From: a virus
DNA length: 30,330 nucleotides
IMG/VR virus record: IMGVR_UViG_3300043570_000258
Span: 1-30,330 of that record
Direction: 5' to 3' (one strand)
Shown here piece after piece: positions 1-30,330 of the stretch. How positions within the stretch are numbered: position 1 is the first letter of the stretch; each line of letters begins with the position of its first letter. The notes beneath the pieces were generated by a model. It saw only the letters and a list, made by a program, of their open reading frames with translations, made no database searches and had not been told where the DNA came from. The translations under genes were made by a program, and so were the position numbers.

Positions 1-73
1 TATTGATACTTTGCAGAATAACAATCCCAATGCGACATAGGCTCATCGCTCATCTCTAAATCTGGTATGTGAT
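1..73. repeat. Terminal direct repeat, left copy
   Basis: Bases 1-73 are identical to bases 30258-30330. This is what a circular contig, or a terminally redundant genome cut at an arbitrary point, looks like. A gene reads in frame across the join, so the repeat is one piece of DNA sequenced twice in the assembly rather than a long terminal repeat with its own function. The unique genome is then 30,257 bp. Confidence 0.95.
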
Positions 74-110
74 TTTTTTGGAGATAATCAAACAACTCCT
101 GCTCGCTCAT
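1..110 (-). CDS. Junction-spanning 132-aa protein, N-terminal part (PD-(D/E)XK-like candidate)
   Basis: The ATG lies at 110-108 and overlaps the TAA of the upstream 132-aa gene (TAATG), which argues for coupled translation. The frame stays open to base 1 and continues at 30257 down to a stop at 29969, giving 132 residues. Near the N-terminus the residues HWD (27-29) are followed by an IELK motif (E40, K42). That spacing resembles the D...ExK core of PD-(D/E)XK nucleases, but I see no other diagnostic residue, so the nuclease role is only a suggestion. It is one of the last genes of the replication arm, just before a terminator. Confidence 0.75.
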   Translation of the reverse strand, partial: MSEQELFDYLQKNHIPDLEMSDEPMSHWDCYSAKYQ

Positions 111-508
111 TAGTAAGCGTTGTATAATGTCTCAAGCTCCTGCAACCTACCACGAAGGCAAGAGCCGCAGTTAGTTGGCTTTACCGAATCCTTAAAGACT
201 CGGTTGTAGATTCTATTGACTTCCGTCTGCTCAATGGCGGTCACGGTGTTCCTGCCTCGCATCTTGCCAACAAACTCGTATTCTTCTTTGGTCAAGCACT
301 CTGGCTTCCTGTAACGGAATAGCTTGTTAAGTTTCTCCTTGCGTGCATCGCAACCGCAGTCAACGCCAGTTGCTTCGCTAAACCAATCTACCGCAGCCTT
401 GATGCCTGTGGCAGTTGTGATTTGCTCAATGGTATCACCCAAGCCGCTTGGCTTCTTTGTACGCTTCGTAGGTGTCTTGGCAGTCTTCTTGGATTCGCTC
501 TCTTGCAT
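110..508 (-). CDS. Conserved phage protein with Cys pairs, function unknown
   Basis: 132 aa. The first 20 residues are Lys/Thr-rich and probably disordered. A GLGDTIEQITTATGIK segment (22-37) follows, then a CGC pair near residue 51 (DCGCDARK) and a CGSC pair near the C-terminus. The four cysteines could bind a metal. I recall similar GLGDTIE...DCGC proteins from other Bacteroidota phages, always without an assigned function. The ATG at 508 lies 74 nt inside the end of the sigma-factor gene, and the stop overlaps the start of the junction-spanning gene, so it belongs to the same operon. Confidence 0.85.
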   Translation of the reverse strand: MQESESKKTAKTPTKRTKKPSGLGDTIEQITTATGIKAAVDWFSEATGVDCGCDARKEKLNKLFRYRKPECLTKEEYEFVGKMRGRNTVTAIEQTEVNRIYNRVFKDSVKPTNCGSCLRGRLQELETLYNAY

Positions 509-971
509 TTTTTAGTGTGTTGAAAATTGATCTTGCTGAAATCTTGGTCTCATCCGCTAACGTGCGAATAGACATATCGGTGTTGTGGTATAGTGCAAAT
601 ATCTTTTTGTCGTACCAATGCCAGTCAGTTTGGGTTGACCACACCCTGTCGTAAAGTTGGATGAGTTGCACCTCTGCATCTTCATTGGTGTCCTCGTAGA
701 TAAACTCCTCAAGGATGTCCACATCTACAAACTCAAACCTTGCCCTCTGGCGCATCAGGGTGGCGTACATATTGCGGAGCGTAACGTAGACAAAGAAGGT
801 GTTGACCTCCGTCTCGTTGTACATTATCTTCTCTGCGTCATCAACGTATTTGTACAATCTGACGTACATCTCCTGCACAAGCTCTTGAGCAAGGTCATCA
901 CTCGCTCCAAAGCTCTTGCACATACGAATCCAATCCGTCTGCCGCTTTGCTAATACTGCGAGGAGTCCCAA
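435..971 (-). CDS. Sigma-70-family RNA polymerase sigma factor (phage-encoded)
   Basis: 178 aa. Residues 24-75 (ASDDLAQELVQEMYVRLYKYV and the following helix) look like sigma region 2, with the acidic DDLAQELVQE helix typical of ECF-type factors. Residues 121-161 form a region-4-like helix-turn-helix (IRTLADETKISARSIFNTLKNARE). A linker rich in Asp/Glu joins them. The start is TTG at 971: the first ATG, at codon 17, would cut into the WIRM helix that precedes region 2. It overlaps the 52-aa gene by 22 nt. It probably redirects host RNA polymerase to a later class of phage promoters. A phage-specific target promoter is inference. Confidence 0.8.
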   Translation of the reverse strand: MGLLAVLAKRQTDWIRMCKSFGASDDLAQELVQEMYVRLYKYVDDAEKIMYNETEVNTFFVYVTLRNMYATLMRQRARFEFVDVDILEEFIYEDTNEDAEVQLIQLYDRVWSTQTDWHWYDKKIFALYHNTDMSIRTLADETKISARSIFNTLKNARERIQEDCQDTYEAYKEAKRLG

Positions 972-1108
972 GTGATTTCTACAATTACAACAAACAGAGC
1001 AAATTGCACCGTGTGCATCACAATATCTTCTTCAAGGTAGTCGGTCTTTGACCAGTTAGCCCCTACGATAAGCCCATAGATTGGGTAAAGTCCTACGTTA
1101 AAATTCAT
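950..1108 (-). CDS. Small hydrophobic protein, 52 aa, function unknown
   Basis: The ATG at 1108 overlaps the end of the DnaA-like gene by 11 nt, and the TAG at 950-952 lies inside the start of the sigma gene. It begins MNFNVGLYPIYGLIVGAN and ends with a hydrophobic strand (VQFALFVVIVEITW, about 35-48), a pattern I associate with small proteins of Bacteroidota phages. It could be membrane-associated or simply beta-rich. It fills a gap that would otherwise be the only one in this stretch of the operon, which supports its being real. Confidence 0.7.
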   Translation of the reverse strand: MNFNVGLYPIYGLIVGANWSKTDYLEEDIVMHTVQFALFVVIVEITWDSSQY

Positions 1109-1511
1109 CAAATGTGCGTTTAAGAGTTAGATACAATTCCTTGTATTTAGATAACTCCGCAACGACTTCATTGAGTTTATTTAGTTCCTGCTCCATCGCT
1201 TCAAAGTCGGGCTTGTCAATCGTTGCCATAGGGTTTTCTTCAAGAACGCAGCAGGCTACCTTGTAGTAGTGCTGATAGTCCCCGTAGATTAGTCGGTCTT
1301 TGTGCATCCTTACGGCATAGGCTACCGAGCTATGGTCTTTGTCTATGGCCTCACCCAGTTCGTGGAGCGTGGCGTGGTTGCGGAATGCTGATACGAATGC
1401 TGCTCTTGCAGTAGATTCTTTATGTGCGCGGCTGCCGTTATCAGAAAAGCCCAAGCGGGCGAAGTATTGTTCTTTAGATACTTTTAATTGGCGTATTTCA
1501 AATGGTCTCAT
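1098..1511 (-). CDS. Protein with DnaA domain IV-like helix-turn-helix
   Basis: 137 aa. Residues 46-71 (HATLHELGEAIDKDHSSVAYAVRMHK) match the shape of the DnaA C-terminal DNA-binding domain, including a DHSSV that corresponds to the DHTTV signature touching the DnaA box. No AAA+ domain is present. The C-terminal third (about 104-133) is a predicted coiled coil, suggesting a dimer. The ATG at 1511 shares a base with the upstream TAA (TAATG). An upstream in-frame ATG at 1517 is less likely. It may bind the phage origin, or DnaA boxes in the host chromosome. The fold is a pattern match; the role is inference. Confidence 0.75.
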   Translation of the reverse strand: MRPFEIRQLKVSKEQYFARLGFSDNGSRAHKESTARAAFVSAFRNHATLHELGEAIDKDHSSVAYAVRMHKDRLIYGDYQHYYKVACCVLEENPMATIDKPDFEAMEQELNKLNEVVAELSKYKELYLTLKRTFDEF

Positions 1512-1738
1512 TAGCATTTGCAGCGTTTCGCTCTGCCCTCGTTGTAATTGGTTATTATTTTAGTTATCGGCATAGTGAAGTGCTTGTGATCTTTTAGTCT
1601 TTTGAACTTCATCTCACTCGCCCATTCCACTAAATTGTCATCTTTGTCTTGTACTATGGTGTAGTCCACCACAAGGTAGTCCACTCCATCTACTGCAAAG
1701 CATTCGTACTTTTGAAAGGGGGAGAATATCTGCCTCAT
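1511..1738 (-). CDS. Hypothetical protein, 75 aa
   Basis: I do not recognise this protein. It is rich in aromatic and charged residues (YECFAVDGVDYLVVDYTIV) and looks like a small beta-rich fold ending in a basic, Cys-containing tail (RAKRCKC). The ATG at 1738 overlaps the upstream stop by four bases (ATGA), and its own stop overlaps the DnaA-like start, so it is translated within the helicase operon. Confidence 0.75.
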   Translation of the reverse strand: MRQIFSPFQKYECFAVDGVDYLVVDYTIVQDKDDNLVEWASEMKFKRLKDHKHFTMPITKIITNYNEGRAKRCKC

Positions 1739-2064
1739 AGATTGTCCTCTATTATCCCTTGCAGTCTTTGTATCTCGTAGTGCATCTGCTCGCTATCAAC
1801 TCGCAGCTTGGCGTTGGCAAGGTACATCTCGTTCATCTTACCTTCGGTGAACTGTCGGTAGTCAATGAACTGCTGCAAGAGTAGGTCTGCGTAATGGCAA
1901 CTCATAACGTGGTGCAGGATGTCATCTTGTACCTCTCTGCCTTTTGCTTTGTCTGCTGCTTGCTGCGCCAACCACATCGCAGTACCTGCAAGCATCAACT
2001 GCTTCTCCCTTATGTAAAGGTCGTGGGAGTCATCAGAAGGGTACATCGCTCGCAGGTGTTTCAT
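1735..2064 (-). CDS. Hypothetical helical protein, 109 aa
   Basis: Almost entirely helical by eye, with a QAADKAKGREVQDDILHHVMSCHYADLLLQQF segment in its middle (residues about 35-66) and a C-terminal coiled-coil-like end (LRVDSEQMHYEIQRLQGIIEDNL). It starts 32 nt inside the helicase gene and overlaps the next gene by ATGA. An internal Met at codon 7 is an alternative start. No family is recognised. Its place directly behind the helicase makes a replication accessory role (loader or partner) a fair guess only. Confidence 0.75.
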   Translation of the reverse strand: MKHLRAMYPSDDSHDLYIREKQLMLAGTAMWLAQQAADKAKGREVQDDILHHVMSCHYADLLLQQFIDYRQFTEGKMNEMYLANAKLRVDSEQMHYEIQRLQGIIEDNL

Positions 2065-2965
2065 CCGTTTTAATTGGCAGCAAGTTACGCCCGTTTATTA
2101 CAAAGCCAACATTACCTAACACGCTCTGAAGTATTAAGGGAGTTTCAAGGGGCGTGATGCGCCCTCCCGACTCCATCTCCTTGACTTTGCGAACGTGGAT
2201 GTGGGTGTATATCCAATCGGTTTCGTGGGCTGCAAAGCGGTGAATTACGATTACGCAGTCCGACCGATTGCCCCACTTGCCCCCTCCTTCAATGTCTGAT
2301 GTGTTGGGCGGCATCGCCATACCCTCGTACTTGTGGCCTTTGTAGAATGTCTTGCGCATCGCTTCGGTTACTGGGTGCGCATTGACTATTGTGGTGACGT
2401 TATTCTGATGTGCAAATACCCGAAGGGCAGATGCTACCTCGTAGTGGTATTCGTGCATCCCTGTCTTGCCTAATTTCTTTTGGTCTGTTGATAGGGAGTT
2501 GTAGGGGTCTATCAAAGCACCTGTGTAGTTCCATTCATTCTTGACGGAGTTCATAATCTCAAGAAGTTCAAAGGCGGTAAATAGCCTGTTGCCGTCTATG
2601 AATTGGAAGTACTCGTTGATGAAGTCCAACTTGCGGTACATCATCCCCTCATCAATCCCTTGAATCGGTTTGCATACCAAGAACTCTATCAGCTTGCGCT
2701 TGAGGCTTGGCACTTCGTTCTCGGCCGAATAGATTAACCACTTCTTGCCAAAGTTGTACGACTGCAAAAGCATCAGATAAAGCAGCGTGTGGGTCTTGCC
2801 TACGTTAGCGTGACCGACCACTACGACAAACTCCCCATCTTTGAGTCGCAGGTACTGATCTACTTCATAAACACCGAGCTTGCCAGTATCGTAGTACTTG
2901 CCCTTTAAGGCTCTCTGGAGGTATGGTAACGAAGATTCGTTAGAAAGTAGGTCGGGATGTATCAT
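2033..2965 (-). CDS. RecA-fold replicative helicase/ATPase (DnaB-like)
   Basis: 310 aa. Walker A is GHANVGKT (51-58), a catalytic-type Glu sits in YSAENE (80-84), and Walker B is GALIDPYNSL (149-158). A later NAHP motif resembles the sensor strand of DnaB/RecA-type ATPases. No primase or DnaB N-terminal domain is present, so it is a minimal helicase of the T7 gp4 or DnaB core type. The last residues, ASDVPF, resemble an SSB-type acidic tip. It has its own promoter (2983-3013) just downstream of the terminator of the SSB-like gene, with only about 17 nt between the -7 box and the ATG. Confidence 0.85.
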   Translation of the reverse strand: MIHPDLLSNESSLPYLQRALKGKYYDTGKLGVYEVDQYLRLKDGEFVVVVGHANVGKTHTLLYLMLLQSYNFGKKWLIYSAENEVPSLKRKLIEFLVCKPIQGIDEGMMYRKLDFINEYFQFIDGNRLFTAFELLEIMNSVKNEWNYTGALIDPYNSLSTDQKKLGKTGMHEYHYEVASALRVFAHQNNVTTIVNAHPVTEAMRKTFYKGHKYEGMAMPPNTSDIEGGGKWGNRSDCVIVIHRFAAHETDWIYTHIHVRKVKEMESGGRITPLETPLILQSVLGNVGFVINGRNLLPIKTDETPASDVPF

Positions 2966-2982
2966 TGATTCTGATTGGTGAG

Positions 2983-3013
2983 CAAATATAACAAAATAAT
3001 TGACATAAAAAAA
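2983..3013 (-). promoter_or_regulatory. Bacteroidota-type promoter for the helicase operon
   Basis: On the minus strand TATATTTG (2990-2983) matches the TAnnTTTG -7 consensus. Nineteen bases upstream the -33 position reads TTTT, a weak match to TTTG. The leader to the ATG at 2965 is short and contains ACCAATC. The promoter sits directly after the terminator of the preceding unit. Confidence 0.7.
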
Positions 3014-3030
3014 CCCCTCCGTAGAGGGGC
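3004..3030 (-). terminator. Rho-independent terminator after the SSB-like gene
   Basis: The minus strand reads CCCCTC, TACG, GAGGGG and then seven T. The stem is six perfect base pairs (3014-3019 with 3024-3029), and the loop is a stable C(UACG)G tetraloop of the UNCG class. It separates the SSB-like transcript from the helicase promoter. Confidence 0.9.
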
Positions 3031-3049
3031 TTCACACAACGACCTAATA

Positions 3050-3060
3050 TAAAACCAATC
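3050..3060. repeat. Inverted copy of the TAAAACCAATC leader element
   Basis: TAAAACCAATC occurs here on the plus strand, just beyond the stop of the SSB-like gene. The same 11-mer lies on the minus strand at 3492-3502, in the leader of that gene. The coding region is therefore flanked by an 11-bp inverted repeat, so the 5' leader and 3' end of its mRNA could pair. Confidence 0.6.
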
Positions 3061-3487
3061 AGAAAGGGTCGTTGCGATTTGCGAAATGCTCGGTGTGTGA
3101 TGCAGGAGCAGCACTCTGACCAGTCATCCAAGCGTTAAAGGTCTCTGCGTTGGCAAGGATGGTGTTCACATCGTGTTGCGCAGCACAAGCGTACTCAACC
3201 GCAGCCTTTAGAGCAACCTGTCGGATGATTGAAAGTGAGCGTTCATCGTTATTTTTAGGCGCAGATGGTGCAGACTGGGTGTAACCTCCACCACCAAAAG
3301 CATTGGCTCGTTGGATTTTAACAGTACCCTTTTCGTTCTTGGTGTACTCCACGTCTTCGCCTACGGCATAGGGTGGGGTCTGTGATTTGGCAAAGGCAGT
3401 ACCGAAGTCTCCATTGTCAAAGCGAACCTCAAGCTTGAATAAATCTTGCCATTGGCCTGTTGGGGTGATTGAAATAATTTTTGACAT
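3059..3487 (-). CDS. Single-stranded-DNA-binding-like protein
   Basis: 142 aa. The first 60 residues look like an OB-fold beta barrel (WQDLFKLEVRFDNGDFGTAFAKS). A GGGG/Ser/Pro linker follows, then a helical segment (RSLSIIRQVALKAAVEYACAA), and the protein ends in NRNDPF, close to the DDDIPF tip with which SSB recruits repair and replication proteins. The size and tail fit a phage SSB, but the OB fold is read from pattern only. The ATG at 3487 is preceded by TAAAACCAATC four bases upstream. The gene lies between the 46-aa gene and the terminator, upstream of the helicase. Confidence 0.65.
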   Translation of the reverse strand: MSKIISITPTGQWQDLFKLEVRFDNGDFGTAFAKSQTPPYAVGEDVEYTKNEKGTVKIQRANAFGGGGYTQSAPSAPKNNDERSLSIIRQVALKAAVEYACAAQHDVNTILANAETFNAWMTGQSAAPASHTEHFANRNDPF

Positions 3488-3491
3488 AATA

Positions 3492-3502
3492 GATTGGTTT
3501 TA
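3492..3502 (-). promoter_or_regulatory. TAAAACCAATC leader element before the SSB-like gene
   Basis: TAAAACCAATC followed by TATT and the ATG. Related elements precede the 46-aa gene (3645-3654, ending AATT), the RecE-like gene (27846-27855), the 57-aa gene (29337-29346), the 30-aa gene (29768-29777, one mismatch) and the helicase (2973-2979, core only), and another lies upstream of the 51-aa gene (26911-26920). It is not complementary to the usual anti-Shine-Dalgarno sequence. Confidence 0.65.
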
Positions 3503-3640
3503 GATAAATAGAATTGATTGCTGCTCCAAAACCTCAATACGAGCTTGAAGCTCTTGTATCTTGTTTTGAAGTGCTTGGATTTGTGCTTGTTGCACTTGCA
3601 CCATCTCGGTGTAAACGTCTGAACTGAAAGATAAAGTCAT
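3500..3640 (-). CDS. Coiled-coil peptide, 46 aa
   Basis: The ATG at 3640 lies 23 nt below a consensus -7 box, and the TAA at 3502-3500 runs into the leader of the SSB-like gene. After a short polar start (MTLSFSSDV) almost the whole chain is a Gln-rich heptad coiled coil (VQQAQIQALQNKIQELQARI), ending in hydrophobic ILFI. It is the first gene of its transcript. It may be a small oligomerising partner of the SSB-like protein or of the replication complex. I do not recognise a family. Confidence 0.75.
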   Translation of the reverse strand: MTLSFSSDVYTEMVQVQQAQIQALQNKIQELQARIEVLEQQSILFI

Positions 3641-3662
3641 AACTAATTGGTTTTAAGTTATG

Positions 3663-3693
3663 CAAATATACAACTTATTCTGTTACCAACAAA
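3663..3693 (-). promoter_or_regulatory. Consensus Bacteroidota promoter for the 46-aa and SSB-like genes
   Basis: The minus strand reads TTTG (3693-3690), exactly 19 bp, then TATATTTG (3670-3663), a full match to the Bacteroidota -33/-7 consensus TTTG-N19-TAnnTTTG. The -33 box overlaps the last codons of the RusA-like gene. The distance from -7 to the ATG at 3640 is 22 nt. Confidence 0.85.
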
Positions 3694-4034
3694 CCCGTGA
3701 AGGTTATTTCTGCCGTGTCTTTTGGAATTGTTGTATCGTGTACCAACTTTAGCGACTGGACATAGGTGCGTGAGTCATCCTTTACGCCACCCCAAGTCTT
3801 GAATGCATCCAGAGCAAACTTCACCGCCATTATTGCATTGTCAATATCGTATCGGTAGTTCACCTTGCAATGGATGTGGACATCCTTTATCTCTTGCAGG
3901 TCGTACTGCTCAAGTTGCAGCGTTACCTCTTGGCAATGCTTAGTCTTTGCCTTTGCTCGGACTGTCCAATGCTTGGATGCGTAGAAGGCGTTTAGGCTTG
4001 GAACCTTGCCGACTACGACCTTGTAGCTTTTCAA
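3675..4034 (-). CDS. RusA-like Holliday junction resolvase
   Basis: 119 aa, the usual RusA length. The core motif YDIDNAIMAVKFALDAFKTWGGVKDDSR (62-89) carries the paired acids D63/D65, a lysine at 72 and a DD pair at 86-87. This corresponds to the D-x-DN...K...DD pattern of RusA active sites. PSLNAFYASKHW at the N-terminus matches the family's P-S-x-N opening. The start is TTG at 4034, in a TTGA overlap with the upstream stop; no ATG lies near. RusA would resolve recombination or replication branches before packaging. Confidence 0.8.
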   Translation of the reverse strand: MKSYKVVVGKVPSLNAFYASKHWTVRAKAKTKHCQEVTLQLEQYDLQEIKDVHIHCKVNYRYDIDNAIMAVKFALDAFKTWGGVKDDSRTYVQSLKLVHDTTIPKDTAEITFTGLLVTE

Positions 4035-4288
4035 TTATCGGGGATAAGGTAGCCGCATTGGATGGCGAAGTGCAGGTCTATCTTGGCAATCTCACCCAGT
4101 AGCTCTTGTTCTTTGTATTTCGCCTGTTGGCGAGCGTTGTATGAGTCTTCGCAGTTAGCCATCAGCGTAGCGCACTCCTCAAGGATAAAGTCTATCTTCC
4201 TGCGTTTGGCAGGGTTAGTATAGTACTGCATACTTTCCTGTTGTTGTTTGGCTTCCTTCGCTTGTTGCGCTAATGGTTTGCTGCTCAT
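4031..4288 (-). CDS. Hypothetical helical protein, 85 aa
   Basis: The chosen ATG at 4288 gives MSSKPLAQQAKEAKQQQ at the N-terminus, a basic Gln-rich helix, followed by an NPAKRRKIDFILEECATLMANCEDSYNARQQAKYKEQELLGEIAK segment (about 27-71) that is almost all helix. It overlaps the DUF3310-like gene by 74 nt in another frame and the RusA-like gene by TTGA. No family is recognised. It may be a DNA-associated accessory of the recombination genes around it. Confidence 0.7.
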   Translation of the reverse strand: MSSKPLAQQAKEAKQQQESMQYYTNPAKRRKIDFILEECATLMANCEDSYNARQQAKYKEQELLGEIAKIDLHFAIQCGYLIPDN

Positions 4289-4526
4289 CTTGGCGTTCAA
4301 GTTCAAAATTTAGGTGAGCGATGGCTTTTCTGATGTCATCGCAGATAGGGTTGTGAGGTTTCTTGCCTGCGCGCATTATGTAAGTGAGGGCAGTTCCAAG
4401 ATTGTAATTATCAGGTTGGAAGTCCATCACCACATCCTTCGCCTCTATCTTCAACGTCTTGCCGATGTAGTACTTTGGTGTCATTAGCCAAAGGTACATC
4501 ATCCCAATAAATGTAGATGTGGTCAT
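4215..4526 (-). CDS. DUF3310-like protein (often annotated phage nucleotide kinase)
   Basis: 103 aa. Residues 39-78 (DNYNLGTALTYIMRAGKKP...DDIRKAIAHLNFELE) match the DUF3310 core, in which a conserved Asn/Gly pair is followed by YxxRAGKK and KAxxHLxxE. Some databases call this family nucleotide kinase, but no P-loop is visible and the role is uncertain. The ATG at 4526 is favoured because it lies 19 nt below the promoter at 4546-4575. An internal Met at codon 15 is possible. It is the first gene of the replication arm. Its Ser/Thr-rich tail overlaps the next gene. Confidence 0.7.
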   Translation of the reverse strand: MTTSTFIGMMYLWLMTPKYYIGKTLKIEAKDVVMDFQPDNYNLGTALTYIMRAGKKPHNPICDDIRKAIAHLNFELERQDEQQTISATSEGSQTTTGKYAVLY

Positions 4527-4545
4527 TCATTATTTAGAATCATTA

Positions 4546-4575
4546 CAAATTAGCATAAGGACTTGCGTATGTCAA
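4546..4575 (-). promoter_or_regulatory. Promoter for the DUF3310-RusA unit
   Basis: The minus strand has TTGACA (4575-4570), 17 bp, then TAATTTG (4552-4546). It can be read as a sigma-70-like promoter (TTGACA-17-TAATTT) or as a degenerate Bacteroidota one (TTG, 20 bp, TAATTTG). The distance to the ATG at 4526 is 19 nt, as at the other phage promoters. Confidence 0.65.
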
Positions 4576-4594
4576 TTTTATTTTGTTTTTTTTA

Positions 4595-4606
4595 CAAGTT
4601 AACTTG
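4595..4606. repeat. 12-bp perfect palindrome
   Basis: CAAGTTAACTTG reads the same on both strands. Its AAGTT half-site recurs several times in the following 100 bp, including the adjacent inverted repeat. Confidence 0.8.
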
Positions 4607-4623
4607 ATTAGTTACTTAACTTA

Positions 4624-4641
4624 ATCAACTTTCAAGTTGAT
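4624..4641. repeat. Inverted repeat ATCAACTT/AAGTTGAT
   Basis: Two perfect 8-bp arms separated by TC. The arms share the AAGTT core with the palindrome 18 bp away, as expected for repeated sites of one DNA-binding protein. Confidence 0.8.
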
Positions 4642-4818
4642 ATTAGTTAGTAGTTAGTCAACTCTTAACTTTACCAAACAACTTAAAGAAAAAGAAACTT
4701 AACAAAGAAAAAGAAAGAAGTTGCGTTCTAACGCATCCAAATACCTCAAGGCATAGAACTATACCCTTTAGCGTACAAAGTCTCTTAAAACGCCTCTAAT
4801 GTATCTTAAAGCGTATAA

Positions 4819-5238
4819 TTACTCGGTGAGTTTATCCACCCAACGCTTCACGATGTAGCCACCCACCAAAATAAGCATAAGCAAAACTGCTCCTCCCTCA
4901 AGAGTCCATCCCCTCTGCTTTCGCTCCTTCGTTAGAATCTTGGTTTGTGTAACTCTGATCGTGTCTGGCAAGCACGTTGCCTCAACGTACACCTTTCGGT
5001 CTATGTACTGGAGCTGCAACCTTACCTTGTCTTGGTAGATTGTCGTGTCCTTGTAGAGTTCCAACGTGTCGGTTAGGTACTTTGTCTTGGTGACAATTAC
5101 CGTGTCCCGAACAACTACACTCTGCAGGACGGGTTTCACAGTAGCGCAACTGCTAAGAGCCGCAAGAGTCGCAGTCAGCAGGATTGTCCACATTGCAAGT
5201 CGGTTGGGGTTTGGTTTCAAGGGAGTCAAGCCATTCAT
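4819..5238 (-). CDS. Probable unimolecular spanin (u-spanin) lipoprotein
   Basis: 139 aa. A basic N-terminus and hydrophobic stretch (WTILLTATLAALSSC) end in a lipobox L-S-S-C with Cys31, so the protein should be exported and lipidated. A beta-rich, Thr/Val-rich ectodomain follows (VRDTVIVTKTKYLTDTLELY), and a transmembrane helix near the C-terminus (about 115-131, AVLLMLILVGGYIV) is followed by KR. A lipid anchor plus a C-terminal membrane helix is the layout of u-spanins such as T1 gp11, which fuse inner and outer membranes in the last step of lysis. The ATG overlaps the endolysin stop (TGATG). The spanin role is inferred from layout and neighbours. Confidence 0.7.
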   Translation of the reverse strand: MNGLTPLKPNPNRLAMWTILLTATLAALSSCATVKPVLQSVVVRDTVIVTKTKYLTDTLELYKDTTIYQDKVRLQLQYIDRKVYVEATCLPDTIRVTQTKILTKERKQRGWTLEGGAVLLMLILVGGYIVKRWVDKLTE

Positions 5239-5663
5239 CAAAAGAGGAGGTATTTAGTTTTGCCATTGTGCTTTACTGCTTTTAGGATTTGTTTTCGGTT
5301 CTTGCTACTTGAGTAACTAACGTGAACCCACGATGGCGCAGTATCAGAGCCAAATTCCCAAATGAGTTGGTCAAAGTCTAAATTGTCTTTAATCCAATGA
5401 AATAAAACATCGTTGCCTGCTTCGCACTTGAGGTCGGCAGCCTGCGCTTGAACGTGCTGCGAGGTCTTTGCTCCCCCTACTTTGCTATTCACCGCAGGGC
5501 TGCGGTATGCACTCGTTACTTTCACCGCACCCAATGCGTCTCTTGTGGGTTGTAAGACGTTTTCTGCAAGCGCACGGAGGTTGGGTTCCAAGTGCTTGGG
5601 TAAAGCGTTAGGAAGTCCTGTTTTTGTAGCAGTCAGTTCTTGAAGGGTAAAGTTCTTGGTCAC
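5238..5663 (-). CDS. Peptidase M15A-type endolysin
   Basis: 141 aa with a GTG start. The motif SAYRSPAVNSKVGGAKTSQH (51-70), then D77 in QAADL and H114 in WVHVSY, gives the His-Asp-His zinc site of the M15A (PF08291) family, whose members are D,D-carboxypeptidases or L-alanyl-D-glutamate endopeptidases. The whole protein is one catalytic domain without a cell-wall-binding module or signal peptide. It therefore needs the holin candidates upstream to reach the peptidoglycan. The spanin candidate follows directly. Confidence 0.9.
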   Translation of the reverse strand: MTKNFTLQELTATKTGLPNALPKHLEPNLRALAENVLQPTRDALGAVKVTSAYRSPAVNSKVGGAKTSQHVQAQAADLKCEAGNDVLFHWIKDNLDFDQLIWEFGSDTAPSWVHVSYSSSKNRKQILKAVKHNGKTKYLLF

Positions 5664-5864
5664 GTTTTTAATATCAAAAGTTGGACATTTTACACATTAT
5701 GCTCATTTGAGTTTACACTTTGCACTTTTTGCATAGTGCTTAATGTGCCTTTAATTGCACAATTTGTAGTCATAATGTACAATAAAACGTACATTAACAG
5801 GTAAAGTGCGTCTTAATGCACATTAAAGGGTTCACTATTCGTAACAAAAAACATAGCAGATTTG
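5664..5864. other. A/T-rich gap with repeated TAATGTRC sites before the endolysin
   Basis: No gene is visible in these 201 bp. The motif TAATGTGC, TAATGTAC or their complements occurs about six times. The best copy is an inverted repeat with arms TAATGTAC (5773-5780) and GTACATTA (5789-5796) and an 8-bp spacer. No TAnnTTTG promoter is seen on the minus strand. The region may be an operator or control point for lysis timing, or a second candidate origin. Confidence 0.55.
5773..5796. repeat. Perfect inverted repeat, arms TAATGTAC/GTACATTA
   Basis: Two exact 8-bp arms around an A/T-rich 8-bp spacer. Single half-sites (CACATTA, TTAATGTGC, TTAATGCAC) flank it on both sides, which makes a protein-binding array more likely than a terminator: no T-run follows on the minus strand. 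Confidence 0.8.
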
Positions 5865-5996
5865 TCACGAGCGACCCTGTGACTTGTAGGGCTTGGAGTA
5901 GTTCTTACTCGCTTTGTTGGCAGATGCACTCTTGGAATGCTTACCTCGCTTCTTGCTCTTACTTATTCGTTGGCTTACCGCCTGTTGCTTCGCCAT
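5865..5996 (-). CDS. Small, strongly basic protein, 43 aa
   Basis: Lys/Ser-rich (SKSKKRGKHSKSASANKASK) with a C-terminal KNYSKPYKSQGR that I recall from small basic proteins of Bacteroidota phages. The ATG at 5996 is inside the end of the 66-aa holin-like gene, in another frame, and the TGA is at 5867-5865. Charge and size suggest nucleic-acid or peptidoglycan contact. The function is unknown. Confidence 0.65.
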   Translation of the reverse strand: MAKQQAVSQRISKSKKRGKHSKSASANKASKNYSKPYKSQGRS

Positions 5997-6159
5997 CTTT
6001 AGGGTCTTTCAAAAACATAAGTGCAAACGCACCCATCATAAACGCACTCACCTCCGTGAGCGTGGCCTTCTCGTAAAACACAAGCACAAAACAAAGGCCG
6101 ATAATAATCAGCCCAAGTAGAGTAGTCTTCGGATTGCCGAAGATGCGCTCAATTAGCAC
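5959..6159 (-). CDS. Holin-like protein with two membrane helices, 66 aa
   Basis: Two hydrophobic helices (about 12-29, TLLGLIIIGLCFVLVFY, and 36-50, EVSAFMMGAFALMFL) are separated by a short polar turn (EKATLTE), with a charged tail (KDPKDGE). This is the layout of a class II holin, which would form the membrane hole for the endolysin. A GTG at 6159, overlapping the end of the upstream 56-aa gene, is the likely start. The frame is open further upstream to a TTG, but that extension adds only polar residues that duplicate neighbouring coding sequence. Confidence 0.7.
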   Translation of the reverse strand: MLIERIFGNPKTTLLGLIIIGLCFVLVFYEKATLTEVSAFMMGAFALMFLKDPKDGEATGGKPTNK

Positions 6160-6319
6160 CTTTGTCCTTCTTGTAGTCCCTTCGCCACTTCCAAAGAGTG
6201 TACGCAAGTGAGGTTACAAGTACGGCTAAACCCAACATTTGATGGGCGTAGCTTACGAGAAGTCCTGCTCCCGTTAAAGACCAAGACGTGATTACGCTAT
6301 CAGCCGACTCCTTTGTCAT
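6149..6319 (-). CDS. Small membrane protein, 56 aa, holin or antiholin candidate
   Basis: The ATG at 6319 gives a polar N-terminus, a hydrophobic region from about residue 15 to 43 (LTGAGLLVSYAHQMLGLAVL) that could span the membrane once or twice, and a basic tail (WKWRRDYKKDK). It overlaps the 44-aa gene before it and the two-helix protein after it. Two adjacent small membrane proteins before an endolysin often form a holin/antiholin or holin/pinholin pair. Which is which cannot be told here. Confidence 0.65.
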   Translation of the reverse strand: MTKESADSVITSWSLTGAGLLVSYAHQMLGLAVLVTSLAYTLWKWRRDYKKDKGAN

Positions 6320-6434
6320 CTTTGTTTAGGGTGTTCTCGTACGCAGATACCAAGACACGAACCTCATCTAATTGCATTAGTAGATTCGCCTCTTGCTGCT
6401 TTAATGCATCAAGCCGTTGTTGTAGGTGTTCCAC
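6300..6434 (-). CDS. Coiled-coil peptide, 44 aa
   Basis: A GTG directly follows the TAA of the 83-aa gene (TAAGTG, no spacer). The product is a single heptad helix (LQQRLDALKQQEANLLMQLD) with a short acidic tail. Similar short coiled-coil proteins often sit between tail fibres and lysis genes in Bacteroidota phages. A role in fibre trimerisation or lysis is only a guess. Confidence 0.6.
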   Translation of the reverse strand: MEHLQQRLDALKQQEANLLMQLDEVRVLVSAYENTLNKDDKGVG

Positions 6435-6686
6435 TTACTCGGCTGCTGCTTCCTCAACCACTACGGGCGCAGGAATCATCGCCCAAGCATCGTTGGCAAG
6501 GGTGCGGTAGTAGCCATCAACTCCCAATACCTCATCGGCAGCAGGGTCGTTTACTGCAAGCACCACGCGCCAATAAGATGAAGCGATTACGGCTCCGTCT
6601 TTGGTAACGTCTGTGGTTTTGCGGACTGCGATAGTTCCGTCTAATTTGACGTTAAAGTCGCTGATGTAGATTACTTCTTCAATCAT
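6435..6686 (-). CDS. Small protein downstream of the tail fibre, 83 aa
   Basis: Mostly beta strand (VIYISDFNVKLDGTIAVRKT, then VIASSYWRVVLAVND), ending in a Val/Glu/Ala tail. Proteins of this size and pattern commonly follow fibre genes in related phages. It may be a fibre chaperone or a small virion component. No enzymatic motif is seen. The ATG at 6686 follows the fibre stop after 19 nt. Confidence 0.7.
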   Translation of the reverse strand: MIEEVIYISDFNVKLDGTIAVRKTTDVTKDGAVIASSYWRVVLAVNDPAADEVLGVDGYYRTLANDAWAMIPAPVVVEEAAAE

Positions 6687-6705
6687 TTTGTTTGTTGTTT
6701 AGTTG

Positions 6706-7842
6706 TTATACGAAGTAGGTAAAGTTGACCATTATGGTTGAATTATTAGCAAAATTAGCTTCATTCAAATCAGCAATAACACCTAATGATGAAACATCAC
6801 GAAGGCGTATACGGCTTTCGGATGATATGGCAAATGCCATAAATTGTCCGAGAAAAGTTATATTACTTAAATATACCGAAGCCGCACCATAATTAGCAAC
6901 TAAAGAACCAACGGGGAACGGTAGTCCCGATATGGCAGCAAGACCTGTGCTTGTGCCTTTATTAGTTAATTCAACAAGACCATTTACCGTTACCTGCCTT
7001 CCAATCTTGGTATACGTTCCCGTAGAGTTTGAATAAGTCACGCCAACAGACGCACCACCAAACGATACACCCATTGTCCAAGTGCCTTCTTCGTAGTCAT
7101 CAAGGGCGTTGGCTGCTGCGGTGTCGGAATTAAAACAAAGGCCGTTCTTGGTAAAGGATGCCGCTACAAAGTCAGTTTCGCTTGCAGCATCGCTTAATTT
7201 GATGCTCAACTTTGCAGCGCGTGGATTGGCGTTTGCAGTATCTTTTGCAACACATAAAGCGGCAGCACCTAAAAATGAAACTCCCGCATTAAAAGCGCGG
7301 CATAAAGTCAAAATTTCAACAGGCGTACCTGTTAAATCTTGATTCGCTCCGTAAATAATTGATTTACCCGTTAAAGAGTTTACATCGTTGTCTTTCCCAA
7401 CTTGCAAAGAAACAGCAGGCGCAAGCGTGCCGATGCCTACGTTGCCTGCGTTGGTGTCAAGAATAATATCCTTACCCGACAAGACGTTGCGAATGATAAG
7501 GTCGCCTTGTACACCACCGCTAACAATTTCACTACCGCCCTCATAACCAATTACCGCACTCTCAACATTGTTACCATAAAAGCTAACCGCAGCAAATCGG
7601 TTGGCAGCCGTAGAAGCCAAACGCAAAGAGGCACGGCCGTTTGCATCACCGCTAATGTGAAGGTTGACATCGGGGCTGCTTGTATTGATACCTACCTTTG
7701 TAGTTGACAAAGCAAGAACCGAATCATTACCCAAGCCATCAGATAGGTATTTAGCCGTACCGCTAATCGGCCCGTTGTCCGTAACCTTAATAAGGCTATC
7801 GTATGTGTCCTGTGGGGTTGTCCCCGTTAAAGTTGTTCCCAT
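6706..7842 (-). CDS. Tail fibre / receptor-binding protein
   Basis: 378 aa. The first 150 residues contain repeated beta-helix-like units with the fibre signatures KVGINTSSPDVNLHISG and NVGIGTLAPAVSLQVG (G-I-G-T-x-x-P-x-x-x-L-x-V). The middle (about 255-280) has LDDYEEGTWT, the hallmark opening of a C-terminal head domain found in many Bacteroidota phage fibres. The rest is a beta-rich tip with variable-looking loops. It has no chaperone or peptidase domain at the C-terminus. It should decide host range. Confidence 0.85.
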   Translation of the reverse strand: MGTTLTGTTPQDTYDSLIKVTDNGPISGTAKYLSDGLGNDSVLALSTTKVGINTSSPDVNLHISGDANGRASLRLASTAANRFAAVSFYGNNVESAVIGYEGGSEIVSGGVQGDLIIRNVLSGKDIILDTNAGNVGIGTLAPAVSLQVGKDNDVNSLTGKSIIYGANQDLTGTPVEILTLCRAFNAGVSFLGAAALCVAKDTANANPRAAKLSIKLSDAASETDFVAASFTKNGLCFNSDTAAANALDDYEEGTWTMGVSFGGASVGVTYSNSTGTYTKIGRQVTVNGLVELTNKGTSTGLAAISGLPFPVGSLVANYGAASVYLSNITFLGQFMAFAISSESRIRLRDVSSLGVIADLNEANFANNSTIMVNFTYFV

Positions 7843-7844
7843 TT

Positions 7845-8054
7845 CTAATTATTCCAAGTTGTTGACCAAGTATTCCAAATTTCTTCTATCAACTGCCAAG
7901 CACCTTGCTCGTTGTTGCCGTAAAGGTTAGTAGTAGGGTGACCATAAGACAATGGCTGAACCATACCCCAAGAGATACTATTCGTTGCTGCTGCTTGACC
8001 CCAATAGATGTCATTGTTTGCTGCTCCTTGTCCCCAATCGCCTTGAACTCCCAT
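7845..8054 (-). CDS. Trp-rich small virion protein, 69 aa
   Basis: Two Trp patterns are visible. W7, W18 and W29 are spaced by ten residues in WGQGAANNDIYWGQAAATN-type repeats. W53, W60 and W67 are spaced by six residues (AWQLIEEIWNTWSTTW). The second pattern is shared with the 74-aa protein at 13.9 kb and with the 711-aa tail protein. It lies between the connector and the fibre, so a structural or docking role is likely. The ATG at 8054 lies inside the small basic gene that precedes it. Confidence 0.7.
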   Translation of the reverse strand: MGVQGDWGQGAANNDIYWGQAAATNSISWGMVQPLSYGHPTTNLYGNNEQGAWQLIEEIWNTWSTTWNN

Positions 8055-8124
8055 TGTCTAAATAACTCTTTAACTTCACAATGTTGCTACGCTTCGGAGT
8101 GTAGGTCTGTTTCTTGCCACTCAT
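8011..8124 (-). CDS. Possible basic peptide, 37 aa
   Basis: The ATG at 8124 overlaps the connector stop by ATGA, the usual coupling in this genome. The product is basic (SGKKQTYTPKRSNIVKLKSY ... RRLGTRSSK). It overlaps the Trp-rich gene by 44 nt. The coupled start and the otherwise empty 66-bp gap favour it, but the short length makes chance possible. Confidence 0.4.
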   Translation of the reverse strand: MSGKKQTYTPKRSNIVKLKSYLDNGSSRRLGTRSSKQ

Positions 8125-8621
8125 AAAACCCAAGAGCTGAAGTTAGAGTCAGTATCTGGGTAAACGTCAGCATTGTTGTTGGCGTTGTATTCTGGGAATG
8201 AGGCTTGGTTGTAGCTCATATATGTGATGAACCTATCCGTATAATACTGCGCCAAGTCGCGAGCCTTGCCGACCAAATAGTCAACCTCTATCTTTTCTGC
8301 CGTTGTGCTATTCTCGGAGTTGTGCTTGAACACCCCACCGTTGCCGATGGTATAAGCAGCAAAAGGCAAGTACTCCACCATCGCGTAGTGAATCAACATC
8401 GGCTGCAAGTAGTCGTTCACCAACGCCAAGTAAGGGTTGGTAAGAGTATTGGCGATGATGTCATTGCTGATCTTGTCGTAGAGTTTCGTTCCAGTATAGT
8501 TTTGCAGGTGTATCTCCTGTGCTATCTTGATGAACTGGATGAACTTGTCCGTGTCCACGTTACCGCCAATAGCGGTATTGCGAACCAAGTCCTCTCTTTT
8601 AATGAATAATGCCGTTGCCAT
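8121..8621 (-). CDS. Head-tail connector/adaptor-like protein (DUF6712-like)
   Basis: 166 aa, mostly helical (DTDKFIQFIKIAQEIHLQNYTGTKLYDKI), with a middle helical hairpin and a YYTDRFITYM helix near the C-terminus. Size, helix layout and position directly downstream of the portal match the adaptor proteins (DUF6712 type) that form the ring below the portal in Bacteroidota phages. This family assignment is from memory of the pattern, not a search. Confidence 0.65.
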   Translation of the reverse strand: MATALFIKREDLVRNTAIGGNVDTDKFIQFIKIAQEIHLQNYTGTKLYDKISNDIIANTLTNPYLALVNDYLQPMLIHYAMVEYLPFAAYTIGNGGVFKHNSENSTTAEKIEVDYLVGKARDLAQYYTDRFITYMSYNQASFPEYNANNNADVYPDTDSNFSSWVL

Positions 8622-8624
8622 ATC

Positions 8625-10412
8625 TTATCGTGGGTTTATAAATCCTTGATTGGGCATATCAACAGGTCGCTTCGCTACGTTTGTAGGATTGGTCTCAAGT
8701 ACCACGCCCTCCTTCTTTGCCTTGTTTACACTCACCTCTGCGTTGGGATTGCCTACATCGGGAGTTACGCCTTCGCCTTTTGCCAAGTACGTCTTGCGCA
8801 TCCAAAAGTGATGGCACCTTGCACCGCCCTTGTAAAGCCATATTGAATAGGTTGGACTGCCGTTTGCTCCAAAGCCTACTCCGTTAACAGATACATTGTT
8901 TACTACCTGACCACTCATACGCAGGATGTCCTCCTTGCGGTATACCTTGCCTGCTGATACCATCTTCTTGCAGAACTCACGGCTATTGGTCTTTGTAGTT
9001 TCGGGAGCGTAAGCATAACGAACCTTGTACCTCTTGCCTTCTTCAGTTACTCCGTCTTGGCTGCTCTTGGCGTTAGGGAATGCTGATCCTGTTGATGCAA
9101 AAGCGTACTTGCTTAATGCCTGCTCCGCATCGTAGTCAACGGGTCTTTCATCTACAAGCTCCCATTCATCTTCGTTGATGACCTCACCCAATATCTCAAG
9201 CTCTGCGAACATAGCATCAAAATGCTCATCAGTCGGCTCTTGGCTTGACAACTTCACGCCAGTCTCCTCCTCACGGGTCTCCATATCCATAGGAGTCACT
9301 ACGTCTTCCGTAAACTCTAAAGGCTGAAGGGTCTTGAAGTACAAGTTTAGGCTGATGTCATTGTACGCAAGAATCATATCTATGCCGTCAATGATAATCT
9401 CCTGCTTGGGGCGAATAACAAGGTTATCCAAAAGCGTAGAAGCGGTCTTTAGCTCATCAGCGTTATTGCCTAATCCCGAATTGTCCTTGATGCCCAATAG
9501 CATAGGGCTGACAATACGATGCGAGACCATTATCTTCTGCGTTGCCTCTGAACTCAAGAACTGATATTGCTCCGCAGCATCCGATAACTGCACAGGGTCA
9601 ACAGTAGCCGCAAGGTCTTTGTTATCGTTAAACGCAAGGATAAACTTGCCCGAGTTTGAACTACCGCTAAACTTCGTTGCTATCTGCTGCTCTATGCTCC
9701 TGCGCTCCTCCTCGCTTGGTACTCCGTTGTTGAAGTTGATAAGCATTGAAGGCGCAAGGCCGTTCTGAATGTTGTTGATGTGGTAGTTTGCAATCTCCTC
9801 CTCAAGCTCTGCGTAGGGTAGGCCACCTTGATAGTCTACTGGGGAGTAGTAGTAGAATCCTGCTCGGTATGGCTTGATGTAAAGAATCTCCAATCCCTCT
9901 TTGCTTGTGCCAAATGCAGGGATGCGCACAGGTGTCTCTCTCCTGCCTTTTACGTCTTCCCAATCCTTTGCGTAGTAGTAAGCCTCAATCTCTCCGTCTT
10001 CGTTGCACCTTGAGGCTCGTAACGTCTCTACTGGGATGTGCTGCACCTCTACAATCATATTGTGATCTTGTGAGTACACAACCTGCATACTGCATTGCCC
10101 CATCATCACATAGTCCGCTACCACCTTCTGCAAGCAGGCTTTCGTGAACAAGCCACGCATCGCTGCGTACTCGCTCGGCTTCTTGGCAGAGTCAGACGCA
10201 TCCAGTCCTTTACCGAAGGTCATATCCATTAAAGAGTTGAGGATAGCGTTGTTGGTGGGTGAGCCATTGTACCTGTCAATCAGATACCCGAAGTAGTCGT
10301 TGTTGTCTCCGTATTCTACATAGTCCTTCCCTTGCACCTCTTTAACAACAGGTGTGGTGTATGAACTGAAGTTCACAACGTGGACTTTAGATGATGATGT
10401 ACTCATTGTCAT
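8625..10412 (-). CDS. Portal protein with C-terminal extension
   Basis: 595 aa. The N-terminal 360 residues have portal features: DNNDYFGYLIDRYNGSPTNN, an acidic wing, ANYHINNIQNGLAPSMLINF, a long helix, and SHRIVSPMLLGIKDNSGLGNNADELK. The portal would form the dodecameric DNA gate at the capsid vertex. After an acidic stretch, an extra domain (about 435-560) contains SREFCKKMVSAGKVYRKEDI and WLYKGGARCHHFWMRK, a unit I recall fused to other phage portals or minor head proteins. ATGs at 10412 and 10406 are both possible. Its position after the capsid and tail genes is unusual. Confidence 0.85.
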   Translation of the reverse strand: MTMSTSSSKVHVVNFSSYTTPVVKEVQGKDYVEYGDNNDYFGYLIDRYNGSPTNNAILNSLMDMTFGKGLDASDSAKKPSEYAAMRGLFTKACLQKVVADYVMMGQCSMQVVYSQDHNMIVEVQHIPVETLRASRCNEDGEIEAYYYAKDWEDVKGRRETPVRIPAFGTSKEGLEILYIKPYRAGFYYYSPVDYQGGLPYAELEEEIANYHINNIQNGLAPSMLINFNNGVPSEEERRSIEQQIATKFSGSSNSGKFILAFNDNKDLAATVDPVQLSDAAEQYQFLSSEATQKIMVSHRIVSPMLLGIKDNSGLGNNADELKTASTLLDNLVIRPKQEIIIDGIDMILAYNDISLNLYFKTLQPLEFTEDVVTPMDMETREEETGVKLSSQEPTDEHFDAMFAELEILGEVINEDEWELVDERPVDYDAEQALSKYAFASTGSAFPNAKSSQDGVTEEGKRYKVRYAYAPETTKTNSREFCKKMVSAGKVYRKEDILRMSGQVVNNVSVNGVGFGANGSPTYSIWLYKGGARCHHFWMRKTYLAKGEGVTPDVGNPNAEVSVNKAKKEGVVLETNPTNVAKRPVDMPNQGFINPR

Positions 10413-10722
10413 AGCTTGTTTCTTCGGTGTAGACGTTTTGGTTCACCGTAAATTTCTCGTAGTCTGTTTGCGAAGTTACGAATACCCTATCCCGATATAT
10501 TAGATTTCCCGATGCGAATACCTTTAAGCCATAGAACCTATTGTTGACAAGGCTAAACGTGCCTGTAAGGGTCATAAAACCATTAGCAGAGGCAGCCGTA
10601 ACCGCAGGTGTTGCGGTGGTGTTTGTTGATTCATCAATCAGCGCAATCGTAACGCTCGCAGGGAATGTGCGTGGTATGATTACTATGGCTTGTGGCGAAG
10701 CTGATACTTGAAGGATATGCAT
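10387..10722 (-). CDS. Small beta-rich virion protein, 111 aa
   Basis: It has a beta-sandwich look (VIIPRTFPASVTIALIDEST), followed by the segment FSLVNNRFYGLKVFASGNLI and YRDRVFVTSQTDYEKFTVN, a pattern I associate with a small protein next to the portal in Bacteroidota phages. It overlaps the portal start by about 20 nt, so the two are co-translated. A neck or decoration role is plausible but not shown. Confidence 0.7.
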   Translation of the reverse strand: MHILQVSASPQAIVIIPRTFPASVTIALIDESTNTTATPAVTAASANGFMTLTGTFSLVNNRFYGLKVFASGNLIYRDRVFVTSQTDYEKFTVNQNVYTEETSYDNEYIII

Positions 10723-10762
10723 CTTAAATAAATAACCTTTTACTTTGGATTTGTTTGAAAAT

Positions 10763-10785
10763 AGAAAAGGGGCTTACGCCCCCTT
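10763..10785 (-). terminator. Terminator-like hairpin after the 143-aa gene
   Basis: The minus strand forms GGGGC, GTAA, GCCCC, extended by a G-U and two A-U pairs, followed by TTTTCTATTTT. The loop is a GNRA tetraloop. It lies in a 103-bp gap before the portal block and would reduce readthrough into it. Confidence 0.8.
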
Positions 10786-10825
10786 AACTGTTTTATCACT
10801 CTTGCGTTTTGCTAAAGCAAATATG

Positions 10826-11257
10826 TTAAATCTTAATCGGCTTAAAACGACTCAAGATACCTTTAAGCTTTGCAGCAGCATCAATTGCTTCTTTAATGGT
10901 CTGCTCGGCTTTATTAAGATTGAAAGGTTCGGGTATTTTAACACCCAAGTTTTTTTCTGCTTTGGAGATGTCTGCACGAATCGTTTGAATTTGCTTCAAG
11001 TAGATGTCCGAACCATTAAGGTATCGGAATGTAACGTCAGCTTCATTGATTGCATCATTGTATTTGCGCAGTTGGTCTTGAAATTGATTTCCTTCCGCCA
11101 TTGCCACCATAATGGTTCGGCTTGCATCAGCAACCGTTTTCTCCATAATTGGAAGGCGTGACTTTAGGGCATCAGTATTTAATTCAACCTTGATAACTTC
11201 TGCTGAACGTATCTCCTCACCAATCTTGGCAATTTTAGAAAAAATTTGCTTGCTCAT
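10826..11257 (-). CDS. Helical virion-arm protein, 143 aa
   Basis: Nearly all helix, with KVELNTDALKSRLPIMEKTV near the N-terminus and AEQTIKEAIDAAAKLKGIL near the end. It shares with the upstream 152-aa protein an Ile/Phe-Lys opening, a KVEL motif around residues 17-26 and a helical basic C-terminus, so the two may be distant duplicates. The ATG overlaps the upstream TAA (TAATG). A tail chaperone or scaffold-type assembly role would fit the place after the tail tube gene, but I see no defining motif. Confidence 0.7.
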   Translation of the reverse strand: MSKQIFSKIAKIGEEIRSAEVIKVELNTDALKSRLPIMEKTVADASRTIMVAMAEGNQFQDQLRKYNDAINEADVTFRYLNGSDIYLKQIQTIRADISKAEKNLGVKIPEPFNLNKAEQTIKEAIDAAAKLKGILSRFKPIKI

Positions 11258-11715
11258 TAGATTGATTTAATTTCGTTAATAATGCCTTGTATTTTCTTTT
11301 TAGCAGCGTTAAACTTGTCACCATTAGAACTTGCTTGTCCAAATGCAATTGCGCTCTTTCGGTCTAAATCCTCAAGTTCCGCAATCCACTCAATCTTTGC
11401 AGGCTCAAGACCAAATTGCTTTGCTTGTATCTCTGCTTGGCTAATCAACTTGGCACTCCTATCCCAAAGAGTATTCTCACGCCACTCATCGTTTTCAATA
11501 AAGTCGTAAAACTTTTGGGAATGAGCATTCATTTTATTTAAGACCAAATCCAAGTCATCCGCATATTGAGAGAATGAAGCTTCCCAATTACCAAGTCCAT
11601 CAATAAATGACTTCAGTTCGGGCTTGAGTTTAGTAGCCTCATTTACAATTGTTAACTCAACCTTCATCGGCTCTTGAGCCGAGAATTTTGCGAATATATT
11701 GTTAAGTGTAGTCAT
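11257..11715 (-). CDS. Helical virion-arm protein, 152 aa
   Basis: It opens with TLNNIFAKFSAQEPMKVELT and continues as long amphipathic helices (LDLVLNKMNAHSQKFYDFIE; AKLISQAEIQAKQFGLEPAK), ending in KKKIQGIINEIKSI. It follows the tail tube gene after a hairpin and is translationally coupled to the 143-aa protein. The place and helical content would suit tail-assembly chaperones, yet a better chaperone candidate with a frameshift lies at 21.4-22.2 kb. The function is unassigned. Confidence 0.7.
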   Translation of the reverse strand: MTTLNNIFAKFSAQEPMKVELTIVNEATKLKPELKSFIDGLGNWEASFSQYADDLDLVLNKMNAHSQKFYDFIENDEWRENTLWDRSAKLISQAEIQAKQFGLEPAKIEWIAELEDLDRKSAIAFGQASSNGDKFNAAKKKIQGIINEIKSI

Positions 11716-11723
11716 TGTGTAAA

Positions 11724-11746
11724 TATAAGGGGGCTTTCGCCCCCCT
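11724..11746 (-). terminator. Hairpin after the tail tube gene, attenuator or weak terminator
   Basis: The minus strand has GGGGGC, GAAA, GCCCCC (11744-11729), a six-pair G/C stem with a GNRA loop, followed by TTATATTTA rather than a clean T-run. The stem is strong and the tail imperfect, so partial termination or mRNA 3'-end protection seems likely. Confidence 0.7.
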
Positions 11747-11753
11747 AATTCAT

Positions 11754-12302
11754 TTACGAGTTAGAACCCACTACAATCGTTTCAACTGCACCTGCAAGTC
11801 CTGCGAATGGATTGGCAACGGTAGCACCTGCGATGAAGTTAGCAGGAAGTTGCTCCTGTCCCTCCATTGTCAAAGTGTAACCAGATAGGTCACCCATTGC
11901 GGCACCAGTTACAATCGTTCCACCTGTTACTTCGGCTCCGTAATTCAGACCCATCATAAAGGCGTTGCCGTTGTAGTCTTGTACCACAACATAAGGCCTT
12001 CCATAAGCAAGCAACTTCAATTCTTTGTTGTCCTCCTTTGTCAGCTTGGTCAACGTCAAATTCAAAGTTTGCGTGAAGAAGGTAGTACCATTCTCACGGC
12101 TTGAGTTAAAGGTTTGCTCAAAAGAGCTATTGCCTTTTACAAGATATTGGTAAGCAGAGAAAGTACCACTAATGTTGGTAATTTCATCGTTGGTGAGGGT
12201 AACCGTACCCAAGTCACCAAAGTCTACAAAGTACACGGCATAAATGCCACCTACTACGTCTTTACAGGGTACCGCCCTGCCTTTTGTTAAATCACAAGCC
12301 AT
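11754..12302 (-). CDS. Major tail tube protein candidate
   Basis: 182 aa. The motifs GRAVPCKDVVGGIYAVYFVDF near the start, then SSFEQTFNSSRENGTTFFTQ, LLAYGRPYVVVQDYNGNAF and GDLSGYTLTMEGQEQLPA give the beta-rich layout of tail tube proteins, and I recall this pattern from Bacteroidota siphophages. It lies between two hairpins, directly after the major capsid gene, as expected for a protein needed in many copies. The tail tube call is from pattern and position. Confidence 0.7.
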   Translation of the reverse strand: MACDLTKGRAVPCKDVVGGIYAVYFVDFGDLGTVTLTNDEITNISGTFSAYQYLVKGNSSFEQTFNSSRENGTTFFTQTLNLTLTKLTKEDNKELKLLAYGRPYVVVQDYNGNAFMMGLNYGAEVTGGTIVTGAAMGDLSGYTLTMEGQEQLPANFIAGATVANPFAGLAGAVETIVVGSNS

Positions 12303-12324
12303 TGTTTCTTTGTTTTATTAGAAT

Positions 12325-12362
12325 TAAAAAAGAGGGCGAGGACATAGCCCAAGCCCCCTCTT
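12325..12362 (-). terminator. Rho-independent terminator after the major capsid gene
   Basis: The minus strand pairs AAGAGGG (12362-12356) with CCCTCTT (12336-12330), enclosing a G/C-rich inner region that can pair further, followed by six T. It probably limits transcription beyond the capsid gene. Confidence 0.85.
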
Positions 12363-12380
12363 GATTTACATTAACTCGGA

Positions 12381-13307
12381 TTAAGAGTAAAGGACTACGT
12401 CAGCTCCGATTCCGTACTGAACTCCTGCGAAGAAGCGTAGGATCACGCGGATGTTGTCTGACCCGTCAAGGTCAGCCATATCAAGAACGCGAACTTCGTT
12501 ACGCTCGTTCAAGAGACCAGTTCCGAAGAACATATTGCTTGCTTGAGCAGCGACCATCTTGTTAGAAGGTAAGCCGTTACACATTACAACCTTGATGCCA
12601 TCAAAGAACAAGTCTCCTTGACCATACCACATTGTGCCTTTGTTGTCAACACCGTTGGCTCCAAGACCTGAAGTTCCGAACCCACCAAGAGCGCGTACAT
12701 AAGCCTTCGCTACGTTTTGTGGGACAAAGATTTGCAGGTCTTCTTTTCCGTAAAGGGCAGAAGGGATAGCATCAGCAACTTTACCAAGCTCGGTGATTAC
12801 GTTTGCAGCAGTCACGGTGGTAGCGGTTACGTCAATAACGTCAGAATCAGCAGTCATTAATGAAAGGAATCCAGAGAACTCACCTGCGCTTGCAGCAGTT
12901 CCGTTCCAAATGTTCTGCTCAATCTTCTGTGAAGTCTTTGCAGCAACGTGAGCGATAAGGAAGTCAGCAAAAGAAGCAGGGATGCTATCGTAGGCAGAGA
13001 AACCCATTTGACCACCAATCCAAGAATCGTAGTAGTCCTTCTTGCAAAGCTGCAAGTTCACTTGGAATGGCTCAACCTCAAGAACGCGGTCGGTCAAAGT
13101 CAAGGTAGAAGTTGCATCAAAATCACAAGTGGCATCTTTTACGATGTCGTTTGTGTTCACCTTCTGAAGGGTGGTGCGGTAGTTTACGTTTGGAAGAATC
13201 TCGATGAGTCCCTTGTCCAAAGTATTAGCAGAAAGAAGTGCAGCAGAGATATACTTGCTTGCAAACGCTCCTGCGTAGTTTGTTGTGATTGAAGTAGTTG
13301 TAGCCAT
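12381..13307 (-). CDS. Major capsid protein, HK97-type fold
   Basis: 308 aa. The N-terminal arm, then FQVNLQLCKKDYYDSWIGGQMGF, a helix (FADFLIAHVAAKTSQKIEQN) opening the spine, and the A-domain pattern LYGKEDLQIFVPQNVAKAYV with a C-terminal FFAGVQYGIGADVVLYS, are typical of HK97-like major capsids of Bacteroidota phages. The short length fits a capsid without a delta domain fused to it: a separate scaffold-like gene lies directly upstream. A terminator follows, as often seen for abundantly made capsid genes. Confidence 0.85.
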   Translation of the reverse strand: MATTTSITTNYAGAFASKYISAALLSANTLDKGLIEILPNVNYRTTLQKVNTNDIVKDATCDFDATSTLTLTDRVLEVEPFQVNLQLCKKDYYDSWIGGQMGFSAYDSIPASFADFLIAHVAAKTSQKIEQNIWNGTAASAGEFSGFLSLMTADSDVIDVTATTVTAANVITELGKVADAIPSALYGKEDLQIFVPQNVAKAYVRALGGFGTSGLGANGVDNKGTMWYGQGDLFFDGIKVVMCNGLPSNKMVAAQASNMFFGTGLLNERNEVRVLDMADLDGSDNIRVILRFFAGVQYGIGADVVLYS

Positions 13308-13318
13308 TTTTTTATTTA

Positions 13319-13894
13319 TTAACTGTTGATTCGTGCAAGGACTCGGTCAATCGCTCTTTCGGGGCGGTTAGAACTCATCTTTTGGACTTGCTTTGTTTCG
13401 GGATTATGTTTGATGGGCTTCGCAGCAGGTGCGGCAGATAGTTCTGCTTTAACCGCAGCCATCTCCTCCTTCTTGGCGTAGCCGCCCATCTCCTCACGCA
13501 TTCCTTTCATCTCCTCGCGCATCATTGCAATCTCCTCAAGAACTTTCTCGATGATTGCAACAACCGCAGGGGCTTCTTCTACTTCCTCTGCAAGTTCGGT
13601 AGCTGCTTCGGCCTCAACCTCAACTTCTACTTCCTCTGCTTCGGCAGCAGCTTCTTTGATTTCAGCGATTACGCCTTCTTCGGTGATAACGAGTACACGA
13701 CCATCTTCAAGGAGGTGTTCGCCAACAGGAGCAGCAACTCGGTCATCGCCACTAATGACAAATACTTCGTTACCTGCTTCAAATGATTCTGCCTCAAGAA
13801 CGGCTCCGTTCTCAAGTGTCATTTGCTCGAACTTAACCTCACGGATGGAGGATAGCTCGGCAAGGATGCGGTTTAGGATATTGTTTGCTTTCAT
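13319..13894 (-). CDS. Scaffold-like acidic protein upstream of the capsid
   Basis: 191 aa. Residues about 15-80 look like a small beta domain (VLEAESFEAGNEVFVISGDD). Then a Glu/Ala/Val low-complexity stretch (EEVEVEVEAEAATELAEEVE), a coiled coil (EKVLEEIAMMREEMKGMREEM) and a basic C-terminus follow. An acidic middle, a coiled coil and a basic tail, immediately before the capsid gene, form the classic layout of scaffolding proteins, whose basic tail binds the capsid. The prohead protease is encoded two genes upstream and would remove it. Confidence 0.7.
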   Translation of the reverse strand: MKANNILNRILAELSSIREVKFEQMTLENGAVLEAESFEAGNEVFVISGDDRVAAPVGEHLLEDGRVLVITEEGVIAEIKEAAAEAEEVEVEVEAEAATELAEEVEEAPAVVAIIEKVLEEIAMMREEMKGMREEMGGYAKKEEMAAVKAELSAAPAAKPIKHNPETKQVQKMSSNRPERAIDRVLARINS

Positions 13895-13934
13895 ATCTAA
13901 CTAATTAAAGGGGTTTTGATTATTTGTAACATTT

Positions 13935-14159
13935 TTATAGGTCTTGCCATAGAGTATTTGTAGACTCCCATCGGGTGTTGATGGTCTGCCACTCCTCGCC
14001 TCTTATCTTAACGCTTATGCCTTGACCTACTAACGAGCCAATGCCTTGCGCTTGCAATGAGCCATCGCAGCAGTTGGACTTGTAGGTGTTGTCTTTGCAT
14101 AAGCATCCACGCCTACCACCTCTCGGTGACGCAACGGGAAGTTTCATTGGTCTATACAT
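13935..14159 (-). CDS. Cys- and Trp-motif small protein, 74 aa
   Basis: The N-terminus has RRGCLCKDNTYKSNCCDG (C19, C21, C30, C31), a likely metal site or disulphide knot, followed by SLQAQGIG, a motif I recall in small Bacteroidota phage proteins. The C-terminus carries W57, W64 and W71 spaced by six residues, as in the 69-aa and 711-aa proteins. ATG 14159 is chosen because it overlaps the protease stop; an internal Met at codon 5 is possible. It is probably a virion component. Confidence 0.7.
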   Translation of the reverse strand: MYRPMKLPVASPRGGRRGCLCKDNTYKSNCCDGSLQAQGIGSLVGQGISVKIRGEEWQTINTRWESTNTLWQDL

Positions 14160-15087
14160 TGCCAAGTTCTTTTAGTTTGGATTCTGCCCACCTCTTGCCT
14201 GCAAGACCACCCCATAGCAGGAACGATATTGTGCCGCAGGCTTGCGTGTCGTTCTCATCGTAGTATTCTTCGGCTCTTGATAGGTACGAGTACATCCGTG
14301 TAATGGTCTCCACGCTTACAGGCTTGCCCTGTGCGAGCTGCTGCGCCCTTACCTTACCGACAGGCGTTGCACACTTGTTGCCGTTCTTCTCGTTTAGTTC
14401 AATGCCACGCTTGGCGTTGTTCTTTACCGCATCGGGGTAGTCAGCAAACGACTCCATCTCGGTGCGTGTTCCCGACTTCTTACGACCATCCCTTTTTATG
14501 ATAGCCACAATCTGTGCAAGCATCAACGCTGCTTCCTGCTCCTCAAGGTGTGCCATCTCTTGCTTGGCAAGGTTTAACTTGTCAACGAAGTACCCCTCAA
14601 TAGAGAATCCTTTGACCTTCCCTGTCTTGACAAAGTTTGTCCAAATCTCTGGGTTGTTGACTTTCATAGATACCATCCAAGTGCCTACTGGCAAATCAAA
14701 GCCGTACTTCTTGCTCTTGTCGTGGACTTCGTCTTCAATAATCCAAGACTCTACAACCGTGAGGCCGTTGATGCCTACCTCGTGTTCAAGGGTAGCGTTG
14801 TTCTGCTTGCTCTTTTGAAAGAACATCTCGCTTGCTTTTCTGATCGTGGCTTCGCTGAAGTAAACGTAGAACTCCTCTTGCCCCTCTGCTCGGTAGATGG
14901 GCTTGTTGGGTACGAGTGCTGCTCCCATAAGGATGCGCTTCTCATCGCTCTGCGTAGCAAACTCAACCCGTTGTGAGTTGAGGGCTATGAAGTCTTCTTC
15001 AATAGCAGGATATTCTACAAGGGAGATTGCATCAATGCCAGTTAGCAGCATTGATTCATCAAGTATAAGTTCAATTAGTTTCATCAT
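14152..15087 (-). CDS. XkdF-type prohead serine protease with C-terminal extra domain
   Basis: 311 aa. Residues 50-170 match the XkdF-like protease domain (PF14550): MGAALVPNKPIYR, then FYVYFSEATIRKASEMFF, LEHEV (H102), WIIED and GFSIEGYF (S162). H102 and S162 are the likely catalytic pair. It should cleave scaffold and capsid arms during maturation. Residues about 213-308 form a second unit (FADYPDAVKNNAKRGIELNE, CATPVGKVRAQQLAQGKP, LLWGGLAGKRWAESKL), known from many phage proteins but without a clear role. The ATGATG start overlaps the tape-measure stop. Confidence 0.85.
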   Translation of the reverse strand: MMKLIELILDESMLLTGIDAISLVEYPAIEEDFIALNSQRVEFATQSDEKRILMGAALVPNKPIYRAEGQEEFYVYFSEATIRKASEMFFQKSKQNNATLEHEVGINGLTVVESWIIEDEVHDKSKKYGFDLPVGTWMVSMKVNNPEIWTNFVKTGKVKGFSIEGYFVDKLNLAKQEMAHLEEQEAALMLAQIVAIIKRDGRKKSGTRTEMESFADYPDAVKNNAKRGIELNEKNGNKCATPVGKVRAQQLAQGKPVSVETITRMYSYLSRAEEYYDENDTQACGTISFLLWGGLAGKRWAESKLKELGNV

Positions 15088-16958
15088 CCGAATGTTGCGG
15101 TTTTTACTCTTTGGCGTTGTAGTTGTTGTGAGGTCGTTACATCCTGCCCTACGACATAAGCACGGATGGGCTGCTGAAACTGACCTCCTATGCTCTGCGC
15201 AAGTTGGTTAAGGTTAGACTGCCCTACGATGTTAAACTGCGCAGGGGTTGAGGGCTGCGAGAGCGTGTTTGTTATGGCAGGGCTGCTGCCACCGCCACCC
15301 GATTCGGTAGGCACTTGCGTAGCGGTTATCTTTCGTGCGTTTGCAATACCTGTTGCAACAATTCCTGCGGCTCCTATGTAACCAAATATACCGCCCTGCG
15401 CGAGAGCCTTTGTAGCACCCGTATAGGTGTCAATGGCTACCTGCGCTAACGCTATACCTTTGCCCAGTAGCGTATTCTCACCTACGAGTTGGGCGATGCC
15501 GTTTAGTGCGCCTTTGATAGCATCTAACTTTGCCTGCTGCAAGTTCTTCTCCAAAGCCAAACGACCTGCTGCGTTCTCCGCTTCAAATAACTTTAGAGCA
15601 TTCTCTGCCTCTGCTCTTGCTGCGGTTCCTGCCTTTGTAGCCGCTACCTCTTGCTCAAGCAATGCCTTCTTGCGGTTGAAGACATTTTGCGCTATCTCTA
15701 TTTCTTTCTCGGCTCTTGCTACCGCATCATCTATGAGTTCAAGTTGAGCGTTCTGCTGAATCTCAAATATCTCTTGGTCGGTCTCACCGATGCTCTTGGT
15801 GATGTCTGCCTGCTCACGAAGAAGGGAGTTTTGGTTTGCCAAAGCCTCCGACTTCTGACCTTGCAGCCTTTCATCCAAATCAATCAACTCCAACTGCGCT
15901 TGCTTCAGCGCAACAAGATTCTCGTTAGAGTTTACAATTCCTAACTCTGCCTGCGCTGCCGCGACCTTTATATTTAACTGCACCCTCTCAAGCTCCGCTT
16001 GCTCCTCAAGAGATGCAAGGAGTTTGTCGTTTGCCGATTGGCGTTCTGCAAGTGAGACAAGCTCATCATCACGCAACTGCCGAAGTTGCTCTTGGGTGTT
16101 TTGGAACTGAAGCTGAATCTTCTGCCGTTCTACATCAGCAAGTGCCGCTTGCTTGCGTAACGCTACCAATCGCTCTGCATCGCTTACGGCCTTGTCTACA
16201 TCCAACTCCTGCACCGCCTTTGTAACGCTCTTTGCAACTGCTACAACGGTCTTTGCTACCTCGCTTGCTGCTTCTGCAAGGTTATTGATGACCATCTTGC
16301 CACTCTCCAAAAGGTTCTCCCCCGTCTTGGTCAGCTCCTCACGAGTGAGGGCTATCTCCTTGTTTAGTTCTTTGATGCGCGTTGCATCCTTGTCTCCAAA
16401 AAAGGATTTCTCCCAAGCAAGCTGCGTTTCAAGTACCGCTAACTGGATGCCCTGTATGATGCCTACAAATACATTTAGCACTCCGCTAATCAATCCACCG
16501 AGTACCTTCTTCGTTGCATCAAACCCTCCGTTGAGTTTGTTCTGCTCCTCTACTGCCCCAAAGATTGCTTCGGTTATCTTACTGAAGATAATGCTCAAGG
16601 TAGTCATCACCTTGTTGACCGCATCTACTACCTTTTGGTTGCTTTGAAAAGCCTCCGATAGTTTATCTACTACGCCAACAAGAAGTCCAAGACCAAGACC
16701 GCCTTTAAGAAGGTTCCCTAATCCGCTTGCTGCTTTTTTGGCAAGATCAAAGGGTGCGGTTACGACTTTCTTTAGGCCATTGAAAGCCTTGTTGATGATG
16801 CCGCCAGTCTTCTTGGCCTCCTTGCCTACGTCTGCCGCTTCCTTCTGTACGCCACCGAGATTCTTCTCAAGCTCCTCAATCTTTTTATTAAGCGCATCAA
16901 TCTGCTTCTGGAAGCCCGAAGTATCTCCTTCAATACGAATTTCTTCTACTACTGCCAT
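15084..16958 (-). CDS. Tail tape measure protein
   Basis: 624 aa, the second longest protein. It opens with a coiled coil (FQKQIDALNKKIEELEKNL), followed by a hydrophobic Gly-rich segment (GLGNLLKGGLGLGLLVGVV), long heptad helices through about residue 470, and a Gly/Ala hydrophobic region (GGIFGYIGAAGIVATGI) before a Ser/Gln-rich tail. At about 1.5 angstrom per residue, such a protein would specify a tail of roughly 90-95 nm. The ATG overlaps the TAA of the 45-aa gene. Unusually it lies after the tail-tip genes and before the capsid genes. Confidence 0.85.
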   Translation of the reverse strand: MAVVEEIRIEGDTSGFQKQIDALNKKIEELEKNLGGVQKEAADVGKEAKKTGGIINKAFNGLKKVVTAPFDLAKKAASGLGNLLKGGLGLGLLVGVVDKLSEAFQSNQKVVDAVNKVMTTLSIIFSKITEAIFGAVEEQNKLNGGFDATKKVLGGLISGVLNVFVGIIQGIQLAVLETQLAWEKSFFGDKDATRIKELNKEIALTREELTKTGENLLESGKMVINNLAEAASEVAKTVVAVAKSVTKAVQELDVDKAVSDAERLVALRKQAALADVERQKIQLQFQNTQEQLRQLRDDELVSLAERQSANDKLLASLEEQAELERVQLNIKVAAAQAELGIVNSNENLVALKQAQLELIDLDERLQGQKSEALANQNSLLREQADITKSIGETDQEIFEIQQNAQLELIDDAVARAEKEIEIAQNVFNRKKALLEQEVAATKAGTAARAEAENALKLFEAENAAGRLALEKNLQQAKLDAIKGALNGIAQLVGENTLLGKGIALAQVAIDTYTGATKALAQGGIFGYIGAAGIVATGIANARKITATQVPTESGGGGSSPAITNTLSQPSTPAQFNIVGQSNLNQLAQSIGGQFQQPIRAYVVGQDVTTSQQLQRQRVKTATFG

Positions 16959-17095
16959 TATCTACGTTTTAGGAACTCCTTCCAAGTTCGTGGTATTGCG
17001 TTCTTGCCCTTTGCTATGTCAATAGTTTCGGAGACGTTGCGATAGTCACTTGCTTGCAGCAGTTCTATCAAATAACTTAAATAGGTGGGCTTCAT
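16958..17095 (-). CDS. Small protein before the tape measure gene, 45 aa
   Basis: The ATG overlaps the stop of the 711-aa gene (ATGA), and the TAA overlaps the tape measure start (TAATG), so coupling on both sides supports it. The sequence is helical with a basic C-terminus (YLSYLIELLQASDYRN ... RTWKEFLKRR). The place and size resemble small chaperone-like proteins upstream of tape measure genes, but there is no motif to confirm this. Confidence 0.75.
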   Translation of the reverse strand: MKPTYLSYLIELLQASDYRNVSETIDIAKGKNAIPRTWKEFLKRR

Positions 17096-19227
17096 ACTAC
17101 GTTAAGGAGTTCAAATGATGCTTTGCCTGTGGTCATATTAAGACTCACATTGTTGATTAGGTACTTGGTGTTGTTCCAAATGATTGCATTCTGAAGGTTC
17201 AGCGTTATGATCTTACCAATGGGCAACACCGCTTCTACGTTGTACAACCTGCGGCTCTTGGCGTATAGGTCGGTGATGTAGTCGCTATACTCATTAAAGT
17301 AAAGGCTTTGGTTTACCGATTGCAGGTGGTATGGGTCTATGTCTGCGCCAAAGCAAATAGAATGCGAGTCTGCCGCGCTTGAATAGCGGTTAGATGTATT
17401 GGCATACCAAGCGATGTTCACTTGTTCGTGAGTGCCATCTGCATTTACAAATGTTAAAGGATTTGTTTCTTCAAGGTCGTAGTTATCAAAGTAGCCATAA
17501 AACAATACGGGCGCACCCAAGTATGGGTTGAATATACCATCCTCATTTGCTTCGCTTGTGATGCTTTTGTACACGAGTACGTTGGTGAGAACTCCGTTTG
17601 CTTGGTCAGTAAGCCTCTCAAATAACGGGCATTCAAACGGCACCTCAATTAAGAACTCATCGCCATCAAAACTAAAGGTGTTATTCAAATCCCCAAAGCC
17701 TACGTTGTTTGTTTGCAGGTATTGGAAGCCAAGTATTGCTTCGGTCTCTTGGTACTTAAATTCAATCTCCCTGTATAGCGGTGGTCGGTTCACGACATAC
17801 TCCGTGATATCAAGATAGGTCTGATAGTTTTGGTCGGTTCCTGCTGCGTACCAATCCTCCAACGGCTGAAGCAAGAAGCTCGTGGATGTAGTTGGCACAA
17901 TCACCATATTGTACATCTTCAGAATACCTGCCAAGAAGTCCTTTACTTTTATTTCGGGCATTATGTCTTGCACCACTACTTGAAAGGAATAGGTTGCGGA
18001 TGCAGTTTGGTCAACCTCAAATCTTTTTGTGCTTGTGCTTGCATCAATAGCCTCATAATCATCTACTCGGTAATTGAATGAAACAGATGTTGATGGTCTA
18101 ATAAATAATTGCACCGCGTCACCTGCGTTAAATCCAAGACCAATAAACGTATGAGTAACAGAACTTGCTGCGTGAGCGGCATTAGAAATAGAAGAAACAA
18201 GCACCCCGTTAGTAAATAAACCAATTTCATAGGCTGCATTTACATTAGTAATTGTAACTTCAAGTTGATAAAAATCCGTGTCAACTACGTTCCAAGTTTC
18301 AGTAGTTAAATTAAATTCAGTACCGCCTCCTGTTGTTCTGTTAAAGTTTATTAACTGCCAAGCAATGTCATTGCCTCCACCAAATAGATACCCCTCGTAG
18401 CGATGCAGCCATAGCGACAAATCAACAAACGGAGTAGCGGACAAGAATGAGCCTGTAAACGTGATTCCGTATTGGGCTGCTATTGCATTAAGTATAGACT
18501 GAACCTTGAGCGCAGGCTTTAACTCGTAGTAGCGGATTCCGCGCTGACCTGCGCCTCCCGAATGATGAGCGATATTGTTTTCGTTATTAGCAGCACCACC
18601 ACTACCACTCCGATAAAACCAATTCTTTACAGGGCTGCAAAGCGGATAGAACAAGCCTGTGTCATCATTGGTAGTTAGCTTATTAAATACCACAGTATCG
18701 GTGTACTCGTGGTTGAACTCTGCAAAGTCAACGTCATACAGGTAGTCCTCGCCAAACAAATCAACAAGCGTTACCACATCTCCATAGAATGTCAAGGTGT
18801 AGGCATACGGCTCCGTGCCTTTCAACTGCACGTTCTCTACCTCAATCACACCCGTACGGAATGGCAAAGAGTTTATTTCAATTCTTGCTTCTTGTCTAAA
18901 CCTGCCATCAAAAGTATTGACTACACTTGTAGTACTTGCGCCCGAATTCCAAGCCGTGTTAAAGGTATTCCAAGTGATACCAATGCTATTCCATACGGGG
19001 CTGCCGCCAGTCTCCGTAGTGATTAGCGACTCCGTGATATTGGCGTTGTAGTAGTGCTGAAGTATCTCGTTATTGCGAGGGCTTGCAGGAATGGTAAACC
19101 CCTGCGTAAAGTCCGTAAACACCTTTGAGATGTCCTGCACGTTTTGCACCGAGAGGTTGATGCTGATCTCCTCATCATCAAAGATGTCAAGGCGAAAGCC
19201 ATTGACGTAAATATCAACCTTGTTCAT
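17092..19227 (-). CDS. Tail tip / baseplate structural protein, 711 aa
   Basis: The N-terminus (VDIYVNGFRLDIFDDEEISINLS ... FTQGFTIPASPRNNEIL) has the opening I recall for distal-tail proteins of Bacteroidota phages. Residues 79-93 carry W79, W86 and W93. Later parts hold IPEIKVKDFLAGILKMYNM-type and YREIEFKYQETEAILGF-type stretches resembling a tail hub with a beta-rich C-terminal half (LINNVSLNMTTGKASFELL). It is the largest protein here and is coupled to the 409-aa gene upstream by ATGA. A hub or central tail-tip role is likely. No peptidase or glycosidase motif is seen. Confidence 0.7.
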   Translation of the reverse strand: MNKVDIYVNGFRLDIFDDEEISINLSVQNVQDISKVFTDFTQGFTIPASPRNNEILQHYYNANITESLITTETGGSPVWNSIGITWNTFNTAWNSGASTTSVVNTFDGRFRQEARIEINSLPFRTGVIEVENVQLKGTEPYAYTLTFYGDVVTLVDLFGEDYLYDVDFAEFNHEYTDTVVFNKLTTNDDTGLFYPLCSPVKNWFYRSGSGGAANNENNIAHHSGGAGQRGIRYYELKPALKVQSILNAIAAQYGITFTGSFLSATPFVDLSLWLHRYEGYLFGGGNDIAWQLINFNRTTGGGTEFNLTTETWNVVDTDFYQLEVTITNVNAAYEIGLFTNGVLVSSISNAAHAASSVTHTFIGLGFNAGDAVQLFIRPSTSVSFNYRVDDYEAIDASTSTKRFEVDQTASATYSFQVVVQDIMPEIKVKDFLAGILKMYNMVIVPTTSTSFLLQPLEDWYAAGTDQNYQTYLDITEYVVNRPPLYREIEFKYQETEAILGFQYLQTNNVGFGDLNNTFSFDGDEFLIEVPFECPLFERLTDQANGVLTNVLVYKSITSEANEDGIFNPYLGAPVLFYGYFDNYDLEETNPLTFVNADGTHEQVNIAWYANTSNRYSSAADSHSICFGADIDPYHLQSVNQSLYFNEYSDYITDLYAKSRRLYNVEAVLPIGKIITLNLQNAIIWNNTKYLINNVSLNMTTGKASFELLNVV

Positions 19228-20453
19228 CGTACCAAACTGCGCTCATCAAATCCGAAGTCAAAGGACATTGTGTAATTGATAAGTTTTGTGTTCACGCTCT
19301 TTTGGTATTCTATGCTGCCACGATTCGGAACAACACTCACCCAGTTGCTATTGGTATAGACCGCGACATACTCGCTCATCAGAATGTCCTCAATAGTCTC
19401 ATCATAGTTTTGGTCAACGAACCCTGTGTTTAGAGTTAGGGTGTTGCGAGAGTTGACGTTAAAGGATTGATACTTGCCTACCTCCAATGAAGGGGTGGTG
19501 AAGCCATCGTTGTAGATGCTCTTTTCGTAGGAGTCCTGCGTGAAGTTGCCACGCTCATCGCTGCGCTTAAAGAACGTGATAAAGTCAGCAACGCCAAAGC
19601 GGTTGACGAATGCCACCTGCACGGGCGTGTACTTTGCCTCACATTGAACATAGTACCTCACCGTTCCAATCGTGGTATTACTTGCGTTCTTTAGAATCAC
19701 ATCATAGTACTGCCCTATGCCACCATTAGGTTGCTCGCTTGGCTTTATCTCGGTAGGTAAAAAAGAATTGTTCTCAAGGTTTGCAGGGCCGACTCCTGCA
19801 TAGATTACAAGGTTTTGTGAGTTGTTGGTTGCGCGTGTTGGTGGGGCGGTGCTGACGGAACTCACATAAAAATCATCAGAATCACCACTCTGCCAACTGA
19901 TGATAATTTTAGCAAGACCATTATTTACGCTATTGTTAATCGCAAGGGATTCGTAGTTACCGACAAGCACCTGCCGATTGCGATTCGTGGCAAGCACGGC
20001 CTGCGTTACCGCAACAGGGGCTATGTTATCACGGGTTGCCCATCCATCCGTTGTTAGGTATGCGTATGCGGTAGGGGATTCATCGGGGAAGGTTGCGTTG
20101 GCGGGTGCTGCTCCGTTGTTAGAGAATGTCACAGAGCCTTCGGGTACTATCCACAACGCCTCACCCTGTGGGCTTTGCGTGTAGCCTATGTCATTCCATA
20201 CGCTGAAGTCGTGGTAGAACTCCGAGCGCACAAGGTCGCTGATTTCAAAGTTTATGACTTGGTTTATTGAATAGTCTTTGCTCAACGAGTAGTTGAACGA
20301 ACCCGATGCAGCAAGGACACCCGTACGAATACGCAGGTTTAAGTCCATCTCTGTGAGCGTGTCAAGCGCAAGGGCGTTGTTCTTTGCCGTGACAAATTGT
20401 GGGCTTCTTGCCATAGCAAGGCTGCTCGGTGTGGAAAATACAGGTGTACTCAT
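19224..20453 (-). CDS. Virion structural protein, probably distal tail, 409 aa
   Basis: Beta-rich throughout. The N-terminus has DTLTEMDLNLRIRTGVLAAS, a pattern seen in Bacteroidota phage structural proteins. The middle holds an Ig-like or carbohydrate-module-like stretch (NNGLAKIIISWQSGDSDDFY), and the C-terminus contains MSEYVAVYTNSNWVSVVPNR. Its partner is the directly coupled 711-aa protein. A distal tail (Dit-like) role fits, but a baseplate-wing role cannot be ruled out. Confidence 0.65.
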   Translation of the reverse strand: MSTPVFSTPSSLAMARSPQFVTAKNNALALDTLTEMDLNLRIRTGVLAASGSFNYSLSKDYSINQVINFEISDLVRSEFYHDFSVWNDIGYTQSPQGEALWIVPEGSVTFSNNGAAPANATFPDESPTAYAYLTTDGWATRDNIAPVAVTQAVLATNRNRQVLVGNYESLAINNSVNNGLAKIIISWQSGDSDDFYVSSVSTAPPTRATNNSQNLVIYAGVGPANLENNSFLPTEIKPSEQPNGGIGQYYDVILKNASNTTIGTVRYYVQCEAKYTPVQVAFVNRFGVADFITFFKRSDERGNFTQDSYEKSIYNDGFTTPSLEVGKYQSFNVNSRNTLTLNTGFVDQNYDETIEDILMSEYVAVYTNSNWVSVVPNRGSIEYQKSVNTKLINYTMSFDFGFDERSLVR

Positions 20454-20457
20454 TTTT

Positions 20458-20958
20458 TTAGAAACTATTTTTTATTGCGTTAGCAATATCTGGTGGCAGT
20501 TTGTTGAATGCGATATTAAATGGAGTGCTGAAGAATTTAGTGGGGGCAATACCCTGCCTAAATACCGACTCACGTACTGCAAAAGGATTTAGCCCCTTGC
20601 TCTCTGCCCACCGCTTGAAGTGCTTTACCGATGGCTTCTTGCCATCCTTGTAACTGTATGGGCTATTGGGTGCTTTCTGCTTCCATATCTTGCCCTTGTT
20701 GTTGCGCTTGTTAAATGGGCTTGTACTCTTTCTCGTGCCTCCTGCACCCCTTACTCCTTTGTCTTGGTACTCACCATAATCCTCCATTAAGAAAGCCATA
20801 GAGAAATTAGTCCCTTCGTAGGTTATGTTATACCGAAGTGAATTGTAAAGGGTCTTGTCAAAGTTGTGCTTGCCTTTGGTGAGGTTACTCCTCGCCTGTT
20901 GAATGACATATTTGCCAAACTTAATAAGTACCGCAGCAAGCAAATCCTCTCGTGCCAT
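20458..20958 (-). CDS. HK97 gp10-like neck/tail completion protein
   Basis: 166 aa. The ATG at 20958 follows the previous stop after one base. It starts with a helix (EDLLAAVLIKFGKYVIQQAR), then a beta core with DYGEYQDKGVRGAG, and a helical C-terminus (SVKHFKRWAESKGLNPFAVR). The layout matches gp10-type proteins that join the head and the tail or cap the tail. It sits between the tail-terminator candidate and the tail-tip genes. A longer reading from 21069 would run over the upstream gene and is not needed. Confidence 0.65.
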   Translation of the reverse strand: MAREDLLAAVLIKFGKYVIQQARSNLTKGKHNFDKTLYNSLRYNITYEGTNFSMAFLMEDYGEYQDKGVRGAGGTRKSTSPFNKRNNKGKIWKQKAPNSPYSYKDGKKPSVKHFKRWAESKGLNPFAVRESVFRQGIAPTKFFSTPFNIAFNKLPPDIANAIKNSF

Positions 20959-20959
20959 T

Positions 20960-21427
20960 TTAGCAGATGCTGATCTCGGTGTTTGCAAGCAGCACATCAA
21001 ACGTGGCAGTCCACCCTGCAAGCAGGTTCTCGAACCTCTCGCTAAAGGGAACGCAAGAAGCAGTACCATCCAACTGGTAAAGGTCGGTGTACAGAGTACC
21101 CCTGCGCAGTTCTGTCACCACATCGTTGATTACTGCGAGTTGGGTGTTCAAGATGTTTTGCTCGTTGCTCGTGCCGTAGAACGGCTCTGCCTGCAAGCGA
21201 GGGTTCTCTTTGGTCTCATCCACTAAATCCATACAAACAATGCTCACGTTCATCCGTACTATCTGTCCCTCGAATGTTGCTTGGTTGATGATAATATGCG
21301 ACAAAGGGAAGATGGTCTGCTTGTTTAGGTCTATGTCAAAAATATCCCCTGTGGTTACCACATTGACTTGGCTATTGGCCTCAAGGGTGTCTTTTAGCTT
21401 GGTGGTGATGTCGTAGAACTGTCTCAT
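20960..21427 (-). CDS. Tail terminator-like protein, 155 aa
   Basis: The segment TTKLKDTLEANSQVNVVTTGD, then FPLSHIIINQ and VSIVCMDLVDE, and finally helices with LNTQLAVINDVVTELRRG give the alternating beta-alpha layout of tail-terminator or gp9-like proteins. The ATG at 21427 overlaps the stop of the -1-frame extension of the chaperone-like gene (ATGA). That overlap suggests ribosomes that have shifted frame feed directly into this gene. The family call is from pattern and place. Confidence 0.6.
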   Translation of the reverse strand: MRQFYDITTKLKDTLEANSQVNVVTTGDIFDIDLNKQTIFPLSHIIINQATFEGQIVRMNVSIVCMDLVDETKENPRLQAEPFYGTSNEQNILNTQLAVINDVVTELRRGTLYTDLYQLDGTASCVPFSERFENLLAGWTATFDVLLANTEISIC

Positions 21428-21675
21428 TTTTTTATCTTATCTAATTGTTTGCGTTCAACGTCTATGCGCTCTTTTTCAAAAACGAGAAAGGTAAGGGCTT
21501 CGTGAACGCCAAGCCTTCCGACTCGTTCAAATCTTGTAACATCTCCTTGAGCAAGCTGATGGAAGGAAGAATACCATCCCCACTTTCTACCGAATTGGGA
21601 CTCTGCGGAGTACTCGTTTTCTCCTTCTCCAAAGAGGTCAGGGTAGCGAGCAGTAACTCGTTTCCTAAACGCCAA
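21424..21675 (-). CDS. -1 frame extension of the chaperone-like gene (GWY domain)
   Basis: 83 codons in the -1 frame, starting at the T9 tract, with no ATG or GTG anywhere upstream of the conserved-looking part; only a TTG formed by the T-tract itself could start it. The sequence FGRKWGWYSSFHQLAQGDVT, then VHEALTFLVFEKER, is a pattern I recall as a real domain in Bacteroidota phages. Its stop overlaps the next gene by ATGA. It is most simply made as the C-terminal part of a 243-aa frameshift product (160 residues of the 0 frame plus 83). A true tenth T missed by sequencing is the main alternative. Confidence 0.75.
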   Translation of the reverse strand: MAFRKRVTARYPDLFGEGENEYSAESQFGRKWGWYSSFHQLAQGDVTRFERVGRLGVHEALTFLVFEKERIDVERKQLDKIKK

Positions 21676-22154
21676 AAAAAAACCGATGCTCCCATCACAA
21701 CATCCATTGGCGCATCCTTCATTGATGCGGAGTATTTGGATGCTGATTCGTATGGCTCAATAGCATACCGCTTGCCTATGCGCTCGGTGATGGGTCGGTA
21801 GAGGACTGCCATCGTTTTGTGCAGCTCTTGTATGTCACCCATATAATTATCCAAGTCCACATACTCCCCAAAGGTGATGTCCTCAAGGTTAGGGATGAAC
21901 CCGTAGGTTTCTCCACCCATCGTGAACTCCGTCTTTAGGTTTGGCTTCTCGCTGAACATCGTATTGATGTGGCGCATCACATTGGCTACGCTTGCGAACT
22001 TTACGTTGGGCAGTTCTGCCAGAGGCACTCCGCAGAATATCTCAAGCATCTTGTGGGTCAAGAACTCCTCATCGCCCTCAAGCCTCGCAAAGCGTTGGTA
22101 TTGGTCAAGCGTTATCTCCGACAGGGAGGTGGGTACAATTACCTTTAGTTCCAT
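21462..22154 (-). CDS. Tail-assembly-chaperone-like protein (0 frame), 230 aa
   Basis: It starts MELKVIVPTSLSEITLDQYQ and continues with KMLEIFCGVPLAELPNVKFA, GGETYGFIPNLEDITFGEYVDL and VLYRPITERIG, a pattern I recall from Bacteroidota phages next to tail genes. At codons 158-161 it crosses nine T (21682-21674, GTT TTT TTT TGG). Beyond that the 0 frame still looks coding (LGNELLLATLTSLEKE; GDGILPSISLLKEMLQDLNE). A short and a frameshifted long product, as in lambda G/GT chaperones, would explain both frames. The family name is inferred from this layout and from position. Confidence 0.7.
   Translation of the reverse strand: MELKVIVPTSLSEITLDQYQRFARLEGDEEFLTHKMLEIFCGVPLAELPNVKFASVANVMRHINTMFSEKPNLKTEFTMGGETYGFIPNLEDITFGEYVDLDNYMGDIQELHKTMAVLYRPITERIGKRYAIEPYESASKYSASMKDAPMDVVMGASVFFWRLGNELLLATLTSLEKEKTSTPQSPNSVESGDGILPSISLLKEMLQDLNESEGLAFTKPLPFSFLKKSA
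21674..21682 (-). promoter_or_regulatory. T9 slippery tract, probable -1 frameshift site
   Basis: Nine consecutive T on the minus strand, preceded by GG and followed by GGCG. In the 0 frame the reading is GTT TTT TTT TGG. A slip back by one base on T-TTT-TTT re-pairs perfectly and continues as TTG GCG TTT into the GWY frame. Transcriptional slippage on the homopolymer would give the same protein. Confidence 0.7.
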
Positions 22155-22175
22155 TATTAAAATAACCTTTTAGTT

Positions 22176-23336
22176 TTAGCGTATGGCATACCTGCCAAAG
22201 TTAGGTCTGCTCAACTTGTTATACGTTGCGTACCGCAGCGCATCTATGGCGTGGTTGAATGCATCAATCGGTTTGTTGAGCAGGTTGCCGTTCTTATCTT
22301 CTACCCATTTGTAGTTCTGAAGTTCCTTGATTAGGTTGCTGCTTCGTGGGGTTACGAATAGCTTGTGCCGCTTCAGCACGTCAATGCCCACTATGACGCT
22401 ATCTGCGCCCTTCTGCGTGGGTTTTACGTTCCATCCCATACGATGCAACTCCTCAATAGATTTGGGTTCAGCAGAGTCAGCATATATCTCTGCCCTCCTG
22501 TCAAGGCCAAGAGAGTTTAGCACGTTGCTGATGTCGGGGTTGGTCATCCCCGTGCGGTAGATAAGTTCATCCACATAAAGATTGTCCCCCGACTTATACA
22601 CCGCCACAAGTGCGGTGGGGTCGTTGGTGTAGCCGAAGTCCATTCCGTGACATAAGAGCGTGGCATCCGTTGGTATCTCGGCTTGGCCGTATTGGAAGAT
22701 GGTGGCTCTGCTCATCCCACGTTCTCCGAGTCCGTAGATTCTCCAGTAGTCATTGTCCGTATGTTGCAGCCTCTCTATCTCCTCTACGATTGAGGCATCC
22801 AAGAACGGATTATCAAGGTAGGTTGACTGGATGTAGGTGACATCATCCCTTGTGAGTAGTTTATCGTAAATCCAATGGAACGCATCAGAGGGGTTGTAGT
22901 CAACCCATATCTTGCCTGTGGTACGAATCAAGAGCTGAAAGAAATCCTCCCAAGTCAGTTCGTTTGCCTCGTTGCAGAATAGGTAGTCACGTCTTGCTCC
23001 CCGTTTCTTTTGCGGTTGGTCAAGGCTGATGAACTCAAAGAGGTTGCCATTCAACTCGTAGGTGTAATCGCTCTTGTTGTGCCGTGCCTCATCGTAGAGA
23101 CCGTTGGCATTTAGGATTTCAAAGAAGTCACGATAGGCCGTCATCTTCAGAGACGGCAGCGACTTACGCACGATAGAATACACCTTACCCCTATCCTCCA
23201 TCGCCATCACGATGAGCATCTGCAAAAGCGAGTAGGTCTTACCAGAACGGCTGCCGCCTTGATTGACTACTATCCGAGTTTTAGCGGTGTAGTTCTTCTC
23301 AAAGAGTTCGCTACTCTTTAGGTTTAGTTCGGACAA
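22176..23336 (-). CDS. terL: Terminase large subunit (PBSX/Terminase_3 type)
   Basis: 386 aa. The ATPase has Walker A GGSRSGKT (27-34) and a Walker B-like DYLFCNEA (117-124). The RNase H-like nuclease has D233 (MDFGYTND), D287 (YADSAEP) and D365 (NHAIDALRYA). The protein translocates DNA into the prohead and cuts it at the end of packaging. The start is TTG at 23336, overlapping the small subunit by 26 nt; the first ATG lies beyond Walker A and cannot be the start. The adjacent HNH gene suggests an HK97-like packaging set. Confidence 0.95.
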   Translation of the reverse strand: MSELNLKSSELFEKNYTAKTRIVVNQGGSRSGKTYSLLQMLIVMAMEDRGKVYSIVRKSLPSLKMTAYRDFFEILNANGLYDEARHNKSDYTYELNGNLFEFISLDQPQKKRGARRDYLFCNEANELTWEDFFQLLIRTTGKIWVDYNPSDAFHWIYDKLLTRDDVTYIQSTYLDNPFLDASIVEEIERLQHTDNDYWRIYGLGERGMSRATIFQYGQAEIPTDATLLCHGMDFGYTNDPTALVAVYKSGDNLYVDELIYRTGMTNPDISNVLNSLGLDRRAEIYADSAEPKSIEELHRMGWNVKPTQKGADSVIVGIDVLKRHKLFVTPRSSNLIKELQNYKWVEDKNGNLLNKPIDAFNHAIDALRYATYNKLSRPNFGRYAIR

Positions 23337-23610
23337 TCTCTACCTTGATTTTCGTTAGCTCATCCGATACTTCGTGTGAGTTCTCCACCCTTGCGAGTTT
23401 GGGAGTTGTGTACTCTGCCATCTTGTTCAAGAGGTCAAGTGCGCCCTTTGGGTCATCAGCAGCAACTTGCGTGAGCCATAGGGTCATATTCTCAAGGTTG
23501 GCTTCGATGAGGGTTTGGAATGCCTCTCTGATTTTATTGGTGGTCTTGTTTGGTGTTCCGCTTGGCCTTCCTGTGTTGCCTGCTATGAACCTGCCTTTGT
23601 CATCTTTCAT
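23311..23610 (-). CDS. Terminase small subunit candidate
   Basis: 99 aa. The N-terminus KDDKGRFIAGNTGRPSGTPNKTTNKIREAF combines a GRPxGTPNK AT-hook-like arm with a helix, a known opening of phage DNA-binding small terminases and related proteins. The rest is helical (ENMTLWLTQVAADDPKGALD). Its place directly before the large subunit, with overlap, supports the call. It should recognise the packaging site. Confidence 0.8.
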   Translation of the reverse strand: MKDDKGRFIAGNTGRPSGTPNKTTNKIREAFQTLIEANLENMTLWLTQVAADDPKGALDLLNKMAEYTTPKLARVENSHEVSDELTKIKVEIVRTKPKE

Positions 23611-23641
23611 ATCCGTTAAGTTCCGTTATTTTCGGTTGTAT

Positions 23642-23902
23642 CTAAATAACCCTTTTTGATAGGTGGTGATCGTGTGTTGCGGTTAGCATCTCTTTGTGCT
23701 GCTTCTTATCCCCATATTCTGTATGGCAATTACGGCATAGAGCCATTAGGTTTTCTATCGTATCAGCAATTTTGCTTCCACCCATCCCGCGTGATTCTAT
23801 GTGGTGAATGTCTTGCGCTTGGGCTTGACATACCTCGCAGGGGATGAAGTCAGTTGTGGAGTAGCCCATCCCTTTGAGATAGACCTTTGTGTGGTTCTTC
23901 AT
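23642..23902 (-). CDS. HNH endonuclease, probably terminase-associated
   Basis: 86 aa with the start in an ATGA overlap. Zinc pairs C22/C25 and C56/C59 frame the DIHHIESRG motif (H33, H34) and N51 in ENLMALC, giving a complete HNH core. In HK97 and many related phages an HNH protein encoded next to the terminase is needed for DNA cutting and packaging. The place just before both terminase genes suggests that role rather than a homing enzyme. Confidence 0.85.
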   Translation of the reverse strand: MKNHTKVYLKGMGYSTTDFIPCEVCQAQAQDIHHIESRGMGGSKIADTIENLMALCRNCHTEYGDKKQHKEMLTATHDHHLSKRVI

Positions 23903-24747
23903 AGTCCGCAGTATCCCGTATCGCATTCGTTAAAATCATCATCAAACAATTCAAACTGCGAGTTCCAATTCTTGATGTCATCGTAGGTCATCTCTGAACG
24001 CCAATGTGCATTGTTGATGCTCTCTCGTTCTCGCTTGGCAAACCATTCTAACTTATTGGGATGCTTGTCAAACATCTTGCGAAGTAGCAAAGGGCTTTTA
24101 TGAAAGCACCCTACGCAGTTGTTCATCCAAGCAAAACGTACAGGCTTGCCAAGCCAATACTTTTCTATGTGGTCTTTGTAGATGTTGTCATCTATCAATG
24201 GGAAGTGAGGCTTCTGATATGGAACATCTACCCATTTGTTTCTGCCGTCTTTGTGTTTCTCGAATGTTGCTTTGAATGTAGTAAGGCCATCTTGGTTCAC
24301 TCGCTCCATCATATTCTTTGCTCTACTGGTTTCGTTAGCACGAAAGCCTATGCGAGTTTCAACAGGCTCACCAATGTTCTCTGCCATCCAATAGAAAATA
24401 GGTTCAATCTTCATTTGTATGGTGCAGAATCGTTGCACCTTGTTTGGCAAGTAAACCTTCTCCTTTCGTTGTGTGATTTGGTCAAAGGTCTTCCCCGTCA
24501 CCCAAGTGATAGGTCTGCCGATGTGCTGCTCAAGGTCAAGCATAGTGTAGATAATCATATCATCTTCTGCCGTTCCGATGAATGGAGCTTGGATTTTGTC
24601 TTCTACCTCTTTGCGTATTTTGGCATCGGGGAATAAACAGTTCTTGTCCTCAATTCTTACAAGAGAGAAGATGTCATAATCCGCAGGATAGTTTGCTGCG
24701 ATGTACGAGGAGGTTTTGCCTCCCGACAATGAGTTTAGCGTTTTCAC
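23899..24747 (-). CDS. PP-loop enzyme of the PAPS-reductase/adenine nucleotide hydrolase family
   Basis: 282 aa with a GTG start (GTGA overlap). The PP-loop is SGGKTSS (8-14), which binds ATP or PAPS pyrophosphate. A conserved RFCT (C108) and a CVGC pair (C211, C214) follow, and the C-terminus carries C275 and C280, so an iron-sulphur cluster or persulphide chemistry is possible. Phage members of this family are often annotated PAPS reductase, but a sulphate assimilation role is unlikely without partners. Modification of tRNA or DNA, as for TtcA/TilS-like or DndC-like relatives, is the more interesting option. It is coupled to the methyltransferase upstream and the HNH gene downstream. Confidence 0.8.
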   Translation of the reverse strand: MKTLNSLSGGKTSSYIAANYPADYDIFSLVRIEDKNCLFPDAKIRKEVEDKIQAPFIGTAEDDMIIYTMLDLEQHIGRPITWVTGKTFDQITQRKEKVYLPNKVQRFCTIQMKIEPIFYWMAENIGEPVETRIGFRANETSRAKNMMERVNQDGLTTFKATFEKHKDGRNKWVDVPYQKPHFPLIDDNIYKDHIEKYWLGKPVRFAWMNNCVGCFHKSPLLLRKMFDKHPNKLEWFAKRERESINNAHWRSEMTYDDIKNWNSQFELFDDDFNECDTGYCGL

Positions 24748-25271
24748 CTTTGGTAAATCCAACAGTCATCAATGAACGTAGCGCGTGGCAGTAGTTCATC
24801 AACGGCTTGAATTACTCCCTTCCAATGTTCGTGGTAGTCATCTCCTGCGATGAAGCCTCCCTTCTTTACTTTGGGTAGCCATAGCTTGATGTCCTCTTTT
24901 ACCGCCTCATAGGTATGTGTTAGGTCTATGAATACCACGTCAAGGGATTCGTTGGCAAACTTCTTTGATGCTGCTTTGGATGTTGCTTTGATGGCCTTGT
25001 ACTTGCGGTCTCCCATATTCTCCACAAAGAGATTGTAGATATTCTGTTCCGTTGCAAGTTTATGTGTAGTCGTGAGTTCGTTTGGCGAACCCTTCCAAGT
25101 GTCAACGATTGTGATTTCTTGGTATGTTGCGGTGTCGCATAGGTAGGCCGATGACTTACCGAGCCACGCACCCAGTTCCACAAACTTACCGTCTTGGGGC
25201 ATATTAGCAAGGAGGTAGTCGTATGCTGCTTGGTGGTTAAACCACCCGTCTATTTGTTTACTCGTTTTCAT
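24744..25271 (-). CDS. SAM-dependent methyltransferase (Methyltransf_24-like)
   Basis: 175 aa with an ATGA-coupled start. Motif I is VELGAWLGKSSAYL (31-44), the acidic strand-2 end is IVDTWKG (55-61), FIDLTHTYEAVKEDIKLWLP (114-133) is the family's typical D-x-x-H-x-Y motif, and GGFIAGDDY (138-146) follows. Members of this family often methylate sugars in glycan pathways. Here it follows two glycosyltransferase genes in one operon, which fits methylation of a transferred sugar. Confidence 0.85.
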   Translation of the reverse strand: MKTSKQIDGWFNHQAAYDYLLANMPQDGKFVELGAWLGKSSAYLCDTATYQEITIVDTWKGSPNELTTTHKLATEQNIYNLFVENMGDRKYKAIKATSKAASKKFANESLDVVFIDLTHTYEAVKEDIKLWLPKVKKGGFIAGDDYHEHWKGVIQAVDELLPRATFIDDCWIYQR

Positions 25272-25795
25272 TTTAGGGCGTTGTAGTAGCAAAGGTACTG
25301 CTCTACGCAGATAAGTGTTCCTTGCTCGGATGCTGCTTGGGCAAAAGTGCCGTCTGCCTCGTAGGTCATCTCAAAGCGCAGGTTGGGTAGGTCGTGGGGC
25401 TTAAACATATAACAGGCGGTGTCTATGTTGCCGACTTGTGGTTGGTCGGTAGGGCGTAGCCTACCTATTTGCCCCCACGTTACAATAGAACAGTCAAGGC
25501 CGTTTAGGTTGTTCCACTCCTCTATGAACTTTGGATGCAGGATGTTGTCATCATCCAGATAGTACACCCAATCTTCTTTGGTAAAGGAATCAGCATACAA
25601 CTCAAGGAACTCATTGCGGAGGGGGTTACCCATATTGCCCGTGCGCGTGGAGTAGTGTGTGACTGATGCGCCTGTTGCTCCCTTGAAGTCGGTAGCAGCA
25701 TCCATCATCACCACCCACGTTGCGTAGTTGGGGATGTGTTGTTTTAGCCTCACAAGGTTTTGAGGGCGTGAACAGGGCGTGACTATGTAAAGCAT
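25268..25795 (-). CDS. GT-A fold glycosyltransferase (family 2-like)
   Basis: 175 aa. It begins with a nucleotide-binding strand (LYIVTPCSRP), and the YYLDDDN motif (79-84) is the DxD metal site of GT-A enzymes. NMGNPLRNEFLELYADS lies in the usual place for the acceptor region. It lacks a membrane helix and is shorter than full family-2 enzymes, so it is a compact, soluble transferase. The start overlaps the upstream glycosyltransferase by 13 nt. Confidence 0.8.
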   Translation of the reverse strand: MLYIVTPCSRPQNLVRLKQHIPNYATWVVMMDAATDFKGATGASVTHYSTRTGNMGNPLRNEFLELYADSFTKEDWVYYLDDDNILHPKFIEEWNNLNGLDCSIVTWGQIGRLRPTDQPQVGNIDTACYMFKPHDLPNLRFEMTYEADGTFAQAASEQGTLICVEQYLCYYNALK

Positions 25796-26721
25796 CGTAG
25801 TTCGTTTATCTTATCCATTGTGAAGTCCTGCACATACTCGTATAACGATTCCGCTATATCTGCCACTTGGTTTGGGTTTTCTTTTAGCCTCTTGATTGCT
25901 CCTGCCCATTCGCTTGGGTGCTTGATAGCAATGCAGTTATCTTTTGTGATATAGGGTGAATAGGGTTGCGTGTTGCTCACTATCAGAGCGCACTTACTGA
26001 ACCCTGCCTCCAGCATCTTTAGGTGCGACTTGCACTTGGCAAACTCTGATGTGGTAAGCGGTACGAGGCTTACATCAAAGAACTCGTAGAGTTTATGGTA
26101 GTGTGTTGGTGGCATAGTGGGCAGCCTATGGCTTGCCTTCATAATGTCTGGGTAACCATCTACCTCTGCCACATAGCCTTGATAGCCCTCAAGGTTGATC
26201 GTGGACTCCTTTACGTCTAATGCGTGGTGGTTGCCGCCTATATACCCAAAGCGCACTTCTTCGCTTGGCTCTCTCTCTACCTGCCACGTTGGTACGCTGA
26301 TGGCATTGGGGATGATTCGGATGTTGCTATTGTACTTCTTGACCTTTGAGGCAAGGTGCTTATTTGTCACCCACACTTCATCAGCCGCTTTCATAGAGCG
26401 CACAATGCGAGTTCTCATCTGTTCAACGTACAAGCCTTGCAAGGGGTGCGTAGGAGGCAGCACCCACCAGTCATCATTGTCAACGATTAACTTGATGCCT
26501 TCCTTGCGGCAGAGTTTCACGAAGTCATCAAACGGCTCAACTGGGAATGCACGGCTTGCAAAGATGTGAGTGACTTTAGGCCACATCTCGGGGTCAATGT
26601 CGGTAATCTTCTCAATGAAAAAGACATCGGCATCCTTGTGGCATATCAAGGGTGCAAATGTCCTGTGGTGTGATACTCCAGAGTTCTGCTTGTGAAAGGC
26701 AAGCACAAAGGGTCTAATCAT
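25783..26721 (-). CDS. GT-B fold glycosyltransferase (group 1/GT4-like)
   Basis: 312 aa with an ATGA-coupled ATG at 26721. The N-terminal half has SGVSHHRTFAPL and LIVDNDDWWVLPP. The C-terminal half has the Rossmann-type features of GT4 enzymes: RFGYIGGNHHALDV, then FFDVSLVPLTTSEFAKCKSHLKMLEAG, where the K...LEA element contacts the sugar nucleotide. It opens the modification cluster. The target (phage DNA, capsid, or host surface) is not evident. Confidence 0.85.
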   Translation of the reverse strand: MIRPFVLAFHKQNSGVSHHRTFAPLICHKDADVFFIEKITDIDPEMWPKVTHIFASRAFPVEPFDDFVKLCRKEGIKLIVDNDDWWVLPPTHPLQGLYVEQMRTRIVRSMKAADEVWVTNKHLASKVKKYNSNIRIIPNAISVPTWQVEREPSEEVRFGYIGGNHHALDVKESTINLEGYQGYVAEVDGYPDIMKASHRLPTMPPTHYHKLYEFFDVSLVPLTTSEFAKCKSHLKMLEAGFSKCALIVSNTQPYSPYITKDNCIAIKHPSEWAGAIKRLKENPNQVADIAESLYEYVQDFTMDKINELRCFT

Positions 26722-26873
26722 ACGCTCGCCTCTTGGTCTTTGAACCATTGCGCCATCGCTTTGCGGTCTAAATACTTTACCCACATCCGAGCAGCTACGG
26801 CTCTACGTTGGGGCTTGAAGGGGTAGGTGCTACGGAGCTGCGCCATTGCTATCCTCATAAATTGGTCTTGCAT
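26718..26873 (-). CDS. Small basic protein, 51 aa
   Basis: MQDQFMRIAMAQLRSTYPFK and RMWVKYLDRKAMAQWFKDQE form two basic helices. The ATG at 26873 is preferred. A longer reading to a TTG would include the hairpin at 26894-26910. The stop overlaps the glycosyltransferase start by ATGA. No family is recognised. Confidence 0.6.
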   Translation of the reverse strand: MQDQFMRIAMAQLRSTYPFKPQRRAVAARMWVKYLDRKAMAQWFKDQEASV

Positions 26874-26893
26874 TATTCTTTGGTATTTGAGGT

Positions 26894-26910
26894 GTTGCAA
26901 AAAATGCAAC
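26894..26910. repeat. Hairpin GTTGCA/TGCAAC in the leader of the 51-aa gene
   Basis: A perfect 6-bp inverted repeat around five A (plus strand), adjacent to a TAAAACCAATC element at 26911-26921. It lies in a 50-bp gap. It could be an operator or a leader hairpin. Too few T follow it to be a clear terminator. Confidence 0.65.
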
Positions 26911-26923
26911 GATTGGTTTTATG

Positions 26924-27076
26924 TTAAAGTTTGGTGTTCCAATAGTATTCGCATTGGCCGTGCTTGATGGGTATGCCAACAAAGAACGATTGGTACATTT
27001 CAGCAGGTGCGGTAAAGCGGTAGCAGGTTTCTTTGAGGGCGCAGCCCTCTCCTGTGCATTTAGTTATATCGGTCAT
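26924..27076 (-). CDS. Cys-containing small protein, 50 aa
   Basis: ATGA-coupled to the RecE-like gene. C7, C12 and C18 (KCTGEGCALKETCYRFTAP) plus C42 (GQCEYYW) form a likely zinc site. The pattern C-x4-C-x5-C...CEYYW is one I recall in small proteins of Bacteroidota phages. The function is unknown. The coupling suggests that it acts with the nuclease upstream. Confidence 0.75.
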   Translation of the reverse strand: MTDITKCTGEGCALKETCYRFTAPAEMYQSFFVGIPIKHGQCEYYWNTKL

Positions 27077-27843
27077 AAAGTTCCTACTATTGTGTACGAG
27101 TCCAAGTCCTCACCCAAGATAAAGAACTGCTTGTACATTTCAATAGCCTCTAAAGTCTTGCGCTCTCCCTCTGCCACAAACTCGGGGCTTACAGAGTAGA
27201 TGCCTATGTCAAGGCTTGCCTTGTCAATAGCGATGAAGAAGAACTTATCAATCGGCACTCCGAATAGTCGGGTGTAGATGAACGCCTGCACATCGTAGCC
27301 GTACTTCTTTGCAGAGTAGGGGAATGCTCGGAGGTCGGTTGTTGTTTTCAAGTCAGCCAAGAATCCATCAGCATAGATGTCAGCCTTCGCCCTAAAGGGC
27401 AGGCCGCCAATCATACCAATTTTTGGTACTTCAAACTCGCAGCCTGTGATAAGCCCAAGCACGTTCTCGTTGCGAAGGAGCGCATCAGAGATTCGTTGCG
27501 CCTCGTTGTACTCTTTACGAGTGCATAGGTTGCGCTTGCCCTTTGCATCCTGCCAAGCCTTTGCGTTCTTGCTCTGCACCTCAATCACCTCGTAGTCTGC
27601 TACTTTGTGAGGCTCTAAAGTCATAAGGTGAACGAGTCTGCCTACTGCAAACGCATCGGAGTCCTCGCTGCCATATTTTGTAACGTAGTGATACGTCTTG
27701 GGTGATGTCAGCAGCAGCTTACAAGCAGAGGATGACAGGGCGTTCTTGCCGAGTACCCCGTAGTAAAAGTCATCATCGTGCATCTTCTCAAGGACTGTCT
27801 CCATATCCCAAGTGCTGCCGTCAAGTAGTTCTATAATTTTCAT
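27073..27843 (-). CDS. RecE/exonuclease VIII-like PD-(D/E)XK nuclease
   Basis: 256 aa. GRLVHLMTLEP (69-79, H72) is the family's N-terminal motif, followed by CEFEVP (E137), RAKADIY (D155), LADLKTT (D164, K166) and YDVQAFIY (Q186, Y190). Together these make a complete active site of the RecE/PF12684 type, which degrades one DNA strand from ends. No RecT/Erf-like annealing protein is recognised, although the SSB-like and RusA-like proteins could take part in recombination. The ATG at 27843 follows AAAACCAATC by two bases. Confidence 0.85.
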   Translation of the reverse strand: MKIIELLDGSTWDMETVLEKMHDDDFYYGVLGKNALSSSACKLLLTSPKTYHYVTKYGSEDSDAFAVGRLVHLMTLEPHKVADYEVIEVQSKNAKAWQDAKGKRNLCTRKEYNEAQRISDALLRNENVLGLITGCEFEVPKIGMIGGLPFRAKADIYADGFLADLKTTTDLRAFPYSAKKYGYDVQAFIYTRLFGVPIDKFFFIAIDKASLDIGIYSVSPEFVAEGERKTLEAIEMYKQFFILGEDLDSYTIVGTL

Positions 27844-27856
27844 AAGATTGGTTTTG

Positions 27857-29164
27857 TTAATTAAATAAAGGTATGCATTTTTTTGCGACTGCTGCAACCA
27901 CGTCAACTGTTACTGCGTTACCGCATTGCTTGTAGCGTTGTGTGTTGCTCATTGGCTTGACTTCTCCATCGTAGTTGCCATAAGCCGTATGTTGGTCGGG
28001 GAACCCCTGTAAGCGTTCGCATTCAATAGGCGTTAGCCTTCTGATGCGGTAGCCATCAAACAATCCTTGCGAGTTGTGCTTCGGGTCAGTTAGCGTTGGA
28101 ATCACATCACGAACCGATTGATTGTAGAAGTCAAGACCTTTAACTTCTCCTTCAGTTAAAGTGTTTCTTCTGACTAATTCGTTTGCTGCTTCGTATTTGT
28201 AGTTCGGTTGAACTACTGCTTGATTGCAACTCGTTTCAAGTGTCTGCGCCTTCTGCTTTCCTACACGGCCTCTGCGAGTTTCGCTTTGGGTGCGAGAAGT
28301 GTAAATGGTATCACCGCTTGTTGCTTCTTCATACCCTAAACTTGTAGCTGATTTTACTCTTAGAATAAGATCACTCTTTCCTTGATTAAGAGCAGGAACA
28401 ATTCCTTCAGCATCGTACACTCGGTCTTGCTGATAGGGTTGCGTACCACCATTAGAATCAAGTTTAGTTCCGATTTGCTTTACCTTAACCTTCATTGGGT
28501 CAGCAAATGTGTGAGCGGTAACACAAGGAGCAATTCCATCTTCTCCATATATCAAACCTTGCTGACCGCCCGTTCCCCTATCTCCAACTACTTCAATCCG
28601 TTTGCTAATACCATATTGATTGCCTTCTGCGATAGGAAATACTCCTCGCCAATCTCCTCCTGTGGTTGTAGAATATCCGACAAGGTATATCCGCTCTCGG
28701 TTTTGGGGTAGAAACCAACTTGTATTAAGCAGTTGCCATTCAAGTCTATAACCCCCAATGTCGGTAAAGGCTTGGATAATCGCCCAAAAGTCTGCGCCAT
28801 CATTTGAGGAGAATGTCCCTTTAACATTTTCCCACACAAATACACTTGGTCGGCATTCGCTAATAAGACGGATTGCTTCGAGGACAAGAGAACTTCTTTG
28901 TCCTTCCATCCCCTTTCGGTTTCCTGCCAATGAGAAATCTTGGCAAGGACTTCCAAAAGTGATGAGGTTGATGTTGGGGAGGTCTGCTCCTCGAACATTG
29001 GTAACTGAACCGACATAGGTAGAGGTTGGGAATTGATGTTTGTAAACTGCGATTGCGTGTTTGTCTATCTCCGAGAAGTAGGATGTTATTTCATATCCTG
29101 CTCTCTCAAAGCCTAAATGGAATCCACCTATCCCACTAAACAAATCAAGGTGGTTGATCTTCAT
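27857..29164 (-). CDS. DNA cytosine-5 methyltransferase, orphan
   Basis: 435 aa. Motif I is LDLFSGIGGFHLGFERAG (6-23), motif IV is GSPCQDFS with catalytic C74, motif VI is WENV (111-114), motif VIII is QNRERI (154-159), motif IX is RRLTPIECERLQGFP (375-389), and motif X is GNAV (415-418). The target-recognition region (about 170-370) is long and contains several G-I-x-P-x-L-like units (DGIAPCVTAH, EGIVPALNQG, VIPTLTD). No cognate restriction enzyme is nearby, so it probably protects phage DNA from host restriction. The ATG at 29164 overlaps the 57-aa stop (ATGA). Confidence 0.95.
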   Translation of the reverse strand: MKINHLDLFSGIGGFHLGFERAGYEITSYFSEIDKHAIAVYKHQFPTSTYVGSVTNVRGADLPNINLITFGSPCQDFSLAGNRKGMEGQRSSLVLEAIRLISECRPSVFVWENVKGTFSSNDGADFWAIIQAFTDIGGYRLEWQLLNTSWFLPQNRERIYLVGYSTTTGGDWRGVFPIAEGNQYGISKRIEVVGDRGTGGQQGLIYGEDGIAPCVTAHTFADPMKVKVKQIGTKLDSNGGTQPYQQDRVYDAEGIVPALNQGKSDLILRVKSATSLGYEEATSGDTIYTSRTQSETRRGRVGKQKAQTLETSCNQAVVQPNYKYEAANELVRRNTLTEGEVKGLDFYNQSVRDVIPTLTDPKHNSQGLFDGYRIRRLTPIECERLQGFPDQHTAYGNYDGEVKPMSNTQRYKQCGNAVTVDVVAAVAKKCIPLFN

Positions 29165-29334
29165 TTTTTGAATGTTGCTTCGTACCATTCTTCAAAAGGC
29201 ACACGAAGCAAGGCATCGTGGTAGGCAAAGCGCAAGTGTAGCTGCTCAATGGTCTCTATGTCTTTGAGGATTGATTCGGATATGTCTGCCGACTTCAGTT
29301 GTCGGAGCAGTTGGGAGATGGTTTCGTATTTCAT
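29161..29334 (-). CDS. Small helical protein, 57 aa
   Basis: The ATG at 29334 follows TAAAACCAATC by two bases and its stop is in an ATGA overlap with the methyltransferase. All helix (ISQLLRQLKSADISESILKD, then IEQLHLRFAYHDALLRVPFE). No family is recognised. Confidence 0.7.
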   Translation of the reverse strand: MKYETISQLLRQLKSADISESILKDIETIEQLHLRFAYHDALLRVPFEEWYEATFKK

Positions 29335-29348
29335 TTGATTGGTTTTAA

Positions 29349-29675
29349 TTATTCTTCTGATGCGACTTGAGTTGCCCAATTCATCCACTTAATGTAGATG
29401 TCATTGGCAAGGTTTGGTATATCCCTGTAAATGGATGTGGTAGGGTATGCGGTGGTGTTGGTATATCCATCCTCGTTGTATGACTCCTCTATGTATGTGA
29501 TTTGCATCTCGTACTCGTAGAAGTCAGCAACGTGGGCAAAGCCGAGCCACTTGGCAAGAATCTCATCGGAGTTCTTGTCATCGGGGTTGTAGTCCTCAAG
29601 GGCATCCCAGTAAGACTGTGGTAGTAGGTCGGCATCTTCAAGCCAAAACTTTAGGTCGTTGTATGTGAATATCAT
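29349..29675 (-). CDS. Acidic, Tyr/Trp-rich protein, 108 aa
   Basis: MIFTYNDLKFWLEDADLLPQ, then KWLGFAHVADFYEYEMQITY and IKWMNWATQ: strongly acidic and aromatic. The chosen ATG at 29675 overlaps the stop of the upstream 30-aa peptide (ATGA). Longer readings to 29699 (ATG) or 29711 (TTG) also stay open. The charge would suit a DNA mimic or inhibitor of a host DNA-binding protein, but that is a guess from composition only. Confidence 0.65.
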   Translation of the reverse strand: MIFTYNDLKFWLEDADLLPQSYWDALEDYNPDDKNSDEILAKWLGFAHVADFYEYEMQITYIEESYNEDGYTNTTAYPTTSIYRDIPNLANDIYIKWMNWATQVASEE

Positions 29676-29764
29676 ATCCCAAGAAGTTGAAGAGTCCATA
29701 GGTATGCCCAAAACGTCAGCGCAAGAGCGCAGAAGTAAGTGATGTTTTTAAGTAGTAGTTTCAT
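29672..29764 (-). CDS. Leading small membrane peptide, 30 aa
   Basis: First gene below the 29.8 kb promoter. It reads MKLLLKNITYFCALALTFWA, then YLWTLQLLGI, i.e. a basic start and one membrane helix. The ATG at 29764 sits three bases after AATACCAATC and 23 nt below the -7 box, and the TGA overlaps the next ATG. The position and leader make it credible despite its length. Confidence 0.65.
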   Translation of the reverse strand: MKLLLKNITYFCALALTFWAYLWTLQLLGI

Positions 29765-29787
29765 TCTGATTGGTATTAAATGTTCTC

Positions 29788-29817
29788 CAAATATAATACA
29801 ACTTTTCGGATTATCAA
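29788..29817 (-). promoter_or_regulatory. Bacteroidota-type promoter of the long early/late unit
   Basis: The minus strand reads TTG (29817-29815; GTTG in place of TTTG once the next base is included), with 19 bp between that four-base box's consensus place and TATATTTG (29795-29788). TATATTTG matches TAnnTTTG fully. It lies about 20 bp below the terminator of the preceding unit. It drives the genes from the 30-aa peptide onward. Confidence 0.8.
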
Positions 29818-29837
29818 CACTCCAATAAAAAATAAAT

Positions 29838-29863
29838 AAAAAAAAGAGGGCTACTTGCCCTCT
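29838..29863 (-). terminator. Rho-independent terminator after the 45-aa gene
   Basis: The minus strand pairs AGAGGGC (29863-29857) with GCCCTCT (29851-29845) around a 5-base loop, followed by eight T. The stop codon of the 45-aa gene lies in the loop. It closes the replication arm just before the promoter of the long unit. Confidence 0.9.
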
Positions 29864-29988
29864 CTATATTGTGTGTAGCAAACTGCTATTGCTTGGTCTT
29901 TGTCTGGGTACTCGCTTCCGATATCCTCCAAGCAGCGTTGGATATATTCGGATTGCTTTTCACCACTTTTAACTTGAGGTATTGGCAT
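29851..29988 (-). CDS. Small conserved phage protein, 45 aa (MPIPxxKSGEK type)
   Basis: MPIPQVKSGEKQSEYIQRCL, then EYPDKDQAIAVCYTQY: a pattern (KSGEK...F/YIxRC...EYPDxxQAxAVCYxQ) I recall as a short, widely distributed phage unit, found alone or at protein ends. Two conserved Cys (19, 37) are present. The ATG at 29988 overlaps the junction-spanning gene by 20 nt, and the TAG is inside the terminator. The function is unknown. Confidence 0.8.
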   Translation of the reverse strand: MPIPQVKSGEKQSEYIQRCLEDIGSEYPDKDQAIAVCYTQYREGK

Positions 29989-30330
29989 ATATCTTTTTTG
30001 CTTTTGTTAGATTTAAGAAACCAACAACCTTATCTACCTTTTCTTTTCTTGCGAAGTCGGTTGTTGCGGGCATTTTTTTGGTCTGCCAATCTATTTCAAC
30101 CGCAGACAAATTAAAAACATAGATGCCAACTGGGGTGGAGTTGATGTAGATTGGCGTTGTGCCAAACCTCGCAGCTCGTGTTATTAAATTATCATACTTC
30201 ATTTTCTCAATAAGCAAATCATCGTAGTGCGTTCTTCGGCATTTTAACTCTATGTCATATTGATACTTTGCAGAATAACAATCCCAATGCGACATAGGCT
30301 CATCGCTCATCTCTAAATCTGGTATGTGAT
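29969..30330 (-). CDS. Junction-spanning 132-aa protein, main part
   Basis: This is the continuation of the frame that starts at base 110. Read within the window alone, an ATG at 30310 would give 113 aa, but that Met is codon 20 of the full protein. After the IELK motif (E40, K42) come helical stretches (THYDDLLIEKMKYDNLITRA), a beta pair (GTTPIYINSTPVGIYVFNLS) and a basic tail. The strand-helix-strand order after the E-x-K is compatible with a PD-(D/E)XK fold. This remains a hypothesis. Confidence 0.8.
   Translation of the reverse strand, partial: HIPDLEMSDEPMSHWDCYSAKYQYDIELKCRRTHYDDLLIEKMKYDNLITRAARFGTTPIYINSTPVGIYVFNLSAVEIDWQTKKMPATTDFARKEKVDKVVGFLNLTKAKKIYANTSS
30258..30330. repeat. Terminal direct repeat, right copy
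   Basis: Identical to bases 1-73. See the left copy. Removing one copy gives the 30,257-bp circular map. Confidence 0.95.

Follow-up and report, generated by a model that had tools for sequence, protein, structure and literature searches.

Does the gene that crosses a run of nine T in this virus specify one protein or two and, if two, by what device is the second one reached? In the window, that is, the whole stretch of 30,330 nucleotides analysed here, the initial annotation had described a 230-aa frame crossing nine T, and the tract is indeed exactly T9, the longest T run on the minus strand of the window and the only one there of at least nine. The 0-frame codons around it are TCG GTT TTT TTT TGG CGT (minus strand). 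The locus comprises the following features.

21462-22154, minus strand: 0-frame ORF of 230 aa, with an N-terminal domain (residues 1-158) and an alternative C-terminal tail (residues 162-230); match to phrog_32199, E=2.3e-21.
21674-21682, minus strand: T9 run, from the sequence; A9 when read on the plus strand.
21675-21681, minus strand: in-phase T_TTT_TTT heptamer within the T9, from the sequence; phase identical in all poly-T homologues.
21424-21681, minus strand: -1-frame C-terminal domain of 85 aa (FFLxFRxR...KWGWY...), from sequence and conservation; AlphaFold pLDDT 90.2, all helical.
21462-21673, minus strand: putative dual-coding overlap of the 0-frame tail and the -1 domain, from reduced synonymous change and an unexpectedly long open 0 frame.
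21424-21427, minus strand: ATGA stop/start coupling of the -1 frame to the next gene, from the sequence; ATGA in 128 of 222 distinct homologues.

Between stop codons on the minus strand of the window, the -1 frame extends from 21756 to 21424, with its TGA at 21424-21426, and the GWY-type domain reported in it proves to be the conserved KWGWY domain listed above. By computed translation, a -1 shift at the T9 gives a 243-aa fusion ending in this domain, and the two frames overlap for about 210 bp after the run. The coupling to the next gene, which had also been pointed out, takes the form of an overlap of the TGA with the ATG of that gene. No hairpin is predicted on the coding strand at the T9, and we therefore discarded the run as a transcription terminator.

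Both parts of the gene were found by tblastn in the Nonlabens phages P12024L and P12024S, for which GenBank lists two separate hypothetical proteins, gp40 and gp41. These are direct homologues, with the T9 and both domains, although their 0-frame tail is shorter than that of the window. The gp41 of these phages (L001 12001-12695; L002 4001-4695), a 55-aa gene of its own in the annotation, corresponds to the 3' part of the -1 domain, the fusion having been missed in GenBank; in many other records too, the C domain is probably truncated or missing in the annotation. The annotation of gp41 amounts to regarding the -1 domain as an independent gene, served by its own start or by re-initiation, and the separate 55-aa ORF in GenBank does begin at the 0-frame stop. 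The frame itself argues against this. As the initial annotation had stated, neither ATG nor GTG lies in it ahead of the run in the window, where the sole nominal start is a TTG inside the run; 210 of 222 distinct homologues likewise have neither there, and across the homologues the first ATG or GTG inside the domain mostly falls past codon 50 or is absent, while conservation of the -1 product starts at the run, with FFLxFRxR. We consider an independent gene very improbable.

In profile searches, the sole match of the N part is phrog_32199, of unknown function, a profile that 82 of 82 family members match; the -1 C part has zero matches in Pfam, and homologues of the recoded gene were found in neither Pfam nor NCBIfam. 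Scans of viral contigs retrieved hundreds of Flavobacteria-type phage relatives; six loci lie in assembled genomes of Flavobacteriaceae or other Bacteroidota. The arrangement of an N domain followed by a C domain in the -1 frame recurs in homologues as distant as 26-30% identity, and the -1 relation holds in 427 of 428 distinct N-to-C sequences, which makes it more than a chance arrangement. The apparent in-frame exception, L358, was rejected, as its N frame is broken far ahead of the run. Of the phages with the nearest terminases, two Bacteroidales phages were examined, Parabacteroides PM21P1 and Phocaeicola BV57P1, and in neither is the gene after that for the terminase large subunit (TerL) a recognisable homologue.

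The possibility that the 210 bp after the run encode two proteins at once, raised from the window alone, is borne out by the pattern of synonymous change together with the length of the open frame. Over 500 pairs of sequences, change in the N-only part is most frequent at third positions of the 0 frame (0.285), whereas after the run it is most frequent at third positions of the -1 frame (0.167), from which we infer that the -1 frame is translated. A comparison of synonymous codon change by region in 87 disjoint pairs gave fractions of 0.41 (N-only part), 0.23 (overlap), and 0.30 (-1-only part). The overlap lies below the N part in 85 of the 87; its contrast with the -1-only tail is weaker (Fisher p=0.001, with codons that are not fully independent). 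In addition, 58 codons pass before the 0 frame closes, against a mean of 13.6 when codons of the -1 frame are randomly swapped for synonyms, and a 0 frame of such unexpected length (p<0.05) is found in 87% of 84 representatives, the window among them with p=0.0025. The reduced synonymous change and the unexpectedly long open frame thus show that the 0-frame tail is also under selection, and homologues conserve both frames rather than a single one. Selection on this tail appears, from the sequences, weaker than on the -1 domain; part of its conservation is a by-product, because its GxG motif is forced by the WGW of the -1 frame, and its function is probably flexible, given a length that ranges from 16 to 83 codons across the family. 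On these sequence patterns, both proteins are likely to be produced, and we have very high confidence that the locus is a genuine case of conserved, programmed -1 recoding combined with dual coding.

Homopolymers are mutable and error-prone in sequencing, and two further readings follow from these properties. In one, a sequencing or assembly error has split a single continuous gene; however, hundreds of independent assemblies, together with isolated phages and host-genome contigs, agree on the run length, and the synonymous pattern shows use of both frames, so that we regard this reading, the least probable of the explanations weighed here, as refuted. In the other, replication slippage alters the run length and toggles the fusion between individuals, a phase variation that we also regard as highly improbable, since frame-fusing length variants number zero among the 428 distinct sequences and the longer runs derive from substitution or an added codon instead of a frame-changing insertion.

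Homologues with the T-tract and both frames, which the initial annotation had named as the supporting observation, are the rule. The run is T9 in 340 of the 428 distinct sequences, T10 in 73, T12 in one, and absent in 14, that is, at least nine T in 414, although these counts are not prevalences, some scans having been chosen for particular variants. Sequences added later with search patterns lying wholly in the N domain comprised 38 T9 and three T10. Neither T7 nor T8 occurs among the 428, nor does any T10 that fuses the frames: T10 members keep the -1 relation, because their run arose by base substitution or by an extra codon. Both refuting observations named in the initial annotation, a run of ten or seven T that makes one continuous frame and conservation of one frame alone, thus fail. 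In L306, L307, L314, and similar loci, an extra Phe codon extends the run to T10, a C comes next, and two in-phase heptamers overlap.

What, then, does the recoded gene do? Frameshifting in tail G/GT genes is a textbook conserved recoding event of tailed phages, and to our knowledge it has always been attributed to the ribosome. The gene lies among the following neighbours, listed in the order in which they are read.

22176-23336, minus strand: terminase large subunit (TerL), upstream neighbour; Pfam Terminase_3, 3.6e-26.
20960-21427, minus strand: 155-aa gene, downstream, probably tail-terminator-like; phrog_30964.
20458-20961, minus strand: putative tail-completion-like gene, HK97 gp10-like, with MARED as its likely start; phrog_29822.
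15084-16958, minus strand: putative tape-measure-like ORF of 624 aa, with a weak match to a virion structural protein, phrog_21537 (E=1.5e-6).

The 155-aa gene comes directly after the recoded gene in 78 of the 82 relatives that could be tested; the tail-completion-like gene is close by in 71 of 76, while TerL stands immediately ahead in just 29 of 82. The tape-measure-like ORF lies about 4.5 kb downstream, and in the window the recoded gene does not occupy the place between major tail protein and tape measure genes that is characteristic of G/GT. From 8625 to 23336 on the minus strand, the window holds TerL, the recoded gene, tail genes, protease, capsid, and portal (phrog_33693), with the tail genes sitting between terminase and head genes. 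The gap upstream of the recoded gene is 21 bases in the window. In six relatives (L223, L224, L230, L235, L258, and L266), an intrinsic-terminator-like hairpin with T9 is followed by the promoter-like stretch TTACGTTATATA, about 44-62 bases upstream of the start of the N gene; in such relatives, the recoded gene may head its own transcript.

Structure prediction, with the domains folded apart, adds to the confident all-helical C domain a model of the 230-aa ORF with a mean pLDDT of 84.6, in which the N domain is confident, the 0-frame tail is mostly of low confidence, and the last helix of the N domain (residues 150-181) spans the shift site. A PDB fold search returned no solved structure resembling the N or the C domain, and Pfam, NCBIfam, and PDB sequence and fold searches gave no meaningful match. 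Foldseek against viral models retrieved uncharacterised relatives and a weak match (E=0.03) to a protein named tail assembly chaperone. A tail-chaperone role is suggested by architecture and location. As in lambda G/GT-type tail chaperones (PMC5009743), two products share their N part, the fusion arises by -1 recoding, the gene stands among tail genes, and a distinct domain occupies the downstream frame. On the other hand, no sequence or solved-structure homology to those proteins is detectable, a T run takes the place of the typical heptamers, the gene is found beside terminase and tail-terminator-like genes and not directly before the tape measure, and its 0-frame tail, of up to 83 codons, appears to be dual-coding. 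The resemblance to G/GT put forward by the initial annotation is thus apt as a way of working, and we think it probable, by analogy, that the gene works in that manner; membership of the G/GT family is not claimed, as tape-measure adjacency and homology were not found.

The mechanism of the shift is a separate matter. Every sequence of the family has an in-phase heptamer, either T_TTT_TTT or A_AAT_TTT, and programmed -1 ribosomal frameshifting, with tRNA-Phe in the P and A sites slipping on T_TTT_TTT, has to be weighed against slippage of the RNA polymerase. T_TTT_TTT is itself a good ribosomal heptamer, H_HH.U_UU.Y motifs, including U_UUU_UUC, are efficient in E. coli (PMC4066793), and the known tail G/GT frameshifts are ribosomal (PMC5009743); the additional Ts would then be an optimisation or a side effect of the flanking residues. 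The flanking residues, however, vary. In the 0 frame, V, L, I, F, or S precedes the two Phe and Y, W, S, F, L, or C follows them, yet T is kept on both sides; in L205, there is no T to the left of the heptamer and an additional one to its right, so that the total is still nine. The third base is invariant at the first of the two Phe codons and at the codon that immediately precedes them, in contrast to other conserved Phe columns, where it is mixed (majority 0.63-0.77), and Phe codons in N domains divide into 998 TTT and 710 TTC.

The last base of the heptamer offers a sharper comparison. A T-to-C change there turns TTT into TTC (Phe) in the 0 frame and TTR into CTR (Leu) in the -1 frame, and is therefore silent in both, while the canonical heptamer is kept as U_UUU_UUC within the interrupted run TTTTTTTCT. 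Among the 159 sequences in which the change is doubly silent, it was seen in none, compared with 17 of 40 other overlap sites with a doubly silent T/C change that differed between paired sequences. A scan of all IMG/VR for T7-CT gave 68 loci with the N domain; at every junction that was readable, T10 stands before the C, which reflects an added codon and not an interrupted run. As U_UUU_UUC is efficient, a purely ribosomal site should tolerate the C, bearing in mind that the heptamer efficiencies are those of E. coli and not of Flavobacteria. That this equally canonical change never replaces the run, together with the missing T7 and T8, suggests a need for at least nine uninterrupted T, as in RNA-polymerase slippage, and such strictness of run length points to a transcriptional event. 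In bacteria, slippage on runs of nine A or T is well documented (PMC5009743), and for Baranov and colleagues a 9A/9T run that homologues conserve speaks strongly for purposeful transcriptional slippage (PMC1088944). Long runs are depleted in 458 other phage genes (T8, three observed and 17.1 expected; T9 or longer, zero and 3.2; A9 or longer, eight and 25), a depletion that could stem from mutation and not from slippage. No stimulatory RNA structure was detected in windows starting within 20 bases downstream of the run (mean z 0.0-0.2, 84 representatives), which counts against the ribosomal reading and is compatible with slippage, although some ribosomal sites also have none. Weighing these observations, we lean towards polymerase slippage as the principal mechanism in members with a poly-T run.

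The 14 distinct sequences in which the run is absent bear on both mechanisms. In them, it is replaced by A AAT TTT AT[AT] TAC, which puts A_AAT_TTT at the position of the run with the phase unchanged, and the seven members tested form one clade (support 100/100) that is nested among T9 lineages under midpoint rooting, with deeper branching weakly supported. Downstream structure was not detected in this clade either. As A_AAT_TTT cannot serve as a polymerase-slippage run, the clade is best read as recoding by ribosomal tandem slippage, and it is a strong argument that -1 recoding is under selection at precisely this position. It also indicates that the ribosome can probably serve at this site, owing to which an entirely ribosomal family, the canonical heptamer being already at the same place in a nested clade, stays alive as a tentative alternative, clearly less probable than polymerase slippage.

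All together, these observations lead us to propose a model in which one start would give two products. Normal decoding would yield the 230-aa, G-like protein. In a fraction of cases, a host-type RNA polymerase would slip at the T9 and add an extra U, and a ribosome on the resulting U10 transcript would continue in the -1 frame to produce the 243-aa, GT-like fusion. By analogy with lambda gpG/gpGT, the short form may serve to coat the tape-measure protein or to hold it, and the rare fusion may recruit tail-tube subunits. The DNA past the run would be read in both frames, both under selection, and one nested clade would have swapped the run for a site workable only by ribosomal tandem slippage. 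For the proposal as a whole, i.e., a Flavobacteria-phage family with programmed polymerase slippage at nine or more T and a long dual-coded C-terminus, one clade of which evolved to ribosomal A_AAT_TTT, our confidence is evenly poised.

Comparable elements exist in other systems. Transcriptional slippage at 9A/9T in Shigella mxiE/spa13 and in IS elements (PMC5009743, PMC1088944) likewise involves nine identical bases, a run length conserved in homologues, and the joining of two overlapping frames, but here the gene belongs to a phage tail module, its double coding is long, and one clade has exchanged the run for a ribosomal heptamer. Homologues of dnaX employ either transcriptional slippage or a ribosomal frameshift (PMC5009743; Larsen 2000 as cited in PMC3711429), so that there, too, homologous sites seem to use alternative mechanisms; the recoded dnaX product is truncated, whereas here a domain is added. 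If the model is true, this would be a homologous set in which the fusion is set by polymerase slippage and in which a natural swap to a ribosomal heptamer has occurred, implying that what selection maintains is the ratio of the products rather than the mechanism. The overlap would be among the longer stretches of dual coding within a phage structural module, and P12024L/S would provide a tractable test system, with hundreds of natural variants of the site.

Beyond the family as counted here, gp10 of Flavobacterium phage 6H looks like a remote relative of the N domain (Foldseek 3.6e-5; hhalign 3.8e-5). It was left out of the counts because its C part cannot be aligned to that of the window and its -1 frame stops early. 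In this phage (L304 10040-10927), gp10 and an unannotated downstream frame jointly match one 293-aa PHROG, phrog_25418; this is apparently either a remote relative with single-frame kin or another recoding or sequencing frameshift. Elsewhere in the window, between 23899 and 29188, PAPS-reductase-like, small methyltransferase-like, and cytosine-methyltransferase-like ORFs are present, which, judged by eye, look auxiliary.
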